Below, one piece after another: positions 1 through 64,000 of a DNA stretch of 64,000 nt. Below the pieces are notes generated by a model. The model had not been told where the DNA came from and did no database searches. It saw only the letters and a program-made list of their open reading frames with translations. Source of the stretch: Erwinia sp. E602 (GTDB lineage: Bacteria > Pseudomonadota > Gammaproteobacteria > Enterobacterales > Enterobacteriaceae). Location of the stretch: the NCBI RefSeq assembly GCF_018141005.1, contig NZ_CP046582.1, positions 2,852,001 through 2,916,000 of the forward strand, written 5' to 3'. Both the position numbers and the translations under genes were made by a program. Position 1 is the first letter of the stretch; the number at the start of each line of letters is the position of its first letter.

Positions 1-295
1 CTCCCTCCTGAACGCCTGCATGAATCTGGCTTACGTTACCGGTGCCGATGTCGAGCATGGCAACGCTTGCATCCTCAGTGAAGATTAAATTGCCTTTGTC
101 GGTCAGCGCCAGGGCGCCAGTGCGCGCTGCTGACTTATGAACAGTTGCAAACCGTCCGTCGGGCAACAACGCATTTATCCTTCCGCCAGTGATATCCACA
201 AAATACAGAACACCGCTCTGGTTATTCCAGACCGGGCTTTCGCCGAGCTCAGCGCCGACGCTGGCAATGCGGCGTAAACCGTAATTATCAGGCAT
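1..295 (-). CDS. SMP-30/gluconolactonase/LRE family protein, N-terminal part only
   Basis: Reading the minus strand from the ATG at 295-293 gives an open frame that runs off the window edge (98 codons seen). The start resembles the SMP-30/regucalcin beta-propeller family: a GAELGESPVW segment near residue 15 carries the metal-ligand Glu of the E-S-P signature, followed by LYFVDITGGRINAL, a typical first blade. Family members hydrolyse sugar lactones. The gene starts one base after the stop of the SDR gene upstream, so the two are almost certainly cotranscribed; dehydrogenase plus lactonase suggests oxidative breakdown of a sugar, substrate unknown. Only the N-terminal third is visible. Confidence 0.8.
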   Translation of the reverse strand, partial: MPDNYGLRRIASVGAELGESPVWNNQSGVLYFVDITGGRINALLPDGRFATVHKSAARTGALALTDKGNLIFTEDASVAMLDIGTGNVSQIHAGVQEG

Positions 296-296
296 T

Positions 297-1169
297 TCAG
301 GACTCTTTTATCTGCTGCCACTGACGGGCAATGTCCGCCACGCTTTCGCATTCGACACGCGTCAGATCGGTGGGATAAACAACGCCAGGGTTCTCACAAA
401 AACGTGTTGCGGTGAACTGACCATTGCTGGCACGCAGGATGTAGCCCGTGTCCTGACACAACGGACTCGCCAGGTAAAGGGCTCCCGGGGCTACCCACTC
501 CGGTTTGAGGTCAAGCGGGGGCTGCGCACTCCCCCACATGCGCGTTCTGGCAACCGGAGAGATGCTGTTAACCAGAATGCCATGCTGTTCGCCTTCCTGG
601 CTCAGGGCATTCATGATACCTATCTGAGCCATCTTGCCCGCAGCGTAAGCCACAAGGCCGGGCTGCGCATAACGCTGAAACATGGCACGATCGGAGGTAG
701 TAAACACGATTCGCGGGGAAGAGGAGTGCTTAAGGTATGCCCAGGCACATTTACTCAACCAGATCGGTGCGCGAAGGTTGATGGCAACGGCTCGCTCAAT
801 GAAGTCTTCATCCTGGTCTTCGATAAGCTGGTAGTCCACCCAGCCTGCGTTGTGGATCAGGATGTCAAGTTTACCAAACCCTGTTACCGCCAGCGCTATA
901 AGCTCCCTGCAGCACGCTTCGTTATCCAGGCGTCCGCTGTGTGAAAGCAGTTGCCCGCTGTCGGCGCGCAGGGTGCGAACAGCTTCTGCGATCACATCCT
1001 CAGTGGCTCCTTCACCCGACCGGTTGGTGCCAGGGTCGCTGATAACAACCCGCGCACCGTGATCTAACAACAACTGCGCATATGCGCGTCCCAGCCCCTG
1101 CCCGGCACCGGTGACGATCGCGACCTTATCCTTTAAAAGCGCATCTGCAGGTTGGTTTTTATGACTCAT
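297..1169 (-). CDS. Short-chain dehydrogenase/reductase (SDR)
   Basis: A 290-residue SDR oxidoreductase using NAD(P). The Rossmann motif TGAGQGLG lies near residue 20, the HNAGW variant of NNAG near 105, and the active-site YAAGK near 175, with a TTS segment before it supplying the Ser. The ATG at 1169 is chosen over an upstream in-frame start because GGAG sits about 10 bases before it and the extra residues match nothing in the family. It is followed one base later by a lactonase-like gene and preceded by a LysR regulator on the same strand. Substrate cannot be inferred beyond a likely sugar or hydroxy compound. Confidence 0.85.
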   Translation of the reverse strand: MSHKNQPADALLKDKVAIVTGAGQGLGRAYAQLLLDHGARVVISDPGTNRSGEGATEDVIAEAVRTLRADSGQLLSHSGRLDNEACCRELIALAVTGFGKLDILIHNAGWVDYQLIEDQDEDFIERAVAINLRAPIWLSKCAWAYLKHSSSPRIVFTTSDRAMFQRYAQPGLVAYAAGKMAQIGIMNALSQEGEQHGILVNSISPVARTRMWGSAQPPLDLKPEWVAPGALYLASPLCQDTGYILRASNGQFTATRFCENPGVVYPTDLTRVECESVADIARQWQQIKES

Positions 1170-1272
1170 GCTGAATCTCCGTGAACAAGAATGTCCCAAT
1201 GATGGGATAGCTCACGCAGTCAGTAAAATATCTTATTTGTAGCTTAATAATATCTGTGTCGTCTCAATCCAG

Positions 1273-2175
1273 TCAAAGCTGCATGGCCCTGCGTATCTCC
1301 TCGATTAATTTGTCCCGGATGAGGGAGTCCGATCGCGCATTCCACCCCATCAGCAGTTCTGTGTGCTGCAGTTCTGCCGGTGCATCGACTTCGAGCGGCC
1401 TGAATATCACGTCTTCCCGCGCCTCCTGCGCCAGTGAGGCGGGTAGCAGTGCAACGCCGAAGCCGCTGGCAACAAGCGCCACGAGCGTCTGCAGCTGCCG
1501 GGCCTGTTGTGAAATGTGAGGTCTGAATCCTGCGGCTTCGCAGAGCTGCATCATCTGGTCATGAAAACCGTGCCCGAGGTGGCGCGGGGCCGAAACAAAG
1601 TGCTCATCTTGAAGTGCTGAGAGTTGAATGGTTCGACAATATGCAAGGCGGTGTGTGGCAGGCAGAGCGATCACAACAGGCTCAAGCAATAGGGAGTCGA
1701 AACGCAGGTCAGGCGCACTTCTGCCTGACGGGCGCATAAATCCCAAATCCGCGCGTCCCTGCTCAAGCGCTTCAATCTGCTCCTGGGTCGTTGCCTCCTG
1801 CATTGTGAAGGTGACGGCCGGATAGGCAGCACGAAAGTTTCTCAGTGCGCGCAGCAGGGGGACATAACCGGCAATGCTGATAAAGGTCAGGGTGAGGTGG
1901 CCTTCAATTCCCTGCGACACGCGACGTGTTTTTTCAACGCCCTCATCAAGAGTACGCAACACCTCTCGCGCGGATTCGAGGAAACTTACTCCCGCAGGCG
2001 TAAGCGACACGCTGCGGTTTGTACGCGCAAACAGCGAAACCCCTATCTCCTGCTCCAGCCTGCGAATAGCCTGACTCAGGGGGGGCTGCGCCATATTAAG
2101 TCGCTGCGCGGCCCGGTTGAAGTGCAGCTCTTCTGCAACGGCGATAAACTGGAAAAGAAGCCGGGTTTCAATCAT
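1273..2175 (-). CDS. LysR-family transcriptional regulator
   Basis: 300 residues, the usual LysR length. The N-terminal winged helix-turn-helix is plain (residues 1-60: FIAVAEELHFNRAAQRLNMAQPPLSQAIRRLE), followed by a periplasmic-binding-like effector domain. It lies about 100 bases upstream of the SDR and lactonase genes on the same strand and is divergent from the glutathione peroxidase gene, so it probably regulates the SDR-lactonase pair. The N-terminus looks like the CatR/CbnR-type subgroup (QPPLSQAIRRLE), but the effector is unknown. Confidence 0.9.
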   Translation of the reverse strand: MIETRLLFQFIAVAEELHFNRAAQRLNMAQPPLSQAIRRLEQEIGVSLFARTNRSVSLTPAGVSFLESAREVLRTLDEGVEKTRRVSQGIEGHLTLTFISIAGYVPLLRALRNFRAAYPAVTFTMQEATTQEQIEALEQGRADLGFMRPSGRSAPDLRFDSLLLEPVVIALPATHRLAYCRTIQLSALQDEHFVSAPRHLGHGFHDQMMQLCEAAGFRPHISQQARQLQTLVALVASGFGVALLPASLAQEAREDVIFRPLEVDAPAELQHTELLMGWNARSDSLIRDKLIEEIRRAMQL

Positions 2176-2341
2176 GAGATGCCATGGATACCATCAGGAT
2201 GTTATTGAGATACATATCATATCACTGATGCAGATACCTGCCTTCGATGCCGTATCACCCGATTTTCCAGCCGGGAATGTGACAGCAACGCGCTGCGTGG
2301 TAAAGTCGGCATCGAACAGCTTCTGCCCTGAGGATCCCGTT

Positions 2342-2836
2342 ATGAGTCCCTTTTATCAACTTACGGCCACCAGCCTGGCCGGCCAGCCTGTCTCTTTGAG
2401 CGACTACGCGGGCAAGGTGGTTCTGGTCGTCAATACCGCCAGCCACTGTGGTTTCACGCCACAATACGCCGGCCTTGAAGCGCTCTACAAGAAATATGCC
2501 GCCCAGGGCCTGGTGGTGCTGGGCTTCCCCTGCAACCAGTTTGGTAAGCAGGAGCCGGGCGGCGCTGACGACATTACGCGGACCTGCCATATCAACTACG
2601 GCGTGAGCTTCCCGATGTTCGGCAAAACAGAGGTCAACGGACGCGCGGCGCATCCGGTGTTTCGTTATCTGAAAAACGCCCTGCCCGGCGTGCTGGGTGG
2701 GCGGATAAAGTGGAACTTCACTAAGTTCCTGATCGGGCGCGACGGCAAACCGCTCAGGCGTTTTGCCCCCTTCACCACCCCGGAGAAGATGGAAGCCGCC
2801 ATCCTTGCTGCACTTGAAATCCGGGCGTTGCGGTAG
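2342..2836 (+). CDS. Glutathione peroxidase family protein (thiol peroxidase)
   Basis: 164 residues, the usual length for bacterial Gpx proteins that reduce hydroperoxides with thioredoxin or glutathione. The peroxidatic Cys lies in NTASHCGFTPQY (about residue 36), the catalytic Gln in FPCNQFGKQE (about 71) and the Trp/Asn pair in WNFTKFLI (about 124); a further Cys in TCHINYG is at the usual resolving position. The ATG at 2342 is chosen because the upstream in-frame extension has no family similarity. It belongs to the BtuE/GpxA-like group, but it is a cysteine Gpx and I do not assign the btuE symbol since the neighbourhood differs from E. coli. Confidence 0.9.
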   Translation: MSPFYQLTATSLAGQPVSLSDYAGKVVLVVNTASHCGFTPQYAGLEALYKKYAAQGLVVLGFPCNQFGKQEPGGADDITRTCHINYGVSFPMFGKTEVNGRAAHPVFRYLKNALPGVLGGRIKWNFTKFLIGRDGKPLRRFAPFTTPEKMEAAILAALEIRALR

Positions 2837-3073
2837 TCCGGATCGTGCAACAGTAAAGCAGCGGGTGTAAATTCTTCTCCATTGAACTGACTGACTGGCC
2901 CGCGTTATCTGCCTGTATGGCGCGTATCAGTGCGCGCCACGTGGTGCAGGCCGCATTACGGGCAGAAGCCACGCAGTGAGGTGGTGCGGGCTTATCAGGT
3001 ACAGCGTAGGTTTACTAAACGCAGTGGCAGCGGCCCCCTTTTTCCGGTCGACCGCTGCTGACTCAAAACCTAC

Positions 3074-3811
3074 TCAGAACGCCGCAAACTCCGCAATCTT
3101 CTTACCCGTGCGCATTTCCAGGAAGTCCAGCAGCCTGCGCGGCGTGACATTCAGCACCCGATCCTGCGGGAAGTCGACTTCCTGCATAATGCGCAGGCAG
3201 TGGTCGAACTGGCCGAGGGTGAAGGCGGTGTGGGAATCGGAGCCCAGCGCGATGCGTCCGCCGGCGTCGCGCACTGCTTCCGCCACTTTGCGGCAGTTTG
3301 GTTCGCTGCCCTTGCGTGAGGTGGTGAACGAGGAGTTGTTCAGCTCCAGCGCCACGTCGTACTTCGCCGCCGCTTCCGCTACCGCGCGAATGTCGATCGG
3401 GTAGTTCGGGTTGCCGGGGTGGCTGATAATGTGCACCAGCCCGCCGGCCATCGCGGCGATCATCGCTTCGGTGTGGGTGGCCTCGTCCTGCGGCGGGAAC
3501 ACCGGCTCGTGGAAGCCGGCAACGATAATATCGATCGAGCCGAGCATCGGGCCACTGCAGTCGATCTCGCCCTGCAGGTTTTTGATGTTGGCTTCAATCC
3601 CGCGCAGCACGCCGATGCCGTCAATCACGCGCGGCCAGACTTTCATATTAACGAAGTGCCAGTAGTGCGGCGCGTCGGCCATATCCGGGCCGTGATCGGT
3701 AATCGCCAGCAGCTTAACGCCGCAGGTCTGCGCCTGCAGCACGTAGTCGCGCAGCGTGCTGTAGGCATGGGTGCTGGCAACGGTGTGCATATGTAGATCG
3801 ACCGGGTACAT
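3074..3811 (-). CDS. ycdX: PHP-family phosphatase YcdX
   Basis: 245 residues, co-linear with E. coli YcdX. PHP-domain trinuclear zinc ligands are visible: DLHMHT at residues 5-10, AITDHG near 36-41, GIEAN near 70, HIISHPGNP near 130, and GSDSHT near 190. YcdX is a cytoplasmic phosphatase linked to swarming and hydroxypyruvate/glyoxylate metabolism in E. coli (family knowledge). It lies directly downstream of ghrA on the same strand (41-base gap), the same pairing as in E. coli, so the two are likely an operon. Confidence 0.95.
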
Positions 3812-3852
3812 GTTATCTCCTTTCTGCGGGGCGCTCGCCGCCCCGCCTGCTG

Positions 3853-4791
3853 TTAGTAGCCGCGGCTCAGATCGACGCGGCCGGACGGCATCTCACCTTG
3901 TTCCTGCAACAGAATCGAACGCGTGATGTAGTCGCAAGCTTCCTCTCTTAAGGTTACAGCCGCATTATGCGGCGTGATGGCGATGTCAGGATGGGACCAG
4001 AACGCGTGTTCCACCGGCAGCGGCTCGTGGTTAAACACGTCCAGCGCCGCGGCGCTGACTTCACCGGCCTCCAGCGCGGCCAGCAGGTCGGCCTCGACCA
4101 GGTGGGCACCGCGCGCCAGGTTAAGCAGGAATGCGCCCGGCAGCAGCTGGCCGAGCAGCGCGCGGTTGATAATGCCGACGGTCTGCGGCGTGTTGGGCAG
4201 CAGGTTGATCAGCACCCGGGTGCCGGAGAGAAACTCACCGAGCTGCGCGTCACCGTGGAAGCTGGTCACCCCGTCAATCTGCTTCGGCGAGCGGCTCCAG
4301 CAGCGCAGCGGGAAGCCCCACGCCTGCAGGCTCTGCGCCACGCTGGCCCCCAGCACTCCGGCCCCGAGCAGGCCGATGGTAAACTCTTCGCGGCGGTGGT
4401 TACGCAGGTGGTGCCACAGCGCTTCGCGCTTCTGCTGCTGGTACTCCGGGAACCGGCGGAACCAGCCAAGCACGTGGTAGACGGCATACTCCTGCATCTG
4501 CAGGCTCATACCGGTATCTTCCAGCCGGAACAGCGGCACGCCTTCGCCGAGCATATCGGGATGCTGGCGCAGCTGTTCGAGAATATCATCCACCCCGGCC
4601 CCCAGCGCGTAGACGCCGCGCAGGCGGCGGCCTTTTAACATCTCGGGCGGTGGGTTGCGCACCAGCGCATAGTCGGCCGGGCGATCGTCGCCGGGCAGCC
4701 ACTGGCGCACGCGCGCGCCGGGCAGGCGCTGCTGTAACAGGTCAATCCATTTATCGGCTTTAAAAGAGGGATGGTAAAAAAGGATATCCAC
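3853..4791 (-). CDS. ghrA: Glyoxylate/hydroxypyruvate reductase A
   Basis: 312 residues, matching E. coli GhrA in length and order of motifs: the NAD(P)H-binding [16 protein letters not shown] near residue 140, [19 protein letters not shown] near 200, the catalytic [19 protein letters not shown] near 225 and the HNAA segment near 275. The enzyme reduces glyoxylate and hydroxypyruvate in the cytoplasm. The start is GTG at 4791 with GGAG about nine bases upstream. First gene of a likely ghrA-ycdX operon reading away from the tRNA-Ser locus, as in E. coli. The 313 bases upstream to the tRNA contain no gene. Confidence 0.95.
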
Positions 4792-5104
4792 GTTTTTTCT
4801 CCTGTTTTTTTAACAGGCTCGGTTAAAACGTCGCCGCTGGCAAGGGAAATTTGGGGCAGCGAGCTGCCAGCAATGCGTTATCGCGCTTCGGCCCGGTGGA
4901 TCGGCAGGACGGGGGCCATCGCCGGTGCGCTGCCGCCCCGGCCGGACAGGGCGAAAACCGGCAGAGCGCCCTTGAGTTGCTGCATTAAGCGTCAGAGTGG
5001 GTTAAAACTGACTAAACGATCGAAATAGCGTGGAAAATCAGTTGACCGGCGCAGGCATTTTCCCTACATTAGCGCCCGTTGTCACCGTAAGGCGGCAACA
5101 CGCT
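4792..5104. other. Intergenic region between ghrA and tRNA-Ser with tRNA promoter
   Basis: No open frame with family similarity is present. The leftward ghrA leader occupies the first part (with a small CCTGTTT/AACAGG hairpin near 4800-4820). The right end holds the tRNA promoter: -35 TTGACC at 5042-5047, a 17-base spacer and -10 TACATT at 5065-5070, followed by a GC-rich discriminator (AGCGCCC) typical of stringently controlled stable-RNA promoters. Confidence 0.7.
5042..5070 (+). promoter_or_regulatory. Sigma-70 promoter of first tRNA-Ser
   Basis: TTGACC at 5042-5047 and TACATT at 5065-5070 with 17-base spacing, followed by a GC-rich discriminator, 35 bases before the tRNA. Confidence 0.7.
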
Positions 5105-5192
5105 GGTGAGGTGTCCGAGAGGCTGAAGGAGCACGCCTGGAAAGTGTGTATACGGCAACGTATCGAGGGTTCGAACCCCTCTCTCACCACCA
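5105..5192 (+). tRNA. serX: tRNA-Ser (GGA anticodon), first copy
   Basis: 88-base class II tRNA. The acceptor stem pairs GGTGAG (5105-5110) with CTCACC (5183-5188); the anticodon GGA lies in CCTGGAAAG, a long variable arm follows, the T loop is GGTTCGAACC and CCA is encoded at 5190-5192. Position next to ghrA matches E. coli serX. It differs from the copy at 7804 by a single base in the D loop (GAGAGG here, GAGTGG there). The usual enterobacterial serX/serW D loop has T, so this copy is the variant. Confidence 0.95.
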
Positions 5193-5206
5193 TATTTAAA
5201 GAGAAA

Positions 5207-5235
5207 GTCTGAGCGAAAGCTCAGACTTTTTTTTT
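5207..5235 (+). terminator. Rho-independent terminator of first tRNA-Ser
   Basis: Stem GTCTGAGC (5207-5214) and GCTCAGAC (5219-5226) closed by a GAAA tetraloop and followed by nine T. Confidence 0.9.
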
Positions 5236-5336
5236 GCTGCAACTTCATGTTGGTGCAGATGCCCTCACCTTGCCGGATATGGCAACCAGGCACAGTAGGC
5301 GCTTTGTGGATCCCGACTAAAAAAACAACAAGCGTT

Positions 5337-5981
5337 TCATTTCCCAGTGCTGGAAGTGACGTTGGCCGATGGGATTGGACTGGTGAACATATTCTGTACC
5401 CTGCCCCAAAAACTAGAAATAACACCTGATTTTGTAGCATCATCTGATGTCCAATAGGCGAGAGCATGAAGGGAAAAGATTAAGATAAAAACAGCCACAA
5501 CACTCTGAAAACCATTGAAAACCCATTTTAACGACTGTTTTAGAAACGATACGTTCGCTAAGGGGTATGCCTGCATTTTGGATAAAATATCTTTCTTTAC
5601 ATCAGATCTTGCTGTCTTAACAGCTTGCTCAATGGCTTTAATGTGAGCGACATCTTTGTTTTTCATGGCAGTTTGATGTTGTTTTTTTAATACCTGAATA
5701 TCATCAGCATGCTTGCTAATTAATGCTGCATCTAATTCCTCAGTAAGGGCTGCCATTAGCCCCAACCCCTTATCTCTAAACTCCTGTAATTGACTTTTTG
5801 TCACAGAAGCATCATGGAATTTTTCTAACGCTTCTGCGACATTTTCTTCGGAATTACCTGCATCACGAAGGTCTTGTGCAAGGTTATCTTTTTCTAATTT
5901 GTAGCAGGTATAAGCCAAAAGTCCCAGGTAGTCTTTCTCATCGGTGACCAATTCACGAAAAACCCATTTTTTAAAGGCCAC
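5337..5981 (-). CDS. Hypothetical protein with one C-terminal membrane segment, in tRNA-Ser-bracketed insertion
   Basis: Not recognised. The GTG at 5981 is preferred: AGGAG lies eight bases upstream, whereas a longer reading from 6020 would start inside the IS3 end. The product is 214 residues: an acidic/lysine-rich, predicted helical region (about residues 20-150, charged repeats such as SDVKKDILSKMQ), one hydrophobic segment near 160-185 (SVVAVFILIFSLHALAYW), and a short Ser/Thr-rich tail. Codon use is AT-richer than neighbouring chromosomal genes, consistent with foreign origin. The IS3 element ends about 20 bases upstream of the start and may have replaced its original promoter. Confidence 0.65.
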   Translation of the reverse strand: MAFKKWVFRELVTDEKDYLGLLAYTCYKLEKDNLAQDLRDAGNSEENVAEALEKFHDASVTKSQLQEFRDKGLGLMAALTEELDAALISKHADDIQVLKKQHQTAMKNKDVAHIKAIEQAVKTARSDVKKDILSKMQAYPLANVSFLKQSLKWVFNGFQSVVAVFILIFSLHALAYWTSDDATKSGVISSFWGRVQNMFTSPIPSANVTSSTGK

Positions 5982-6022
5982 AATTATGTTCTCCTGACTA
6001 GTCCTGGTATAAGTTGACACCT

Positions 6023-6895
6023 TCAGCCAGCGATCAACGCCTGATGAACCTCATCAGGCGTTTTATATTTTAGCGCCAGATGTGGACGCTCCCCGTTGTA
6101 GATTGCTACCGACTCCGCCACCATTTTTTTTGCCTCATGCAGATCGGCCGGACGGTGCAGGAGAAATTCCGTTTTCAGTATCCCGTTGACTCTTTCTGCC
6201 AGCGCATTCTGATAACAGTCGTAACCATCGGTCATCGAACAGGTTATTCCATATTTTTGATGCATCGCCTGATACTTTTCCGAGCAATACTGGATCCCCC
6301 TGTCTGAGTGGTGTATCAGTTTCAGTTGACCGCGCCGGTGTCGTAAGGCACAGCGAAGCGCCTCCATAACCTCTTCAGTTTTAAGGCTTTCATGGACGTG
6401 GTAGCCCATGATTTTACGTGAGCAGGCGTCGGTTATCAGACTCAGATAAACCATGTCACCCCGGGTTGGAAGATATGTAATATCTGCAACCCAGGCCTGT
6501 TCAGGACGGCTAATTATCACCTGGTCTGGACCCTTTTTTAGCAGATTTGGATGCCTGCGGAACCGATGATGGCTGTTAGTTGTTTTGTGGTATGCACGCT
6601 TGCAGGGAACCAGCATTCGGTGTTCAGACAGCAGTGTGAACAGCCTGTCACGCCCCACTGGCGGGGCTATCTGTGCCTGGCTGTGAAGCAGGTAATGAAG
6701 TTTCCGTGTGCCTATTCGCGGCTGGCGTAGCCTGACTTTCGCCACGAAACGTATGACCTCAGCCGACTGCCTCCGGCGGGCGATATCCCGTTTGTTTTGC
6801 TGGTACCAGGACTGTCTGCTGTGCCCAAAAAACTGACAGACACGGCTGACCGTCAGCTTTTTGGCCGGAGTTTGCGCGAGGACTTCCCGGGCCGC
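6023..6895 (-). CDS. IS3-family transposase OrfB (DDE catalytic domain), expressed by -1 frameshift
   Basis: The frame downstream of the slippery heptamer A-AAA-AAG (6901 to 6895, minus strand) encodes 290 residues: an HTH_21-like segment with RRRQSAEVIRF and RIGTRKLHYLL, then the rve integrase core with the DDE triad in WVADITYLP, IHHSDRGIQY and NALAERVNGILK, ending with the family GERPHLALKYKTP motif. No stop interrupts it from the heptamer to 6023. A conventional ATG occurs only at 6745, inside the domain, so synthesis as an OrfAB fusion by programmed frameshifting is expected. Confidence 0.88.
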   Translation of the reverse strand, partial: AAREVLAQTPAKKLTVSRVCQFFGHSRQSWYQQNKRDIARRRQSAEVIRFVAKVRLRQPRIGTRKLHYLLHSQAQIAPPVGRDRLFTLLSEHRMLVPCKRAYHKTTNSHHRFRRHPNLLKKGPDQVIISRPEQAWVADITYLPTRGDMVYLSLITDACSRKIMGYHVHESLKTEEVMEALRCALRHRRGQLKLIHHSDRGIQYCSEKYQAMHQKYGITCSMTDGYDCYQNALAERVNGILKTEFLLHRPADLHEAKKMVAESVAIYNGERPHLALKYKTPDEVHQALIAG

Positions 6896-7254
6896 TTTTT
6901 TACGATGCTTACCCCGTAATCATTTTTTAAAACGTTCACAACCGCTTCAAAAAACTCAGCTTTCTGGCTGACCAGTTCAAGCTGTTCTTCAAGTTCCTTG
7001 ATTCTTTGTTGTGGTGTGAGAGGGGTCGGGGGCTGATTCACAGGCAGACTCCTGGTTGAGAGATTGGGCAAAGTTGGACTCCAGTTAAGGCGTCCATGTT
7101 TGCGTAACCAGGACAGAACGGTTGAACGTCCCTGGATGCCATAGCGCTGCTGGGCTTGTTTGTAGGTCAGTTCGCCTTTCTCGACCTGCTCAACAACGGC
7201 CAGTTTAAAAGACAGAGTGTAATCTCGTTGGGTGCGTTTGAACTCAGTATTCAT
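6853..7254 (-). CDS. IS3-family transposase OrfA (DNA-binding)
   Basis: 133 residues from ATG 7254 with GGAGAA upstream. N-terminal helix-turn-helix of the transposase_8 type (YTLSFKLAVVEQVEKGELTY, then RSTVLSWLRKHG near 50), a Pro-rich linker, and a leucine-zipper-like helix (QQRIKELEEQLELVSQKAEF, near 85-105) used for multimerisation. The last third overlaps the OrfB frame, and the slippery A-AAA-AAG lies in its codons for VKK. Confidence 0.88.
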   Translation of the reverse strand: MNTEFKRTQRDYTLSFKLAVVEQVEKGELTYKQAQQRYGIQGRSTVLSWLRKHGRLNWSPTLPNLSTRSLPVNQPPTPLTPQQRIKELEEQLELVSQKAEFFEAVVNVLKNDYGVSIVKKRPGKSSRKLRPKS

Positions 7255-7319
7255 CACGTTCTCCGGAATTAAGTCGGAAACGTGTCAACGCTATTCAGGA
7301 CGGGTCATCCATAACATAA

Positions 7320-7340
7320 AGGCCCCTGAAAGGGGCCCTA
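7320..7340 (-). terminator. Hairpin after the 63-aa gene
   Basis: GGCCCCT and AGGGGCC arms around GAA, followed on the minus strand by a short T-rich stretch (TTTATG). A weak rho-independent terminator candidate. Confidence 0.5.
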
Positions 7341-7352
7341 AGAAAATAGCAC

Positions 7353-7544
7353 TTACTTATAAACTGTAGCGAATGCTTGTGCAAACATGCGATTTAATTC
7401 ATCAGCAGAGCGTTTCTCGGCGCGTTGTTTAGCCATCTTTTTTGAAGCAGCACTTATATCAGATACTGCTGTTGATGATCTGGATGCAACGGCAAGGGCT
7501 ACATCATAGGCTCTGTCTTTAGACGTTTTGTTAGCTTCAGCCAT
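7353..7544 (-). CDS. Small hypothetical protein (63 aa) in tRNA-Ser-bracketed insertion
   Basis: Not recognised. ATG at 7544 with GAGGGG about six bases upstream. The product is small, basic and Ala/Lys/Ser-rich (SAASKKMAKQRAEKRSADELN), predicted helical, with no membrane segment. It is followed on its own strand by a GGGGCC/GGCCCC hairpin (about 7322-7338) and then by the IS3 element. AT-richer than the backbone. Its stop is separated from the 214-aa gene only by the IS, so the two may once have been adjacent. Confidence 0.55.
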   Translation of the reverse strand: MAEANKTSKDRAYDVALAVASRSSTAVSDISAASKKMAKQRAEKRSADELNRMFAQAFATVYK

Positions 7545-7736
7545 CTAATCCCCCTCACAATTTAATTACACTCCTCACGTTTTTTAGCACAAAAAACAGG
7601 CGAAATCAATGTATTCAAACCCTCTCACCGTCTCAAAAAGTAGCAAGTTTTGCGTGAATAAACGGTAAACATCAGTAATGACTGTACTTGCACTGTACAC
7701 GGCTTAAGCGAATGGAATCAACGTGGGAAATAGTAC

Positions 7737-7765
7737 TTGACCCTTGTAGGTGCTATCCCTATAGT
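7737..7765 (+). promoter_or_regulatory. Sigma-70 promoter of second tRNA-Ser
   Basis: TTGACC at 7737-7742 and TATAGT at 7760-7765 with 17-base spacing and an AGCGC discriminator. Its sequence is unrelated to the first tRNA promoter outside the hexamers, so the second tRNA has an independent promoter. Confidence 0.75.
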
Positions 7766-7803
7766 AGCGCTCCGTTAGCCGGTGAGGCTGGCGGAAAAAC
7801 TGT

Positions 7804-7891
7804 GGTGAGGTGTCCGAGTGGCTGAAGGAGCACGCCTGGAAAGTGTGTATACGGCAACGTATCGAGGGTTCGAACCCCTCTCTCACCACCA
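7804..7891 (+). tRNA. tRNA-Ser (GGA anticodon), second copy
   Basis: 88 bases, identical to the copy at 5105 except for T instead of A in the D loop (GAGTGG). Complete acceptor stem, GGA anticodon, long variable arm, T loop and encoded CCA at 7889-7891. This copy has the standard enterobacterial D-loop sequence and is followed by its own terminator. Confidence 0.95.
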
Positions 7892-7906
7892 TCATTCTGA
7901 AGAAAA

Positions 7907-7935
7907 GTCTGAACTGCGGTTCAGACTTTTTTTTT
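7907..7935 (+). terminator. Rho-independent terminator of second tRNA-Ser
   Basis: Stem GTCTGAAC (7907-7914) and GTTCAGAC (7919-7926), TGCG loop, nine T. The lower stem is shared with the first tRNA terminator but the loop differs. Confidence 0.9.
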
Positions 7936-8044
7936 GCCCTAAAAATGTGATCTGCCGCACAAACTGACCAGCGCACCCCGCTCCGCTTCCCTTATCTTAC
8001 CCGCCACTTCCTTTGACAATCGCCGCTGGCGACGCGAGAACACT

Positions 8045-8785
8045 ATGAACGAAACCACCCAACTGCTTAAAAGCCACCGCAGCGATCGCAGCTACCTCTC
8101 TAAACCGATCGATGACGCGGTGCTGGACGACATTGTCGAATCCGCCTGGCTGGCCCCGACCTCGGTGAACTCCCAGCAGGTCTCCCTGGTGGTGGTGCGC
8201 GACCCGGCGACCCGCGCGAAGATCGCTGAACTGGCCGGCGGCCAGGCGTGGATTGCCCAGGCACCGGTGTTTATCACCTTTGTACTGGATATGCATAAAA
8301 GCCAGCTGGCGATCGAAGCCGAAGGTAAACAGCAGATTGCCCACCAGAGCCTGGAGAGCCTGATTTCCGGCTCTACCGACGTCGGCATTGCGCTGGCGAC
8401 GGTAATGGCGGCGGCGCGTTCGCACGGCCTCGGCGTGGTGCCGATCGGCGGCATCCGCCGCGATCCGCAGGCGCTGATTGAACTGCTGGAACTGCCGGAG
8501 CTGACCTTCCCGGTGGCGGGCGTGGTGCTCGGCTATATCGATACCCCGGCGCTGCAGAAGCCGCGCATGTCGCTGGCCGGTTTCCGCCATGAAGAGCGCT
8601 ACGACGCGCAGCATCTGCCGGAGGTGATTAAGGCCTATAACCAGGTGCTGGTGCGTCACTGGCAGGAGAGCGGACGCGCAGATGGCGATAACTGGGGGGT
8701 CAATACCGCCAGCTACTATCAGCATATCTACTTCCCGCAGGTGCGCGGCGCGGTGCTGCAGCAGGGCTTTGGCATCGATAAGTAA
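8045..8785 (+). CDS. NADPH-dependent FMN nitroreductase/oxidoreductase (NfsA/FRP type)
   Basis: 246 residues, the usual size for NfsA/Frp flavoreductases. The N-terminal LLKSHRSDRSYLSKPID carries the FMN-binding HRSxR motif (residues 9-14), WLAPTSVNSQQ near 35 is the second FMN contact, and GLGVVPIGGIRRDP near 135 is the family signature. Such homodimeric enzymes reduce nitroaromatics, quinones or flavins with NADPH. It lies between the tRNA-Ser locus and phoH, with no cotranscribed partner. It is likely a paralogue of the main NfsA, so the symbol is withheld. Confidence 0.85.
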   Translation: MNETTQLLKSHRSDRSYLSKPIDDAVLDDIVESAWLAPTSVNSQQVSLVVVRDPATRAKIAELAGGQAWIAQAPVFITFVLDMHKSQLAIEAEGKQQIAHQSLESLISGSTDVGIALATVMAAARSHGLGVVPIGGIRRDPQALIELLELPELTFPVAGVVLGYIDTPALQKPRMSLAGFRHEERYDAQHLPEVIKAYNQVLVRHWQESGRADGDNWGVNTASYYQHIYFPQVRGAVLQQGFGIDK

Positions 8786-8824
8786 GCGGCGCCTGGCGCT
8801 ACGGCATAAAGCAGAAAATAAAAA

Positions 8825-8846
8825 GCCCGGTGCACGTGCACCGGGC
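8825..8846. terminator. Palindromic terminator between nitroreductase and phoH
   Basis: Perfect 22-bp palindrome, half-site GCCCGGTGCAC. On the minus strand it is followed by TTTTTATTTTC, making it a phoH terminator. It also stands 40 bases after the nitroreductase stop. Confidence 0.8.
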
Positions 8847-8866
8847 CGGATAGTTCACAATAGGGA

Positions 8867-9655
8867 TTAACTGTAAGCCAGCAGCGTCCGCTGGCACAGT
8901 TCCGAACGCACGCAGTCCTGGGTACCGAAGCGGACGATGCCGATCATCTCGTCTTCTTCAAAGCGCGCCAGCGCATCGCTGAGGCCCGATTTGACGTGCG
9001 ACGGCAGGTCACACTGGGTGATATCGCCGTTGACGATCACCGTGACGTTCTCGCCAAGGCGGGTCAGGAACATTTTCATCTGTGCGGCGGTGACGTTCTG
9101 CGCCTCATCAAGGATCACCACGGCATTTTCAAAGGTGCGCCCGCGCATATAGGCGAATGGCGCAATCTCCACCTTGCCGATTTCCGGCCGCAGGCAGTAC
9201 TGCATAAAGGAAGAGCCAAGACGTTTAACCAGAACGTCGTAAACCGGACGGAAGTACGGGGCAAATTTCTCGGAGATATCGCCAGGCAGGAAACCGAGGT
9301 CTTCATCGGCCTGCAGAACGGGACGGGTGACGATAATCCGCTCAACGTCCTTGTGGATCAGGGCTTCGGCCGCTTTGGCGGCGCTGATCCAGGTCTTACC
9401 ACAGCCGGCTTCACCGGTGGCGAAGATCAGCTGTTTGTGTTCTATGGCGTGGAGATAGTGCGCCTGAGCTTCATTTCTGGCTTCAATCGGCGAATGGTCG
9501 CGGGTGTCGCGTGCCATGCCAATCGAGTCCAGCCCGCCCATCTGCACCAGCGAGGTGACCGACTCTTCTTCGCGCTGACGGTGACTGCGTGAATCACTAC
9601 GAAGCACACGTTTGGCTTCACGACGCGCTTTGATCACTGCTTTCTGTCTTCCCAT
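8867..9655 (-). CDS. phoH: PhoH family ATP-binding protein
   Basis: 262 residues co-linear with the enterobacterial PhoH core: a basic N-terminus (KAVIKARREAKRVL), Walker A GEAGCGKTW near 88, DEDLGFLPGD near 125, and Walker B VILDEAQN near 182 followed by TRLGENVTVIVNGD. A cytoplasmic predicted ATPase of the phosphate-starvation-induced family, related to helicase superfamily folds; its cellular role is still unclear. The start at 9655 is firm because an in-frame TAA lies four codons upstream. Position beside efeB matches E. coli. Confidence 0.93.
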   Translation of the reverse strand: MGRQKAVIKARREAKRVLRSDSRSHRQREEESVTSLVQMGGLDSIGMARDTRDHSPIEARNEAQAHYLHAIEHKQLIFATGEAGCGKTWISAAKAAEALIHKDVERIIVTRPVLQADEDLGFLPGDISEKFAPYFRPVYDVLVKRLGSSFMQYCLRPEIGKVEIAPFAYMRGRTFENAVVILDEAQNVTAAQMKMFLTRLGENVTVIVNGDITQCDLPSHVKSGLSDALARFEEDEMIGIVRFGTQDCVRSELCQRTLLAYS

Positions 9656-10182
9656 AGTGGCACCTTACAGTTGGTTTCATTTCCCGCATCAGCAACGGCG
9701 ATGCGATTACGTGAACGCTTTAGAGGTCTTGGCTTCCTGTTAAGCCGGTTACTGCCATTGATTGACGAGGACGAGGGGCGATTGCCCGTTGCCTGGTGGA
9801 AAGCATTGCATCAGATAAAAATCGGAGTGTAAGGAAGTAAAAGAGCGAAGTGAGAGGGAGGCCAGCACAACTACCGGCGTTGTGTTTCAGAGTGTAACCA
9901 TTATGTCCGTAGAAGGACGTTACCATTCGCGACTCCTGTGTGGGACTTAAACACATTCAGACTACCGCTGTGAATAAAGTGCAACAAAACTGAGTGCGAA
10001 TGCAACAATAAATTTACCCGGAGAGAATAAAAAACCGCCTGGCAAATAAGCCACGGCGGTTAGTTTTAACACAACACATATAAATCAAAAGGTTAGTTAT
10101 TTTAACGGCAATATGAACCTTTTAAGACATCGCCGGAAATAGCGCCGGAACCTGCCGGAGTGGCGCAATAATCGCCTATTCA
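9656..10182 (-). other. Long leader/intergenic region upstream of phoH with a possible upstream ORF
   Basis: 527 bases between efeB and phoH. On the minus strand a 68-codon frame (ATG 9926 to stop 9720) has AGGAG seven bases before the ATG and ends 65 bases before phoH, in a different frame. Its product (MVTSFYGHNGYTLKHN at the start) contains a hydrophobic stretch (LTSLFYFLTLRFL) and no known domain. It could be a real leader ORF or chance. Near 10030-10065 an imperfect CCGCCTGGC/GCCACGGCGG hairpin may end a transcript. No Pho box was recognised by eye. Confidence 0.4.
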
Positions 10183-11466
10183 TCACGCTTCAAGCAGCGA
10201 CTGCCCGAGGTAATGCCGGGCGTCCGCCACCCCCGGTAGCACAAAGAAATAGCCGCCGCCAATCGGCCTGATATATTCTTCCAGCGCCTCACCGTTTAAT
10301 CTCTTTTGCACCGCGAGGAAGCCTTTCTCCAGGTCGTGCTGATAACAGACAAACAGTAATCCCATATCCAGCTGCCCGCTGTTCGACACCCCCAGCGAAT
10401 AGCTGTAGCCGCGCCGCAGCATCAGGCTGCTTTGCGTTTCCGCCGTGCGCGGGTTGGCCAGCCGGATATGTGCGTCCAGCGGGATCACTTCGCCGTCCGG
10501 GTCAGCAACGTAGTCCGGCACGTCGTGTTCTTTTGTCATCCCTAACGGTGCACCGCTGAGCTTTTCGCGGCCAAAGATGGTCTGCTGCTCGCGCAGCGGC
10601 GTGCGGTCCCAGAACTCGACGTGGAACTGAATGATGCGCGCCGCCTGATAGCTGCCGCCCACCGCCCAGGCCGGTTCCCCCTGCCCTTCGGTGACCCACA
10701 GGATGTTGTTCATCAGCGCGGCGTCCGCCGAATCCGGGTTAGCCGTGCCGTCTTTAAAGCCCAGCAGGTTGATCGGCGTCTCTTTACCCTGGCTGCGCGC
10801 GGCGTGATCGGAGATAAACCCCTCGCGCCGCCAGCGCACGCTGAGCAGGTCCGGCGTGTGCTTGATAATATCGCGCAGCGCGTGGATCACCGTGTCGTTG
10901 GTATTGGCGCAGATCTGCAACAGCAGGTCGCCGTGGCACAGCGCCGCGTCCAGCGCGTCGTTCGGGAAACGGGTCATGCGCTGCAGTTTCAGCGGCTGCT
11001 GCCCCTGCAGGCCAAAGCGTTCATCAAACAGCGACGAGCCGACCGACAGGGTAATGGTCAGGTTATCCGGGAAGATATCCTCGCCCAGAATGCCGGAGTC
11101 CAGCGGCGGCAGCTGCGGATTGGTCACCGCCGGCGCTTTACCGCCGGTGGTCAGAAAGGCAATGCGCCGGGTCAGCAGCGCCAGCAGGCGCTGCAGGTCG
11201 GCTTTGTCGCTGGCCAGCACGTCAAACGCCACCAGCATCATCGCCGCCTGCTGCGGCGTGACGATGCCGGCCTGGTGCGGGCCGTAAAACGGCTGCCGCT
11301 GCTGACGCGCCGCCGGCGATAACGCGCCCGGTGAAAACGAATTTTCAGCCGGTGCGGCATGGACCGGGCAGCCGCCGGCCGCGGCGAGGGCACCGCCAAG
11401 GATGCCCATGCCCTTCAGTAAACGACGACGCGTGGCCGAAGCTGGCGCGTCCAGTGGTTTTGCCAT
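10183..11466 (-). CDS. efeB: Deferrochelatase/peroxidase EfeB (DyP-type)
   Basis: 427 residues. A Tat signal ([20 protein letters not shown], residues 12-31) directs the folded haem protein to the periplasm. The DyP-type peroxidase signature GFKDGTANP lies near 243, and [12 protein letters not shown] near 290 precedes the conserved Arg region. EfeB oxidises ferrous iron or extracts iron from haem for the EfeUOB importer. It starts six bases after the efeO stop, so translation is coupled within an efeU-efeO-efeB operon. Confidence 0.95.
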
Positions 11467-11472
11467 AATCGG

Positions 11473-12600
11473 TTAGTCCAGGCCCAGGGTGCCACGCAGC
11501 AGCGCCAGATCCTCAGCCAGGCTGGTAACAGGACCTTTTAAGGCGGTGCGGTCGGCATCGGTCAGTTTTTCGTAAGATTCAAAGCCGTCTTTGGTGCGGT
11601 ATTTAGCCAGAATGGTATCCACCTTCTTAAAGTTACCGTCCACTTTTGCCAGCAGTTCCGGGTTGGCTTTCAGCAGTAGCGGGCGCAGCAGATCGACGAT
11701 CTTCTTCGCACCGTCAACGTTGGCCTGGAAGTCCCACAGGTCGGTACGGCTGTAGCGATCTTCTTCACCGGAGATTTTGCTGGAAGCGACCTCCTCAATC
11801 AGACCTGCTGCGCCACCCACCACTTTGCCCGGCGCGAAGGCCAGCTCGCTGATGCGGGTCTGCAGATCGAGGGTATCTTTGTACAGCTGGTCTGCGAACG
11901 TATCCGCACCTTTTGTGGTGTTATCACCAAACAGGATTTTTTCCAGACGGTGGAAGCCGGTGAACTTCGGATCTTCTGCTTTCTTCTCGAAGTCATCCTC
12001 ACGGGCGTCGATGCTGCCGTCGAGGTCAGAGAACAGCTCGGCAATCGGCTCAATGCGCTCGTAGTGCTGGCGGGCTGGCGCGTACAGCGACTTTGCCTTC
12101 TCCAGATCGCCGGCTTTTACCGCGTCGGTAAAGGCTTTGGTGCCGGCTACCAGCTGAACCACTTCCCCGGTAACGTAGGCTTTGTATTCCGCGATCGGGC
12201 CGGCCAGCTGCAGCACGTCCTGCTTGCCGTTGCTGACTTTGGCTCCGGTGTCTTTGACGATCAGCCTGCCTTTCGGGTTGCTTAACAGGCCGCAGGTCAT
12301 CTCATATTCGCCGGGCTGCAGGTTGGCGGTCAGCTTCTGGGTAAAGCCGGGCGCGATGTTCTCGCGCTCTTCCACCACCAGCACCCCTTTCAGGATCTCC
12401 CACTCCAGCCCTTTCGGGCTGTTGTTTTTGATGATGAACTGCGTTTTACCGGCGTTAACGGTCAGCGACATCGGCTCACACTGCTTGTCGGTCACGCTGA
12501 CGTTAACCTGCGGAACCGTCGCGGCCAGCGCAGCACCGGAAGAGGTCAGCGCGGCCAGCAGTGCGGCATTCAGAGCCTGACGGCGGAAAGTTTGAGTCAT
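11473..12600 (-). CDS. efeO: Iron uptake system component EfeO
   Basis: 375 residues. A Sec signal peptide ([16 protein letters not shown], cleavage near residue 26), an N-terminal cupredoxin-like domain (residues 27-120; ligand-like Glu and Cys in KQCEPMSL and EMTCGLL), and a C-terminal peptidase_M75/imelysin domain with the HxxE metal motif in GFHRLEKIL near 218. This periplasmic protein passes iron to the EfeU permease. It lies in an operon 51 bases after efeU and six bases before efeB. Confidence 0.95.
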
Positions 12601-12651
12601 GAGTAAATCCCTGTCTGTTATGTGAGCCCGGCGCGGCTGCGCCGGAAGAAC

Positions 12652-13485
12652 TTAGCGCGCCGTGCGCGCCGGGTTAACCGCAGAGCGCGCTGGCAGCATA
12701 AACAGCAGCAGCGCCGGAATCAGGTAGGCAAGCCACACCGCCACTTCGCTGACGCTCGGCGCTTCCTGGTAGCCGAGCATGCCCTCCAGCAGCGTGCCGA
12801 ACACCGAGTGGGTGGAGAGATGGTTGCTGAAATCAAAGGCCACGTCCTGGAAGTGGTTCCACAGGCCCGCCTCGTGGAAAGCGCGAATGGCGCCGGCCGC
12901 CAGACCGGCCGCCACGAAAATAATAAACAGGCTGGTCCATTTGAAGAACGCGGCCAGGTTAAGGCGCACGCCGCCCCAGTAAATCAGCATGCCGAGCACC
13001 ACGGCGGTGGCAAGACCGAGCATTGCCCCCAGCGGCGGCGCGTAGCCGACATCCTGCTGGAAGGCGGCCAGCAGGAAGAACACCGACTCGAGGCCTTCAC
13101 GCGCTACGGCCAGGAACACCATCATCACCAGCGCCCAGCCGCTGCTGTTGCCCTTATTCAGGGCGCTGTCCACCGCGTCTTCCAGCTGGGCCTTGACGTT
13201 GCGGGAGACTTTACGCATCCAGAACACCATCCAGGTGAGGATCACCACCGCCACCACCGCGACACCGCCCTCAAACAGCTCCTGCTCTTTTTGCGGGAAC
13301 TCACCGGTGGTTTCATTAATAAACCAACCCAGCGCCAGGCACAGTACGGCCGCCACCACCACGCCGACCCACATTGCGCCGAACCAGCGGCTGCGCTGGG
13401 TGCGCTTCAGGTAGCTGGCAATCAGGCTGACGATCAGCGCGGCTTCCAGCCCTTCACGCAGCATAATCAGAAACGGGACAAACAT
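12652..13485 (-). CDS. efeU: Ferrous iron permease EfeU
   Basis: 277 residues from ATG 13485; this start aligns with E. coli EfeU (MFVPFLIMLREGLEAALIV), while the longer reading from 13575 would run through the Fur box. FTR1-family inner-membrane permease with seven predicted membrane segments and the two REGLE iron-binding motifs (residues 10-14 and near 138, AVAREGLESVFF). First gene of efeUOB; the promoter and Fur site are just upstream. In E. coli K-12 this gene is frameshifted; here it is intact. Confidence 0.95.
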   Translation of the reverse strand: MFVPFLIMLREGLEAALIVSLIASYLKRTQRSRWFGAMWVGVVVAAVLCLALGWFINETTGEFPQKEQELFEGGVAVVAVVILTWMVFWMRKVSRNVKAQLEDAVDSALNKGNSSGWALVMMVFLAVAREGLESVFFLLAAFQQDVGYAPPLGAMLGLATAVVLGMLIYWGGVRLNLAAFFKWTSLFIIFVAAGLAAGAIRAFHEAGLWNHFQDVAFDFSNHLSTHSVFGTLLEGMLGYQEAPSVSEVAVWLAYLIPALLLFMLPARSAVNPARTAR

Positions 13486-13545
13486 GCGGGTAACCTCAAA
13501 CTGTGAAATTAAGTCAGGTGCGGTAAAGAAAAGTAAAATCAGAAC

Positions 13546-13564
13546 GATATCGATTATCATTATC
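13546..13564 (-). promoter_or_regulatory. Fur box and promoter of efeUOB
   Basis: GATATCGATTATCATTATC at 13546-13564 matches the 19-bp Fur consensus at 17 positions. On the minus strand a -35-like TTGTAA and -10-like GATAAT with 17-base spacing overlap it, so iron-loaded Fur should block RNA polymerase. It lies about 60 bases upstream of the efeU ATG. Confidence 0.85.
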
Positions 13565-13759
13565 GGCCTGCACAATTACAAGATGGCGGTGGGATATTTC
13601 GCAGGTCCGTGACGGCAGAATGATTAAGCAATTGTAACGCGGGGCAACTATGCGCTCAGAAACCAGGCGGGATGCCCAGCGCTATCGCTGAAATTTGAGG
13701 GCGACCTCTAAAGATATCAGGGAGGTGTTGAGGGGGATGCGTTGCTGAGTGCTGAAGAG

Positions 13760-13784
13760 GCTGCCGGGCTGGGTGCCCGGCAGC
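13760..13784 (-). terminator. Hairpin downstream of putP
   Basis: GCTGCCGGGC (13760-13769) and GCCCGGCAGC (13775-13784) around a five-base loop, nine bases after the putP stop. No strong T-run follows. The rest of the 307-base efeU-putP spacer holds the efeU promoter and no gene. Confidence 0.6.
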
Positions 13785-13792
13785 AACAGGTA

Positions 13793-15274
13793 TTACGAGC
13801 GGTATTCGGCTTCGGCCGCGTCAAAGCGCTGTTGCGCGGCGACTGACGGGGCTTTGCCCAGCAGGCTGAACAGCACAATCGCGATACTGGCGAACAGGAA
13901 GCCTGGAATGATCTCGTACAGATCCAGCCAGCCGTACTGCTTCCAGATCAGCACGGTGGCCGCGCCGATCACCATACCGGCCAGCGCGCCGTTGCGGGTC
14001 ATGCGTTTCCACAGCAGCGAGATCAGCACCACCGGTCCGAAGGCGGCACCGAAGCCGGCCCAGGCGTAGCTGACCAGGCCAAGCACGCGGCTGTCCGGGT
14101 TAGCAGCCAGTGCGATAGCGATCACCGCCACCAGCAGCACCATCAGCCGTCCGACCCATACCAGCTCTTTCTGGCTGGCGTTTTTACGCAGGAAGTTCTT
14201 GTACAGATCTTCGGTCAGCGCGCTGGAGCAGACCAGCAGCTGGCAGCTCAGCGTCGACATCACCGCCGCCAGAATCGCCGACAGCAGGATACCGGCAATC
14301 CACGGGTTAAACAGGATATGCGTCAGCTCGATAAAGATCCGCTCGGCGTTGTTGTTCACCCCGGCCGCAACGGAGGGGTTATTTTCAAAGTAAGCGATAC
14401 CAAAGAAGCCCACCGCCACCGCGCCGCCGAGGCACAGTATCATCCACGCCATGCCGATGCGGCGCGCGGTGCGGATGGAACGGTGGGAATCGGCGGCCAT
14501 AAAGCGCGCCAGGATGTGCGGCTGACCAAAGTAGCCCAGCCCCCAGCCCAGCAGCGAGATAATCGCCACAAAGTTGAGGTTCTTCAGCATATCGATATTC
14601 TCGATGCTCTTCGCCTCAATCACCTGCAGCGAGTCGCTGATGCCGCCGACGGCAAAAATTACCATCACCGGGGTCAGAATCAGCGCGAAGATCATCAGGC
14701 TGGCCTGCACGGTATCGGTCCAGCTGACCGCGAGGAAGCCGCCGATAAAGGTGTAGGCGATGGTCGCCGCGGCGCCGGCCCACAGGGCGCTTTCGTAGCT
14801 CATGCCGAAGGTGCTTTCAAACAGGCGCGCGCCCGCCACCACGCCGGAGGCGCAGTAGATGGTGAAGAACACCAGAATGATCAGCGCTGAAATGACCCGC
14901 AGCAGTTTGCTGCTGTCCTCAAAGCGGCTGGAGAAGTAGTCAGGCAGGGTCAGCGCATTGTCATGGTGCTCGGTCTGCACGCGCAGGCGCCCGGCGACGA
15001 TTTTCCAGTTCAGGTACGCGCCCAGGGTCAGGCCGATGGCGATCCAGCTCTCCGAAATACCGGAGATAAAGATCGCCCCCGGCAGGCCCATCAGCAGCCA
15101 GCCGCTCATATCAGAAGCACCGGCGGAGAGCGCGGTGACCACGCTGCCGAGGCTGCGGCCGCCGAGGATGTAGTCGTCAAAGTTTTTCGTTGAGCGGTAG
15201 GCGATAAAGCCGATCAACACCATCCCAAGAATATAAACGCAAAATGTCACCATCATTGGCGTACTTACAGTCAT
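13793..15274 (-). CDS. putP: Sodium/proline symporter PutP
   Basis: 493 residues, co-linear with E. coli PutP. Sodium:solute symporter family with about 13 membrane segments; the signature FGQPHILARFMAA lies near 255 and the Na+-binding region LSAGASDMSGWLLMGLPGA near 50-68. It imports proline for use by PutA. Divergent from putA with a shared control region of about 420 bases that carries PutA-type operators. Confidence 0.96.
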   Translation of the reverse strand: MTVSTPMMVTFCVYILGMVLIGFIAYRSTKNFDDYILGGRSLGSVVTALSAGASDMSGWLLMGLPGAIFISGISESWIAIGLTLGAYLNWKIVAGRLRVQTEHHDNALTLPDYFSSRFEDSSKLLRVISALIILVFFTIYCASGVVAGARLFESTFGMSYESALWAGAAATIAYTFIGGFLAVSWTDTVQASLMIFALILTPVMVIFAVGGISDSLQVIEAKSIENIDMLKNLNFVAIISLLGWGLGYFGQPHILARFMAADSHRSIRTARRIGMAWMILCLGGAVAVGFFGIAYFENNPSVAAGVNNNAERIFIELTHILFNPWIAGILLSAILAAVMSTLSCQLLVCSSALTEDLYKNFLRKNASQKELVWVGRLMVLLVAVIAIALAANPDSRVLGLVSYAWAGFGAAFGPVVLISLLWKRMTRNGALAGMVIGAATVLIWKQYGWLDLYEIIPGFLFASIAIVLFSLLGKAPSVAAQQRFDAAEAEYRS

Positions 15275-15696
15275 TCAGGTTCTCCACTTATTATCAGTAT
15301 CCCCAGCCTCTGCGCTGCGCGGGCCGGAACGTAGCGGACGCAGCGGGCCGGTGCTGAGGGGGCGGTATCCTGCCGTAAACGGTTACGACGCACAAACGAT
15401 TTAACACATCGCCGTCGGGCATTCACCAGGAAGTTGTTGCTTTCTTGTTACAGGTTGCACCCGATCACACTTCTGCGGGTTGCACCTTAACATAACCCTA
15501 CTATCACCAGGCTTTACGCGGCTTCTCAACTGGCAGGGATTTTGCAGCAATAAGCGTGCCGTATTGCTAAAACGGCCTGAAATTCGGTTTTTACACGTTG
15601 AGATCCGGGTCACACTTAACGAGGTTGCACAAAGTTGCAACATCAGTGATATTGCTGTCAACGAACGGTTATCTCTTTAATGCAGGAGCAGCAGGC
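15275..15696. promoter_or_regulatory. putP-putA divergent control region with PutA operators
   Basis: Four GTTGCA hexamers, the core of the known PutA operator, occur at 15454-15459, 15479-15484, 15624-15629 and 15634-15639, three followed by C or CAA. The first two are spaced 25 bases apart, the last two 10 bases apart, directly upstream of putA. PutA without proline is known to repress both put genes by binding such sites through its ribbon-helix-helix. No gene lies in the region. Confidence 0.8.
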
Positions 15697-18600
15697 ATGG
15701 GAACGACAACGATGGGCGTCAAGCTGGATGACGCCACGCGCGAACGGATTAAGCAGGCGGCGGCACAGATCGACCGCACCCCGCACTGGCTGATTAAACA
15801 GGCTATTTTCAACTACCTGCAGCAGCTGGAGCAGGGAAACAGCCAGCCGGAGCTGGCGGCGCCGGACGCCCCGGCGGAGGGTGACGAACCGCTGCAGGAG
15901 CAGCCGCACCAGCCGTTCCTCGACTTTGCGGAGCACATTCTGCCGCAGTCGGTGGCCCGCGCTGCCATTACCTCAGCCTGGCGCCGCCCGGAGCAGGAAG
16001 CGGTACCGATGCTGCTTGAGCAGGCGCGCCTGCCTGCCCCACAGGCCGAAGCCACCCACAAGCTGGCTTATCAGCTGGCCGACCGCCTGCGGCACCAGAA
16101 AGGTGCAGGCGGACGCGCCGGCGTGGTGCAAAACCTGCTGCAGGAGTTCTCCCTCTCCTCACAGGAGGGCGTGGCGCTGATGTGTCTGGCCGAAGCGCTG
16201 CTGCGTATTCCTGATAAACCAACCCGCGATGCGCTGATCCGCGACAAAATCAGCAACGGCAACTGGCAGTCGCACCTTGGCCGCAGCCCGTCGCTGTTTG
16301 TGAACGCCGCCACCTGGGGGCTGCTGTTCACCGGCAGGCTGGTATCGACCCATAACGAGGCCAGCCTCTCCACCTCGCTGAACCGCATTATCGGCAAGAG
16401 CGGCGAGCCGCTGATCCGCAAAGGCGTCGATATGGCGATGCGGCTGATGGGTGAACAGTTCGTTACCGGCGAAACCATCGCCGAAGCGCTGGCCAACGCC
16501 CGCAAGCTGGAGGAGAAAGGCTTCCGCTACTCCTACGATATGCTCGGGGAAGCGGCGCTGACGGAGAAAGACGCTAAAGCCTACCTGCTCTCCTACCAGC
16601 AGGCGATTCACGCCATCGGTAAGGCCTCCAACGGCCGCGGCATCTATGAAGGGCCGGGCATTTCGATCAAGCTGTCGGCGCTGCACCCGCGCTACAGCCG
16701 CGCGCAGTACGATCGGGTGATGGACGAGCTCTACCCGGTGCTGAAGTCGCTGACCCTGCTGGCGCGCTCGTACGACATCGGCATCAATATCGATGCCGAA
16801 GAGGCCGACCGCCTCGAGCTGTCGCTCGATCTGCTGGAAAAACTGTGCTTTGAACCGGAGCTGGAGGGCTGGAACGGCATCGGCTTCGTGATTCAGGCCT
16901 ATATGAAACGCTGCCCGATGGTGATCGACTACCTGACCGACCTGGCACAGCGCAGCCGCCGCCGCCTGATGATCCGCCTGGTGAAAGGGGCCTACTGGGA
17001 CAGCGAAATCAAGCGCGCCCAGGTCGACGGGCTGGAGGGTTATCCGGTCTACACCCGCAAGGTGTACACCGATATCTCCTACCTCGCCTGCGCCCGCAAG
17101 CTGCTGGCGGTGCCGAACCTGATCTACCCGCAGTTTGCCACCCACAATGCCCATACGCTGGCGGCCATTTATCAGCTGGCGGGCAACAACTACTACCCCG
17201 GTCAGTATGAGTTCCAGTGCCTGCACGGCATGGGCGAACCGCTGTACGAGCAGGTGGTGGGCAAAATCGCCGACGGCAAGCTTAACCGCCCGTGCCGCAT
17301 CTATGCGCCGGTGGGCACCCATGAAACGCTGCTGGCGTACCTGGTGCGCCGCCTGCTGGAGAACGGTGCCAACACCTCCTTTGTTAACCGCATTGCCGAC
17401 GCCACCCTGCCGCTGGACGAGCTGGTAGCCGACCCGGTTGTCGCCGTAGAAAAACTGGCGGCGACCGAAGGCGCGCTGGGCCTGCCGCATCCGAAGATCC
17501 CGCTGCCGCGTGAGCTGTACGGTGAACAGCGGCAGAACTCCGCCGGGCTGGATCTGGCCAACGAGCACCGCCTGGCGTCGCTGTCCAGCGCGCTGCTGAG
17601 CAGCGCCAGCCAGCGCTGGCAGGCCGCGCCGCTGATTGACGCGCCGCTGGCAGAGGGAGAAAGTCAGCCGGTGCTCAACCCGGCGGAACCGGCTGATATT
17701 GTGGGCTACGTGCGCCATGCCAGCGAAGAGGAGGTTTCTGCCGCGCTGGATGCCGCCGTCAGCGCCGGCCCGATCTGGTTTGCCACCCCGCCGCAGGAGC
17801 GCGCCGCCATTCTGCAGCGCGCGGCGGTGATGATGGAGGGCCAGCTGCAGCAGCTGATCGGGCTGCTGGTGCGTGAAGCCGGTAAAACCTTCAGCAACGC
17901 CATTGCCGAAGTGCGCGAGGCGGTGGATTTCCTGCACTATTACGCCGGGCAGGTCCGCGATGACTTCGATAATGAGACCCACCGCCCGCTGGGTCCGGTG
18001 GTGTGCATCAGCCCGTGGAACTTCCCGCTCGCCATCTTCAGCGGGCAGATTGCCGCCGCGCTGGCCGCCGGCAACAGCGTGCTGGCGAAACCGGCGGAAC
18101 AGACCCCGCTGATCGCCGCCCAGGCGGTGGCGATCCTGCACGAGGCCGGCGTGCCGAAAGGCGTGCTGCAGCTGCTGCCGGGCAACGGTGAAACCGTCGG
18201 CGCGCAGCTGACCGGCGATGCGCGGGTCCGCGGCGTGATGTTTACCGGCTCGACCGCCGTCGCCACCCTGCTGCAGCGCAGCATTGCCGGCCGCCTCGAT
18301 CCGCAGGGCCGTCCGACGCCGCTGGTCGCCGAAACCGGCGGGATGAATGCGATGATCGTTGACTCCTCGGCGCTGACCGAACAGGTGGTCACCGACATCG
18401 TCGCCTCGGCCTTCGACAGCGCCGGACAGCGCTGTTCCGCCCTGCGTCTGCTCTGTATTCAGGAAGACGTGGCGGAGCATACCCTGCAGATGCTGCGCGG
18501 CGCGATGGCCGAATGCCGCATGGGCAACCCGGAACGCCTGTCGACCGATATCGGCCCGGTGATCGACGCCGAGGCCAAAGCCAGTATCGACCAGCATATC

Positions 18601-19641
18601 CAGGCGATGCGCAGCAAAGGCTTTACCGTGTTCCAGAGCGCGCAGCAGCGGGCAGAAGACAGCCGCGAGTGGCGCAACGGCACCTTTGTGCTGCCAACGC
18701 TGATTGAGCTGGACAACGTGGCCGACCTGACCCGCGAAGTGTTCGGCCCGGTGCTGCACGTGGTGCGCTTCAGCCGCGCGACGCTGCCGCAGGTGGTTGA
18801 GCAGATCAACGCCGCCGGCTACGGCCTGACGCTGGGCATCCATACCCGCATCGATGAAACCATTCATCAGGTGACGCAGAAAGCTCAGGTAGGCAACCTC
18901 TACGTAAACCGTAATATGGTCGGTGCGGTGGTTGGCGTGCAGCCGTTCGGCGGCGAAGGCCTGTCCGGCACCGGTCCGAAGGCCGGTGGTCCGCTGTACC
19001 TCTACCGCCTGCTGGCCTCAAGGCCGGACGGTGCGCTGGCGGTCACGCTGGATCGTCAGGATCGCCAGCTGCCGCTGGATGCGCGGCTGCGGCCGGTGCT
19101 GCAGGCCGCGCACCAGGCGCTGAGCGAGTGGGCGGCAGGCCGCCCTGAGCTGGCCGCCTGCTGCAGCCGCTTTGCCGAACTGGCGCAGGGCGGCACCGTG
19201 CGGCTGCTGCCGGGCCCGACCGGCGAACGCAACACCTTCACCCTGCTGCCGCGCGAGCGGGTACTGTGCCTGGCGGACAGCGAGCAGGATGCGCTGGTGC
19301 AGCTGGCGGCGGTCACCGCCGTCGGCAGCCGTGCGCTGTGGCCGGACGACGAGCTGCACCGTGGCCTGTGGCAGCAGCTGCCTGCCGCCGTACAGCAGCG
19401 GGTGGACGTTTCTGCTCAGCCTGTCAGCGCGGAGTATGACGCGGTGATCTATCACGGCGATGCCGACCAGCTGCGCACCCTGTGTGAAGCGGTGGCGGCG
19501 CGCGAAGGCGCGATTGTTTCGGTGCAGGGCTTTGCCCGCGGCGAGACCAATCTGCTGCTGGAGCGCCTGCTGCTGGAGCGTTCGCTGAGCGTCAACACCG
19601 CCGCCGCGGGCGGTAACGCCAGCCTGATGACCATCGGTTAA
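15697..19641 (+). CDS. putA: Trifunctional PutA: repressor, proline dehydrogenase, P5C dehydrogenase
   Basis: 1314 residues, close to E. coli PutA (1320). Domains: ribbon-helix-helix DNA-binding domain at 1-47 (TMGVKLDDATRERIK), FAD-dependent proline dehydrogenase barrel at about 230-570 (RLMIRLVKGAYWD near 430), NAD-dependent glutamate-semialdehyde dehydrogenase at about 640-1110 (Glu in AETGGMNAMIVD near 885, Cys in SAGQRCSAL near 917), and a C-terminal domain with ERSLSVNTAAAGGNAS. It oxidises proline to glutamate at the inner membrane and, without proline, represses put. ATG 15697 matches the known N-terminus; the longer reading is an artefact. Confidence 0.97.
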   Translation: MGTTTMGVKLDDATRERIKQAAAQIDRTPHWLIKQAIFNYLQQLEQGNSQPELAAPDAPAEGDEPLQEQPHQPFLDFAEHILPQSVARAAITSAWRRPEQEAVPMLLEQARLPAPQAEATHKLAYQLADRLRHQKGAGGRAGVVQNLLQEFSLSSQEGVALMCLAEALLRIPDKPTRDALIRDKISNGNWQSHLGRSPSLFVNAATWGLLFTGRLVSTHNEASLSTSLNRIIGKSGEPLIRKGVDMAMRLMGEQFVTGETIAEALANARKLEEKGFRYSYDMLGEAALTEKDAKAYLLSYQQAIHAIGKASNGRGIYEGPGISIKLSALHPRYSRAQYDRVMDELYPVLKSLTLLARSYDIGINIDAEEADRLELSLDLLEKLCFEPELEGWNGIGFVIQAYMKRCPMVIDYLTDLAQRSRRRLMIRLVKGAYWDSEIKRAQVDGLEGYPVYTRKVYTDISYLACARKLLAVPNLIYPQFATHNAHTLAAIYQLAGNNYYPGQYEFQCLHGMGEPLYEQVVGKIADGKLNRPCRIYAPVGTHETLLAYLVRRLLENGANTSFVNRIADATLPLDELVADPVVAVEKLAATEGALGLPHPKIPLPRELYGEQRQNSAGLDLANEHRLASLSSALLSSASQRWQAAPLIDAPLAEGESQPVLNPAEPADIVGYVRHASEEEVSAALDAAVSAGPIWFATPPQERAAILQRAAVMMEGQLQQLIGLLVREAGKTFSNAIAEVREAVDFLHYYAGQVRDDFDNETHRPLGPVVCISPWNFPLAIFSGQIAAALAAGNSVLAKPAEQTPLIAAQAVAILHEAGVPKGVLQLLPGNGETVGAQLTGDARVRGVMFTGSTAVATLLQRSIAGRLDPQGRPTPLVAETGGMNAMIVDSSALTEQVVTDIVASAFDSAGQRCSALRLLCIQEDVAEHTLQMLRGAMAECRMGNPERLSTDIGPVIDAEAKASIDQHIQAMRSKGFTVFQSAQQRAEDSREWRNGTFVLPTLIELDNVADLTREVFGPVLHVVRFSRATLPQVVEQINAAGYGLTLGIHTRIDETIHQVTQKAQVGNLYVNRNMVGAVVGVQPFGGEGLSGTGPKAGGPLYLYRLLASRPDGALAVTLDRQDRQLPLDARLRPVLQAAHQALSEWAAGRPELAACCSRFAELAQGGTVRLLPGPTGERNTFTLLPRERVLCLADSEQDALVQLAAVTAVGSRALWPDDELHRGLWQQLPAAVQQRVDVSAQPVSAEYDAVIYHGDADQLRTLCEAVAAREGAIVSVQGFARGETNLLLERLLLERSLSVNTAAAGGNASLMTIG

Positions 19642-19662
19642 GGCAACACCGCGGACGAGTAA

Positions 19663-19691
19663 GGGGCGATAATATTATCGCCCCTTTTTTT
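19663..19691 (+). terminator. putA rho-independent terminator
   Basis: Self-complementary GGGGCGATAAT / ATTATCGCCCC followed by seven T, 22 bases after the putA stop. Confidence 0.92.
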
Positions 19692-19740
19692 ATCGTCACA
19701 TGCAGATTCTGGCGATACAACCGCCAGCCCAGCCAACAGG

Positions 19741-20778
19741 CTAACTCGCCTTAAAGGGTTCGAACCACAGCTGATGTTCTGCCACCGGATTCGCCTTCAG
19801 CCAGCTGCAGGTGGCCTCGACCATCGCCGGTGGCCCGTACAGGTAGGCATCAAACGGCTGTTGCAGCGCATCGGCTTCCAGCACCGCCGTAATCCGCCCG
19901 CGCCTGCCGGCCCAGCCCGCGTCCGGCCGTGAGACCACCACCTCGTAGCGGAAATCGGCCAGCCGCTGCGTCAGTTCATCCAGCTGCGCCAGGCTGCTGA
20001 TATCCGCGACCTCGCTGACGCAGTACCAGAGCCTTACCGGCTGCGGGCAGCCGCCGCTGGCCAGGCTCTCCAGCATGCTCAGCAGCGGCGACAGCCCGGT
20101 GCCGCCGGCGATCAGCAGCAGAGGGCGTGTCACCTCGCGCAGATAAAATGTGCCGAACGGCGCGGTAAAGGTGATCGGGTCCCCCGGCCGGCAGCGCTGA
20201 CGCAGATAGTCACTCATGGCCCCCTGCGGCAGCAGACGGATAAGAAAGCGCACCGGCGCACCGGCCGCTGGCGCGCTGGCCCATGAGAATGCGCGGCTCT
20301 CTTCGCTGCCCGGCACCTGAATTCGTGCGTACTGGCCGGGCAGGTAGTGCAGCTCGGGCTGGCCTGCATCCAGCACGATCGCCAGCGTCGCCACCCGATC
20401 GCCCTCAATGCTGACTGCGCTGACCTGGCCAGAGTAACGCTGCTGGCTGATGTTGCATACGCCGGAGTCAACGTCAAAGAAGAAGGTGCAGGCCGAGGTC
20501 AGCCCGGTCTGGCAGGCCAGCATATCGCCCTGCTGCCGCTCGCTCTCGCTTAACGCATCCTCATCGACGTACTCCATCTCAAAGCTGCCCGATTCGCAGC
20601 GCCCGCGACAGGTAGCGCAGACCCCTTCCCGACAGTCCAGCGGCAGCTGAACGCCGCAGCGCAGGGCAGCGTCCAGCAGCTTCTCCCCTGGCTGCACCTG
20701 GAAACGGCGCGTCAGCCCGTCACGAAAAATCAGCGTCGCCTGATGGCCTGGCATCGTCACTCGCGCGCCCTCAGACAT
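19741..20778 (-). CDS. antC: Anthranilate 1,2-dioxygenase reductase component
   Basis: 345 residues from ATG 20778, which overlaps the antB stop by eight bases. N-terminal plant-type 2Fe-2S ferredoxin (Cys ligands in CREGVCATCRGRC near 47-59 and LACQTG near 88), then an FAD domain (RAFSWASAP near 160) and an NAD domain (LLIAGGTGLSPLL near 225). It passes electrons from NADH to the AntAB oxygenase. The family includes BenC and AntC; AntC is chosen because no benD follows and AntA has AntA-specific residues. Last gene of the operon. Confidence 0.85.
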   Translation of the reverse strand: MSEGARVTMPGHQATLIFRDGLTRRFQVQPGEKLLDAALRCGVQLPLDCREGVCATCRGRCESGSFEMEYVDEDALSESERQQGDMLACQTGLTSACTFFFDVDSGVCNISQQRYSGQVSAVSIEGDRVATLAIVLDAGQPELHYLPGQYARIQVPGSEESRAFSWASAPAAGAPVRFLIRLLPQGAMSDYLRQRCRPGDPITFTAPFGTFYLREVTRPLLLIAGGTGLSPLLSMLESLASGGCPQPVRLWYCVSEVADISSLAQLDELTQRLADFRYEVVVSRPDAGWAGRRGRITAVLEADALQQPFDAYLYGPPAMVEATCSWLKANPVAEHQLWFEPFKAS

Positions 20779-21280
20779 GATAGAAATCGAGCACGGAGTC
20801 GATCCTGTCATTCAGCAGCAGCACATGCTTGCGGGCGATCTTCCATCCACCCTGCTGCTCGCGCAGACGATAGCTGGCGCGGCCAAAAAAGTGCTGGCTC
20901 TGACCGAAACGGTAGTGGTGGGTCACCCAGTTGGCCGACGCCTCCAGCTCCCCCGCCGCCGCTGGCTGGCAGCACACGTTATCGATCAGATGCAGCGTGC
21001 GCGGCATCGGCGTACAGGCGGACGACTTACCGGTGCGAATGCGGTAGACGCGATCCTCCAGCCCGGCGCGGCTGGCGTAGTAAATCAGCGACATTTCACG
21101 CTGCGGGTCCTGGGTGTACTCATGTTCACTGCACCACTGCGGGATATGAAACTCGGTGTCCTCGGTAAAAAAATCCAGGTAGCGATCCCACTGCTGGCGA
21201 TCGCAGGCGTCAGAAAGCTGGTACAGCAGCTGTTCCACCGCCCACTGCTGTTGCTGCATCCCGGTGCGGATCTCAGACAT
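20771..21280 (-). CDS. antB: Anthranilate 1,2-dioxygenase small (beta) subunit
   Basis: 169 residues from ATG 21280, overlapping the antA 3' end by eight bases. Ring-hydroxylating dioxygenase beta subunit (NTF2-like fold): DFFTEDTEFHIPQW near 35, DRVYRIRTGKSSACTPMPRTLHLIDNV near 75-100 and FFGRASYRLREQQGGWKIARKHVLLLNDRI near 130 are family landmarks. It forms the alpha3-beta3 oxygenase with AntA. It appears intact although antA is interrupted. Confidence 0.88.
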   Translation of the reverse strand: MSEIRTGMQQQQWAVEQLLYQLSDACDRQQWDRYLDFFTEDTEFHIPQWCSEHEYTQDPQREMSLIYYASRAGLEDRVYRIRTGKSSACTPMPRTLHLIDNVCCQPAAAGELEASANWVTHHYRFGQSQHFFGRASYRLREQQGGWKIARKHVLLLNDRIDSVLDFYHV

Positions 21281-22682
21281 GACTCTCCTCCTTTTTCTCT
21301 GCGGCGTACTGCGCAATTTTGTTCTCCAGCCCCTTCAGCATCATTCCCTGCCAGGCGCGGTATTGATTGACGTACAGCCCTTCGTGAGTCAGCTCGGTGC
21401 CGGTCATCACCGGTTTAATATTCAACACTTTACTGTTGTGGGTTTCGCCATATTGCCAGTGCTGATGCCCGCGCGAGATATCACTCCACGGCGCGATGCG
21501 GGCTTCAAATCCGCGCTGCTGTTCACGAAACTCCACCAGGTCATCCGGCGTGCCCATTCCGGTGACGTTGAAAAAATCCTCAAACTGGCGGATACGCCCT
21601 TCACGATCGCGGTCCGACTCACCCCTGACTCCGAGGCACAGGCTGACGATCTCAGTTTTATTCCAGGCCACCGGGCGGATAATGCGCAGCTGGGTGCTGA
21701 TCTGATCGATAAAGAACAGGCTGGGGTAAATATTCAGGTTCCGCAGGCGGTGCATATTCCACCGCGCCCGCTCCGGCGGGTACTGGCTGAGCAGCCGCTG
21801 CATAATGCCGTCATAGCCGGGGCGCACGTCGGCCGCATTCGGCATGTCGCTGAACAGCACGCCGTGGCCGTGATGGAAGCTGAACCAGCCGTCGTCGGTA
21901 TCCGCGTCGCCGGCCCCCAGCTTGCTGTAGTCGAGCGTGCTGCCGCCCTGTCCGGGCCGGGCGCTGTCCAGCTCGTGGCGGTGCGCCACGGTGGAGACGT
22001 AGTTATAGTGCACGGTGCTGACGTGGTAGCCGTCCAGGCCGTTCTCGTTCTGCAGCTTCTAGTTGGCGGGATAGCTGTAGGAGGAGATGCCGGGCAGCAC
22101 CTCCAGCTCACCGGTTGCCGACTGCTCCACCATCAGGTCAAAGAACAGCGCGGCATCGCCGAGAAAATCGGTCAGGCCAAGCGTGGATTCGGTATCCAGG
22201 CTGATAAAGACAAAACCACGATAGCTGGCAATACGTGCCGGCTTCAGGCCCAGCTGCTGTTTGTCAAAATCGCTGCCGTATTCCGCCGGTCCTTTGACCT
22301 TGGCCAGTTTCCCGTCCGATTTGTAGCACCAGGCGTGGAATGGACAGGTAAAAGTGCTCTGGTTGCCGTGGCCTACCCGGGTCAGGGTGGTGCCGCGATG
22401 CTGGCAGGTGTTGGACAGCGCGTGCAGCTCTCCCTTGCCATCGCGGGTGATAATCATCGGCTGCCGCCCGGCCTGCAGGGTAATAAAGTCATGCGGCTGC
22501 GGGATCTGGCTTTCGTGGCAGGCAAATATCCACTGCTTCTCGAAAATCAGCTCCATCTCCAGATCGAACAACTCGCGATCGGTAAACAACGTGCGGGCGA
22601 GTCGGTACACGCCCTCTTCCGGCCGAAAATCCAGACCGCGTTCAATCTTTTTCTGCCAGTTGCGTAGCGTTTGTGTGCTCAT
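21273..22682 (-). pseudogene. antA: Anthranilate 1,2-dioxygenase large (alpha) subunit, interrupted by an amber codon
   Basis: One continuous frame of 470 codons broken only by TAG at 22061-22059. The first part (207 residues from ATG 22682, GGAG upstream) holds the Rieske centre (TCQHRG and TCPFHAWC). The second part (262 codons) starts KLQNENGLDGYHVSTVHYNY and holds the catalytic iron His ligands. AntA/BenA homologues have Trp at the stop (N-W-K-L-Q), so TGG became TAG. The KLQNENGLDGYHVSTVHYNYV stretch matches AntA rather than BenA as I recall them. Without readthrough the product lacks the mononuclear iron site and should be inactive. A sequencing error is possible. Confidence 0.88.
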
Positions 22683-22717
22683 GGGAGGTGCTCCTGCAGA
22701 GTGGGGAGTGAATGAAA

Positions 22718-22738
22718 CTGCCCCCGAAACGGGGGCAG
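22718..22738 (-). promoter_or_regulatory. Intercistronic hairpin between catA and antA
   Basis: CTGCCCCCG and CGGGGGCAG arms with a three-base loop, in the 67-base gap between the catA stop and antA start. No long T-run follows (TTTC only), so it is more likely an mRNA stabiliser/processing element or partial attenuator than a full terminator. Confidence 0.6.
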
Positions 22739-22749
22739 GCCAGCGACCA

Positions 22750-23670
22750 TCAGGCACGGGCGCGCTGACGTTCAACCTCACTGCCCGGTAGTGTTGAACG
22801 CTCCTGGTACAGCGTGAAATCAAAGTCGATCGATGAGAAGGGTTTACTCAGGCCGTGGGTTTTTAACTGCTGCGCATCGCTGATTTTTTTCACTGCCGGC
22901 ACCAGCCCGTCGCGGCTGGCAAAGGCAAAGTCATCCCACAGGTACTCATCACCGTCGATGTTGATCTGGGTGGTGAGCATGCGGTAGCCGGGCGCGCTGA
23001 CAAAGAAGTGAACATGTGCCGGGCGGCGGCCGTGGCGGCCCAGCTGGTTCAGCAGCTGCTGCACCGGTCCCTCCGGCGGGCAGCCGTAGCCGCAGGGCAT
23101 CGTACTGCGGAACTGATAGCAGCCCTCTGCGTCGGCGATGAGGGTGCGGCGCAGGTTAAACGCCGGCTGGCTCTTGTCGAAAAAAGAGTAGTTACCGAGG
23201 CTGTTGGCGTGCCATACCTCAACCTGCGCCCCCGGTAGCGGTTTACCGTGCTCATCACGCACCGTACCCTGCATCATCAGCACCTCGGCTTTACCGTCCT
23301 CCGAACCGTCATCCAGCCTGGCAACCCCCTGACATACCGGTGCACCGGCGACATACAGCGGGCCTTCAATGGTGCGCGGCGTGCCGCCCTGCAGCCCGGC
23401 GCGGGCGTCGGCTTCGTCGGCACGGATGTCAATAAAACGCTCCAGACCCAGCCCGGCGGCCAGCAGCCCCATTTCGTGGGCGATACCGGTATCTGCCAGG
23501 TACTCCAGCCCTTTCCAGATTTCGTTTGGCTGCAGGTCAAGGTCTTCAATTGCTTTAAACAGGTCGCCCAGCAGGCGCACGGTGACCTGCTGTACGCGCG
23601 GATTCACTTTCCCCCTGGCCGTTTTAATTAAAAAATCGTCGATCAGTTGGTCAATTTGTCGGTTATTCAT
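22750..23670 (-). CDS. catA: Catechol 1,2-dioxygenase
   Basis: 306 residues from ATG 23670 with GGGAG seven bases before it. Intradiol dioxygenase family: N-terminal helical dimerisation domain (residues 1-100), then the catalytic beta-sandwich with non-haem Fe(III) ligands Tyr in NYSFFD (near 161), Tyr in MPCGYGCPP (near 195) and the two His of RPAHVHFF (near 220). It cleaves catechol to cis,cis-muconate. Middle of a catB-catC-catA-antABC operon. No disruption seen. Confidence 0.93.
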   Translation of the reverse strand: MNNRQIDQLIDDFLIKTARGKVNPRVQQVTVRLLGDLFKAIEDLDLQPNEIWKGLEYLADTGIAHEMGLLAAGLGLERFIDIRADEADARAGLQGGTPRTIEGPLYVAGAPVCQGVARLDDGSEDGKAEVLMMQGTVRDEHGKPLPGAQVEVWHANSLGNYSFFDKSQPAFNLRRTLIADAEGCYQFRSTMPCGYGCPPEGPVQQLLNQLGRHGRRPAHVHFFVSAPGYRMLTTQINIDGDEYLWDDFAFASRDGLVPAVKKISDAQQLKTHGLSKPFSSIDFDFTLYQERSTLPGSEVERQRARA

Positions 23671-23700
23671 CACATTGCTCCCGGTAGGGTTTGTTGTTAT

Positions 23701-23730
23701 CGATCGGGGCCCGTGACGCCGCCCCGATCG
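23701..23730 (-). promoter_or_regulatory. Intercistronic hairpin between catC and catA
   Basis: Perfect 10-bp arms CGATCGGGGC (23701-23710) and GCCCCGATCG (23721-23730) with a ten-base loop, filling the 90-base catC-catA gap. No T-run. A likely mRNA stability or processing element. Confidence 0.6.
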
Positions 23731-23760
23731 GTTCAGGACACAAGTCTGTGGGGGTCTGGG

Positions 23761-24051
23761 TCAGCGATCGTCTGCATGAATTGATGAGGGATGACGGCAC
23801 AGCGGCGTCACCTGCAGCGTCATCCACGGGAACAGCGGCAGTTCGGAGAGCAGCTGATGAAGCTGTTCAACGCTGTCGACGTCAAACAGGCTGACGTTGG
23901 CATACTGCCCGGCGATGCGCCAAAGATGGCGCCACTGACCGCTGGCCTGCAGCGCCTGCGCCTGCGCTTTTTCCCGCGCCTTCAGCGCGCGCGCTTCCGG
24001 CTCAGGCATGGAGGCGGGCAGACTGACGTCCATTCGTACGTGAAACAGCAT
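23761..24051 (-). CDS. catC: Muconolactone delta-isomerase
   Basis: 96 residues, the family length. MLFHVRMDVSLPASMP at the N-terminus, EKAQAQALQASGQWRHLWRIAGQYANVSLFDVDSVEQLH compressed core and PLFPWMTLQVTPLCRHPSS at the C-terminus are typical of CatC, a cytoplasmic decamer that converts muconolactone to beta-ketoadipate enol-lactone. It lies 26 bases after catB and before catA in one operon. Confidence 0.93.
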   Translation of the reverse strand: MLFHVRMDVSLPASMPEPEARALKAREKAQAQALQASGQWRHLWRIAGQYANVSLFDVDSVEQLHQLLSELPLFPWMTLQVTPLCRHPSSIHADDR

Positions 24052-24077
24052 GGTCTTTACTCCTCGGTGTAGCGGCT

Positions 24078-25190
24078 TTAGCGGCGGCGGAGTGCGGCCA
24101 CTTTGTCTTGATCCAGGCCGATCCCCAGGCCAGGGCCGTCCGGCACCTGCAACATAAAATCGCGGTAGACCAGCGGCCCGGTGAGGATCTCTTCGGTCAG
24201 CAGCAGCGGGCCAAACAGCTCGGTGCCAAAATGAAGGTCGCTGAAGGTGGCGCAGAGATGGGCGGTAGCGGCGGTACCAATCGCCCCCTCCAGCATGGTG
24301 CCGCCGTACAGGGCGATCCCGGACAGCTGAGCCATCTCCGCCACCTGGCGTGCCGCCGTCAGCCCACCGGACTGGGTGATTTTGATCGAGAAGACGTCCG
24401 CGGCCCCCTGAACGGCCAGCGCCAGCGCGTCCTGCGGGCCTTTCAGCGCCTCATCCGCCATGATGGCGACGCTAAAACGCCGGGTCAGCCGTGCCAGCCC
24501 GGCCAGGTTATGCGCCGCGATCGGCTGTTCAACGGCGTCAATGCCGCCGGCTTCCAGCGCGGCAATGCCGCGTTCGGCCTGCCGTTCATCCCACGCCTGA
24601 TTGACGTCGACCCGCACGCTGACCGTATCGTCCAGCGCGCGCCTGACCGCCAGCACGTGCGCCACGTCCTCCTGCACCTCGCGCCGGCCGATTTTCAGTT
24701 TGAAGATGCGATGACGGCGCAGATCGAGCATTTTTTGCGCTTCGGCAATATCCTGCGCGGTATCGCCACTGGCCAGCGTCCAGGCGACCGGCAGCGCGTC
24801 GTGCTGCCGTCCGCCGAGCAGTTCGCTGAGCGGTATGCCCAGCCGCTGGGCCTGCGCGTCCAGCAGTGCGGTTTCAATGGCACATTTGGCGAAACGGTTG
24901 CCCTGCACCGAGCGGCCGATCTGCGCCATCAGCAGCGAAACCCGGCGTGCGTCCTGCCCCACCAGCAGCGGTGCCATCCAGCGGTCGATGTTGGCTTTGA
25001 TGCTTTCCGGGCTCTCTTCGCCGTAGCTGAGGCCGCCGATGGTGGTGGCTTCGCCCCACCCCTCGATACCGTCTTCACTCACGATGCGCACCAGCACCAG
25101 GCTTTGTACATTCAGAGTGACCATGGCTAAACGGTGTGGTCGCACCGCCGGAACGTCCAGAATCAGGGTTTCTACGATATTGATCTTCAT
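24078..25190 (-). CDS. catB: Muconate cycloisomerase
   Basis: 370 residues, enolase superfamily, MLE subgroup. The catalytic Lys pair is in FKLKIGRR (near 165-169), Mg ligands Asp/Glu follow in VRVDVNQAWDE (near 195), EQPIA (near 220) and MADEALK (near 246), and the second catalytic Lys in FSIKITQSGG (near 270). It converts cis,cis-muconate to muconolactone. First gene of the leftward catBCA-ant operon, divergent from the LysR gene. Confidence 0.94.
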   Translation of the reverse strand: MKINIVETLILDVPAVRPHRLAMVTLNVQSLVLVRIVSEDGIEGWGEATTIGGLSYGEESPESIKANIDRWMAPLLVGQDARRVSLLMAQIGRSVQGNRFAKCAIETALLDAQAQRLGIPLSELLGGRQHDALPVAWTLASGDTAQDIAEAQKMLDLRRHRIFKLKIGRREVQEDVAHVLAVRRALDDTVSVRVDVNQAWDERQAERGIAALEAGGIDAVEQPIAAHNLAGLARLTRRFSVAIMADEALKGPQDALALAVQGAADVFSIKITQSGGLTAARQVAEMAQLSGIALYGGTMLEGAIGTAATAHLCATFSDLHFGTELFGPLLLTEEILTGPLVYRDFMLQVPDGPGLGIGLDQDKVAALRRR

Positions 25191-25302
25191 AGTTTTAAGG
25201 TATACAGCCTGGAGAATGAGTCGTGGCTAAGACCCTATACCTCATAAGCTACGGTCGTCTAACACCGTTCAAGTATCGTTTTGATACCCAGGAGGTATTG
25301 CT
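25191..25302. promoter_or_regulatory. catB / LysR divergent control region
   Basis: 112 bases. Repeated GGTAT/ATACC motifs: GGTATAC near 25199-25205, ATACC near 25238, and an inverted repeat GTATC (25273-25277) N5 GATAC (25283-25287) lying over the LysR ribosome-binding site. CatM/BenM-type regulators are known to bind ATAC-N7-GTAT-like sites, so these are candidates for autoregulation and cat activation; the exact operator is not defined. Confidence 0.55.
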
Positions 25303-26247
25303 ATGGAACTGCGCCACCTGCGCTACTTTGTCGCCGTTGCCGAAGAGCGTAACTTCAACCGCGCCGCCCGACGCCTGCATATCAGCCAGCCGCCGCTCAG
25401 CCGCCAGATCCAGCAGCTGGAGGGCGAACTGGGGGTAACGCTGTTTGAACGCGGCTGCCGCCCGCTGGAACTGACCGACGCCGGGCGTTTTTTCTTCGGC
25501 CACGCGCAGCAGTTTCTGGCGCGCAGCGTGGAGCTGAAAACCATGACCCGCCGTATCGGCCAGCTGGAGCGCAGGCTGTCGGTGGGGTTTGTCGCTTCCA
25601 CGCTGTACGGGCTGATACCGCAGCTGATACGCCGCTTTCGCCAGCAGTCTCCTGAGGTAGCGATTACCCTGCTGGAGATGTCGACCACGGAGCAGCTGCA
25701 GGCGCTGAAAGAGGGAGAGATCGATATCGGTTTTGGCCGTATTCGCTCTGAGGATGCCAGCATTCGCCGGGTGATCCTGCGTGAGGAACCGCTGATGGTG
25801 GCGGTCGCTGCCGATCATCCGCTGTGCGCCTGCTCCCCGGTAACCCTGAGCATGCTGCATGCGGAAACGCTGCTGGTCTACCCGCAGATGCCGCGCCCCA
25901 GCTTTGCCGACCAGGTACTGGCCATTTTTCGTGAACGGCGTCTGACGCCACAACGGGTGGTTGAAGTCCGTGAGTTGCAGGTCACGCTGGGGCTGGTGGC
26001 CGCCGGTGAAGGGGTGGCGCTGGTACCAGAGTGTCTGCGCAGCCTGCAGCGTCAGGACGTGCGCTATTTACCGCTGCAGGGGGCACAGCTGGTCTCACCG
26101 ATCATCATGAGTACCCGCCTGCTGGATGAGTCAGCCGATATCCGTCTGCTGGAGAGCATGATTTATCAACTCTATGCCGAACAGGGGGTCTCACCAACGG
26201 AAAACACACCCGCTGAAACAGCTAACGAACTGATAAATCATCAATAA
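25303..26247 (+). CDS. LysR-family regulator of the cat/ant genes (CatM/CatR/BenM type)
   Basis: 314 residues. N-terminal wHTH (MELRHLRYFVAVAEERNFNR, then LHISQPPLSRQIQQLEGELG) is typical of the CatR/BenM subgroup; the effector domain follows from about 90. AGGAGG precedes the ATG. Divergent position from catB makes it the probable muconate-responsive activator of catBCA-antABC and perhaps of pcaIJFD downstream on its own strand. A separate AraC-type antR, used in Pseudomonas, is not in the window. Confidence 0.88.
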   Translation: MELRHLRYFVAVAEERNFNRAARRLHISQPPLSRQIQQLEGELGVTLFERGCRPLELTDAGRFFFGHAQQFLARSVELKTMTRRIGQLERRLSVGFVASTLYGLIPQLIRRFRQQSPEVAITLLEMSTTEQLQALKEGEIDIGFGRIRSEDASIRRVILREEPLMVAVAADHPLCACSPVTLSMLHAETLLVYPQMPRPSFADQVLAIFRERRLTPQRVVEVRELQVTLGLVAAGEGVALVPECLRSLQRQDVRYLPLQGAQLVSPIIMSTRLLDESADIRLLESMIYQLYAEQGVSPTENTPAETANELINHQ

Positions 26248-26436
26248 AATGATAACCAACCTCAATTATTCACATTTAATGCGGGATATTCCGCCTGTTC
26301 AGTTGCCTGGATCACACTTTTCGCGGCAATAACACGATACGCCCCAGAATCCCCGGAAACCGGCGGGGCAGCCCCTTGTTGCTGTATTCATCCTCTCCTA
26401 ATTTAGGCCCGACGATGCCAGCACTCAGGAGGAGCA

Positions 26437-27123
26437 ATGATCAATAAATATCTGCCGTCAGCCGGGGATGCCGTGGCTGACATTGGGGAGGGTGCCACGG
26501 TGATGATCGGTGGCTTCGGTCCGGCCGGCCTGCCCTATACGCTGGTCGAGGCGCTGATCCGCCAGCGCCCGCGCGACTTAACGGTAATCAACAATAACGC
26601 CGGTAACGGCGACGCTGGCCTGGCCGCGCTGCTCAAGGCCGGCTGCGTTCGCAAAATGATCTGTTCATTCCCACGCCAGAGCGATTCATGGGTATTTGAT
26701 GACCTGTACCGGCGCGGCGTGGTGGAGCTGGAGCTGGTGCCGCAGGGCAATCTGGTGGCGAGGATCCAGGCGGGCGGCAGCGGTCTTGGCGGTATCTTTA
26801 CCCCGACCGGCTACGGCACCGAACTGAGCGCCGGCAAAGAAATCCGGGAAATCGAGGGCCGCCACTATGTGTTCGAACTACCGCTAAAGGCCGACTTTGC
26901 GCTGATCAAAGCGCAGCGTGCCGACCGCTGGGGCAACCTGGTGTACCGCAAGGCGGCGCGCAATTTCGGCCCGATTATGGCAATGGCGGCCACCTGCACC
27001 ATCGCGGAAGTTGAGCAGCGGGTGGCGCTGGGCGATCTGAACCCGGAAGTGGTGGTGACGCCGGGCATTTTTGTCCAGCGGGTGGTTGAAGTTCCGCATC
27101 ATTTATCACGCGCAACCGCGTAA
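26437..27123 (+). CDS. pcaI: 3-oxoadipate CoA-transferase subunit A
   Basis: 228 residues of CoA-transferase family I, alpha subunit. GGFGPAGLPYTLVEAL near residue 26 and NNNAGNGDAGLAALLKAG near 52 are the glycine-rich CoA-binding motifs, and FTPTGYGTELSAGKEIREIEGRHYVFE near 110-136 is typical of PcaI/CatI. With PcaJ it moves CoA from succinyl-CoA to beta-ketoadipate. GGAGG upstream, 190 bases after the LysR gene, first of pcaIJFD. CatI would be an equivalent name here. Confidence 0.9.
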   Translation: MINKYLPSAGDAVADIGEGATVMIGGFGPAGLPYTLVEALIRQRPRDLTVINNNAGNGDAGLAALLKAGCVRKMICSFPRQSDSWVFDDLYRRGVVELELVPQGNLVARIQAGGSGLGGIFTPTGYGTELSAGKEIREIEGRHYVFELPLKADFALIKAQRADRWGNLVYRKAARNFGPIMAMAATCTIAEVEQRVALGDLNPEVVVTPGIFVQRVVEVPHHLSRATA

Positions 27124-27136
27124 AGGAGCAGCAGAG

Positions 27137-27802
27137 ATGGATTTTACCCGACTCAGCCACGATGCGCTGGCGGCACGCATCGCACAGGATATTCCCGACG
27201 GTGCGTACGTCAATCTGGGCATCGGCCTGCCCACCAGAATTGTCAATTTCCTGCCGGCCAACAAAGATATTTTCCTGCATAGCGAAAACGGCCTGCTGGG
27301 GATGGGGCCGGCACCGGAGCCTGGTCGCGAAGACCCCGAGCTGATTAACGCCGGCAAGCAGCCGGTGACCCTGCTGCCGGGCGGCTGCTTTTTCCACCAC
27401 GGTGACTCGTTCGCCATGATGCGCGGCGGCCATCTTGATATCTGCGTGCTGGGGGCCTATCAGGTCTCTGAACGGGGCGACCTGGCCAACTGGAGCACCG
27501 GCCAGCCGGGTGCCATTCCGGCGGTCGGCGGCGCGATGGATCTGGCTATCGGCGCGCGGCGGGTGCTGGTGATGACCGAACATCTGACGCGCGGCGGCGA
27601 GTGCAAGATCGTGCCGCACTGCAGCTACCCGCTGACCGGCATTGCCTGCATCCACCGCATCTACAGCGATCTGGCGGTGATCGACGTCACGCCTGCCGGG
27701 CTGGTGGTGCGTGAACTCCTTGGCGACATCAGTGAAGAACAGCTGCAACAGGTCACCCCGGTGGCGCTGACCTTTGCCCTGCAGGAGCACGCTTATGAAT
27801 AA
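27137..27802 (+). CDS. pcaJ: 3-oxoadipate CoA-transferase subunit B
   Basis: 221 residues from ATG 27137 (AGGAG upstream), 13 bases after pcaI. CoA-transferase beta subunit: the catalytic Glu is in HSENGLLGMGP (near residue 53), with GAYVNLGIGLPTRIVNFL before it and KCKIVPHCSYPLTG-like CKIVPHCSYPLTG near 155. The longer reading from 27071 overlaps pcaI and is rejected. The 3' end overlaps pcaF by eight bases. Confidence 0.92.
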   Translation: MDFTRLSHDALAARIAQDIPDGAYVNLGIGLPTRIVNFLPANKDIFLHSENGLLGMGPAPEPGREDPELINAGKQPVTLLPGGCFFHHGDSFAMMRGGHLDICVLGAYQVSERGDLANWSTGQPGAIPAVGGAMDLAIGARRVLVMTEHLTRGGECKIVPHCSYPLTGIACIHRIYSDLAVIDVTPAGLVVRELLGDISEEQLQQVTPVALTFALQEHAYE

Positions 27803-28997
27803 CGTCTTCGTCTGTGACGCCGTGCGCACGCCGTTCGGCAGAATTAACGGCAGCCTTTCCGGGGTACGCGCCGATGACCTGGCCGCCGCCCCGCTGAAAG
27901 CCCTGCTGCAGCGTTATCCCCGCATTGACTGGGCGCGGCTGGATGATGTGATCTACGGCTGCGCCAATCAGGCCGGAGAGGATAACCGCAACGTAGGGAG
28001 GATGGCGCTGCTGCTGGCCGGGCTGCCGACCTCCGTCCCCGGCAGCACGGTTAACCGGCTGTGTGGCTCCAGCCTCGACGCGGTGGCGATCGCCGCACGC
28101 ACCATTAAAAGTGGTGAGAGTGGGCTGATGATCGCCGGCGGCGTCGAGCAGATGACCCGCGCCCCCTACGTCGTCGGCAAGGCCGATAAAGCCTTTAGCC
28201 GGCAGATGAAGCTGGAAGATACCACCATGGGCTGGCGGCTGATCAACCCGCTGATGAAAAGCCTGTATGGCGTCGAGTCGATGCCGCAAACCGCCGAGAA
28301 CCTGGCGCAGCGGCTGACCATCAGCCGCGAGGATCAGGACGCCTATGCCCTGCGCAGCCAGCAGCGAACCGCGCGCGCGCAGCAGAGCGGTTTTTATGCC
28401 TCTCAGCTGGTGCCGGTATCGCTGCCGCAAAAGAGCGGCGAGCCGCTGCTGTTTGCAACCGACGAACACCCGCGCGCCACCTCGCCGGAGGCGCTGGCTA
28501 AGCTGAAACCGGTGGTCACTCCGCAGGGCACGGTGACGGCGGGCAACGCCTCCGGGCTTAACGACGGTGCCTGCGCCCTGCTGCTGGCCGGCGAGCGCGC
28601 GATGGCCGATAACGGCCTGCAGCCCGTGGTGCGCATCGTGGCCAGCGCGGTCGCCGGCGTTGAGCCGACCGTTATGGGGCTGGGCCCGGTGCCGGCGGTG
28701 CACAAGGTACTGGCGCTGAGCGGGCTGACGCTGGCACAGATGGACGTCTTCGAGCTCAATGAGGCGTTTGCCGCGCAGGTGCTGGCGGTGACCCGCACCC
28801 TCGGGCTGGCGGACGATGCCGCTGAGGTTAACCCCAACGGCGGCGCGATTGCGCTCGGCCACCCGCTGGGTGCCTCCGGCGGCAGGCTGGTGATGAACGC
28901 CGCCTGGCAGTTGCAGAATACCGGCGGTCGCTACGGGCTGTGCGCCATGTGCATCGGCGTCGGCCAGGGGATCGCGATGATTATAGAGAGGGTATGA
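27795..28997 (+). CDS. pcaF: 3-oxoadipyl-CoA thiolase
   Basis: 400 residues from ATG 27795. Thiolase family: nucleophile Cys in NRLCGSSLDAV (near residue 90), GGVEQMTRAPYV near 120, His in NPNGGAIALGHPLGASG (near 355) and the second active-site Cys in GLCAMCIGVGQG (near 388). It splits beta-ketoadipyl-CoA into succinyl-CoA and acetyl-CoA, ending the pathway. Overlaps pcaJ and is one base from pcaD, so the genes are translationally coupled. Confidence 0.94.
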   Translation: MNNVFVCDAVRTPFGRINGSLSGVRADDLAAAPLKALLQRYPRIDWARLDDVIYGCANQAGEDNRNVGRMALLLAGLPTSVPGSTVNRLCGSSLDAVAIAARTIKSGESGLMIAGGVEQMTRAPYVVGKADKAFSRQMKLEDTTMGWRLINPLMKSLYGVESMPQTAENLAQRLTISREDQDAYALRSQQRTARAQQSGFYASQLVPVSLPQKSGEPLLFATDEHPRATSPEALAKLKPVVTPQGTVTAGNASGLNDGACALLLAGERAMADNGLQPVVRIVASAVAGVEPTVMGLGPVPAVHKVLALSGLTLAQMDVFELNEAFAAQVLAVTRTLGLADDAAEVNPNGGAIALGHPLGASGGRLVMNAAWQLQNTGGRYGLCAMCIGVGQGIAMIIERV

Positions 28998-28998
28998 G

Positions 28999-29754
28999 AT
29001 GACGATTGACTACCGGCTGGAAGGGGCGCACGACGCCCCGCTGCTGGTGTTGTCCAACTCGCTGGGCACCACCTGGGATCTGTGGCAGCCGCAGATCGCT
29101 ACCCTGATCACCCATTTCCGCGTGCTGCGTTACAACCCGCGCGGCCACGGCCACAGCCCGCTGCCGGGCCAGGTACTGACCCTGGCGCGGCTGGGCCAGG
29201 ACGTGGTCGACCTGCTGGACGAGCTGGGGGTGGAACAGGCCAGTTTTTGCGGCATTTCAATGGGCGGCCTGACCGGGCTGTGGCTGGCCCGTTACCATCC
29301 GCAGCGCTTCCGGCGCATGGTGGTAGCGAATACCGCCGCGCGCATCGGCAGCGCCGAAGGCTGGCAGCAGCGAGCGCACCAGGTGCTCGACGAGGGGCTG
29401 GGTCAGGTGGCGGCCGGTGCCGCCGCCCGCTGGTTCACGCCGGACTTCCTCGCCGCCGCCCCGCCGCAGGCCGGCCGGCTGATCAGACAGCTGGCCAACA
29501 GTAATGTGGCCGGCTATGCCGCCTGCTGCGGGGCGCTGGCCACCGCCGATCTGCGCAAAGAGGTCAGGCGGATCCTGCTGCCGCTGCTGGTGATCGCCGG
29601 CGAACAGGATCCGGTGACCACCGTTGAAGATGCGCGCTGGCTGCAGAGCCAGATCGCCGGTGCCGAGCTGGCCGTGCTGCCGGCCTCGCACCTCTCCAAC
29701 GTGGCCTGCCCGCAGACCTTCAGCAACGCGGTCTGCCAGTTTCTTACCCGCTGA
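28999..29754 (+). CDS. pcaD: 3-oxoadipate enol-lactonase
   Basis: 251 residues, alpha/beta hydrolase. Oxyanion segment [12 protein letters not shown] near 17-28, nucleophile elbow CGISMGG (Ser near 88), the acid in [12 protein letters not shown] (near 200) and a His in [11 protein letters not shown] (near 235) give a full triad. It hydrolyses the enol-lactone made by CatC to beta-ketoadipate. Its 3' end overlaps the convergent dcyD end by 11 bases, so the cluster is inserted tightly against the flagellar-region genes. Confidence 0.92.
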
Positions 29755-30733
29755 ACGGGTGGTAGGCAAACAGCGCCGGCGCGCCGCCGGTGTGGACAAA
29801 CGCCAGCGGCCCCTGACGGCGGAAGCGGTTCTGCGCCACGCCGTCAATCAGCCCGGCCATCGCCTTGCCGGTGTAAACCGGGTCCAGGAAAATCCCTTCC
29901 AGCCGCGCCAGCAGCTTAATGGCTTCGATTCCCTCTTCGTTCGGTTCGCCGTAACGCGGGCCATAGTACTCATCCCACAGGGTAATCGGCGCGGTGCTGT
30001 TCAGCTCAAGCGACTGTGCCAGCTGCTGGCGAATGCTCTCGACCTTCGGCAACTGTTCGGCTACCCGGCGTGAGACGGTCACCCCCACCAGCTCGGTCTG
30101 CGGCAACAGCTGCTCCAGACCCACCGCCAGCCCGGCGTGGGTACCGGCGCTGCCGGAGGCGACCACCACCGCGGCAAAGTCCACCACGCCTTCGCTCTGG
30201 TGGGCGATCTCCTGCGCGCACTCCACGTAACCCAGCGCGCCCAGCGCGTTAGAGCCGCCGACCGGCACGCAGTAGGGGCGAAAGCCCTGCGCTTCCAGCA
30301 GGGTGGCCTGCTCTTCCAGCTGGGCGGTGGGATTGTGCAGCGCGTCGACCAGCACGATTTCGCAGTCCATCAGCTCCAGCAGCAGGCGGTTGCCGTTGCC
30401 GAGGTAGTTTTCTGCGGTAGTGGCGATCGGATTTTCCAGCAGCGCCACGCACTTCAGCCCCAGTTTCGCCGCCACCGCCGCCGTCTGGCGCACGTGATTC
30501 GACTGGATGGCGCCGGCGGTCAGCAGCACGTCGGCCCCGTTGCGTAACGCATCCGCCGCCAGGAACTCCAGCTTGCGCAGCTTATTGCCGCCCAGCGCCA
30601 CCGGCGTCAGGTCATCACGCTTGATAAAGATATCGCGGCCAAGGTAGTCGGAAAAACGCGGCAGATGCTCAAGCGGCGTGGGCGCGCCCAGCAGTTCAAC
30701 GCGGGGGAAATTAACCAGATTATGTAAGGACAA
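29744..30733 (-). CDS. dcyD: D-cysteine desulfhydrase
   Basis: 329 residues co-linear with E. coli DcyD. PLP enzyme of the ACC-deaminase type: PLP Lys in [11 protein letters not shown] (near 51), [14 protein letters not shown] near 79, and the phosphate loop SGSAGTHAG near 193. It degrades D-cysteine to pyruvate, sulfide and ammonia. The start is TTG at 30733 with GGAGG upstream, matching the E. coli N-terminus. In E. coli fliY (tcyJ) lies between fliZ and dcyD; here only 136 gene-free bases separate them. Confidence 0.93.
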
Positions 30734-30869
30734 CGCGGCCTCCGGGAGAGGGGATCAGATGATAGCGTACAGTGTTGCAGAAGATGCGGCGGCGGTCATT
30801 ATCGAATTGGCATAACTTAGTGCGGCGTTGTGCCGGGGCAGGCTCCCCGGCCACAACGGTCATCGGCTA

Positions 30870-31373
30870 TCAGGCGCGCTGCCAGCCGAGGAACTGGTCA
30901 TATTTGCGCAGGGCGATGCGGTAGTTGTTATTCCCGGCATCCGGCAGACTGTTTTCCAGGCATTCGTGGCAGCTGCGGCCGCGCAGGCGTTCGGCAGGGA
31001 AACCCTGGGCCGACAGCATATCGTCGAGACGACGCAGGCGAACAACATATTCGCGAATGGTGCTGTGGCTCATTTCGGTCTGCTCAAACAGGTACTGTTT
31101 AAACGCCATAATATCAAAGTAAGTCGGATGGGTATTACAGTAAATATCGCTGCAGAAGCGGCACAGCGCCGTCAGCTCACTCTGCAGTTTGCACCAGACC
31201 TGATCGTCGATCGGCTGGTCCATGCGGGCAATCGCCTCTTTATTAATTATCTGACCACGAAACACCAGTGCCATGCGATCCAGTACCTTATCGCAGTGCG
31301 AGCAGTTGCTCTGGCTGTGCTTATAGTCCTTCAGATAGCGACTTAACGGCCTTGTTCTTAATTTCGTTGCCAT
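30870..31373 (-). CDS. fliZ: Flagellar regulator FliZ
   Basis: 167 residues. The RPLSRYLKDYKHSQSNCSHC N-terminus, FKQYLFEQTEMSHSTIREYVVRLRRL near 90-115 (integrase-like SAM DNA-binding segment) and NNNYRIALRKYDQFL near 148 match FliZ, a sigma-S antagonist that favours motility over curli/biofilm. Located 42 bases after fliA on the same strand, as in E. coli fliAZ. Confidence 0.94.
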   Translation of the reverse strand: MATKLRTRPLSRYLKDYKHSQSNCSHCDKVLDRMALVFRGQIINKEAIARMDQPIDDQVWCKLQSELTALCRFCSDIYCNTHPTYFDIMAFKQYLFEQTEMSHSTIREYVVRLRRLDDMLSAQGFPAERLRGRSCHECLENSLPDAGNNNYRIALRKYDQFLGWQRA

Positions 31374-31415
31374 TACGTATTCCCGGTTAATATTGAAAGT
31401 GCAAAACTGACTCCG

Positions 31416-32138
31416 TCAGCGCGCTCCCGTTAACCGGGCGCGCAGGCGTTTAATCGCCTGACTGTGCAGCTGGCTGACGCGGGACTCGCCCACTTCCAGC
31501 ACGGCGCCAATCTCTTTCAGGTTCAGCTCTTCCTGGTAATAGAGCGTCAGCACCATCTTCTCGCGTTCGGGCAGGGCCTCGATCGCTTCGATGACGCGTT
31601 CACGCAGGTTCCCTTCCAGCAGCTGGTGCAGCGGGTTAGCCTGTTCATGGCCGTCGGTGACCAGTTCCGCGCTGTCGCCGTGCTCCTCACGATATTCGTC
31701 ATAGGAGAACAGCTGGCTGTTGTTGGTATCCAGCAGGATCTGCCGGTACTCCTCCAGCGGCACGTCCAGCTGGGCAGCGACTTCCTGCTCGCTGGCCGGG
31801 CGGCCAAGGACCTGTTCAACCTGATGCATCGCCGCCGCCACTTCGCGGGCGTTGCGTCGCACGCTGCGCGGTGCCCAGTCGCGGCTGCGCAGCTCGTCGA
31901 GCATCGCCCCGCGAATGCGCTGTACGGCGTAGGTGGTAAAGGCCGTACCCTGCAGCGCGTCGTAGCGCTCAACCGCATTCAGCAGGCCGATGCCGCCGGC
32001 CTGCAGCAGGTCATCCAGCTCCACGCTGGCCGGCAACCGCACCTGCAGGCGCAGCGCTTCATGGCGTACCAGCGGAACGTATCGCTGCCACAGCGAATGC
32101 TTGTCCATCACCCCATCGGCGGTATAGAGATCGTTCAC
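31416..32138 (-). CDS. fliA: Flagellar sigma factor FliA (sigma-28)
   Basis: 240 residues co-linear with E. coli FliA, including region 2 (DDLLQAGGIGLLNAVERYDA and FTTYAVQRIRGAMLDELR), region 3 and region 4 (NLKEIGAVLEVGESRVSQLHSQAIKRLRARL). GTG start at 32138, as in E. coli. It directs RNA polymerase to class 3 flagellar promoters such as those seen before fliC and fliD in this window. The GT41 gene lies immediately upstream on the same strand, separated by a hairpin and the fliA promoter region. Confidence 0.97.
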   Translation of the reverse strand: MNDLYTADGVMDKHSLWQRYVPLVRHEALRLQVRLPASVELDDLLQAGGIGLLNAVERYDALQGTAFTTYAVQRIRGAMLDELRSRDWAPRSVRRNAREVAAAMHQVEQVLGRPASEQEVAAQLDVPLEEYRQILLDTNNSQLFSYDEYREEHGDSAELVTDGHEQANPLHQLLEGNLRERVIEAIEALPEREKMVLTLYYQEELNLKEIGAVLEVGESRVSQLHSQAIKRLRARLTGAR

Positions 32139-32260
32139 TCTGACTACCTTGCGTTATGTAAGTTATCGGCAAGATTATCGGTTTCTGTAGGGGAAATTGA
32201 TTGGTGGAATAGCGGTGCAAAAGAGGGGTTATTCTGTTAGCTGACGAGGACATGCGGTGA

Positions 32261-32281
32261 GGGAGCCCGCTGCGGGCTCCC
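32261..32281. terminator. Strong hairpin after the flagellar GT41 gene
   Basis: GGGAGCCCGC and GCGGGCTCCC arms around one base, starting 17 bases after the GT41-methyltransferase stop and upstream of fliA. No T-run, so termination may be partial. Confidence 0.55.
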
Positions 32282-32297
32282 GGTAAGGGCTAACGGC

Positions 32298-35200
32298 TTA
32301 AGCCGGGATAAATTTAAATTTCTCCAACAGCTTTTCGAGCTTAACGACATCAATCTGTGGCTTCAGGGTAAATACGCCTGCCGTTTCCGCTTTATCCACC
32401 ACATTGAGGAACTCCAGCACCACGTGGTAGTCAGGGCGGTCCCAGAAATCATGAATAAAGATCTGCGTCACGGCGTTATTCCTGCGGGTGGCCAGCGTGT
32501 GTTTAATCGCATTCAGGGTACAGGCGACGCGGAAACGCCCGTCAACCAGAATCAGATCAAACCACCGCTGATGTTGCAGAATCGCCTCGCTGTAGAGCGG
32601 GAATTGCTGCTGATGGCTGGCATCCACCGGATAGCCCCACTCTTTGGTCGGCCCGATATCGACGTAATCGACCTTACACAGCGGACCGGCCTCTTTTGCC
32701 AGCGTGTCGACCCAGAATTTGTCACTCTCCACGCCGTAGACGGTGACGTTATTGCGCGTCGCCAGCTTGGTCGAACCGCCGCTGCCAAACTCATAATAGG
32801 CGCTGCTCTGAGTAATGCAGCGCTCAAACAGCGCGGTTTCCGCCGCTGACATACGCGGCATTTCCGGGATGATGTTTACCGGGGCTGGCACAGCGGCAGG
32901 CGACGAGGCCGGCGGCGCGGTATCGTGGAAGTCACCGAGATAGGCCTCGGCACGTGCAGTCGAGCTGACCTGCAGCACCTGATACGCCACGTCACGCAGC
33001 TGATAACCGGCGTGCAGGATAAACGCCAGCTTCTCGCGCTGCTCCACGCTCATGGCCGCAATACGCTCTGCGGTGGGAACAAACAGCAGGCGCGTCGCCA
33101 CCATCTGCGAAGAGGCCAGCGTGCTGCCGTCCGCCAGCGGCAGCGCAGCGCCCTGCTCTGTCGCGGCAACGCTGTGGAAGCGGAAGCCGTAGCCGGCCAG
33201 CGCCGCCTCCAGCTGGCTGAAGGACATCTGGCCGGCGTGGGTGTTGGCAAAGGTATAATGTACGCTGACAAACAGGCAGCCGGTTAACAGCCGCGAACCG
33301 TGCTCGAAGACCGGTTGCAGATTCAGCGTATTGCTGATTTCAAACCACTCGAGGCGATCGAGTCCGTTAATCTCATCCAGCCTGCTCGACGGCACCTTCA
33401 GTTCGGTAATCACCTTCTGGCCCGCCCAGGCCTCATCCCCCTGTTCGCCGCCGATGGCGGGCAGATCGCTGCTGTAACGCGAATCAAGGCACAGATAGAG
33501 CGGAGCCTCCTGGCCGTCACCCAGCAGGTGCAGTTTGATATGCTGCAGGGATTTCTTACGCAGCGGCAGATGTTGCGGCTCCACCACACCGACCGGATCC
33601 ATAATCACCGCGTGAACCGCATCGGTGGCGACCAGGTCGATAAACGCAGCAGCGCGGCTGAACTGGCCGCCGTAGTCCATCATCAGCACCTTGCCGGAGA
33701 GCTGGAACTCAAAGGTATCCGCCTGGCCGGGCTGGGTCAGCTTCTGTGATTCCATCACCGGCGGATGCTGCAGCGTCACCGGCTGCCCGTCGTCGAGGAA
33801 GTAAGGTGCGCCCTCTTCCTGCAGCGTCAGCGCCGCCGGTGCTTTACCTTCGCAGTAGCGCTGCCAGATCGCCCGCATGGCGTCCGAGAAGTGTCTGGCA
33901 AAGCGCTGCCCGTCGCACACCGGCGAAGCCAGCAGAATATCGCGCAGATGCTGGCGAATCACCGCCAGGCTGGTGAGATCGCGGGTGATGCCAACGGTAA
34001 TATCGATGTACTGCTGCCAGCTGTCGGCCACCAGCTCCGGCATGCCGGCATTGACCAGGTGAGAAGCGGAGTGACGTCCGGCAAACGTTGGCCCTGGCAG
34101 GGTCACCACCGGCACGCCCATCGCCATCGCTTCACAGGTGGTCAGGCCGCCGGAGTACGGCCACGGGTCGAGCGCGATGTCCACCCGGTTATAGCTGTCC
34201 AGCAGCTCACGGTGCGGCGAGGAACCTTCCAGCAGCACCCGCTCACGCGCCACCCCGTGGCGTTCCAGCGTGCTCAGCACCCGCTCGCAAAGCGTTGGGT
34301 TTTTAAAGTTAAAGCTTTTCAGGAACAGGCGGGAGTCCGGCACGCTGTTCAGTATGATCGCCCACTGCTCCAGCAGAGTATCGTTAATCTTGGCGGCGTT
34401 ATTAAAACAGCCAAAGGTGATATAGCCGTTTTCCGTTACCGGACCGGCGCTCAGCGGCGGCAGGTAGTGCGGCGGATCGTAACAAATATAGTCACCGGGC
34501 AGACGGATCAGTTTTTCACTGTACAGGTGGTCGACGCCCTCAGGTGTTTCAATACCGTCGCTTAACAGATAGTCCATGCCCTCAAGGCCGGTACTGCTGA
34601 TCAGCCCGCCAACCCATTTAATCTGTAACGGCGCGGGCTGCTGCTGTAACGTCAGCATCCGACTGTTTGCATTATAGCCACAGAGGTCGAAAAGAATATC
34701 TATCTCATCGTCACGAATTAATCCGTCAACCGCATTATCCGACAGCCCGTCAATCACCTGCCATTTTTTAGCAATGCGCTGAATACGGTAGGTAATATGG
34801 TCTTCGATGTGGTTAGTGCTGTAGGCATAAAGCTCAATCTGTGAATCCGGAATATGTGATAAACCCAGGGTGATCATATTCCCGACCGGGTGCGAGCGAA
34901 ACCCTTCTGAAATCATGCCAATACGTAACGGTTTATCGGCTGTCCGATTCTTCGCCACCGCACGTTTAATTGTACGAGACGGGCGAAATACCTGCTGCCA
35001 TTGCTGGCAAATATCCAGAATGGATTCAGGTGTAGCAGCCGGGTTATAGTGCGATCCGACAATGCGGTTAAACCAGGAAGAGGGGTTATCAGAGGAGAGC
35101 TGGCAGCTTTGCTGATAGGCGGCATCCATTTTATCGAATTCGGCCAAATCCTGGTAAATCATACCGAGGTTGCTCCAGTTACGCCAGTTGGTCGGGTCTT

Positions 35201-35654
35201 CCCGGGTCAGCTGGGTATACTCCTCTATCGACTGTTCATACTTTTTCTGCTTTTGCAGGATCGTCGCCCGCAGGGTGCGCAATGGCCGTGATTCATCATC
35301 GTTTACCCGACCGATCGCCTCCGCAAGGAATATTTCTGCCTCATCAAAACGTTCGCGGACGTATAACAGGTTAGCCTTAGCGTAAAGCGCTTCGCTGTAA
35401 TCAGGGGTCAGCGTCAGGGCTTTTTCAACCGCTTCCTCAGCGTCAAAATATTTACCCAGTTTTTCCCAGGTGCGTGAGGCAACCACCCAGACCAGACTGT
35501 TATGCGCATTTTTTTTCAGCAGCGGCGTAACAATGGCTAACGACTCCTGCGGCTTTTCACTCAGTATTTCCATCGCGCGCCGAAGTTGCGCAGCCACGGC
35601 GGGGTCGGTTGCAGGGGGGGTAGAGAGAGCAGAACCAGAGGTGGACTTCTTCAT
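32298..35654 (-). CDS. TPR / GT41 (OGT-type) glycosyltransferase fused to methyltransferase-like domains; probable flagellin modification enzyme
   Basis: 1118 residues, cytoplasmic. Residues 20-200: TPR repeats (for example YSEALYAKANLLYVRERFDEA). Residues 243-605: SPINDLY/O-GlcNAc-transferase-type GT41 with the base-like His in GFRSHPVGN (255), Lys in CFNNAAKIND (422), UDP-sugar loop DPWPYSGGLTTCEAM (496-510) and RHSASHL (527-533). Residues 650-870: a segment like FkbM methyltransferases (SSRLDEINGLDRLEWFEI) but with no clear SAM glycine loop. Residues 936-1100: class I methyltransferase-like domain (YEFGSGGST 954-962, VYGVESDKFW 972-981, LILVDGRFR 1034-1042). Sitting between fliA and fliC, it probably O-glycosylates flagellin and methylates the sugar. 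Partner and sugar are inferred, not shown. Confidence 0.82.
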   Translation of the reverse strand: MKKSTSGSALSTPPATDPAVAAQLRRAMEILSEKPQESLAIVTPLLKKNAHNSLVWVVASRTWEKLGKYFDAEEAVEKALTLTPDYSEALYAKANLLYVRERFDEAEIFLAEAIGRVNDDESRPLRTLRATILQKQKKYEQSIEEYTQLTREDPTNWRNWSNLGMIYQDLAEFDKMDAAYQQSCQLSSDNPSSWFNRIVGSHYNPAATPESILDICQQWQQVFRPSRTIKRAVAKNRTADKPLRIGMISEGFRSHPVGNMITLGLSHIPDSQIELYAYSTNHIEDHITYRIQRIAKKWQVIDGLSDNAVDGLIRDDEIDILFDLCGYNANSRMLTLQQQPAPLQIKWVGGLISSTGLEGMDYLLSDGIETPEGVDHLYSEKLIRLPGDYICYDPPHYLPPLSAGPVTENGYITFGCFNNAAKINDTLLEQWAIILNSVPDSRLFLKSFNFKNPTLCERVLSTLERHGVARERVLLEGSSPHRELLDSYNRVDIALDPWPYSGGLTTCEAMAMGVPVVTLPGPTFAGRHSASHLVNAGMPELVADSWQQYIDITVGITRDLTSLAVIRQHLRDILLASPVCDGQRFARHFSDAMRAIWQRYCEGKAPAALTLQEEGAPYFLDDGQPVTLQHPPVMESQKLTQPGQADTFEFQLSGKVLMMDYGGQFSRAAAFIDLVATDAVHAVIMDPVGVVEPQHLPLRKKSLQHIKLHLLGDGQEAPLYLCLDSRYSSDLPAIGGEQGDEAWAGQKVITELKVPSSRLDEINGLDRLEWFEISNTLNLQPVFEHGSRLLTGCLFVSVHYTFANTHAGQMSFSQLEAALAGYGFRFHSVAATEQGAALPLADGSTLASSQMVATRLLFVPTAERIAAMSVEQREKLAFILHAGYQLRDVAYQVLQVSSTARAEAYLGDFHDTAPPASSPAAVPAPVNIIPEMPRMSAAETALFERCITQSSAYYEFGSGGSTKLATRNNVTVYGVESDKFWVDTLAKEAGPLCKVDYVDIGPTKEWGYPVDASHQQQFPLYSEAILQHQRWFDLILVDGRFRVACTLNAIKHTLATRRNNAVTQIFIHDFWDRPDYHVVLEFLNVVDKAETAGVFTLKPQIDVVKLEKLLEKFKFIPA

Positions 35655-35744
35655 AGGGCCATTTACCTTGATAAGTTTCGCTGTACGTCAGAGGCCGTGC
35701 CCCGCCATACCGCCACGATATTACCAGTGTAAATAACGCAAAAA

Positions 35745-35777
35745 AAAATAACGGGTATAATACCCGCTATTTTTTAT
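35745..35777. terminator. fliC terminator (bidirectional)
   Basis: CGGGTA (35752-35757) and TACCCG (35761-35766) stem with A/T flanks that pair further; on the minus strand it is followed by eight T, 40 bases after the fliC stop. It separates fliC from the GT41 gene, which must therefore have its own promoter or rely on readthrough. Confidence 0.85.
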
Positions 35778-35805
35778 GCTAATTAAAGGGATTGCTAAGC
35801 GGCAA

Positions 35806-36699
35806 TTACTGCAGCAGAGACAGCACGCCCTGTGGAACCTGGTTAGCCTTGGTCAGTACTGAAGTACCGGCCTGCTGCAGGATCTGCGCGCGGCTCATGT
35901 TAGACACTTCGGTCGCGTAATCCGCGTCTTCGATACGGCTCTTAGCAGCGGTGATGTTGGTGATGGTGCTGCTCAGGTTGTTAACGGTAGATTCGAAACG
36001 GTTCTGGCTGGCACCCAGGCTGCTACGCAGTGAGTCAACGTCAGAAATCGCTTTATCCAGAGCAGACAGCAGGTTGGAATCAACTGTAGCTTTAGCTTCG
36101 CCAGTAGTGGTCGCGGCAGTATAAGTTTTCAGGATACCAACACCCGATGCAGCACCAGTAGATGCTTCAGTGATGGCAGTGAAACCTGCTGCTGTAAACA
36201 GTGTGGAAGAATCGATTTTCTTCAGTGAAATGCCGATGGTTTCTTTATCCTGCGCACCAACCTGAATGTTCAGAGTCTGAGCGGTAGCCAGTACTTTGAT
36301 GCCGTTGAAGCTGGTTTGTTTGGAGACACGGTCAATTTCTTTAACGCGGTCAACGATTTCGTTGTTGATTGACACCAGGTCATCAGCAGAGTTACTACCG
36401 TTGTTCGCCTGTACGGTCAGTTCACGGATACGCTGTAAGTTGGTGTTGATCTCGTTCAGTGCGCCTTCAGTAGTCTGAGCGATGGAGATACCGTCGTTGG
36501 CATTACGGGAAGCCTGAGTCAGACCTTTAACCTGAGAAGTCATACGGTTAGCAATCGCCTGGCCCGCTGCATCGTCTTTTGCGCTGTTGATACGCAGACC
36601 AGATGACAGACGCTCAATCGCTGAGCCCAGGGAAGACTGTGACTTGTTCAGATTGTTCTGAGTAGTCAGGGACATAATGTTGGTATTGATAACGGCCAT
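35806..36699 (-). CDS. fliC: Flagellin FliC (short form)
   Basis: 297 residues. Conserved D0/D1 N-terminus ([40 protein letters not shown] near 30-50) and C-terminus ([20 protein letters not shown] near 250-270, ending PQGVLSLLQ). The central variable region (about 170-205) is very short and Thr/Ala/Ser-rich ([14 protein letters not shown]), so D2/D3 are nearly absent. Short flagellins like this are often glycosylated on Ser/Thr in that region, and the neighbouring GT41 protein is a likely modifier. A sigma-28 promoter lies upstream. Confidence 0.95.
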
Positions 36700-36772
36700 A
36701 GTGTTTTCCTTAAATCAGTTAGGTTTTGGGCTGAGCCTTACACGCTCACGGCGTCTCTCACCGTCATGAATG

Positions 36773-36799
36773 TTATCGGTTGAGTTTTTCCTAACTTTA
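36773..36799 (-). promoter_or_regulatory. Sigma-28 promoter of fliC
   Basis: On the minus strand TAAAGTTA (36799-36792), 11 bases, then ACCGATAA (36780-36773): nearly the full FliA consensus, about 75 bases before the fliC ATG. Confidence 0.93.
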
Positions 36800-37020
36800 G
36801 AAAAAAAGGAAAAATCACAAAAAACCACTGATAAATAAAGCTTTTATGTTTGATTGCTTCACAAGAAACCGCCATAACGCACAAAATACCCATCGTTAAC
36901 GCTTATTGATGGTGCAGATAAGCGACCAATTAAGAGTATTCTTATCATACACCTGGCTATCAGGCTAATTACCCCTATATCCCTGCTTTATTCTTCTTAT
37001 CAGTTTTTCTCCACATTGAT

Positions 37021-37047
37021 TAAACTTCTGCCCACGATGGCCGATAT
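37021..37047 (+). promoter_or_regulatory. Sigma-28 promoter of fliDST
   Basis: TAAACTTC (37021-37028), 11 bases, then GCCGATAT (37040-37047), close to the FliA consensus and 34 bases before the fliD ATG. The rest of the 382-base fliC-fliD spacer is AT-rich and holds no gene. Confidence 0.9.
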
Positions 37048-37081
37048 AACTCTGGTACATCTCATAAACTGAGGATTAACG

Positions 37082-38527
37082 ATGGCGAGTATCAGTAGCC
37101 TTGGGGTAGGCACCACCCTTCAGTTGGATACCCTCTATACCAACCTGGAAACTGCTGAAAACAGCAAGCTGACAACGATCACCAAGCAGCAGACCAGCTA
37201 TAATTCGCAGCTTACCGCTTACAGCAAGCTGCAAAGCTCAATGACCGCCCTGCAGACCGCGACCGCGGCGCTGGCGAAAGCCAGCACCTTTAGCGCCTCC
37301 AGCGTCACCAGCACCAATACCGCCTTCGCCGCCACCACCGATGCGAACGCCACCGTTGGTGATTACAGCGTTTACGTTGAGCAGGTAGCCAAGGCGCAGT
37401 CGCTGATTTCAGGATCTATTGCCAGCAAAACCAGCCAGCTGGGCGACAGCGCCAGCGGCACGCGCACGCTGACCATCACCCAGCCCGGCACCACCAAGCC
37501 GCTGGAAATCACCCTGAGCAACAGCCAGACCACGCTGACCGGCATTGCCGATGCGATTAACAAAAGCGCCGGTAACGTCAGTGCCACCATTATTACCGCC
37601 AGCAACGGCGACCACCGCCTGATGCTGAGCTCCAAGACTACCGGCACCGACGGCGATATTACCCTGAGCGTTACCGGCGACAGCACCCTGCAGGGGGTGA
37701 TTGGCTATGACGCTACCGCCACCGGCACGCAGAATATGTCGGTACAGACGGCTTCGCAGAACGCCAAACTCAGCGTTAACGGCGTTGCTATGGAGCGCAG
37801 CAGCAACACCATCAGCGATGCGCTGACCGGTGTGACCTTCAACCTGAAGGCCGCCAGCACCAGCGCCTCGGGTGAAACCCTCAGCGTGACGCGTTCGGTC
37901 GACAGCACCACCACCGCGGTCAAAGCCTGGGTTACCGCCTACAACAGCCTGCAGTCCACCATCGCCTCGGTCACCAAATACACCGCGGTCGACGCCGGTG
38001 AAGATCAGTCCAGCAGCAACGGCGTACTGCTCGGTGACAGTACGGTGCGCACTATTCAGACCCGCCTGGCCGGGATGCTGAGCAACGTACAGAGCGGCTC
38101 TTACGCGGTGCTTTCGCAGCTGGGGATCACCACCAACCCGACCAAGCAGGCGGACGGTTCAGTCGGTGCGCTGAGCATTGATGACACCAAGTTAACCGCC
38201 GCGCTGACCAATAACCCGCAGGCGGTCAGCGATTTCTTCGTTGGCGACGGTACGAAGACCGGCTTTGCCACCCAGATGGGCAGCACGCTGACCGATATGC
38301 TCAGCACCAGTTCCGGCAAAGAGGGCATTATCAAAAATGCTCAGGACGGCATCAACGCCACCCTGAAAGATCTCGACAAGCGCTACACCGCGATGGAGGC
38401 CAGCATTGAAGTGACCATGGCGCGCTATAAATCCCAGTTTACTAACCTCAGTAAATTAGTGAACTCGCTGACCAACACGTCTAACTATCTGACGCAGCAG
38501 TTTGAATCGTCCTCCTCTTCAAGCTAA
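37082..38527 (+). CDS. fliD: Flagellar filament cap protein FliD
   Basis: 481 residues. N-terminal FliD_N (SISSLGVGTTLQLDTLYTNL, near 3-22) and C-terminal FliD_C (near 235-470, with ending coiled-coil RYKSQFTNLSKLVNSLTNTSNYLTQ compressed). Thr/Ser-rich throughout. It forms the pentameric cap that folds exported flagellin. First gene of fliDST with its own sigma-28 promoter, divergent from fliC as in E. coli and Salmonella. Confidence 0.95.
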   Translation: MASISSLGVGTTLQLDTLYTNLETAENSKLTTITKQQTSYNSQLTAYSKLQSSMTALQTATAALAKASTFSASSVTSTNTAFAATTDANATVGDYSVYVEQVAKAQSLISGSIASKTSQLGDSASGTRTLTITQPGTTKPLEITLSNSQTTLTGIADAINKSAGNVSATIITASNGDHRLMLSSKTTGTDGDITLSVTGDSTLQGVIGYDATATGTQNMSVQTASQNAKLSVNGVAMERSSNTISDALTGVTFNLKAASTSASGETLSVTRSVDSTTTAVKAWVTAYNSLQSTIASVTKYTAVDAGEDQSSSNGVLLGDSTVRTIQTRLAGMLSNVQSGSYAVLSQLGITTNPTKQADGSVGALSIDDTKLTAALTNNPQAVSDFFVGDGTKTGFATQMGSTLTDMLSTSSGKEGIIKNAQDGINATLKDLDKRYTAMEASIEVTMARYKSQFTNLSKLVNSLTNTSNYLTQQFESSSSSS

Positions 38528-38544
38528 GACGAAAAGGCATTGAT

Positions 38545-38958
38545 ATGTATAAAAATTCGGGCGCGCAGTTATATCAGAAAGTGGAGCTGGAGAGCAGCGT
38601 GATGAGCGCCAGCCAGGCCCAGCTGATCAACCTGCTGTTTGACGGGGCGCTCAGTGCGCTGGTGCGCGCCCGTCTGTTTATGCAGGATGGCAATATTGAG
38701 GGCAAAGGCAACGCCCTCTCCAAGGCGATCAATATTATCGAAAACGGCCTGAAGCAGGGTCTGGCCGATAACAGCGGTGATGAACTGGCGGACAACCTGC
38801 TGGCGCTGTACGACTACTGCGTGCGGCGTCTGCTGCACGCCAACATTCGTAATGACGTGGCGGCGGTGGAAGAGGTTGAAGGGCTGGTGCGTAATATTGC
38901 CGATGCCTGGAAGGAAGTGGGTCATCTTCCGGCCCCGGTTCAGGATGCCGTATCATGA
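38545..38958 (+). CDS. fliS: Flagellin export chaperone FliS
   Basis: 137 residues. YQKVELESSVMSASQAQLIN near 11-30 and LLFDGALSALVRARLFMQDG near 31-50 are FliS landmarks of the four-helix bundle that holds the flagellin C-terminus before export. Follows fliD by 17 bases; its TGA stop overlaps the fliT ATG (ATGA), indicating coupled translation. Confidence 0.95.
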   Translation: MYKNSGAQLYQKVELESSVMSASQAQLINLLFDGALSALVRARLFMQDGNIEGKGNALSKAINIIENGLKQGLADNSGDELADNLLALYDYCVRRLLHANIRNDVAAVEEVEGLVRNIADAWKEVGHLPAPVQDAVS

Positions 38959-39320
38959 AAATAACCCCCTCTTTACAGCAGAACTATCAGCATCTGCTGC
39001 AGCTGAGTCAGACCATGCTGCGGCTGGCGAATCAGGGCGACTGGGATACGCTGGTGACCGAAGAGGCCGAATATGCCGCCACGGTCAAACGCATTGAAGC
39101 GGTCACTGTTGTGACGCCGCTGACCCCGGTCGCGCTGCAACAGCTGCGCCCGCTGCTGCGCCATCTGCTGGATAACGAGATTGAAATTCGTCGTCTGGTG
39201 AAACGCCGTCAGGATGAGCTGGGCCAGCTGATGAACAACAACACGCAGCAGAAAAACGTGCTGAAAGCCTACGGCAATATGGCCGGTAACGTACTGATGC
39301 ACCCCACCGCCAGCCGCTAA
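38955..39320 (+). CDS. fliT: Flagellar chaperone/regulator FliT
   Basis: 121 residues, the usual FliT size: all-helical, with LLQLSQTMLRLANQGDWDTL near 14-33 and LRHLLDNEIEIRRLVKRRQDEL near 70-92. FliT chaperones FliD and restrains FlhDC. Coupled to fliS by the ATGA overlap; last gene of fliDST. Confidence 0.93.
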   Translation: MKITPSLQQNYQHLLQLSQTMLRLANQGDWDTLVTEEAEYAATVKRIEAVTVVTPLTPVALQQLRPLLRHLLDNEIEIRRLVKRRQDELGQLMNNNTQQKNVLKAYGNMAGNVLMHPTASR

Positions 39321-39434
39321 CTTTCCCGTTATACCGGGGTGCACAGACAAAATAATTATCTTTGCGCCCCGCTATCTTTTCCTCCCCCCTCTTCCATACT
39401 CAATTTTCCCGTCTGATGAAAATGGAGCATGGAT

Positions 39435-40916
39435 ATGCGCAATCCCACGCTGTTGCAGTTTTTTCACTGGTACTATCCCGAAGGCGGCCAACTGTGGCCG
39501 GAAGTGGCCGATCGCGCCGCCAGCCTGGCCGAAACCGGCATCAGCCTGGTGTGGCTGCCGCCGGCGTATAAAGGGGAATCCGGCGGGTACTCGGTCGGCT
39601 ATGACAGCTACGATCTGTTCGACCTCGGCGAATTTGAGCAGAAAGGATCGCGTGCCACCAAATACGGTGATAAAGAACAGCTGATTGCGGCCATTGAGGC
39701 GCTGAAGGCACACGGCGTCGGCACCCTGCTTGACGTGGTGGTCAACCATAAGATGGGGGCCGATGAGAAGGAGCGGGTGCTGGTGAACCGCGCCAACCCG
39801 GATAACCGCGAGGAGATATCGTCTGAGGTAATTGAGGCCGATATCTGGACGCGCTTTACCTTCCCGGCGCGCGGTGGCCAGCACTCAAAATTTGTCTGGG
39901 ACTACAAGTGCTTTAACGGCGTCGACCATATCGAAAACCCCGATGAAAACGGCGTGTTTAAGATCGTCAACGACTATACCGGCGATGGCTGGAACGAGCA
40001 GGTGGACGACGAGCTGGGCAACTTCGACTACCTGATGGGCGCCAATATCGACTTCCGCAACCACGCGGTGACCGAGGAGCTGAAGTACTGGGCGCGCTGG
40101 GTGATGGACGAGGTGCACTGCAGCGGCTTCCGGCTCGACGCGGTAAAACATATTCCGGCGTGGTTCTACAAGGAGTGGATCGAGCACGTGCAGGAGGTGG
40201 CCGAGCAGCCGCTGTTTATCGTCGCCGAGTACTGGTCGTTTGAGGTGGATAAGCTGATGCAGTACATCGACCAGGTGGAGGGTAAAACCATGCTGTTCGA
40301 CGCGCCGCTGCATATGAACTTCCACCAGGCCTCGCTGCAGGGCGCGGACTACGACCTCAGCCAGATCTTCAACGACACGCTGGTGGCCCGCGATCCGTGG
40401 CACGCGGTGACCATCGTCGCCAACCACGACACCCAGCCGCTACAGTCGCTGGAGGCTCCGGTTGAGGCGTGGTTTAAACCGCTGGCCTATGCGCTGATCC
40501 TGCTGCGTGAAAACGGCGTGCCGACGGTGTTCTACCCGGATCTGTATGGTGCCAGCTACGAGGATGAAGGCGGCGACGGCGGCCAGTACCGGATTGAGAT
40601 GCCGGTGATCCCCGAACTGGATACGCTGATCCGCGCCCGCCGCGACTACGCCCACGGAGTACAGACCGAGTGGTTCGATCACCCCAACTGCGTGGCCTTC
40701 GCACGCAGCGGCACGGAGGAGCTGCCGGGCTGCGTGGTGATTATGTCCAACGGTGATGAAGGCGAAAAAACGCTGGAACTCGGCGAGGGCCTGGCGAACA
40801 AGCGGTGGCACGACCTGCTGGGCCACCGCGAGGAGAACGTGGAGAGCGACGAACACGGCAACGCCACCTTCCGCTGCAACGGCGGCAGCGTCAGCGTCTG
40901 GGTTCTGAGCGAGTAA
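39435..40916 (+). CDS. amyA: Cytoplasmic alpha-amylase AmyA
   Basis: 493 residues from ATG 39435 ([15 protein letters not shown]), preferred over the ATG six bases earlier because GGAG sits eight bases before it. GH13 family without signal peptide. Conserved regions: [12 protein letters not shown] near 100, [14 protein letters not shown] near 232 (nucleophile Asp), FIVAEYWS near 263 (acid/base Glu) and VANHDTQ near 330. It cleaves internal alpha-1,4 links of maltodextrins/glycogen. Next to fliDST as in E. coli. Confidence 0.96.
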
Positions 40917-41319
40917 AGCCTTTACACGGCGTAAAGCATCGCGGCGGGCTCGGATGCCCGGCGTATTGGGACTGCCCGAAATTTCTGGTGTTGCTGCCTT
41001 TGTTCGGACCAGATCCTGAGTTCGTCATAGTACTGACAGACACTTCCTGCAGACATCTCAGAATCTGAAGCGAAGGGAGCCTGTACACGTAGCAAAGCAT
41101 CGCGGGCCATGGACGGCCCGCGCTGAGCTGTCATGGATGACGCTTTTTGCGTCTTTGCGGAGTGTACAGGCTCCCTGAGCCCGTCACGGTATTAACAGGC
41201 GACCCTACAGACAACGCAGATCCTGAAGCAAAAGGAGCCCGTCACGGTTTTACAGGCGACCTGAGCCGTGCACGATGCAGCACCAGACAGCGCTTTCAGG
41301 CTCCTGCTTCGCCTGTCAG
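40917..41319. repeat. Repeat-rich intergenic region between amyA and yedD
   Basis: 403 gene-free bases built of related short units: GAGCCCGTCACGGT...ACAGGCGACC occurs at about 41178 and again near 41236; AAAGCATCGCGG occurs near 40937 and 41094; TGAAGCGAAGGGAGCCTG and TGAAGCAAAAGGAGCCCG are related starts. One unit (41075-41175) has perfect terminal inverted repeats. Several hairpins are likely. This looks like a cluster of dispersed intergenic repeats rather than a decayed gene. Confidence 0.65.
41075..41175. repeat. MITE-like unit with 14-bp terminal inverted repeats
   Basis: GGGAGCCTGTACAC at 41075-41088 and its exact reverse complement at 41162-41175 enclose 73 bases that contain an inner palindrome-like GCGGGCC ATGGAC GGCCCGC. 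No ORF. Size and structure suit a miniature non-autonomous element or a structured repeat. Confidence 0.6.
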
Positions 41320-41808
41320 CTATTTCTTCTGCGTATAGATCATACCGCTGTGATGCTTTTTCTTTGGCTCTTCACCTGCCACAGCAGGTTTCTTTACCGC
41401 CACCGGGGCTGTCTGCAACGTCGCCAGCGCATCACTGCACTCTGCCGTCGGCTGCGACACCTTCTGCAGCTGCAGCTTATCGTAGTGCAGCGTGCTGCCC
41501 TCCAGCACCAGCGGCATCACCCGCGACTGGTTATTAACGTTGACCCAGTCACCGTCCAGCAGCGTCACTTTGCCCGGCTTGGCAATCACCCGCTGCCACT
41601 GGCGGCAGTCCAGCGTCTCACCGCTGGCGGTGACGATCAGGCTGGCCTGCGCCTGCGGGCTGACCAGCCCCTTTTGCGGGCCAAAGGTCTGCCAGTTGCC
41701 GACAAGCGCCGACGGCGGCGGGGTAGTTACCGCGCTGTTATAATCGGTCAGCTGCGCACAGCCGCTCAGGGTAACCACTGCCACGCCTGCCACAATCCAC
41801 TTTTTCAT
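41320..41808 (-). CDS. yedD: Lipoprotein YedD
   Basis: 162 residues from ATG 41808. Lipoprotein signal peptide with lipobox LSGC (VVTLSGCAQL, Cys at 17). NWQTFGPQKGLVSPQAQASLIVT near 43-65 and LDCRQWQRVIAKPGKVTLL near 72-90 match YedD; a longer Lys-rich tail (EEPKKKHHSG) extends beyond the E. coli protein. An outer-membrane-anchored protein of unknown role, next to amyA as in E. coli. Confidence 0.88.
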   Translation of the reverse strand: MKKWIVAGVAVVTLSGCAQLTDYNSAVTTPPPSALVGNWQTFGPQKGLVSPQAQASLIVTASGETLDCRQWQRVIAKPGKVTLLDGDWVNVNNQSRVMPLVLEGSTLHYDKLQLQKVSQPTAECSDALATLQTAPVAVKKPAVAGEEPKKKHHSGMIYTQKK

Positions 41809-41973
41809 TTTTTTGTTCCTGGTTAAGCCATTACGCGCTACGTTAAAAGGTTTCCTGCCGCTGAGCAAGCGCCATCCGCCCCGAATTGGCCGCTTTACGC
41901 GGGCCGCCCTCTCCTTCCCTTTGCCCCGCCCGCGCGTGTACACTAGCGGCGCAATCAGCCATCCAGGATCGTT

Positions 41974-42297
41974 ATGAAAACCGTAGAAGAGTATTACGCC
42001 ATTGCCAAAGATCTTTTCCTGGCAGCCCACCCGGAACTGCAGTCCGGCATTGCTAACCTGACCGCAGAACAGGCCGCCGCCGTGGGTATGAGCCTGGAGC
42101 AGCTGCAGGCGATGCAGAAAGACCGCGCCTACGCGGCCTACGTGCGCGAAAAAAAGCTGGACGGGGTGCTGTTCGCCATTCAGCTGGCCGAACCGGACAA
42201 AGAGGTGATGGTCGAGGCGATCGAAACCTACCTGCGCAGCCATGCAGAGGCGCTGGGAATGAGCTGGGAAGAGTTTTGCATTAAGAACGAGCTGTAA
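41974..42297 (+). CDS. Small conserved hypothetical protein (possibly DUF6388 family)
   Basis: 107 residues, acidic, predicted all-helical, no signal or membrane segment. Features: EEYYAIAKDLFLAAHPEL at the start, QAAAVGMSLEQLQAMQKDRAY near 35-55, and ALGMSWEEFCIKNEL at the C-terminus. Divergent from yedD. I associate the pattern with enterobacterial DUF6388 proteins from memory only; function unknown. Confidence 0.7.
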   Translation: MKTVEEYYAIAKDLFLAAHPELQSGIANLTAEQAAAVGMSLEQLQAMQKDRAYAAYVREKKLDGVLFAIQLAEPDKEVMVEAIETYLRSHAEALGMSWEEFCIKNEL

Positions 42298-42393
42298 TCA
42301 CTGCGGGCGCGGCGGCGGGCGTACCACAAGCGGCCTGCCGCCGGCGAAAATTCGGGGCGTCCGGGCTGGCCGGTGCGCCCCCTGCAGCACGTC

Positions 42394-42567
42394 TTAGTCG
42401 GTCACGCGCGCCGCAGCAAGCGAAGCGAGATCGTCTTCGCGGAAGGCTTCACGGCGTACGCTGAAGCCGTCATACCAACGACATTCGACCATACCGCTGG
42501 CATAACCCGTCACGATCATCGCCGGGCCACCTTCCTTATGTTGCACTTCATCGCTGACTGAAAACAT
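42394..42567 (-). CDS. yodC: YodC family protein (DUF2158)
   Basis: 57 residues from ATG 42567 with a near-perfect AAGGAGGTG ribosome-binding site seven bases upstream. KEGGPAMIVTGYASGMVECR near 11-30 and WYDGFSVRREAF near 31-42 are the DUF2158 signature shared with E. coli YodC. A small cytoplasmic SH3-like protein of unknown role. A plus-strand frame across the same bases is a shadow. Confidence 0.88.
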   Translation of the reverse strand: MFSVSDEVQHKEGGPAMIVTGYASGMVECRWYDGFSVRREAFREDDLASLAAARVTD

Positions 42568-42744
42568 CGTAAAGCACCTCCTTTTCGGTTAAATGACCCG
42601 TTAGTTATAGCACCGGCGTCATCGCAGTGCCGTTAACAGAAGGTAAATCAAATGTTAAATTCAAATAAGCGCTTAATTTTTAAAATATAAAAAAAACGAG
42701 TAATTTTTATTACTCGCTTTTAATGTGAAGCCGGTCACGGACGC

Positions 42745-42876
42745 TTAGATCTTGCAGCCTTCGCAGTCGGCTTCATCGCCCAGGTCGGCCGGCAGCTCGC
42801 TGGCCTTCTTCTCGGCGTGGGCTTCGGCCTGTTCCAGCTCGGCGTCGATATCAAAATCAAAAATGTCGTCTTTCAT
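42745..42876 (-). CDS. Small acidic protein with C-terminal CxxC motif (43 aa)
   Basis: Not recognised. 43 residues from ATG 42876 with GGGAGC upstream. Very acidic (MKDDIFDFDIDAELEQAEAH at the start, then LPADLGDEADCEGCKI at the end); the terminal CEGC could bind a metal. It precedes no other gene closely on its strand; yedI, also minus, ends 62 bases upstream, so it may be cotranscribed with yedI. Confidence 0.6.
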   Translation of the reverse strand: MKDDIFDFDIDAELEQAEAHAEKKASELPADLGDEADCEGCKI

Positions 42877-42937
42877 CACATTGCTCCCGTTAAAGTCAAT
42901 CCGGCCGCGGCGAAGGATTACCGCAGCCGGGCGCACG

Positions 42938-43849
42938 TTATACCGATTTGCCGCGTAGTTTAGCAAGTCCGTTCACCGCTAACAGCACAATCGACCCCAC
43001 AATCAGACCGACCACCAGGTTAGCGCCGTTGCTGACCAGCGCGCTGAGCACGCCGTGCATGCCGTGGCTGAACTGCTCCAGCGGGTGGTGCAGCTGCGGC
43101 AGGCCGTGAACGATAATGCCGCCGCCGACCAGGAACATCGCCAGCGTGCCGACCACGGTGAGGATCTTCATCAGCCGTGGTGCGGTCGCCACCAGCACGT
43201 TGCCGGTGGCCTGCGCCAGCGCCGAGCCCTTCTTCTGCAGCCAGAATCCGAGGTCGTCGATTTTCACAATCCCGGCGACGATGCCGTACACGCCGACGGT
43301 CACCAGGATGGCGATACCGGAGAGCACCAGTACCTGGTTAAGCAGCGGCGCGTCGGAGACGATGCCGAGGGTGATCGCCACGATCTCGGCGGAGAGGATA
43401 AAGTCGGTGCGCACCGCACCTTTCACCTTCTGCTTCTCAAACGCTTTCGGGTCCTGCTGCGCCACCTGCAGCAGCCGCTGTTCGCGGGCCTGCGGGCTCT
43501 CCTGCGTCTTATCCTTATGCAGGCTGTGCAGCACCTTCTCCACCCCTTCATAACAGAGGTAGGCACCGCCGATCATCAGCAGCGGGGTGATCGCCCAGGG
43601 GGCAAAGGCGCTGATCAGCAGCGCCAGCGGCACCAGAATCAGCTTATTAATAAACGAGCCTTTCGCCACGCCCCACACAACCGGCAGCTCGCGGTTGGCC
43701 TTCACGCCGCTGACCTGCTGCGCGTTCAGCGACAGATCGTCACCCAGTACCCCGGCGGTCTTCTTCGCCGCAATTTTGCCCATCACCGAGATATCGTCCA
43801 GCAGCGTGGCGATATCATCCAACAGCGTCAGTAAACTACTTCCTGCCAA
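42938..43849 (-). CDS. yedI: DUF808 inner-membrane protein YedI
   Basis: 303 residues co-linear with E. coli Yed[21 protein letters not shown] at the N-terminus, [20 protein letters not shown] near 41-60, [20 protein letters not shown] near 143-162 and about six membrane segments. Function unknown. TTG start at 43849 with GGAAGG upstream, as in E. coli. The 91-aa gene lies 11 bases upstream, so the two are probably cotranscribed. Confidence 0.93.
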
Positions 43850-43860
43850 AATACCCTTCC

Positions 43861-44136
43861 TTATTCATCGACATCATGCTGACAACAGGGGCACAGCTCA
43901 AGCTCACTTACCGCCATATCGGCGATGCCGTCACAGTCCCACTCAACGCGCACCGGCTGGCCTGCCGCTTCCTGGTGGTGCAGATACTTGCTGACCGGGC
44001 TTTCCGTCATCCCGCTAATCTCTTCGGTGGCGATCAGCCTGTCGCCAACGTATATCCGCGCCGTGGCCCGGCCGTTGACCATACGTTCGCCGCTAAGCTG
44101 ATACAAACGCCTTACCGTCAGTTTTACACTGGCCAT
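43861..44136 (-). CDS. Small hypothetical protein with C-terminal CPCC motif (91 aa)
   Basis: Not recognised. 91 residues from ATG 44136, soluble, with a beta-rich pattern ([20 protein letters not shown] near 4-23, [15 protein letters not shown] near 27-41, [19 protein letters not shown] near 60-78) and a tail [12 protein letters not shown] that could bind zinc. It stops 11 bases before the yedI start and probably shares its transcript. Confidence 0.65.
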
Positions 44137-44306
44137 GTTTCATCCTGAGGGAGACAAAGAACAAGAGGGATCGATCTAAACAATTATGCGCGGCAAGTGC
44201 AAATTTTGTAAAAAAATTTGCCGCCGGAATGAAAAACAGGTTGCCACCTGCGGTAAAAGGACGAAAATCCCTGCCCTGGACTTCTGATCAATCGGACTGA
44301 GACACC

Positions 44307-45221
44307 ATGACCCTACGCCGTTCCCCTGCCCTGCTGTCGCTGGTGGCAGCGCTGTTTTCCCTCTACTTTATCTGGGGCTCCACCTATCTGGTGATCCGCA
44401 TCGGCGTGGAGAGCTGGCCGCCGTTGCTGCTGGCCGGCCTGCGCTTCAGCCTGGCCGGTGCGGTGCTGCTGGCGTTTCTGCTGCTGCGCGGCGAGAAGCT
44501 GCCTTCGCTGCGCGCCTCGCTTAACGCGGCGATCGTCGGCGTGCTGCTGCTGGCGATGGGCAACGGTGCGGTGACGGTGGCCGAGCACCAGCACGTGCCC
44601 TCCGGGCTGGCGGCGCTGATGGTCGCCACCGTGCCGCTGTTCGCCATGTGCTTCAGCCGGCTGTTTGGCATCCCGACCCGCTGGATTGAGTGGCTGGGGA
44701 TTGCGGTCGGGCTGGCGGGAATTATTCTGCTCAACAGCAGCGGCCACCTGGCGGGCAACCCGTGGGGGGCGGTAATTATCCTGATCGGTTCGATGACCTG
44801 GGCCTTCGGCAGCGTGTGGGGGTCGCGCATTGTCCTGCCCAACGGCATGATGGCCGGCGCGGTGGAGATGCTGGCCGCCGGGGCGGTGCTGCTGATTGCC
44901 AGCACGATCAGCGGTGAGCAGCTGACGCAGAAACCGGCGCTCTCCGGCTTCCTGTCGCTGGGCTACCTGGCGCTGTTTGGCTCGGTGATCGCCATCAACG
45001 CCTATATGTTCCTGATCCGCAACGTCAGCCCGGCGGTGGCCACCAGCTACGCCTACGTCAATCCGGTGGTCGCGGTGCTGCTCGGTATCGCCTTTGCCGG
45101 CGAGAGCCTGATTGCCCGCGAGTGGCTGGCGCTGGCGATTATCGTCTTTGCGGTGGTGCTGGTGACGCTGGGGAAATACCTGTTTCCGGGGAAAGGGGTG
45201 ATCCGTAACAGCGGTGAGTAA
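44307..45221 (+). CDS. yedA: EamA/DMT-family transporter YedA
   Basis: 304 residues, ten predicted membrane segments in two EamA halves (about 12-140 and 155-295). FIWGSTYLVIRIGVESWPPL near 22-41, HVPSGLAALMVATVPLFAM near 96-114 and SPAVATSYAYVNPVVAVLLG near 236-255 are typical of YedA/RhtA-like exporters. Substrate unknown. Monocistronic, upstream of convergent vsr-dcm as in E. coli. Confidence 0.9.
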   Translation: MTLRRSPALLSLVAALFSLYFIWGSTYLVIRIGVESWPPLLLAGLRFSLAGAVLLAFLLLRGEKLPSLRASLNAAIVGVLLLAMGNGAVTVAEHQHVPSGLAALMVATVPLFAMCFSRLFGIPTRWIEWLGIAVGLAGIILLNSSGHLAGNPWGAVIILIGSMTWAFGSVWGSRIVLPNGMMAGAVEMLAAGAVLLIASTISGEQLTQKPALSGFLSLGYLALFGSVIAINAYMFLIRNVSPAVATSYAYVNPVVAVLLGIAFAGESLIAREWLALAIIVFAVVLVTLGKYLFPGKGVIRNSGE

Positions 45222-45386
45222 ACGCCGTCGGCGGATCTGCTGCCCGCCGTGTAGCGGGCAGCCTCAACGTACCAACAGGTTGCTGCATTTCACTGCTCAG
45301 CTGCCGGGTAACCTCAGGTAAGGTTTACGCCGCGCTGGCAGATGGCATTCCTGGCCGTATCACCCTATTTTATGCGGCGTGATGTC

Positions 45387-45860
45387 CTACCCGGCCAGCC
45401 GGTGGATCCCCCGCTGGTCGATCTCGCCGTTATGGTCGGCGGCGCAGATCCACTCCTCCAGTCGCGCCTGCAGTGCCGCCTCGTCAAGCCGGTGTTTGCC
45501 GCGCAGCGCGCACTCCCAGACCAGCAACACCTTCCAGCCCGCGGCGTTCAGATCGGCGATATGCCGCCGATCCCGCGCCACGTTAGCGTCGATTTTTCCC
45601 AGCCAGAAGTCGGTGCGGGTGGCGGGCGTTTTAAACAGGTAACAGTGATGGCGGTGCCAGAAGCAGCCGTGCACGAAGATAATCGCCTGATACTCCGCCA
45701 GCACAAAATCCGGCCGGCCCGGCAGCGCGCGGTCCTGAGCGGTAAACGCCAGATCCAGCGCCGTCAGCTGCTGCGCCACGCGCTGCTCTGGCGCCGTGTC
45801 GCGGGTGCGGATGGCGCGCATATTCTTGCTGCGCACGGCGGGGGAATGTACGTCAGCCAT
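45387..45860 (-). CDS. vsr: Very short patch repair endonuclease Vsr
   Basis: 157 residues from ATG 45860 (GGGAGG upstream); a TTG just before it could also serve. Vsr landmarks: SPAVRSKNMRAIRTRDTAPE near 6-25, catalytic Asp in LPGRPDFVL (near 50), and zinc/active-site HGCFWHRHHCYLF near 63-75. It nicks T:G mismatches made by deamination of Dcm-methylated C. It follows dcm by 28 bases, the paired arrangement of E. coli but without overlap. Confidence 0.94.
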   Translation of the reverse strand: MADVHSPAVRSKNMRAIRTRDTAPEQRVAQQLTALDLAFTAQDRALPGRPDFVLAEYQAIIFVHGCFWHRHHCYLFKTPATRTDFWLGKIDANVARDRRHIADLNAAGWKVLLVWECALRGKHRLDEAALQARLEEWICAADHNGEIDQRGIHRLAG

Positions 45861-45888
45861 CAATCCTCCCAGGTGAAAATATCCCTGC

Positions 45889-47313
45889 TCACCGGTCGCC
45901 CGGCTTACCGCGCAGCGCCACCGCCTGTTCGATCCACGGCTTAAGCAGTTTCGCTACCGCCGCAAAGGCCGGCACCACCACCGAGTTACCAAACTGGCGG
46001 TACGCCTGGGTATCGGACACCGGGATGCGGAACGCATACTTGCCGGGCTGCTCGAAGCCCATCAGCCGCGCGCACTCGCGCGGGGTCAGGCGGCGCGGGC
46101 GGCGCTGCTGGTTAGCGGCGTCGTTGAAGTCCACTTCGCCCAGCTCCCGGTCCCAGCCGCGGTCGATCAGGATCTCCGAGCCATCTTTATAGTAGCGGGC
46201 GGAGAGCGTGCGCACCACGCCCTGTTCATGCGCCGGGTCGACCAGGCCAAAGCCAAAGCCGTTGCCGCGCGCCTGGTGCTTCTTCGCGTACTGGTAGAGA
46301 TAGTTCCACAGCGTCGGGGTGAGGATGTACTTCTCGTCCGGCTGCGGCTCCAGCAGCGCCCTGAGCGGCGTGCGCTGCGGCGGATAGAGGCCGGGGAGCG
46401 CGCTGAGGCTGAAGGCGGGCAGCTGCAGATCGCGGCGGAAGCCCACCAGCACGATGCGTTCGCGGTGCTGCGGCAGGAAGTGACGGCCATCGACAATTTT
46501 TGGATCGCCGGCTCCGGTCACATCGGCATCCGCGACGTCGTAGCCCAGCTCGTCAAGGGTGGCCATAATGATGCGGAAGGTGTTGCCGCCATCGTGGCTT
46601 TTCAGGTTTTTAACGTTTTCCAGCACGAAAATCGCCGGGCGTTTAGCGGTAATAATCCGCGCCACGTCGAAAAACAGCGTGCCCTGTGCTTCACATTCAA
46701 AGCCGTGCGCGCGGCCAAGGGCGTTTTTCTTCGACACACCGGCCAGCGAAAACGGCTGGCAGGGAAAACCGGCCAGCAGCACGTCGTGATCGGGCACCTG
46801 CTGGCGGATATGCTGATAGGCCTGCTGCTCGTCCACCCCAGTCTGGCCGCTCAGCGTAATATCGCGGATATCCTGATTAAAGCGGTGCTGCTGCTCGTCG
46901 CAGTACCAGTTGGCCTTGTAGGTGCGCACCGCGTGCTTGTTCCACTCGCTGGTGAACACGCACTGCCCGCCGATCGCCTCGAAGCCGCTGCGGATACCGC
47001 CGATACCGGCAAACAGATCGACAAAGCGGAAGGCGTAGTCAGGGTGGTGCGCCGGCGGTGCGGGCAGCATCGAGTGCAGCAGGCTGACCTCCGCCTCGCT
47101 GAAGGCCTTACGGCCGTTGCCCTTTACCCAGCGGTTGATGGACTCCCGCGTCCACTCCTGCTGGCTGACCTTGCGCAGCGTGGCCGCCACGGTCTTCTGG
47201 TCATAGATCTCCAGAACCCGCAGCAGCAGCTGACGATCCTGCTGCTGCTTCTGTTCGGCCAGCTGGCGCGCCTGCTCTGCCAGCTGGCTGGCTACCTGAT
47301 CAAAATCGCTCAT
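45889..47313 (-). CDS. dcm: DNA (cytosine-5) methyltransferase Dcm
   Basis: 474 residues from ATG 47313 (GAG motif five bases upstream; a GTG six bases earlier is the alternative). Motif [16 protein letters not shown] near 98-112, catalytic motif [13 protein letters not shown] (Cys near 185), motif [10 protein letters not shown], motif [15 protein letters not shown] and motif [13 protein letters not shown] near 440. Close to E. coli Dcm across its length, so the target is expected to be CCWGG. Paired with vsr. Confidence 0.95.
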
Positions 47314-47514
47314 CGTCACTCGATGTATAAGGGGTGAATGCGTGCCAGTCTATCACTTAGTTGACCCAGTGAGGACTCAAATCAGCGCGTTGAAAAATTG
47401 GCAAATTTGCCTTAATCCGCAACGATCCGCCGTTTGCCATCAACAATCCAGCGCTGTAACACAACCGTCATGATTGCCGCCAATACTGCGGTTTTTTCTT
47501 TTCAGGAATGCCTC

Positions 47515-49119
47515 ATGTCCCTGCTTTCGGTTCTGCCGCTGCGCCGCCTTCGTTTCTCACCGCTTGCCCTGCTGCGCCTGCCCGCCGGGCTGAAGAGCCT
47601 GCGCGGCGGCTTTACGCTGTTTCTGCTGCTGTTTGTGCTGTTGCAGTGCCTGAGCGTGCTGGTGCTGACCCGGCTGGTGGCCAGCACCGGACACGGCGTG
47701 GCCACCGCGCAGCAGCTCAGCGCCCGCCAGGCGCTGCTGGATAAGGCGCGAATGGAGCTGTTAACCGCCAGTGATAACAGCCACCGCGCCGGCATCTATC
47801 TGATGCAGGACCAGCAGAGCGGGTCGGTCGACAGCTGGAAGAGCCTCGCCGACGGCGCTCAGCAGTCGCTGGACGCCGCCCGTGCGCTGTTTGCCCGCTA
47901 CCCGGCGGAACAGGGCGGCCCCCTGCAGCAGAACTTCAGCCTGCTGGCCGACGGGCTGCAGGAGCAGCTGAAGGGCCTGCACGACAGCAATATCGACGCC
48001 TTCTTTATGGTGCCGATGCAGGCCTTTCAGCAGCAGTTTAATGACGCTTATTACGCCGAGCTCAGGGCGGCCGCTCAGCAGTCAGCTGCGCTGAGCCAGT
48101 CGACCCTCAGCTCGCTGACCAACAGCCGCAACCTGTCGCTGGCGGTTTCCGCGCTGCTGGCACTGATGCTGCTGCTGGGCGGCGGGCTGCTGCTGCGCGG
48201 GGTGGTCCTGCCGCTGAACCGGCTGGCCGGCTGGCTGAACCACATCGCCACCGGCGACCTCTCGCGCCAGCTGCCGCCGTCGCGGCTGCAGGCCGTTGAG
48301 ATCCGCCAGCTCAGCCACAGCGTGGCGGCGATGCAGGACGGCCTGCGGCAGATGGTCGGGGAGATCAACGCCATCGCCGGTGCCGTACACCGGTCCGCCG
48401 ACAGCATGGCGCAGCACAGCGAGGCGTTTGGCAGCCATAACCTTCAGCAGCGCGCGGCGTTCGACCATATCAGCCAGCGCCTGAATCGGGTGGCGGAAGA
48501 GGTCGGTCACAGCGTGGCGTTCACCCGCCACGCCACCCAGCAGAGCCAGGACGCTGACGCCCTCACCCGCCGCTGCGGCGACGTGGTGCAGGCGGTAGAG
48601 GCACAGATGCGGCAGATCGTCGATGCCTCGGGTGAGATCGCCGGTATCGTCACCCTGCTGGACAGCATCTCAATGCAGACCCGCCTGCTGGCGCTGAACG
48701 CCGCCATCGAGTCGGCGCACGCCGGTGCCTGGGGGCGGAGCTTCTCGGTGGTGGCAAAAGAGATTGGCCTGCTGTCGCACAAAAGCAGCGCCTCGACGCG
48801 CGACATTGACCAACTGATCGGCAACACCCAGCAGCATATCGGCCACGGCTTTAGTCAGGTACAGTCGCTGGAGGGGTTGTATCAGCAGATTGCGCAGGCC
48901 GTCTCCGGCGTGGTCAGCCAGCTGGCGGATCTGCAGCAGAACGCCGACGCGCAGAGCCAGCGTGTTACCGCTATCGCCGGCGAAATCGGCCGCTTAAATG
49001 AACAGGTGCAGCAGAGCGAGCAGCTCACCCGCCGCAGCGGCGATACCGCCGGCGCGCTGGTCGATCACGCCAGCCGGCTGGCGCACAGCGTCAGCCAGTT
49101 TGTCCTGGACAGAGGCTGA
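47515..49119 (+). CDS. Methyl-accepting chemotaxis protein with divergent signalling tip
   Basis: 534 residues from ATG 47515. Membrane segments near 32-55 and 205-228, a periplasmic Tar-like four-helix ligand domain (about 56-204), HAMP (229-285) and MCP signal domain (300-534). The hairpin tip, normally [21 protein letters not shown], here reads ALNAAIESAHAGAWGRSFSV, with the usual E-A-A-R-A-G-E residues changed. No C-terminal NWETF-type pentapeptide for CheR/CheB. Ligand unknown; coupling to CheA may be altered. Confidence 0.88.
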   Translation: MSLLSVLPLRRLRFSPLALLRLPAGLKSLRGGFTLFLLLFVLLQCLSVLVLTRLVASTGHGVATAQQLSARQALLDKARMELLTASDNSHRAGIYLMQDQQSGSVDSWKSLADGAQQSLDAARALFARYPAEQGGPLQQNFSLLADGLQEQLKGLHDSNIDAFFMVPMQAFQQQFNDAYYAELRAAAQQSAALSQSTLSSLTNSRNLSLAVSALLALMLLLGGGLLLRGVVLPLNRLAGWLNHIATGDLSRQLPPSRLQAVEIRQLSHSVAAMQDGLRQMVGEINAIAGAVHRSADSMAQHSEAFGSHNLQQRAAFDHISQRLNRVAEEVGHSVAFTRHATQQSQDADALTRRCGDVVQAVEAQMRQIVDASGEIAGIVTLLDSISMQTRLLALNAAIESAHAGAWGRSFSVVAKEIGLLSHKSSASTRDIDQLIGNTQQHIGHGFSQVQSLEGLYQQIAQAVSGVVSQLADLQQNADAQSQRVTAIAGEIGRLNEQVQQSEQLTRRSGDTAGALVDHASRLAHSVSQFVLDRG

Positions 49120-49128
49120 CCCAGGCAA

Positions 49129-49179
49129 TAAAAAAGCGGGCTGGCAGGATAACCGTTAAGATTATCCCGCCAGCCCGCT
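49129..49179. terminator. Bidirectional terminator between chemoreceptor and RHH gene
   Basis: AGCGGGCTGGCAGGATAA (near 49135-49152) pairs with TTATCCCGCCAGCCCGCT (near 49162-49179) with one mismatch. On the minus strand it is followed by six T (terminator of the RHH gene). Confidence 0.85.
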
Positions 49180-49207
49180 ATCGGCTGTTCAGCGCAACGT
49201 CAGTGGA

Positions 49208-49453
49208 TTACTTCTTCTTTTTGCCTTTTTTCAGCAACGTGCGGATCTGCTTCAGTTCAGCCGCGGTAAGCGGAGCGCCCTCTTCGGTGGTTTCAGTGTG
49301 ATCCACTTCCGGTTCGGCCACGGTGGAGAGCGACTGGATCAGGCGCTGGCTGACTTCGTAGCTGATAGTGGTCTGGTTTTCCAGCGCCAGCGCTTTCAGG
49401 GTCTCTTTTAAGGCGGGATCGATCTTCAAAGTTAAGCTAACGGTGTCGGTCAT
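49208..49453 (-). CDS. Ribbon-helix-helix small protein
   Basis: 81 residues. The N-terminal 45 residues (VSLTLKIDPALKETLKALAL, then SYEVSQRLIQSL) have the beta-strand/two-helix pattern of Arc/MetJ-type DNA-binding proteins; the tail is acidic then ends KKGKKKK. It could be a transcription factor or a DNA-bound accessory protein; no toxin partner is adjacent. Monocistronic with its own terminator. Confidence 0.75.
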   Translation of the reverse strand: MTDTVSLTLKIDPALKETLKALALENQTTISYEVSQRLIQSLSTVAEPEVDHTETTEEGAPLTAAELKQIRTLLKKGKKKK

Positions 49454-49526
49454 ACCTGATTCTCCTAAGAATGTTCTCAGACACCGTAGCCTGTTAGAGG
49501 GTGATTCACCATACTGTCATAAAAAT

Positions 49527-50231
49527 TTAATATTTGGCTGAATTCTGCGCAAACTCTGCCAGCACCTCGCGATCGAGCCCGCAGAAGTCGCCCTTAAGCT
49601 CGGCGCACAGTTTGGCCATATAGGTGACCAGAAAATCGGCGTTATGCTGCGCCAGCCGCCGCCCTTCTGCGGTCTGCATGGTTTCAGGCAGCTTAAGTAA
49701 TTTGCGCTGGAAATGGTCCAGCGCCCACTCGGCATCATCCAGCGGCCTTTCGCGCGCCAGCGGGTCGTGGCTGTCAAACAGCGAACGCCCTAATGCCCCG
49801 GAGACGTAGAACACCCGCGCCAGGCCAATCGCGCCCAGCGACTCGAGCCGGTCGGCGTCCTGCACGATTTTTGCTTCCAGCGTCTCCGGCGTTACCGCCG
49901 CGCTAAAGCTGTGGGCGTGTACCGCGTGCATCACCGCCGCGATTTTATCGCCGGGGAAATCGGGGAACGTCTGCTGCAGAATGCGGCGGGCCTCCTCCGC
50001 GGCCTGCGCCGAAGCGAGATGACGCTGCGGGTGATTCTTCGGCAGATTGACGATGTCATGGAAGTAGCAGCTGGTCAGCACGATCAGCGGATCGGCATCG
50101 CTGCCCTGCATAATGCGCTGCGCCGTCTGCCAGACGCGCGTCAGGTGCGCCACATCATGCGCCTTATCCTCTTTCTGCCAGGTCGCATGCAGGAAGGTTT
50201 CAAAACGGGATTGCCAGTCGGTCAGGCTCAT
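49527..50231 (-). CDS. yedJ: HD-domain phosphohydrolase YedJ
   Basis: 234 residues from ATG 50231 (AAGGAG upstream). HD domain: [12 protein letters not shown] near 20-31, [15 protein letters not shown] [20 protein letters not shown] near 51-70 and [19 protein letters not shown] near 122-140 provide the metal-binding His and Asp. Co-linear with E. coli YedJ, a predicted phosphohydrolase of unknown substrate. In E. coli it also lies near dcm-vsr. Confidence 0.92.
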
Positions 50232-50802
50232 AGACTTCTCCTTGTTATTCAGACTTGTCGAGATGTCAGCGGGATTGTCCACTGCAACAGGCGGTTCGTT
50301 TCATCACTTAATGCGATCTGTATCAAATTTATAGCCCTGGAGGAACGGTTTCAGCAACCCCTTTATTGGGCTGCATCACAGATTGTACGTTTTATCGGCG
50401 CGCGCGAAGATGAGTAAGAACAGATAATGAACAACGGACTTTTTATCGCCGACCGGCTCCGCCTCGCTGGCATCGCAAACTGCGGCAATAATTAACCATC
50501 AACGGAATTACCTATCGCTTGCCGAAAAATACGATGCTTAACCGAATTGTAATGCATTAATATTGCAGTTATTTTACGCCCAAACAGCGCGTTTATCGCG
50601 TCCTGCCCCGGTGGGCTAATCAATCCTTCTGGCGAATTGTGATCTGCCGCCGCCCTGCTGGTTTTTTATAAGCTATGCTGATGTTTAAAATGGCGCAAAA
50701 GTGACTCACTTTTGCAGCATGAGTTTCGAAAATTCTGTATTGTAATTTCAGCTATTTCATACCACTGATTCGATACGGGACTGCAACACAGAGGTACCAC
50801 TC
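50232..50802. promoter_or_regulatory. 571-base spacer with a perfect operator-like palindrome
   Basis: No supported gene. At 50695-50715 GCAAAAGTGA and TCACTTTTGC flank a single C: a perfect 21-bp palindrome, 88 bases before the phage-like gene at 50803. AT-rich sequence with TTTTTTATAAGCTATGCTG just upstream could supply promoter elements. A phage-type or HTH-type repressor operator is the simplest reading. Confidence 0.55.
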
Positions 50803-51459
50803 ATGAAAGAACGCCCGATTCTTTTCAGCGAACAGCGCGTCCGCGCTCTGCTGGCCGATCGCCAGCGGCAGACCCGTCGAATTATGAAATCACAGCTGCC
50901 TGGCCCCGCCCAGGATAATCATGAAGGCTGCTACGGCATTGACGTGCTGCATAATCAGCAGCAGGGCAATCGGGTCACCGGCATGGAAAACCTCAGCTTT
51001 CACTGTCCGTTTGGCCAGCCCGGCGATCGGCTGTGGGTCCGCGAAACCTGGCGCGGCCCGCTGGTCTCCCCCACCGAGGTGGCGCACTATCAGCGGCAGC
51101 CGGCCGCCTTTGAAAACAGCGCCTACTGCCAGTACCGCGCCGACAGCGGCGACTGGGACGGCGAACCGGATAACCAGCACTCAGGCTGGCAGGCCGGGAT
51201 CCATATGCCGCGCTGGGCCAGCCGCATCACCCTGCAGATCACCGGGGTGCGGGTAGAAAAAGTGCAGGCGATCAGCGAGCAGGATATCGAGGCGGAAGGC
51301 GTGCAGTACACCAGCCACTTCCTTAACAGCTTCTTCGCTGCGCAAACCCCCGGCGTAGCGCCGCAGGACGCCTGGCGCAGGGCCTGGGCCACGCAGTACG
51401 GTGATACCAGCTGGGAGGTCAACCCGTGGGTGTGGGTGATCGACTTTAAGCGCCTGTAA
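50803..51459 (+). CDS. Phage-like hypothetical protein (ASCH/PUA-like type)
   Basis: 218 residues. The start KERPILFSEQRVRALLADRQ followed by QTRRIMKSQL is the hallmark of a family common in tailed phages and prophages (typically KERPILFxxxMVRAILxGxKTQTRR), with GQPGDRLWVRETWRG near 75-89 and the ending W-V-W-V-I-D-F-K. An ASCH-like nucleic-acid or nucleotide-binding fold has been suggested for such proteins; function unknown. No other phage gene is adjacent, so it is an isolated prophage relic or domesticated gene. Confidence 0.8.
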   Translation: MKERPILFSEQRVRALLADRQRQTRRIMKSQLPGPAQDNHEGCYGIDVLHNQQQGNRVTGMENLSFHCPFGQPGDRLWVRETWRGPLVSPTEVAHYQRQPAAFENSAYCQYRADSGDWDGEPDNQHSGWQAGIHMPRWASRITLQITGVRVEKVQAISEQDIEAEGVQYTSHFLNSFFAAQTPGVAPQDAWRRAWATQYGDTSWEVNPWVWVIDFKRL

Positions 51460-51632
51460 GCGCTGCGGTTTGCCGTCTTTTTCAACGCGTTTTGCGCACC
51501 GTCACAGACATTTCTGTCGATAACTGATTGAATACCTCTCGTTTTCATTTCAACGCTGCCATTTTCTCCGGGGTTGCACGCGCGCCCTGGCTGCGGCATG
51601 GTATAGCCTCTACCGGACAGGAGCCGCACAGC

Positions 51633-52430
51633 ATGTTTAAATGGCCGTGGAAAGATGACGAGCGCGCCGCAGGCGCGGAGCTGCCGTGGCAGCAGGCGCT
51701 GGCTATCCCGCTGCTGGCGGCGCTGGATCAGTCTGAACGCCAGGCGCTGGTCGCGCTGGCCGCCCGCTTTTTGCGCCAGAAACGCCTGGCCGGACTGCAG
51801 GGTTTCGTCGCTGACGACCTGCAGCAGTGCCGGCTGGCGCTGCTGTTCTGCCTGCCGGTGCTTAACCTCGGCTACGACTGGCTGGACGGCTTCCACGAGG
51901 TGCTGCTCTACCCCGCTCCCTTTATCGTCGAGGACGAGTGGCAGGATGACTTTGGCCTGGTGCACCGCGAACGCATGGTGCAGTCCGGCCAGAGCTGGCA
52001 GCAGGGGCCGGTGGTGCTCAACTGGCAGGATATTCAGGACTCGTTCGACTGCTCCGGCTTTAACCTGGTGGTGCATGAGGTCGCGCACAAGCTGGACGCG
52101 CGCGGCAGCGGTGAGGCGACCGGCATTCCGGCGATCCCGCTGCGCGAAGTCGCGGGCTGGGAGCGCGACCTGCATGCGGCGATCGATGCGATTCAGGAAG
52201 AGGTGGACCTGCTGGGCGAAGAGGCGGCGACCATTGACGCCTACGCCGCCAGCGATCCGGCCGAGTGCTTTGCCGTGCTCTCCGAATATTTCTTTAGCGC
52301 CCCCGAGCTGCTGGTGGAACGCTTTCCCTCGCTGTACCAGCGTTTCTGCCAGTTTTATCGCCAGGATCCCGCTTTACGATTGCAACGCTTTAGCGACAGT
52401 TCGGCTACCGCGCCAATCCCTGTTAGCTGA
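51633..52430 (+). CDS. mtfA: Mlc titration factor MtfA (zinc metallopeptidase)
   Basis: 265 residues from ATG 51633 (GGAG upstream; the longer reading lacks similarity). MFKWPWK start, [22 protein letters not shown] near 25-46, and the zincin motif [10 protein letters not shown] near 148-157 (HExxH). MtfA binds and inactivates the glucose repressor Mlc and has aminopeptidase activity (family knowledge). Followed by tRNA-Asn as in E. coli. Confidence 0.94.
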
Positions 52431-52593
52431 CGCCGGCAGGCCGCCCCCATCACAGCCATAGTGGCGGCGGTAAAGCCTTGTTAAGGGTGTTAAGAATGAA
52501 TACGCCAGCTGGGGGAAATGACCACGTATATGTTCAATTATGCGCCGGGTTGCTGTAAACGCAGCCAGTTGAAAGCAAACATGTTTTTTGCTG

Positions 52594-52622
52594 TTGACAG
52601 CGCGGGAACAGATCGTTAATAT
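52594..52622 (+). promoter_or_regulatory. tRNA-Asn promoter
   Basis: TTGACA at 52594-52599, 17-base spacer, TAATAT at 52617-52622, then a GC-rich discriminator, 19 bases before the tRNA. Confidence 0.9.
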
Positions 52623-52640
52623 TCGCCCCGTTCACACGAT

Positions 52641-52716
52641 TCCTCTGTAGTTCAGTCGGTAGAACGGCGGACTGTTAATCCGTATGTCACTGGTTCGAGT
52701 CCAGTCAGAGGAGCCA
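52641..52716 (+). tRNA. asnT: tRNA-Asn (GTT anticodon)
   Basis: 76 bases. Acceptor TCCTCTG (52641-52647) pairs with CAGAGGA (52706-52712); anticodon GTT in ACTGTTAATC; T loop GGTTCGAGTCC; CCA encoded. Position after mtfA matches asnT of E. coli, a common integration site for genomic islands; here only gene remnants follow. Confidence 0.96.
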
Positions 52717-52725
52717 AATTTAAGA

Positions 52726-52755
52726 AGCCCGCTCAGGAAACTGTGCGGGCTTTTT
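52726..52755 (+). terminator. tRNA-Asn terminator
   Basis: AGCCCGC (52726-52732) and GCGGGCT (52745-52751) with five T following. Confidence 0.9.
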
Positions 52756-52991
52756 GCTTTTCCAGCACAACAAGCCCCTGGAGGCTCCTCCACTAACCCG
52801 TTCAGCCCCTTCAATGGCCCCGCCGACATCAACCCGCACCGGCAGGTGATGAAAAACATCCGGGACGCCACCTTACCGCAGGCCGGAAGCCACATGACCT
52901 TTAATATTGGCGTCGGCTGCAGTGATTTATTTCCCTGCAATGGCTGGATCAACTCGTCTGTTGATTATCATCAGAGATTGAAGAATCTTAT

Positions 52992-53186
52992 ATGATCGCT
53001 CAGTGCCGTAAGGCGGGTCTGGGCGCACAACCGCTTTCACGGTACTGCCAGATAAAACCCGTTAAGCCGGCGATACTGTTAGGTTTTGCGGCACATTCCC
53101 CGGCAGAAATTGTTGCAGGTATAGAGAAACTGGCACAAACACTGAACCCGTGCTGTGCAACGTCTGGCATCATTACGGACAAATAA
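52992..53186 (+). pseudogene. C-terminal remnant of a MocR-type (GntR/aminotransferase) regulator
   Basis: 64 codons. AGLGAQPLSRYCQ and ILLGFAAHSPAEIVAGIEKLAQTL match the last 50 residues of MocR/PdxR-like regulators (typical pattern GVxxxPLSxYY...GLLLGYA...I..GVxxLA). The rest of the gene (about 400 residues) is absent. The 200 bases before it hold a possible fragment (ADINPHRQVMKNIRDATL frame) that I cannot assign. The remnant follows tRNA-Asn, an island hot spot. Confidence 0.65.
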
Positions 53187-53204
53187 CATTAATAAAATCA
53201 AACC

Positions 53205-53415
53205 TTGACAAGTAAACTCAAACGAGACTACTATGGCGTCATCGGTTTGGAATACAGACCTTATGAACGCAGTTTTAGTAAAGCAGTCCTCATTTCAAGT
53301 GATATCGCCAGATACTCTTCTTCATGAGCCTCCTCCTAAGTGCCGCATAAGTCAAAATCTGCAAAACAGGCCATGTTCGCCACGTCAGTGGCTCAAAAAA
53401 TGAAAGGAAGTATCT
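53205..53415 (+). promoter_or_regulatory. Promoter and long cold-shock type 5' leader
   Basis: TTGACA (53205-53210), 18-base spacer, TACTAT (53229-53234), then about 175 transcribed bases before the ATG. CGGTTTGGAATACAGACC near 53244-53260 resembles the cold box of cspA-class leaders (CGGTTTGACGTACAGACC). Such leaders act as RNA thermosensors in enteric csp genes. AAGGAAG precedes the ATG. Confidence 0.75.
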
Positions 53416-53628
53416 ATGTCTAACAAAATGACTGGTTTAGTAAAGTGGTTCAACCCTGAGAAAGGTTTCGGTTTCATCTCTCCTGAAGATGGCAGCAAAG
53501 ACGTGTTCGTACACTTCTCTGCTATCCAGAGCAACGATTTCAAAACCCTGGACGAAGGCCAGAAAGTGGAGTTCTCTATCGAGAACGGCGCTAAAGGTCC
53601 ATCAGCTGCCAACGTTGTTGCGCTCTGA
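53416..53628 (+). CDS. Cold-shock protein, CspA family
   Basis: 70 residues, a single OB-fold. [20 protein letters not shown] near 8-27 contains RNP1 (KGFGFI) and [10 protein letters not shown] near 29-38 contains RNP2. An RNA chaperone binding single-stranded nucleic acid. The long leader with a cold-box-like element points to the cold-inducible CspA/CspB/CspG branch rather than CspC/E. The exact paralogue cannot be fixed, so no symbol. Confidence 0.94.
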
Positions 53629-53704
53629 TAACCAGCCACTCACCGGCGCTTTTTGTCGCGATGAAGGCTAAAGCCTGAGCCAATAAGCGAAGTGAAGTGA
53701 TAAA

Positions 53705-53732
53705 AAAAACCGCCTTGTGCGGTTTTTTTTTG
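53705..53732 (+). terminator. Terminator after cold-shock gene
   Basis: AACCGCCTTGTGCGGTT-type hairpin with eight or more T on the plus strand and an A-run before it; likely serves the cold-shock gene and the convergent oxidoreductase. Confidence 0.9.
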
Positions 53733-53750
53733 TTCATTTTCCAGCGAACG

Positions 53751-54773
53751 TTATGACTTCGGCATCTCAATCACCACTTTCCCCTTCGCACGCCCTGCCG
53801 CAAGGTAAGCCAGTGCATCCTCAGTTTCAGTAAATGGAAACACCCTGTCTACCACGGGTATGATCTGTTCCGCTTCGATCAGTTTGCTGATTTGGCTGAG
53901 CTGCCCGCCATCAGGATGTACAAAGAGAAAGGAATACGTCAGGCCGCGTTGTTTTGCTAAACGCATTATTTTGCGGCTCATCAGCCCGAAGACCAGCCGT
54001 AAAACGACGTTTAATCCACGCTCCCGCGCAAACGCGGCGTCTAACGGCCCGATAAGGGAAACAACCTTGCCGCCAGGCTTGAGGATCCGGGTGGATTTTT
54101 CAAGCACATCCCCCCTGAGCGTGCCAAGCACCACATCATAGCCACTCAGCACGTTTTCAAATGCCTCCTTTTTATAGTCAACCACCTCGTCAGCACCAAG
54201 CTGCGTTACCCACCCGACGTTGCCGGTGCTGGTGGTCGTGGCCACCGTTGCGCCAAGGTGCTTCGCCAGTTGTATCGCAAAACTACCAATGCCCCCCGAA
54301 CCTGCCGGGATGAAAACCTTCTGACCCGCGCGCAGCCCGGCGCGCTCGTTTAAGGCCTGCCAGGAGGTCAGGGCCACCATCGGCAGCGCAGCCGCCTGCA
54401 CGAAATCCAGGTTTGCCGGTTTTAACGCAGCGGCACTTTCAGGCACCACGGCAAATCCGGCCAGAGAGCCGGTTCCCGTATCGAAAGTGCTGGCGTAGAT
54501 TTCGTCGCCGGGCGCAAATCGCGTTACGCGGCGTCCCACGGCCACCACCACACCCGCCAGATCGCTTCCCAGTGTGGCAGAGAGTTTAAAATGCAGCACC
54601 GGCTTAAATATTCCGGTTGGGATCATGTTATCGATTGGATTCAGGCCGGCCGCATGCACCCTGACCAGAATCTCCCCGGGACCGGGTGCAGGACAGGCGA
54701 TCTCTTCGAATCCCAACCCGGGGGATTTACCATAGCGTTTGAAGGTAAAGGCTTTCATCGTTTTATTATTCAT
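53751..54773 (-). CDS. NADP-dependent zinc-independent oxidoreductase (quinone oxidoreductase/MDR family)
   Basis: 340 residues. GroES-like N-terminal domain (GEILVRVHAAGLNPIDN near 29-45, LGSDLAGVVVAVGRRV near 69-84) and a Rossmann domain (KVFIPAGSGGIGSFAIQLAK near 150-169). The absence of the zinc Cys/His set places it with quinone/enoyl reductases of the MDR superfamily. It faces, across an SDR remnant and an inverted repeat, the TetR gene at 55140, which probably controls it. Confidence 0.88.
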   Translation of the reverse strand: MNNKTMKAFTFKRYGKSPGLGFEEIACPAPGPGEILVRVHAAGLNPIDNMIPTGIFKPVLHFKLSATLGSDLAGVVVAVGRRVTRFAPGDEIYASTFDTGTGSLAGFAVVPESAAALKPANLDFVQAAALPMVALTSWQALNERAGLRAGQKVFIPAGSGGIGSFAIQLAKHLGATVATTTSTGNVGWVTQLGADEVVDYKKEAFENVLSGYDVVLGTLRGDVLEKSTRILKPGGKVVSLIGPLDAAFARERGLNVVLRLVFGLMSRKIMRLAKQRGLTYSFLFVHPDGGQLSQISKLIEAEQIIPVVDRVFPFTETEDALAYLAAGRAKGKVVIEMPKS

Positions 54774-54832
54774 TTTGTTAAGGTTGTGAGGGTCTCCTCT
54801 GCGTGATGAGAAGACCGTCCATACGGAATGAT

Positions 54833-55063
54833 TTAACGGGTTTTATAGCGCTCTGCGACCTCTGCCGACTGCGTCAGATCGGCAGGCAGTACATCCACAG
54901 CAATACCATTCTCCTGTCGCAGACGCCCGGCCAGCGTTTCCAGTCTGGCCTGGTCACGCGCGACCAAAACCAGGTCGTGGCAGCGCAGAACGACTCGCTG
55001 ACCTCCCCCTGTCTGCCGGAGAGAAGGGGTGGTACAGGCTTAATGATGATGGTCGACATCTAA
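54833..55063 (-). pseudogene. SDR dehydrogenase remnant
   Basis: In the minus frame ending at TAA 54835-54833, HDLVLVARDQARLETLAGRL and GIAVDVLPADLTQSAEVAER reproduce residues about 25-75 of DltE/YciK-like SDRs (typical HDLVLVAR...RLEALA...VEVLPADL). The N-terminal TGASSGIG part is absent or frame-shifted and the catalytic half is deleted. It lies between the oxidoreductase and its presumed TetR regulator. Confidence 0.7.
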
Positions 55064-55084
55064 AAAGTCAACCTGTTTGATTAT

Positions 55085-55111
55085 GGTCATCATCAATGTA
55101 TAATTATGACC
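55085..55111. promoter_or_regulatory. Inverted repeat upstream of TetR gene
   Basis: GGTCAT (55085-55090) N15 ATGACC (55106-55111), 29 bases before the TetR ATG. TATAAT-like TATAATTATG overlaps it. A candidate TetR operator controlling the regulator and the leftward genes. Confidence 0.5.
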
Positions 55112-55139
55112 TGCATTGTTTAAGAGGGTCGGAACAGCC

Positions 55140-55673
55140 ATGAAGGTGTCAAAAGAGCAGGTGCGGGAAAACCGTAAGCGTATCGTTGAAACCGCCTCGG
55201 CGTTGTTCCGCGAACGGGGCTATGACGGTGTCGGCGTCGCAGAGCTGATGTCGGCGGCCGGTTTAACGCACGGCGGGTTCTACAAGCACTTCGGCTCTAA
55301 GGCCGACCTGATGTCAGAGGCCATGAGCTGCGGGTTTTCACAATCCGCAGAGAGCACTCAGGGTGTGAGCCGGGAACAGTTTGTCGAATTTTACCTCTCC
55401 CGGCAGCACCGCGACTGCCGGGGCAACGGCTGTGTAATGTCGGCGCTGGCCGCGGATACCGCCCGCCAGCCCGGACTTATTAAGGCGACGTTTGCCGCCG
55501 GGATTGAACGTCAGCTGACCCTGTTAGCAGCGGAAAATGGCGCGACACGTGCCGACCTGATCGACACCATCGCACATCTGGTGGGTGCACTGGTACTGTC
55601 CCGCGCCTGCCCGGATGACGATCCTCTGGCAGATGAGATTCTGGACGTGTGCCGGTCGCGTATTCTCAGCTAA
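55140..55673 (+). CDS. TetR/AcrR-family transcriptional regulator
   Basis: 177 residues from ATG 55140. HTH region RIVETASALFRERGYDGVGV near 14-33, then AAGLTHGGFYKHFGSKADLM near 41-60 is the classic TetR recognition helix; a short ligand domain follows, with CRGNGCVMSALAADTARQPG near 93-112, typical of regulators beside MDR reductases and SDRs. Likely represses the divergent oxidoreductase. Confidence 0.92.
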   Translation: MKVSKEQVRENRKRIVETASALFRERGYDGVGVAELMSAAGLTHGGFYKHFGSKADLMSEAMSCGFSQSAESTQGVSREQFVEFYLSRQHRDCRGNGCVMSALAADTARQPGLIKATFAAGIERQLTLLAAENGATRADLIDTIAHLVGALVLSRACPDDDPLADEILDVCRSRILS

Positions 55674-55957
55674 TAAGGTACTGGCACCGCGACAGCGTTA
55701 TAGCGGACCCAACGCAGACGGCAGGACGTGCGTGAAATAACGAAAGCCTGACGACGACAGAGCTCCGCCAGCATCAGGGGTTCGGTGCCGCTGGATAACG
55801 CGCCCAGCAACAGGGCTGATGTCGCCCACAACGGCGGCAGATAGCTGACGCGCGACGCCGTTATTTTCCAGTTGTGTTTAAAATTCACGCCCGCTAATCT
55901 GTTATGCACATCAGGAAAACAGAGTGACTTCAGTCAATTACTTGCAAGGAAGGATCA

Positions 55958-56527
55958 ATGTCAAACGCGGTCAATAACGTTCAGGTCAGGGAAGCTACCT
56001 CCGGCGATATCCCTTCGCTGCTCAGCCTGCTGGCGAAATACCACACCAACACCATCAGTGACCACGAGCGCGATCAGGGTTTTGTCACCACCAACATTAA
56101 CGCGGAGCAGTTGGCCAGCCTGATAGCGGACGAACGCGGGGTGATCGTCAGCAGCGACGCCGACGGCAGGGTGGTGGGCTTTATTATTGCCGGCTCATGG
56201 CAGTTTCTCAGCCGCTGGCCGATGTTTGAATATATGGCAGGCGAGCTGGATAAATACCAGGTTGGCGGGCTGACGCTGAACGTCGATAACTCCTATCAGT
56301 ACGGTCCGATCTGCGTCGATTCAGCCTGGCGCGGCCTGGGCCTGGCCGAGGCGATGATTGACGCGCACTGCGCGATCTTCAGACAGAAGTACAAGGTGCT
56401 GGTGACCTTCGTTAATGAGATCAACCCGCGTTCGATGCACTTTCATCTGAATAAGGTCGGGCTGGCTTCCGCCGGTGGCTTCAGCTTTAACAACAACCAG
56501 TACCAGATGCTGGTCAGGACGCTGTAA
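55958..56527 (+). CDS. GNAT family N-acetyltransferase
   Basis: 189 residues, preceded by AAGGAAGG. N-terminal VREATSGDIPSLLSLLAKYH near 9-28; acetyl-CoA-binding motif A near 125-145 (GPICVDSAWRGLGLAEAMID, matching the V-x-x-x-x-R-G-x-G-x-A pattern). VTFVNEINPRSMHFHLNKVG near 150-169 follows. Acceptor substrate unknown. Monocistronic. Confidence 0.88.
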   Translation: MSNAVNNVQVREATSGDIPSLLSLLAKYHTNTISDHERDQGFVTTNINAEQLASLIADERGVIVSSDADGRVVGFIIAGSWQFLSRWPMFEYMAGELDKYQVGGLTLNVDNSYQYGPICVDSAWRGLGLAEAMIDAHCAIFRQKYKVLVTFVNEINPRSMHFHLNKVGLASAGGFSFNNNQYQMLVRTL

Positions 56528-56715
56528 TCGAGGTATTTACTGCAGGCCCTGACAGGCCTGTACTAACGGCCTTCTGACAACCTGCCCATTCGGCGTGATT
56601 TCAGGTCCGGAAACGGTACACGTACGTCTCTGTTTTCCGGACCGATATTATCCTTTCTCAGTAAATCATCCGCAGATTAACGTTCTCCTCCCCCGCAGCC
56701 TGATGTTACCCGTAT

Positions 56716-57786
56716 TTACCCCAGCCGGCTGGCAATCGCCCGCAGCTGTTCGGCAATCTGCTGTAAATCCCGTTCCGCCTGACCGGCCACGCCGCTGGAA
56801 TTGCGCACCACCAGCCGGGCCGGCAGGATCGACGACGAGCGGCTGACGTCATCATCGCTGGCCTGCAGGATATGCTCCACCGCCTCTTTTCCCTGACGAT
56901 CGAGATCCAGCGACACGGTACTCAGCGACGGATGGAAGAAGGCGCTCTCATAAGTATCGTCGTAGCCGATCACCGAAATCTGCCCCGGCACCGCCACGCC
57001 GCGCTGGTGCAGCGCGCTGAGCACGCCGAGCGCCATCTGATCGTTACCCACCAGCAGCGCGGTGAAGCCCGACGACTCATGCAGCATCTGCAGCACGCCG
57101 CTGTAGCCGCTCTGCGCGTCCCAGTTGCCGTGCACCACGCTGACCGGCTGCAGCCGGTAGCTTTCCAGCGTTTCCTGCCAGCTCTTCAGCCGCAGCCGGG
57201 CGGACACCGACTCCTGCGGCCCGGCCAGCAGGGCAAACTCGCGGTGCCCCTGCTCATAGAGATATTTCACGCTGGCGCGGGTGCCGTCGGCCGGGTTAAA
57301 CGAAACGTTAAACACCGAGCTGAACGGGTCGACGTCGAGGAACAGGCAGAGGATATCCTGGTTCTGCTCGACGATGTGCTCTGCGTCCGCCGTCTCCAGC
57401 GGGACGTTTACGATCACCTTATCCACCAGCTGCGACTTCAGTTCGTTAATCGCCGACTGCAGGCTTTGACTGACGTTCTCATCGATCATGGCGATCAGCA
57501 CCTGATAGTCGGCGGCGTTGGCGTAGCGTTTCACCGCGGCGGCCACCTGCGACGGCGCGTGCAGCGCCAGCGAGGTGGTCACCAGCCCGAGGGTGGTGCT
57601 CTGCTTGCCCACCAGCTGCTGCGCCAGCCGGTTCGGCACGTAGCGCAGCGCCTCGATGGCCTTCTCCACCCGGCTGCGCGTGGTTTCCGAGACGTTGGCG
57701 GACTTGTTCAGCACGCGCGAAACGGTCTGATAGGAGACGCCAGCGTGGCGGGCGACGTCCTCTAAAGTGGCACTCTTCGATTTCAT
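56716..57786 (-). CDS. ganR: LacI-family repressor of the galactan genes
   Basis: 356 residues from ATG 57786. HTH ATLEDVARHAGVSYQTVSRV near 6-25 with hinge RYVPNRLAQQL near 50-60, then a sugar-binding domain (FTALLVGNDQMALGVLSALHQRG near 250-272; SVIGYDDTYESAFFHPSLSTV near 280-300). Close to LacI/GanR-type beta-galactoside regulators. Divergent from the porin and the enzyme genes, it presumably responds to galactobiose or galactose products. The symbol is inferred from context. Confidence 0.78.
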   Translation of the reverse strand: MKSKSATLEDVARHAGVSYQTVSRVLNKSANVSETTRSRVEKAIEALRYVPNRLAQQLVGKQSTTLGLVTTSLALHAPSQVAAAVKRYANAADYQVLIAMIDENVSQSLQSAINELKSQLVDKVIVNVPLETADAEHIVEQNQDILCLFLDVDPFSSVFNVSFNPADGTRASVKYLYEQGHREFALLAGPQESVSARLRLKSWQETLESYRLQPVSVVHGNWDAQSGYSGVLQMLHESSGFTALLVGNDQMALGVLSALHQRGVAVPGQISVIGYDDTYESAFFHPSLSTVSLDLDRQGKEAVEHILQASDDDVSRSSSILPARLVVRNSSGVAGQAERDLQQIAEQLRAIASRLG

Positions 57787-57902
57787 GGCTGGCATCCCTG
57801 ATGGCAGATGGACGAATTGTAACACAGCCGCATCAAGGGACAGGTCAACTCAGTCTCAATGGCAACAGAATAACAAATAAGTACGACGTTCACATGTCAA
57901 AA

Positions 57903-57922
57903 TCGGTGATCTGCCTCACCGA
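57903..57922 (+). promoter_or_regulatory. CRP-like palindrome upstream of the galactan porin
   Basis: TCGGTGA (57903-57909) N6 TCACCGA (57916-57922): perfect inverted repeat that also fits the CRP core GTGA-N6-TCAC. A second weaker match, TGTGAACGTATTAC, lies near 58018. Located in the 264-base ganR-porin divergent region. It could instead be a LacI-type operator. Confidence 0.55.
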
Positions 57923-58050
57923 TCGTTACAAATTAAGGGAAAATACTTGCAGTAAATCACACAATTTTGACATTGCAATTGCAGGATGTTTGTCAGCAGG
58001 CGTTTACTGTCGCCACTATGTGAACGTATTACAAATAACAAGAGGCTGAC

Positions 58051-59313
58051 ATGAACACTAGATTACACGCAACCGCCGTGGCACTTGCCGCCGCACTGGC
58101 TACGCCTTCGGTTTTCGCCGCGATCGACAATATCGACTTCCACGGCTACCTGCGCGGCGGCGTCGGCGTCTCGCGTGACGGCGGTATGGAGCAGTTTCAG
58201 AAAAACAAGGTCGGCCGCCTGGGCAACGAGAACGACACCTACGGTGAGATCGAGCTGGGCAGCGAAGTGTACAAAAAGGATGACGTCAGCTTCTACGTCG
58301 ACACCATGGTCAGCATGTTCTCTGACGGCTCCAACGATAACGAAACCACCTTCGGCGACGACGCCGAGTTTGGCCTGCGCCAGCTGAACCTGCAGATCAA
58401 AGGGCTGATCCCCGGCGATAAGAACGCGGTGATCTGGGGCGGTAAGCGCTACTACCAGCGCCACGATCTGCATATCATCGACACCAAATACTGGAATATC
58501 TCCGGCTCCGGTGCCGGTATTGAGAACTATACCCTTGGCCCGGGCGCCGTCTCCGTCGCCTGGATCCGTGGCGATGCTAACGACGTTGACTACCGCGCCG
58601 ACGGCGATAACGACGTCAACATCAACTACCTTGACGTGCGCTACGCGGGCTGGAAGCCGTGGAACGGTGCCTGGACCGAGTTTGGCGTCGATTACGCCAT
58701 GCCTAACCCGACCAACAAGCAGAAAGAGTACGGCGGGCTGTACGAGGCCGACAACGGCGTGATGCTCACCGGCGAAATCAGCCAGGACGTGTGGGGCGGC
58801 TATCAGAAGCTGGTGCTGCAGTACGCCAATAAAGGGCTGGCGCAGAACGTTATCTCGCAGGGCGGCGGCTGGTACGACATGTGGAACGACACCCGCGACG
58901 CCACCGGTTACCGGGTGATCAACACCGGCCTGCTGCCGATCACCGATAAGCTGTCACTGAATCAGGTGATCACCTGGGGTGCCGCCAGCGATCTGACCGC
59001 GTACACCGACAAGAGCACCCTGCTGTCGCTGGTCGGCCGCGCGCAGTACCAGTTTACCGACTACGTGCGCGGCATCGGCGAGGCGGGCAGCTTCTGGCAG
59101 AAAGACCAGAATAAAGACGGCAGCGACTATAAGCAGGCCGGGCAGAAATATACCCTGGCGCTGGGCCTGGCGGCCGGTCCGGAGTTTATGTCGCGCCCCG
59201 AGCTGCGCGTGTTTGCTTCCTACCTGAACGACTCTGAACAGGGCCACAGCTTCCAGGACGGCACCGCCAGCAACACCTGGAACTTCGGCGTGCAGGTTGA
59301 GGCGTGGTGGTAA
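58051..59313 (+). CDS. ganL: LamB-type maltoporin family porin (galacto-oligosaccharide porin)
   Basis: 420 residues. Sec signal peptide cut near 23 (LATPSVFA|AIDNIDF), then FHGYLRGGVGVS, the LamB N-terminal strand; NAVIWGGKRYYQRHDLHIID near 129-148 is the LamB signature loop; ends with NFGVQVEAWW, an aromatic C-terminus for BAM assembly. An 18-strand trimeric outer-membrane channel. Divergent from ganR and convergent with the galactanase genes; likely imports galacto-oligosaccharides. Symbol by analogy with Dickeya gan loci. Confidence 0.85.
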   Translation: MNTRLHATAVALAAALATPSVFAAIDNIDFHGYLRGGVGVSRDGGMEQFQKNKVGRLGNENDTYGEIELGSEVYKKDDVSFYVDTMVSMFSDGSNDNETTFGDDAEFGLRQLNLQIKGLIPGDKNAVIWGGKRYYQRHDLHIIDTKYWNISGSGAGIENYTLGPGAVSVAWIRGDANDVDYRADGDNDVNINYLDVRYAGWKPWNGAWTEFGVDYAMPNPTNKQKEYGGLYEADNGVMLTGEISQDVWGGYQKLVLQYANKGLAQNVISQGGGWYDMWNDTRDATGYRVINTGLLPITDKLSLNQVITWGAASDLTAYTDKSTLLSLVGRAQYQFTDYVRGIGEAGSFWQKDQNKDGSDYKQAGQKYTLALGLAAGPEFMSRPELRVFASYLNDSEQGHSFQDGTASNTWNFGVQVEAWW

Positions 59314-59474
59314 GCCTGGCCTGAGACCCCATCATCTGCTGCCGCCCGCCACCGTGCGGGCGGCAGAGTACTCAGCATTTCTCAGGCGAACGCCGGCACA
59401 GGCTACCGCCGTCGTTCGCCCTGCTCCTCTCCGGTCGTTTTTTCCTGTGACTGCAAGCACCTGGCTGTAAATTG

Positions 59475-59504
59475 GGATAACCGTTACCGGTTATCCTTTT
59501 TTTT
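59475..59504. terminator. Terminator between porin and EIIB gene
   Basis: GGATAACC (59475-59482) and GGTTATCC (59489-59496) with a six-base loop and eight T on the plus strand; the convergent EIIB stop lies inside the T-run. Confidence 0.88.
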
Positions 59505-59844
59505 AGCGCGGGCTGAAGAAGCGCGCCTCCAGCAGCTGGCGCAGGCTGTCCGAGCGGGTGCCGAAGATGGCGTGCACCTCATGGCCGAGGATCACCACGC
59601 CGATCGCCCCCGCCTGCTGCAGTCCGGCGGCATCCACCGCCGCCAGCGACTTCACCGTAACGCGCAGCCGGGTCAGGCAGGCGTCCACCTGCACGATATT
59701 GTCGCGCCCGCCGAAGTCGCGCATTAACCGGTCCAGCAGCACGCCGTCGGCCGGGTCAGTCGCCTCTGCGGCGGCGTCCGTGGTGCCGATCTCCTTCGCT
59801 GCGCCCTGGCGGCTGAAGTAGTGCTTAAATGCTTTCAGGCTCAT
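59503..59844 (-). CDS. Stand-alone PTS EIIB domain protein (glucose family)
   Basis: 113 residues. The C-terminal 75 residues form a glucose-type EIIB: VQVDACLTRLRVTVKSLAAV near 51-70 holds the phosphorylation Cys (56) in the C-x-T-R-L-R motif, and GAIGVVILGHEVHAIFG near 79-95 is the usual GV/QxIFG end. The first 30 residues (LKAFKHYFSRQ...) form a short linker; EIIC and EIIA are absent. It is cotranscribed with the galactanase and beta-galactosidase genes, which use an ABC importer, so its role is probably regulatory. Unusual. Confidence 0.82.
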   Translation of the reverse strand: MSLKAFKHYFSRQGAAKEIGTTDAAAEATDPADGVLLDRLMRDFGGRDNIVQVDACLTRLRVTVKSLAAVDAAGLQQAGAIGVVILGHEVHAIFGTRSDSLRQLLEARFFSPR

Positions 59845-59938
59845 GTTTATCCCCTCTTATCACCATAAAAAAACGGGCCGAAGCCCGCGATTAGCGCGCC
59901 CGCAGGGCGGGACGCGTGTACAGATGAGTGCTGTCAGT

Positions 59939-62002
59939 TCAGCCTGGCCGCGGCCCACGCAGCACGCGGCAGCCCCATGCATCCAGCGTCAGCTGACCGA
60001 CCAGCGGCGTACCGTCTGTCAGATCGCTGATGCCGGCTGGCAGGGCCAGCGTCTGCGGCTGGCCGGTGTAGTTCTGCAGGAAGATAAACGCCTGCTCACC
60101 GTCGGTACGCCGCGCGGCCACCACCCCCGCTGGCAGCTCTGCCTCCAGCGCACGCGGCAGCGCCAGCTGCTGAATCAGCGCACCGCAGAAGTCGCGGTGG
60201 AAGGCCAGATCGTTGCGTGAGGCGATATACCAGGCCTTGCCCTGCCCGACGTTATTCACCGTGACGGCAGGCTGCCCGGCGTAGAAGTCGCTCTGATAGC
60301 TGGCCAGCGCCGTTGCGCCCTCCAGGTGAATATGCTCGCACAGCTCGCGCGCCTGATACGGACCTTTCAGCCCCAGCGCATTGCCCTCCACGCCCTGCAC
60401 GGCGTTGGACTCATCGTCGGTCAGGCTGTCGATCTCCTCCGCCCAGATGCCGAGCAGCGGCCGCAGCGGGCCGGGGAAGCCGCCGAGGTGGCAGAGGTCG
60501 CTTTCGTTGACGATGCCGCTCCAGTAGCTGGCGACAAAGTGCCCGCCGTCGCGCAGGTGCCGCTCCACCCGTCCGGCGAAGCCGTCACGCACCATATACA
60601 GCATCGGCGCGATCACCAGCTGGTAAGGGGTGAGATCGACGTCGGCGTTGATGATATCCACCGCCACGCCCTGCTCCCAGAAGGTGCGGTAGTGTTCGTT
60701 AACGGTACGCTCATAGTGCAGGCCGAGATTGCGCGGGCCCTGCGCGTTATCCATCGCCCAGCGGCTCTCCCAGTCGAAGATAATCGCCACCTTCGCCGCA
60801 ACCCGGCTGCCCTGCACCGGCGACATCGCCGCCAGCATGCGGCCCAGCTCGCTCACTTCGCGGCCGGTGCGGGTATCGAGGTGGCCGACGTGATCGACCA
60901 CCGCGCCGTGAAACTTCTCGACCGAGCCGCGGCTCTTGCGCCACTGGAAGTACTGCACCGCATCCGCGCCGTGCGCCACCGCCTGCAGTGAGGAGAGAAT
61001 ATGCATCCCCGGCTTCTTCAGCTTGCTCGTCGGCTGCCAGTTGGTGGCGCTGGGGGTCGACTCCATCAGCACGAACGGCTGCCCCTGCTTCAGGGTGCGC
61101 ATCAGGTCGTGATACATGGCGGTGTAGCAGGCCAGCCCGGTCTCATCCTGCTGGTTGTGCCACATTGGGTAGCTGTCCCAGCTGATAAAGTCGAGCGGCT
61201 GCGCCAGCTTCCAGTAGTCGTAGTCGTAGAAGTACTCCATAAAGTTGGTGGTGGCCGGCAGCTGCGGGTTAACCGCCTTCAGCGGCTTGATTTCCTGGGT
61301 GCAGAAGTCGGTCACCTGGTCGGTCATAAAGCGCCGCCAGTCAAGGTTCAGGCCGTGGATCGAGGCTTCGCCCTGCGGTGCGGGCGACACCACCTGCGAC
61401 CAGTCGCCGTAGGTGTGGCTCCAGAAGTCGCTCCACCAGGCGAGGTTCAGCTGCTCCAGCGTCTCATAGCGCCGCTGCAGCCAGCCGCGAAACGCCTGCT
61501 GGCAACGATCGCAGTGGCACTCGCCGCCGTATTCGTTAGAGATATGCCAGCCGATTACCGCCGGATGGTGAGCATAGCGCTCCGCCAGCTGACGGTTCAT
61601 CTGCTGCACCTTATCGCGGTAAACCGGCGAGGTCATGCAGTGGTTGTGGCGGCCGCCGTGCAGCGCCGGCACCCGGTCGCGCCCCACGCGCAGCACTTCA
61701 GGGTATTTCTGCGACATCCACGCCGGGCGCGCGCCGCTCGGCGTGGCGAGGAAGGCGGAGATACCGTTTTCGTGCAGCTTGTCGAGCACCTGGTCCAGCC
61801 AGGCGAAATCATAGCGCCCCTCTTCCGGCTCCAGCTTGGCCCAGCTGAAGATGCCGACCGACATTACGTTACAGCTGGCCTGGCGCATCATCGCCATATC
61901 TTCGTCGATAATGCCCGGCTGGTGCTGCCACTGCTCCGGATTGTAGTCCGCGCCGTGCAGCAGGCCGTTCACCCCTGGCAGCAGCGGTGGAAATTTACGC
62001 AT
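59939..62002 (-). CDS. ganB: GH42 beta-galactosidase
   Basis: 687 residues, no signal peptide, so cytoplasmic. GH42 barrel: ADYNPEQW near 18-25, acid/base Glu157 in HISNEYGGECHCDRC (with the zinc-site Cys cluster), nucleophile Glu314 in FVLMESTPSATNW; trimerisation domain (about 390-600) and C-terminal beta domain. It hydrolyses beta-1,4-galacto-oligosaccharides brought in by the permease. Downstream of ganA by 46 bases, upstream of the EIIB gene by 94 bases, on the same strand. Confidence 0.93.
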   Translation of the reverse strand: MRKFPPLLPGVNGLLHGADYNPEQWQHQPGIIDEDMAMMRQASCNVMSVGIFSWAKLEPEEGRYDFAWLDQVLDKLHENGISAFLATPSGARPAWMSQKYPEVLRVGRDRVPALHGGRHNHCMTSPVYRDKVQQMNRQLAERYAHHPAVIGWHISNEYGGECHCDRCQQAFRGWLQRRYETLEQLNLAWWSDFWSHTYGDWSQVVSPAPQGEASIHGLNLDWRRFMTDQVTDFCTQEIKPLKAVNPQLPATTNFMEYFYDYDYWKLAQPLDFISWDSYPMWHNQQDETGLACYTAMYHDLMRTLKQGQPFVLMESTPSATNWQPTSKLKKPGMHILSSLQAVAHGADAVQYFQWRKSRGSVEKFHGAVVDHVGHLDTRTGREVSELGRMLAAMSPVQGSRVAAKVAIIFDWESRWAMDNAQGPRNLGLHYERTVNEHYRTFWEQGVAVDIINADVDLTPYQLVIAPMLYMVRDGFAGRVERHLRDGGHFVASYWSGIVNESDLCHLGGFPGPLRPLLGIWAEEIDSLTDDESNAVQGVEGNALGLKGPYQARELCEHIHLEGATALASYQSDFYAGQPAVTVNNVGQGKAWYIASRNDLAFHRDFCGALIQQLALPRALEAELPAGVVAARRTDGEQAFIFLQNYTGQPQTLALPAGISDLTDGTPLVGQLTLDAWGCRVLRGPRPG

Positions 62003-62048
62003 GGTGATTCCTTAAATAGAGAAAAGCACCGGCCCGCAGGCCGGCGAA

Positions 62049-63242
62049 TTAATGGAAAACGTTGATCGAGGGCAGCACTTTGCCGCGGCAGTCGAACAGC
62101 GCCTGGTTTTCGCGCGCGTTGCCCTGCTTCCACTCGTCGTGGATATACTTCATGCCTTCCGGCGTGGCCCAGGTGTTACCGGCGGCCGGGATCCACGTCG
62201 GCTCCCAGTAGACCACCCCTTTACCACGGTGGCCGGGCACCGCCAGCACCGCCTTCATCAGGTCACGCAGGTAGTCGGCCTGCCCGGTGACGCTGGCCGG
62301 GTAGCCGCCGTCTTTCTCCTCCTTCGCCTGGAAGCTGTTCTCCGCGCTGTCGCAGTTCTCCAGCGTGTACGCGTAGGCGGCTTCCACCACCATCACGTCC
62401 TTGTTATAGCGCTGGCTGATGTCATCCATATTGGCCTTCAGCGCGCTAATCGGGCCGTTCCAGTAGGTGTACATCGACAGGCCGATCACGTCGAACGGCA
62501 CCTGACGACGGGTGATCTCGTCGAACCACCAGCGGAAGGTGTCATTTTTGGTGCCCTCCGCCAGGTGCAGCATGATTTTTACCTGCGCAGGATCGCTGAG
62601 GTTCTCGCGCAGGCCGCCAATCGCCGCCTTCAGCAGCCCGGCCAGCCGGTCAAACTCGCCGCCGTTCTGCCCCCAGCTTTTACCCTCCGGCCACAGCATG
62701 CCGCCGTTCAGCTCGTTGCCGATCTGCACCATTTCCGGCAGCACGCCCTCGGCCTTAAAGCGGGCGATGGTGTCGCGGGTGTAGTCGTGAATGCGCGTTT
62801 CCAGCTGCGGGAAGCTCAGTTTTTCCCACGCCTTTGGCTTAAACTGCTTGCCCGGATCGGTCCAGAAGTCGCTGTAGTGGAAGTCGAGCAGCAGGTGCAT
62901 GCCCGCCGCTTTGGCACGTTTGGCCAGCGCCAGGGTGGTGGCCAGGTCGTTGGTGCCGCCGCCGTAGCCGTGGCCTGACGCATCATAAGGGTCGACCCAA
63001 AGACGCAGGCGCACGGTGTTGATACCGTTGGCCTTGAGGATGGCGATCGGGTCCTGTAACTGGTTGCCTTCGTTGTAGAATTTTGCGCCCTGCTTCTCCA
63101 GCTCGGCCAGCGTGGAGATATCTACGCCTTTAACAAAGTCCGCCGGCACCGGGCCGATCGGGGCAATCACCGGCTGGCTGGCGGCGAGCAGCGGCGTCGC
63201 CCAGGCCAGCGCCAGGGCGAGAAACAGCGAGGTTGGTTTCAT
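62049..63242 (-). CDS. ganA: Arabinogalactan endo-beta-1,4-galactanase (GH53)
   Basis: 397 residues. Signal peptide MKPTSLFLALALAWATPLLA, cut near 21. GH53: DFVKGVDISTLAELEKQGAK near 35-54, catalytic acid Glu177 in VQIGNELNGGMLWP, nucleophile Glu287 in VMVVEAAYAYT, and VYWEPTWIP near 340. It cuts the beta-1,4-galactan side chains of pectin (rhamnogalacturonan I). Starts three bases after the permease stop, so it is cotranscribed with the transporter. Confidence 0.94.
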   Translation of the reverse strand: MKPTSLFLALALAWATPLLAASQPVIAPIGPVPADFVKGVDISTLAELEKQGAKFYNEGNQLQDPIAILKANGINTVRLRLWVDPYDASGHGYGGGTNDLATTLALAKRAKAAGMHLLLDFHYSDFWTDPGKQFKPKAWEKLSFPQLETRIHDYTRDTIARFKAEGVLPEMVQIGNELNGGMLWPEGKSWGQNGGEFDRLAGLLKAAIGGLRENLSDPAQVKIMLHLAEGTKNDTFRWWFDEITRRQVPFDVIGLSMYTYWNGPISALKANMDDISQRYNKDVMVVEAAYAYTLENCDSAENSFQAKEEKDGGYPASVTGQADYLRDLMKAVLAVPGHRGKGVVYWEPTWIPAAGNTWATPEGMKYIHDEWKQGNARENQALFDCRGKVLPSINVFH

Positions 63243-63245
63243 GGT

Positions 63246-64000
63246 TTATCCCTTTGTACTGCCTGAAGTCAGGCCGGAAACGAAGTATTTTTGCAGTGCC
63301 AGGTAAAGAATGGCGACCGGTACGGCAATCAGCACCGCGCCCGCCGCGTAGGTGGTATAGCTGGCCCCCATCTTCTGCGACACCAGGTTATACAGGCCGA
63401 TCGGCAGGGTGAACTGCTCCGGGCTGCGCAGAATGGTGCTGGAGAGAATAAAATCCCCCAGTGGGCCGGTGAACGAGAACAGCGCCACCACCGCCAGAAT
63501 CGGCTTCGACAGCGGCATAATGATTTCGATAAAGATGCGGAAGTTGCCCGCGCCATCCATCCGCGCCGACTCGTCGAGATCTTTCGGAATGGCGTCGAGA
63601 TAGCCCTTCATCAGATAAGTGTTCATCGGGATCATGCCGCCGACGTAGATCAGCACCAGCGCCAGGTGGCTGTTAATCAGCCCCAGCAGCTGCGACAGCA
63701 CGAAGATGGCGATCAGCGCCGAGAACTGCGGGATCATCTGCAGCAGCAGGAACAGCATCAGCCCGTTCTGCCGCCCCTTAAAGCGAAAGCGCGAGAAGGC
63801 GTAGGCGGTACAGCTGACGCTGATAAGCGTCAGCACCATGGTAAAGAAGCTGATTTTCATCGAGTTCCAGTACCAGGTGAGGTACGGCACCTGGCCGTTA
63901 AACAGGTTACGGTAGTGCTGTAACGAGGCGTTCTCCGGAATAATCGAGCTGCTGAGCAGGCTGTTACCGGCGTTCAGCGACGCACCGACCGTCCACACCA
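63246..64000 (-). CDS. ganQ: MalG-type ABC permease (galacto-oligosaccharide), 5' end beyond window
   Basis: At least 250 residues, frame open to the window edge. Similar to MalG: SSSIIPENASLQHYRNLFNG near the visible start, six membrane segments, the EAA loop DESARMDGAGNFRIFIEIIM (positions about 143-162 of the visible part) and the ending LALQKYFVSGLTSGSTKG, the MalG C-terminus. Inner-membrane component of the importer feeding GanB. Partner permease, binding protein and ATPase are expected upstream, outside the window. The M at 63998 is not the true start, since about 30 residues are missing. Confidence 0.88.
   Translation of the reverse strand, partial: VWTVGASLNAGNSLLSSSIIPENASLQHYRNLFNGQVPYLTWYWNSMKISFFTMVLTLISVSCTAYAFSRFRFKGRQNGLMLFLLLQMIPQFSALIAIFVLSQLLGLINSHLALVLIYVGGMIPMNTYLMKGYLDAIPKDLDESARMDGAGNFRIFIEIIMPLSKPILAVVALFSFTGPLGDFILSSTILRSPEQFTLPIGLYNLVSQKMGASYTTYAAGAVLIAVPVAILYLALQKYFVSGLTSGSTKG

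Follow-up and report, generated by a model that had tools for sequence, protein, structure and literature searches.

A fusion gene between fliC and fliA of Erwinia sp. E602 as a putative one-gene island for flagellin glycosylation and glycan methylation

The fliC-fliA interval

The fliC-fliA interval of the window, the 64,000-nucleotide stretch of Erwinia sp. E602 DNA analysed here, is occupied by a single 1118-aa frame beginning with ATG, as an earlier note on this DNA had reported. The three genes follow one another on the minus strand in the order fliC, fusion gene, fliA (Table 1). Scanning the window for sigma-28-type promoters produced two matches against 0.18 expected, while the scan that yielded the terminator-like stem listed in Table 1 returned six sites in total, with 4.7 expected by chance. 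Of 7960 candidate proteins scored against the product of the fusion gene, 1505 matched it at E ≤ 1e-3.

Table 1 Features of the fusion gene and its surroundings (positions within the window).
Feature	Position	Strand	Evidence
Fusion gene, TPR - GT41 - pseudo-FkbM - class I methyltransferase (MT)	32298..35654	-	frame, Pfam, phmmer, model
TPR region, residues 18-222, 12 helices in model	34989..35603	-	Pfam TPRs, model
GT41 catalytic domain, residues 241-612 (H255, K422, K446, Y500)	33819..34934	-	Pfam, SPY alignment, Foldseek
Codon 471, mosaic breakpoint versus relative P0002	34242..34244	-	comparison with P0002
Middle domain, degenerate FkbM methyltransferase, residues 613-910	32925..33818	-	homology, eroded motifs, MT-like fold
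C-terminal class I SAM methyltransferase module, residues 930-1118	32301..32867	-	3cvo match, conserved motif
fliC, Pfam flagellin N and C, 297 aa, probable substrate	35806..36699	-	frame, Pfam
Sigma-28 (FliA)-type promoter match ahead of fliC	36773..36799	-	2 mismatches to consensus
Terminator-like 15-pair stem and T run, between fliC and fusion gene	35743..35775	-	stem scan
fliA, sigma-70 regions 2-4, flanking	31416..32138	-	frame, Pfam
fliD, flanking	37082..38527	+	Pfam; FliD ~50% identical to congener's

The flagellin of the window is short, and its length would leave too little room for the usual D2 and D3 domains. The earlier note had described a short flagellin with a Thr/Ser-rich centre; the shortness was borne out, and the enrichment proved mild, the centre (residues 143-211) being 26% Ser/Thr compared with 23% for the whole protein. 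In the same-genus genome G119, fliC encodes a flagellin of 492 aa and adjoins fliA with no insert; between that genome and the window, FliA is 91% identical and FliC about 50%.

An insert between fliC and fliA that carries a GT41 gene is the arrangement of the enterobacterial flagellin glycosylation islands of GT41 type. De Maayer and Cowan (2016; PMC4875605) described GT41 enzymes in such inserts, reported islands reduced to one protein and, across 194 enterobacterial strains, noted an MT domain on all GT41 enzymes except eight GT41-11. The fusion itself is therefore already known, and the suggestion that its architecture is unusual for enterics does not hold. The present locus resembles these islands in its position, its SPINDLY-type GT41 domain and the MT domain on the same chain; the parts of that paper available describe no pseudo-FkbM middle domain, tail swapping, sulfotransferase tails or link to short flagellins. 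A further precedent is Dda3937_03424 of Dickeya dadantii, likewise an O-GlcNAc-transferase-like gene in the fliA-fliC interval, there part of a six-gene cluster with sugar-modifying enzymes. Mutants of the two glycosyltransferase genes of that cluster have lower flagellin mass, given as 28890 Da for one of them, and reportedly unaffected motility (PMC6637903).

The TPR and GT41 core and its sugar donor

Several TPR families exceeded their Pfam cut-offs in the fusion protein, as did the GT41 family (PF13844; 138.5 bits, cut-off 25), and at E ≤ 1 no Pfam family began past residue 612. By both sequence and fold, the best solved match to the GT41 domain is Arabidopsis SPINDLY (SPY; 7y4i, 8dtf-8dti), with 7y4i the best solved relative by phmmer (299.6 bits) and SPINDLY at the top rank of Foldseek (E 5.8e-38). 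In SPY the counterparts of H255 and K422 are H495 and K665, the latter reported to be essential (PMC9715652); H255 and K422 are identical in 63/63 aligned relatives, a set picked for the full chain including the same tail type. The catalytic lysine and the active-site histidine of the superfamily are thus both present, in agreement with the TPR and GT41 motif reading of the earlier note. The full-length model, built from 63 alignment rows (mean pLDDT 87.5, pTM 0.61), contains 12 helices in the TPR region, the GT domain and two more alpha/beta domains, whose arrangement is not reliable because of the pTM of 0.61. The earlier note had held that a lack of GT-B or Rossmann methyltransferase folds would speak against it; we found a predicted GT41/GT-B fold, an MT-like middle domain and a tail homologous to the solved structure 3cvo.

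GmaR of Listeria, which the earlier note had invoked as a GT41 precedent, is a GT2 enzyme. The text available on GmaR gives the order glycosyltransferase, TPR, antirepressor and names no GT family, whereas the order here is TPR, GT41, MT-like, MT, and we dropped this precedent in favour of Dda3937_03424 and of FlmG of Caulobacter crescentus. FlmG, likened here by its description, shares the TPR plus GT-B layout: its N-terminal TPR domain binds flagellin, its C-terminal domain is a GT-B glycosyltransferase, and it O-glycosylates flagellin in the cytoplasm. It differs in its size (596 aa) and its sugar (pseudaminic acid), and the available text describes neither a middle domain nor an MT tail (PMC7591256).

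Donor choice in SPY is governed by K689, A731 and Y744 (PMC10027727), corresponding to K446, S487 and Y500 in the fusion protein. K446 and Y500 are the same in all 63 relatives, as is L504, which differs from T748 at the corresponding position of SPINDLY (a protein that also has no MT domains), and residue 487, in the place of OGT R904, is Ser, Ala, Thr or Cys in 60/63. The domain thus carries the SPINDLY-type set of a guanine-reading Lys, a small residue for OGT R904 and a Tyr near the sugar. The supply of GDP-fucose that a SPINDLY-type assignment calls for was, however, not found in the genome with the two models searched: GDP-mannose 4,6-dehydratase (gmd) stayed below its cut-off (57 versus 415 bits), and nothing matched the GMP_PMI model. 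GDP-fucose, considered as donor on the strength of K446 and Y500, is thus not supported by what was searched in this genome. By residues and gene content, the donor evidence conflicts. The earlier note had read a UDP-sugar loop here; the key residues K446 and Y500 are SPINDLY-like, yet neither of the two GDP-sugar families looked for turned up in the genome.

Relatives were compared in a census of 80 loci, the best matches to the window's protein among 155 relatives retrieved with two exact peptide patterns; it omits L001-L006 (the gene of the window itself and duplicates of further loci) and favours close relatives having the full chain. Donor genes were searched in the genomes behind 40 of these loci, 39 of which were obtained, the rmlD search adding the window's own genome. 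Hits over cut-off were seen for gmd in 15/39 relatives' genomes and for rmlD in 26/40 genomes, and 9 of the 39 relatives' genomes, whose completeness is not stated, had neither. As rmlB and rmlD are both over cut-off in the window's genome, dTDP-rhamnose is a possible donor there; because of the nine genomes with neither gene over cut-off, it is probably not the general donor. A universal nucleotide sugar fits the gmd and rmlD counts best. De Maayer and Cowan suggest GlcNAc derivatives and allow a wider specificity, as far as their text is available (PMC4875605). The occurrence of SPINDLY-type residues without the two searched GDP-sugar families cautions against inferring a donor from residues alone.

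The middle domain and the C-terminal tail

Direct searches were uninformative for the middle domain: none of 78 members had a Pfam match, and a PDB sequence search brought no identification. We identify it as FkbM-derived because of its predicted methyltransferase-like fold and its homology to intact FkbM modules found as sister modules in relatives. Compared with 12 such modules (motifs DIGANPIDG / FEPQ / IDIQGGE), the motifs are eroded in the 78 middle domains, which agrees with the 'FkbM-like degenerate middle segment' of the earlier note. From the IDIQGGE motif, I775, Q776, G778 and E779 are retained in 0/78 and G777 in 3%; in the first motif N664 is retained in 6% and P665 in none. These losses, and an identity to the window's middle domain of 23-49% among relatives, argue against a middle domain that still binds SAM and methylates in an altered way, making the chain a double methyltransferase. 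Such a domain would account for the conservation of Asp660 (97%) and Gly662 (85%) in motif I, of the acidic Asp686 position (78/78) and of the invariant G712/G714; on balance we regard it as improbable. The middle domain is present in 80/80 loci, and its apparently dead state seems to be a new detail.

The methyltransferase-like protein 3cvo, of unknown function and with a solved chain of 202 aa that is an MT module alone, is matched by residues 930-1100 (E 4.6e-15) and, in a further comparison, by the C-terminal module (E 3.5e-16); Pfam has no match for the tail. The YEFGSGGST motif noted earlier as SAM-binding-like is present, in a module of the 3cvo type and not of the FkbM type. The motif I residues E955, G957, G959, G960 and S961 are the same in 63/63 relatives, as are E976, D978, D1038, R1040, R1042, H1068, D1069 and W1071. 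With a Gly-rich motif I and an acidic residue after the second strand, the tail has the marks of a class I methyltransferase, and judged by these residues the module of the window appears intact.

Typing the tails of the 80 loci with 16 seed modules revealed a varied repertoire, seemingly also a new detail. A 3cvo-type MT, in two subtypes, is the sole module found in 27 loci; 15 have no module, 8 only GT2 types, 4 GT2 plus FkbM, 3 FkbM only and 3 a sulfotransferase only, with 17 of other kinds or combinations and 3 unassigned. Thirteen of the 15 tail-less loci are clean, L044 being cut by a contig end and L020 having a broken frame beyond which the match continues to residue 1116; the frames of L073 and L096 (an unassigned tail) are interrupted too. 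Counted by module, an MT or FkbM occurs in 45/80 loci, a further glycosyltransferase in 21/80 and a sulfotransferase in 12/80, and Pfam assigned FkbM to 15, GT2 to 13, Sulfotransfer_3 to 9 and GT56 to 5 of 65 tails. These occupants bear on whether the tail instead methylates the flagellin protein, at Lys or another side chain, with glycosylation as a separate mark made by the same chain. In other enterobacteria this chromosomal site encodes FliB, which methylates flagellin lysines, and a methyltransferase named SmtA (PMC4875605), and a tail that has no Pfam match, and 3cvo as its only solved relative found, is compatible with protein methylation. On the other side, the same position in relatives is taken by sulfotransferases, FkbM enzymes and further glycosyltransferases, many of them sugar-acting, an argument from class only; we consider protein methylation unlikely and favour the newly added sugar as methyl acceptor.

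Flagellin linkage, mosaic structure and proposed function

A flagellin gene lies upstream in 78 of the 80 loci (L067 included), the best of the 155 relatives, confirming the flagellar linkage of the architecture; the two loci where none was seen, L044 and L090, start less than 320 bp from a contig end. The gap between flagellin and fusion gene is at most 700 bp in 75 of 77 measured loci, six of these flagellin genes running on the opposite strand. In a sample of the family, 17/198 genomes had a GT41 match at E ≤ 1e-50. Full-length relatives were present in 4 of the 17 (the window's own genome included), and in the other 13, whose proteins appear by sequence to form a more distant GT41 group, the middle domain was not detected by BLAST.

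Flagellin length was compared across 79 family genomes, one per genus, 47 of which had a flagellin match, with GT41 status taken from the earlier family GT41 search on the assumption that genome handles are the same. The best-matching flagellin frame was ≤310 aa in 6/6 GT41-positive genomes, versus 5/41 GT41-negative ones, or 3/39 without the fragments G028 and G072 (one-sided Fisher p 4.3e-5 with the fragments and 1.0e-5 without, uncorrected for kinship). Five of the six positive genomes hold the distant GT41 group, with the flagellin gene on the same contig and within about 8 kb; G071, of this group, has a stop codon inside its GT41 frame. Flagellin and transferase as a set gain support from this association.

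Eukaryotic GT41 enzymes have many intracellular targets, which lends some weight to the idea that the chain acts on some cytoplasmic protein other than flagellin, such as a flagellar regulator, or is itself a GmaR-like regulator, Listeria GmaR being both transferase and antirepressor in the text available. Linkage to flagellin genes across many genera, the short-flagellin association and the loss of flagellin mass in the D. dadantii transferase mutants (PMC6637903) all point away from a target other than flagellin, which we hold to be very improbable.

The fusion gene has a mosaic structure. Compared with the relative P0002, its protein shows many differences as far as residue 471 and just two beyond it (822 and 920). 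Within the gene, GC3 rises from 0.565 to 0.749, with the best change point at codon 393 (~34476; log-likelihood gain 19.6, permutation p 0.002). For ten further frames of the window, some of which are not real genes, the gain was 1.5 to 7.8, nominally significant in 4/10 (p 0.005 to 0.045); uneven GC3 is not peculiar to the fusion gene but is strongest there. GC3 of fliC is 0.55, against 0.80 for fliA and 0.77 for fliD. From the GC3 profile and the P0002 breakpoint, fliC and the first part of the fusion gene look like one acquired block, for whose edge the two estimates, codons 471 and 393, lie 78 codons apart. The mosaic and the base composition led us to expect that TPR and flagellin travel together, which a partial Mantel analysis of 76 loci did not support: with the C-half of GT and the middle domain as covariates, partial r of TPR was 0.038 with the N end of flagellin, -0.028 with its C end and 0.061 with its centre (p 0.27, 0.68 and 0.10, respectively). 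In the same 76 loci it is the middle domain that tracks both ends of flagellin (r 0.46 and 0.38); the flagellin centre is weakly tracked by the N-half of GT (r 0.19).

A domain-distance scan, leaving out P0105, L044 and L073, detected 112 pairs of relatives with one region ≥0.93 identical and another ≤0.75, many of which are explained by nothing more than a difference in tail or rapid change of the TPR region. Where both GT halves were ≥0.93 identical (P0091 also left out), the middle domain was ≥0.83 identical in 21/21 pairs with the same tail and <0.83 in 13/21 pairs with different tails. These pairs are not mutually independent, and scoring the broken L020 by the tail it has lost would move the pair P0025-L020 from the different-tail to the same-tail group. 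The middle domain thus often, although not always, changes together with the tail.

We propose, with a probability of roughly 0.6, that the locus is a one-gene island for flagellin glycosylation and glycan methylation, with a putative donor sugar and methyl acceptor. The TPR half would bind flagellin in the cytoplasm, as shown for the TPR domain of FlmG in the text available (PMC7591256). The GT41 domain may then move a sugar from its nucleotide donor to Ser/Thr of the short flagellin before export, a step suggested by its homology, by the flagellin linkage and by what is reported for Dickeya dadantii. The FkbM-derived middle domain, which has lost most motif residues, may serve as a structural coupling piece, and the C-terminal class I methyltransferase would O-methylate the newly added sugar. 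As relatives combine the same core with other tails, the tail probably sets the final decoration. Of the earlier proposal of a single chain that glycosylates flagellin, the domain reading, the linkage and the degenerate FkbM segment thus survive, and the rarity in enterics, the GmaR parallel and the UDP-sugar loop are not supported.

More tentatively, and short of even odds for its parts taken jointly, the relatives might represent a widespread modular flagellin-decorating set of Gamma- and Betaproteobacteria, with a constant core, an exchangeable tail and recombination at both ends. Its core would comprise TPR, a SPINDLY-type GT41 domain and a catalytically dead FkbM domain next to flagellin, and its tail up to three modules from among methyltransferases, FkbM enzymes, glycosyltransferases and sulfotransferases. 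The coupling piece would be the dead FkbM domain, which often changes with the tail; the flagellin-reading and decorating halves would be exchanged separately, so that one gene alters the surface chemistry of the filament. In the literature covered, which is incomplete and excludes most subscription journals, we found no account of the pseudo-FkbM middle domain, the sulfotransferase tail repertoire or the short-flagellin link, and the broader modular set behind a fusion gene of known type merits study.

Flagellin is a surface met by hosts, phages and grazers. If a single exchangeable chain both adds and finishes the sugar, the genome alone, through the kind of tail module it encodes, could predict the decoration, and chains in purified form would offer a simple system for the multi-step synthesis of cytoplasmic protein O-glycans. 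A dead methyltransferase retained between two live enzymes would exemplify, in a testable way, the pseudoenzyme as a coupling piece.

Promoter matches and genes around fliA

Scanning the window with a FliA-type consensus produced a weaker promoter match upstream of fliD and no match upstream of the fusion gene (32298-35654). In the vicinity of the flagellar fliA region lies a putative beta-ketoadipate gene set, which we take to encode CoA-transferase subunits, a thiolase and a lactone hydrolase, accompanied by a presumed LysR-type gene.

Coordinates of the features discussed
Feature	Location	Remark
LysR-type gene (presumed)	25303-26247	window
Putative beta-ketoadipate set	26437-29754	window
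FliA-type promoter match, fliD	37021-37047	window; 3 mismatches
Congener FliD	L111 9827-11302	congener locus
Flagellin-like frames and GT41 gene	L073 5161-9776	Candidatus Pantoea haifensis locus
Flagellin-like match	G000:C2:3601167-3601571	same genome, outside window

Flagellin-like frames and the filament cap

In Candidatus Pantoea haifensis, three flagellin-like frames adjoin the GT41 gene, the open frame of which is without the TPR part. The additional flagellin-like match in the source genome (61% identity across 135 residues) is contained in an open frame of 650 aa, possibly a second flagellin of this genome. Comparison of the window's FliD with that of the congener revealed only ~50% identity versus 91% for FliA, and the filament cap therefore seems to have changed jointly with the flagellin.
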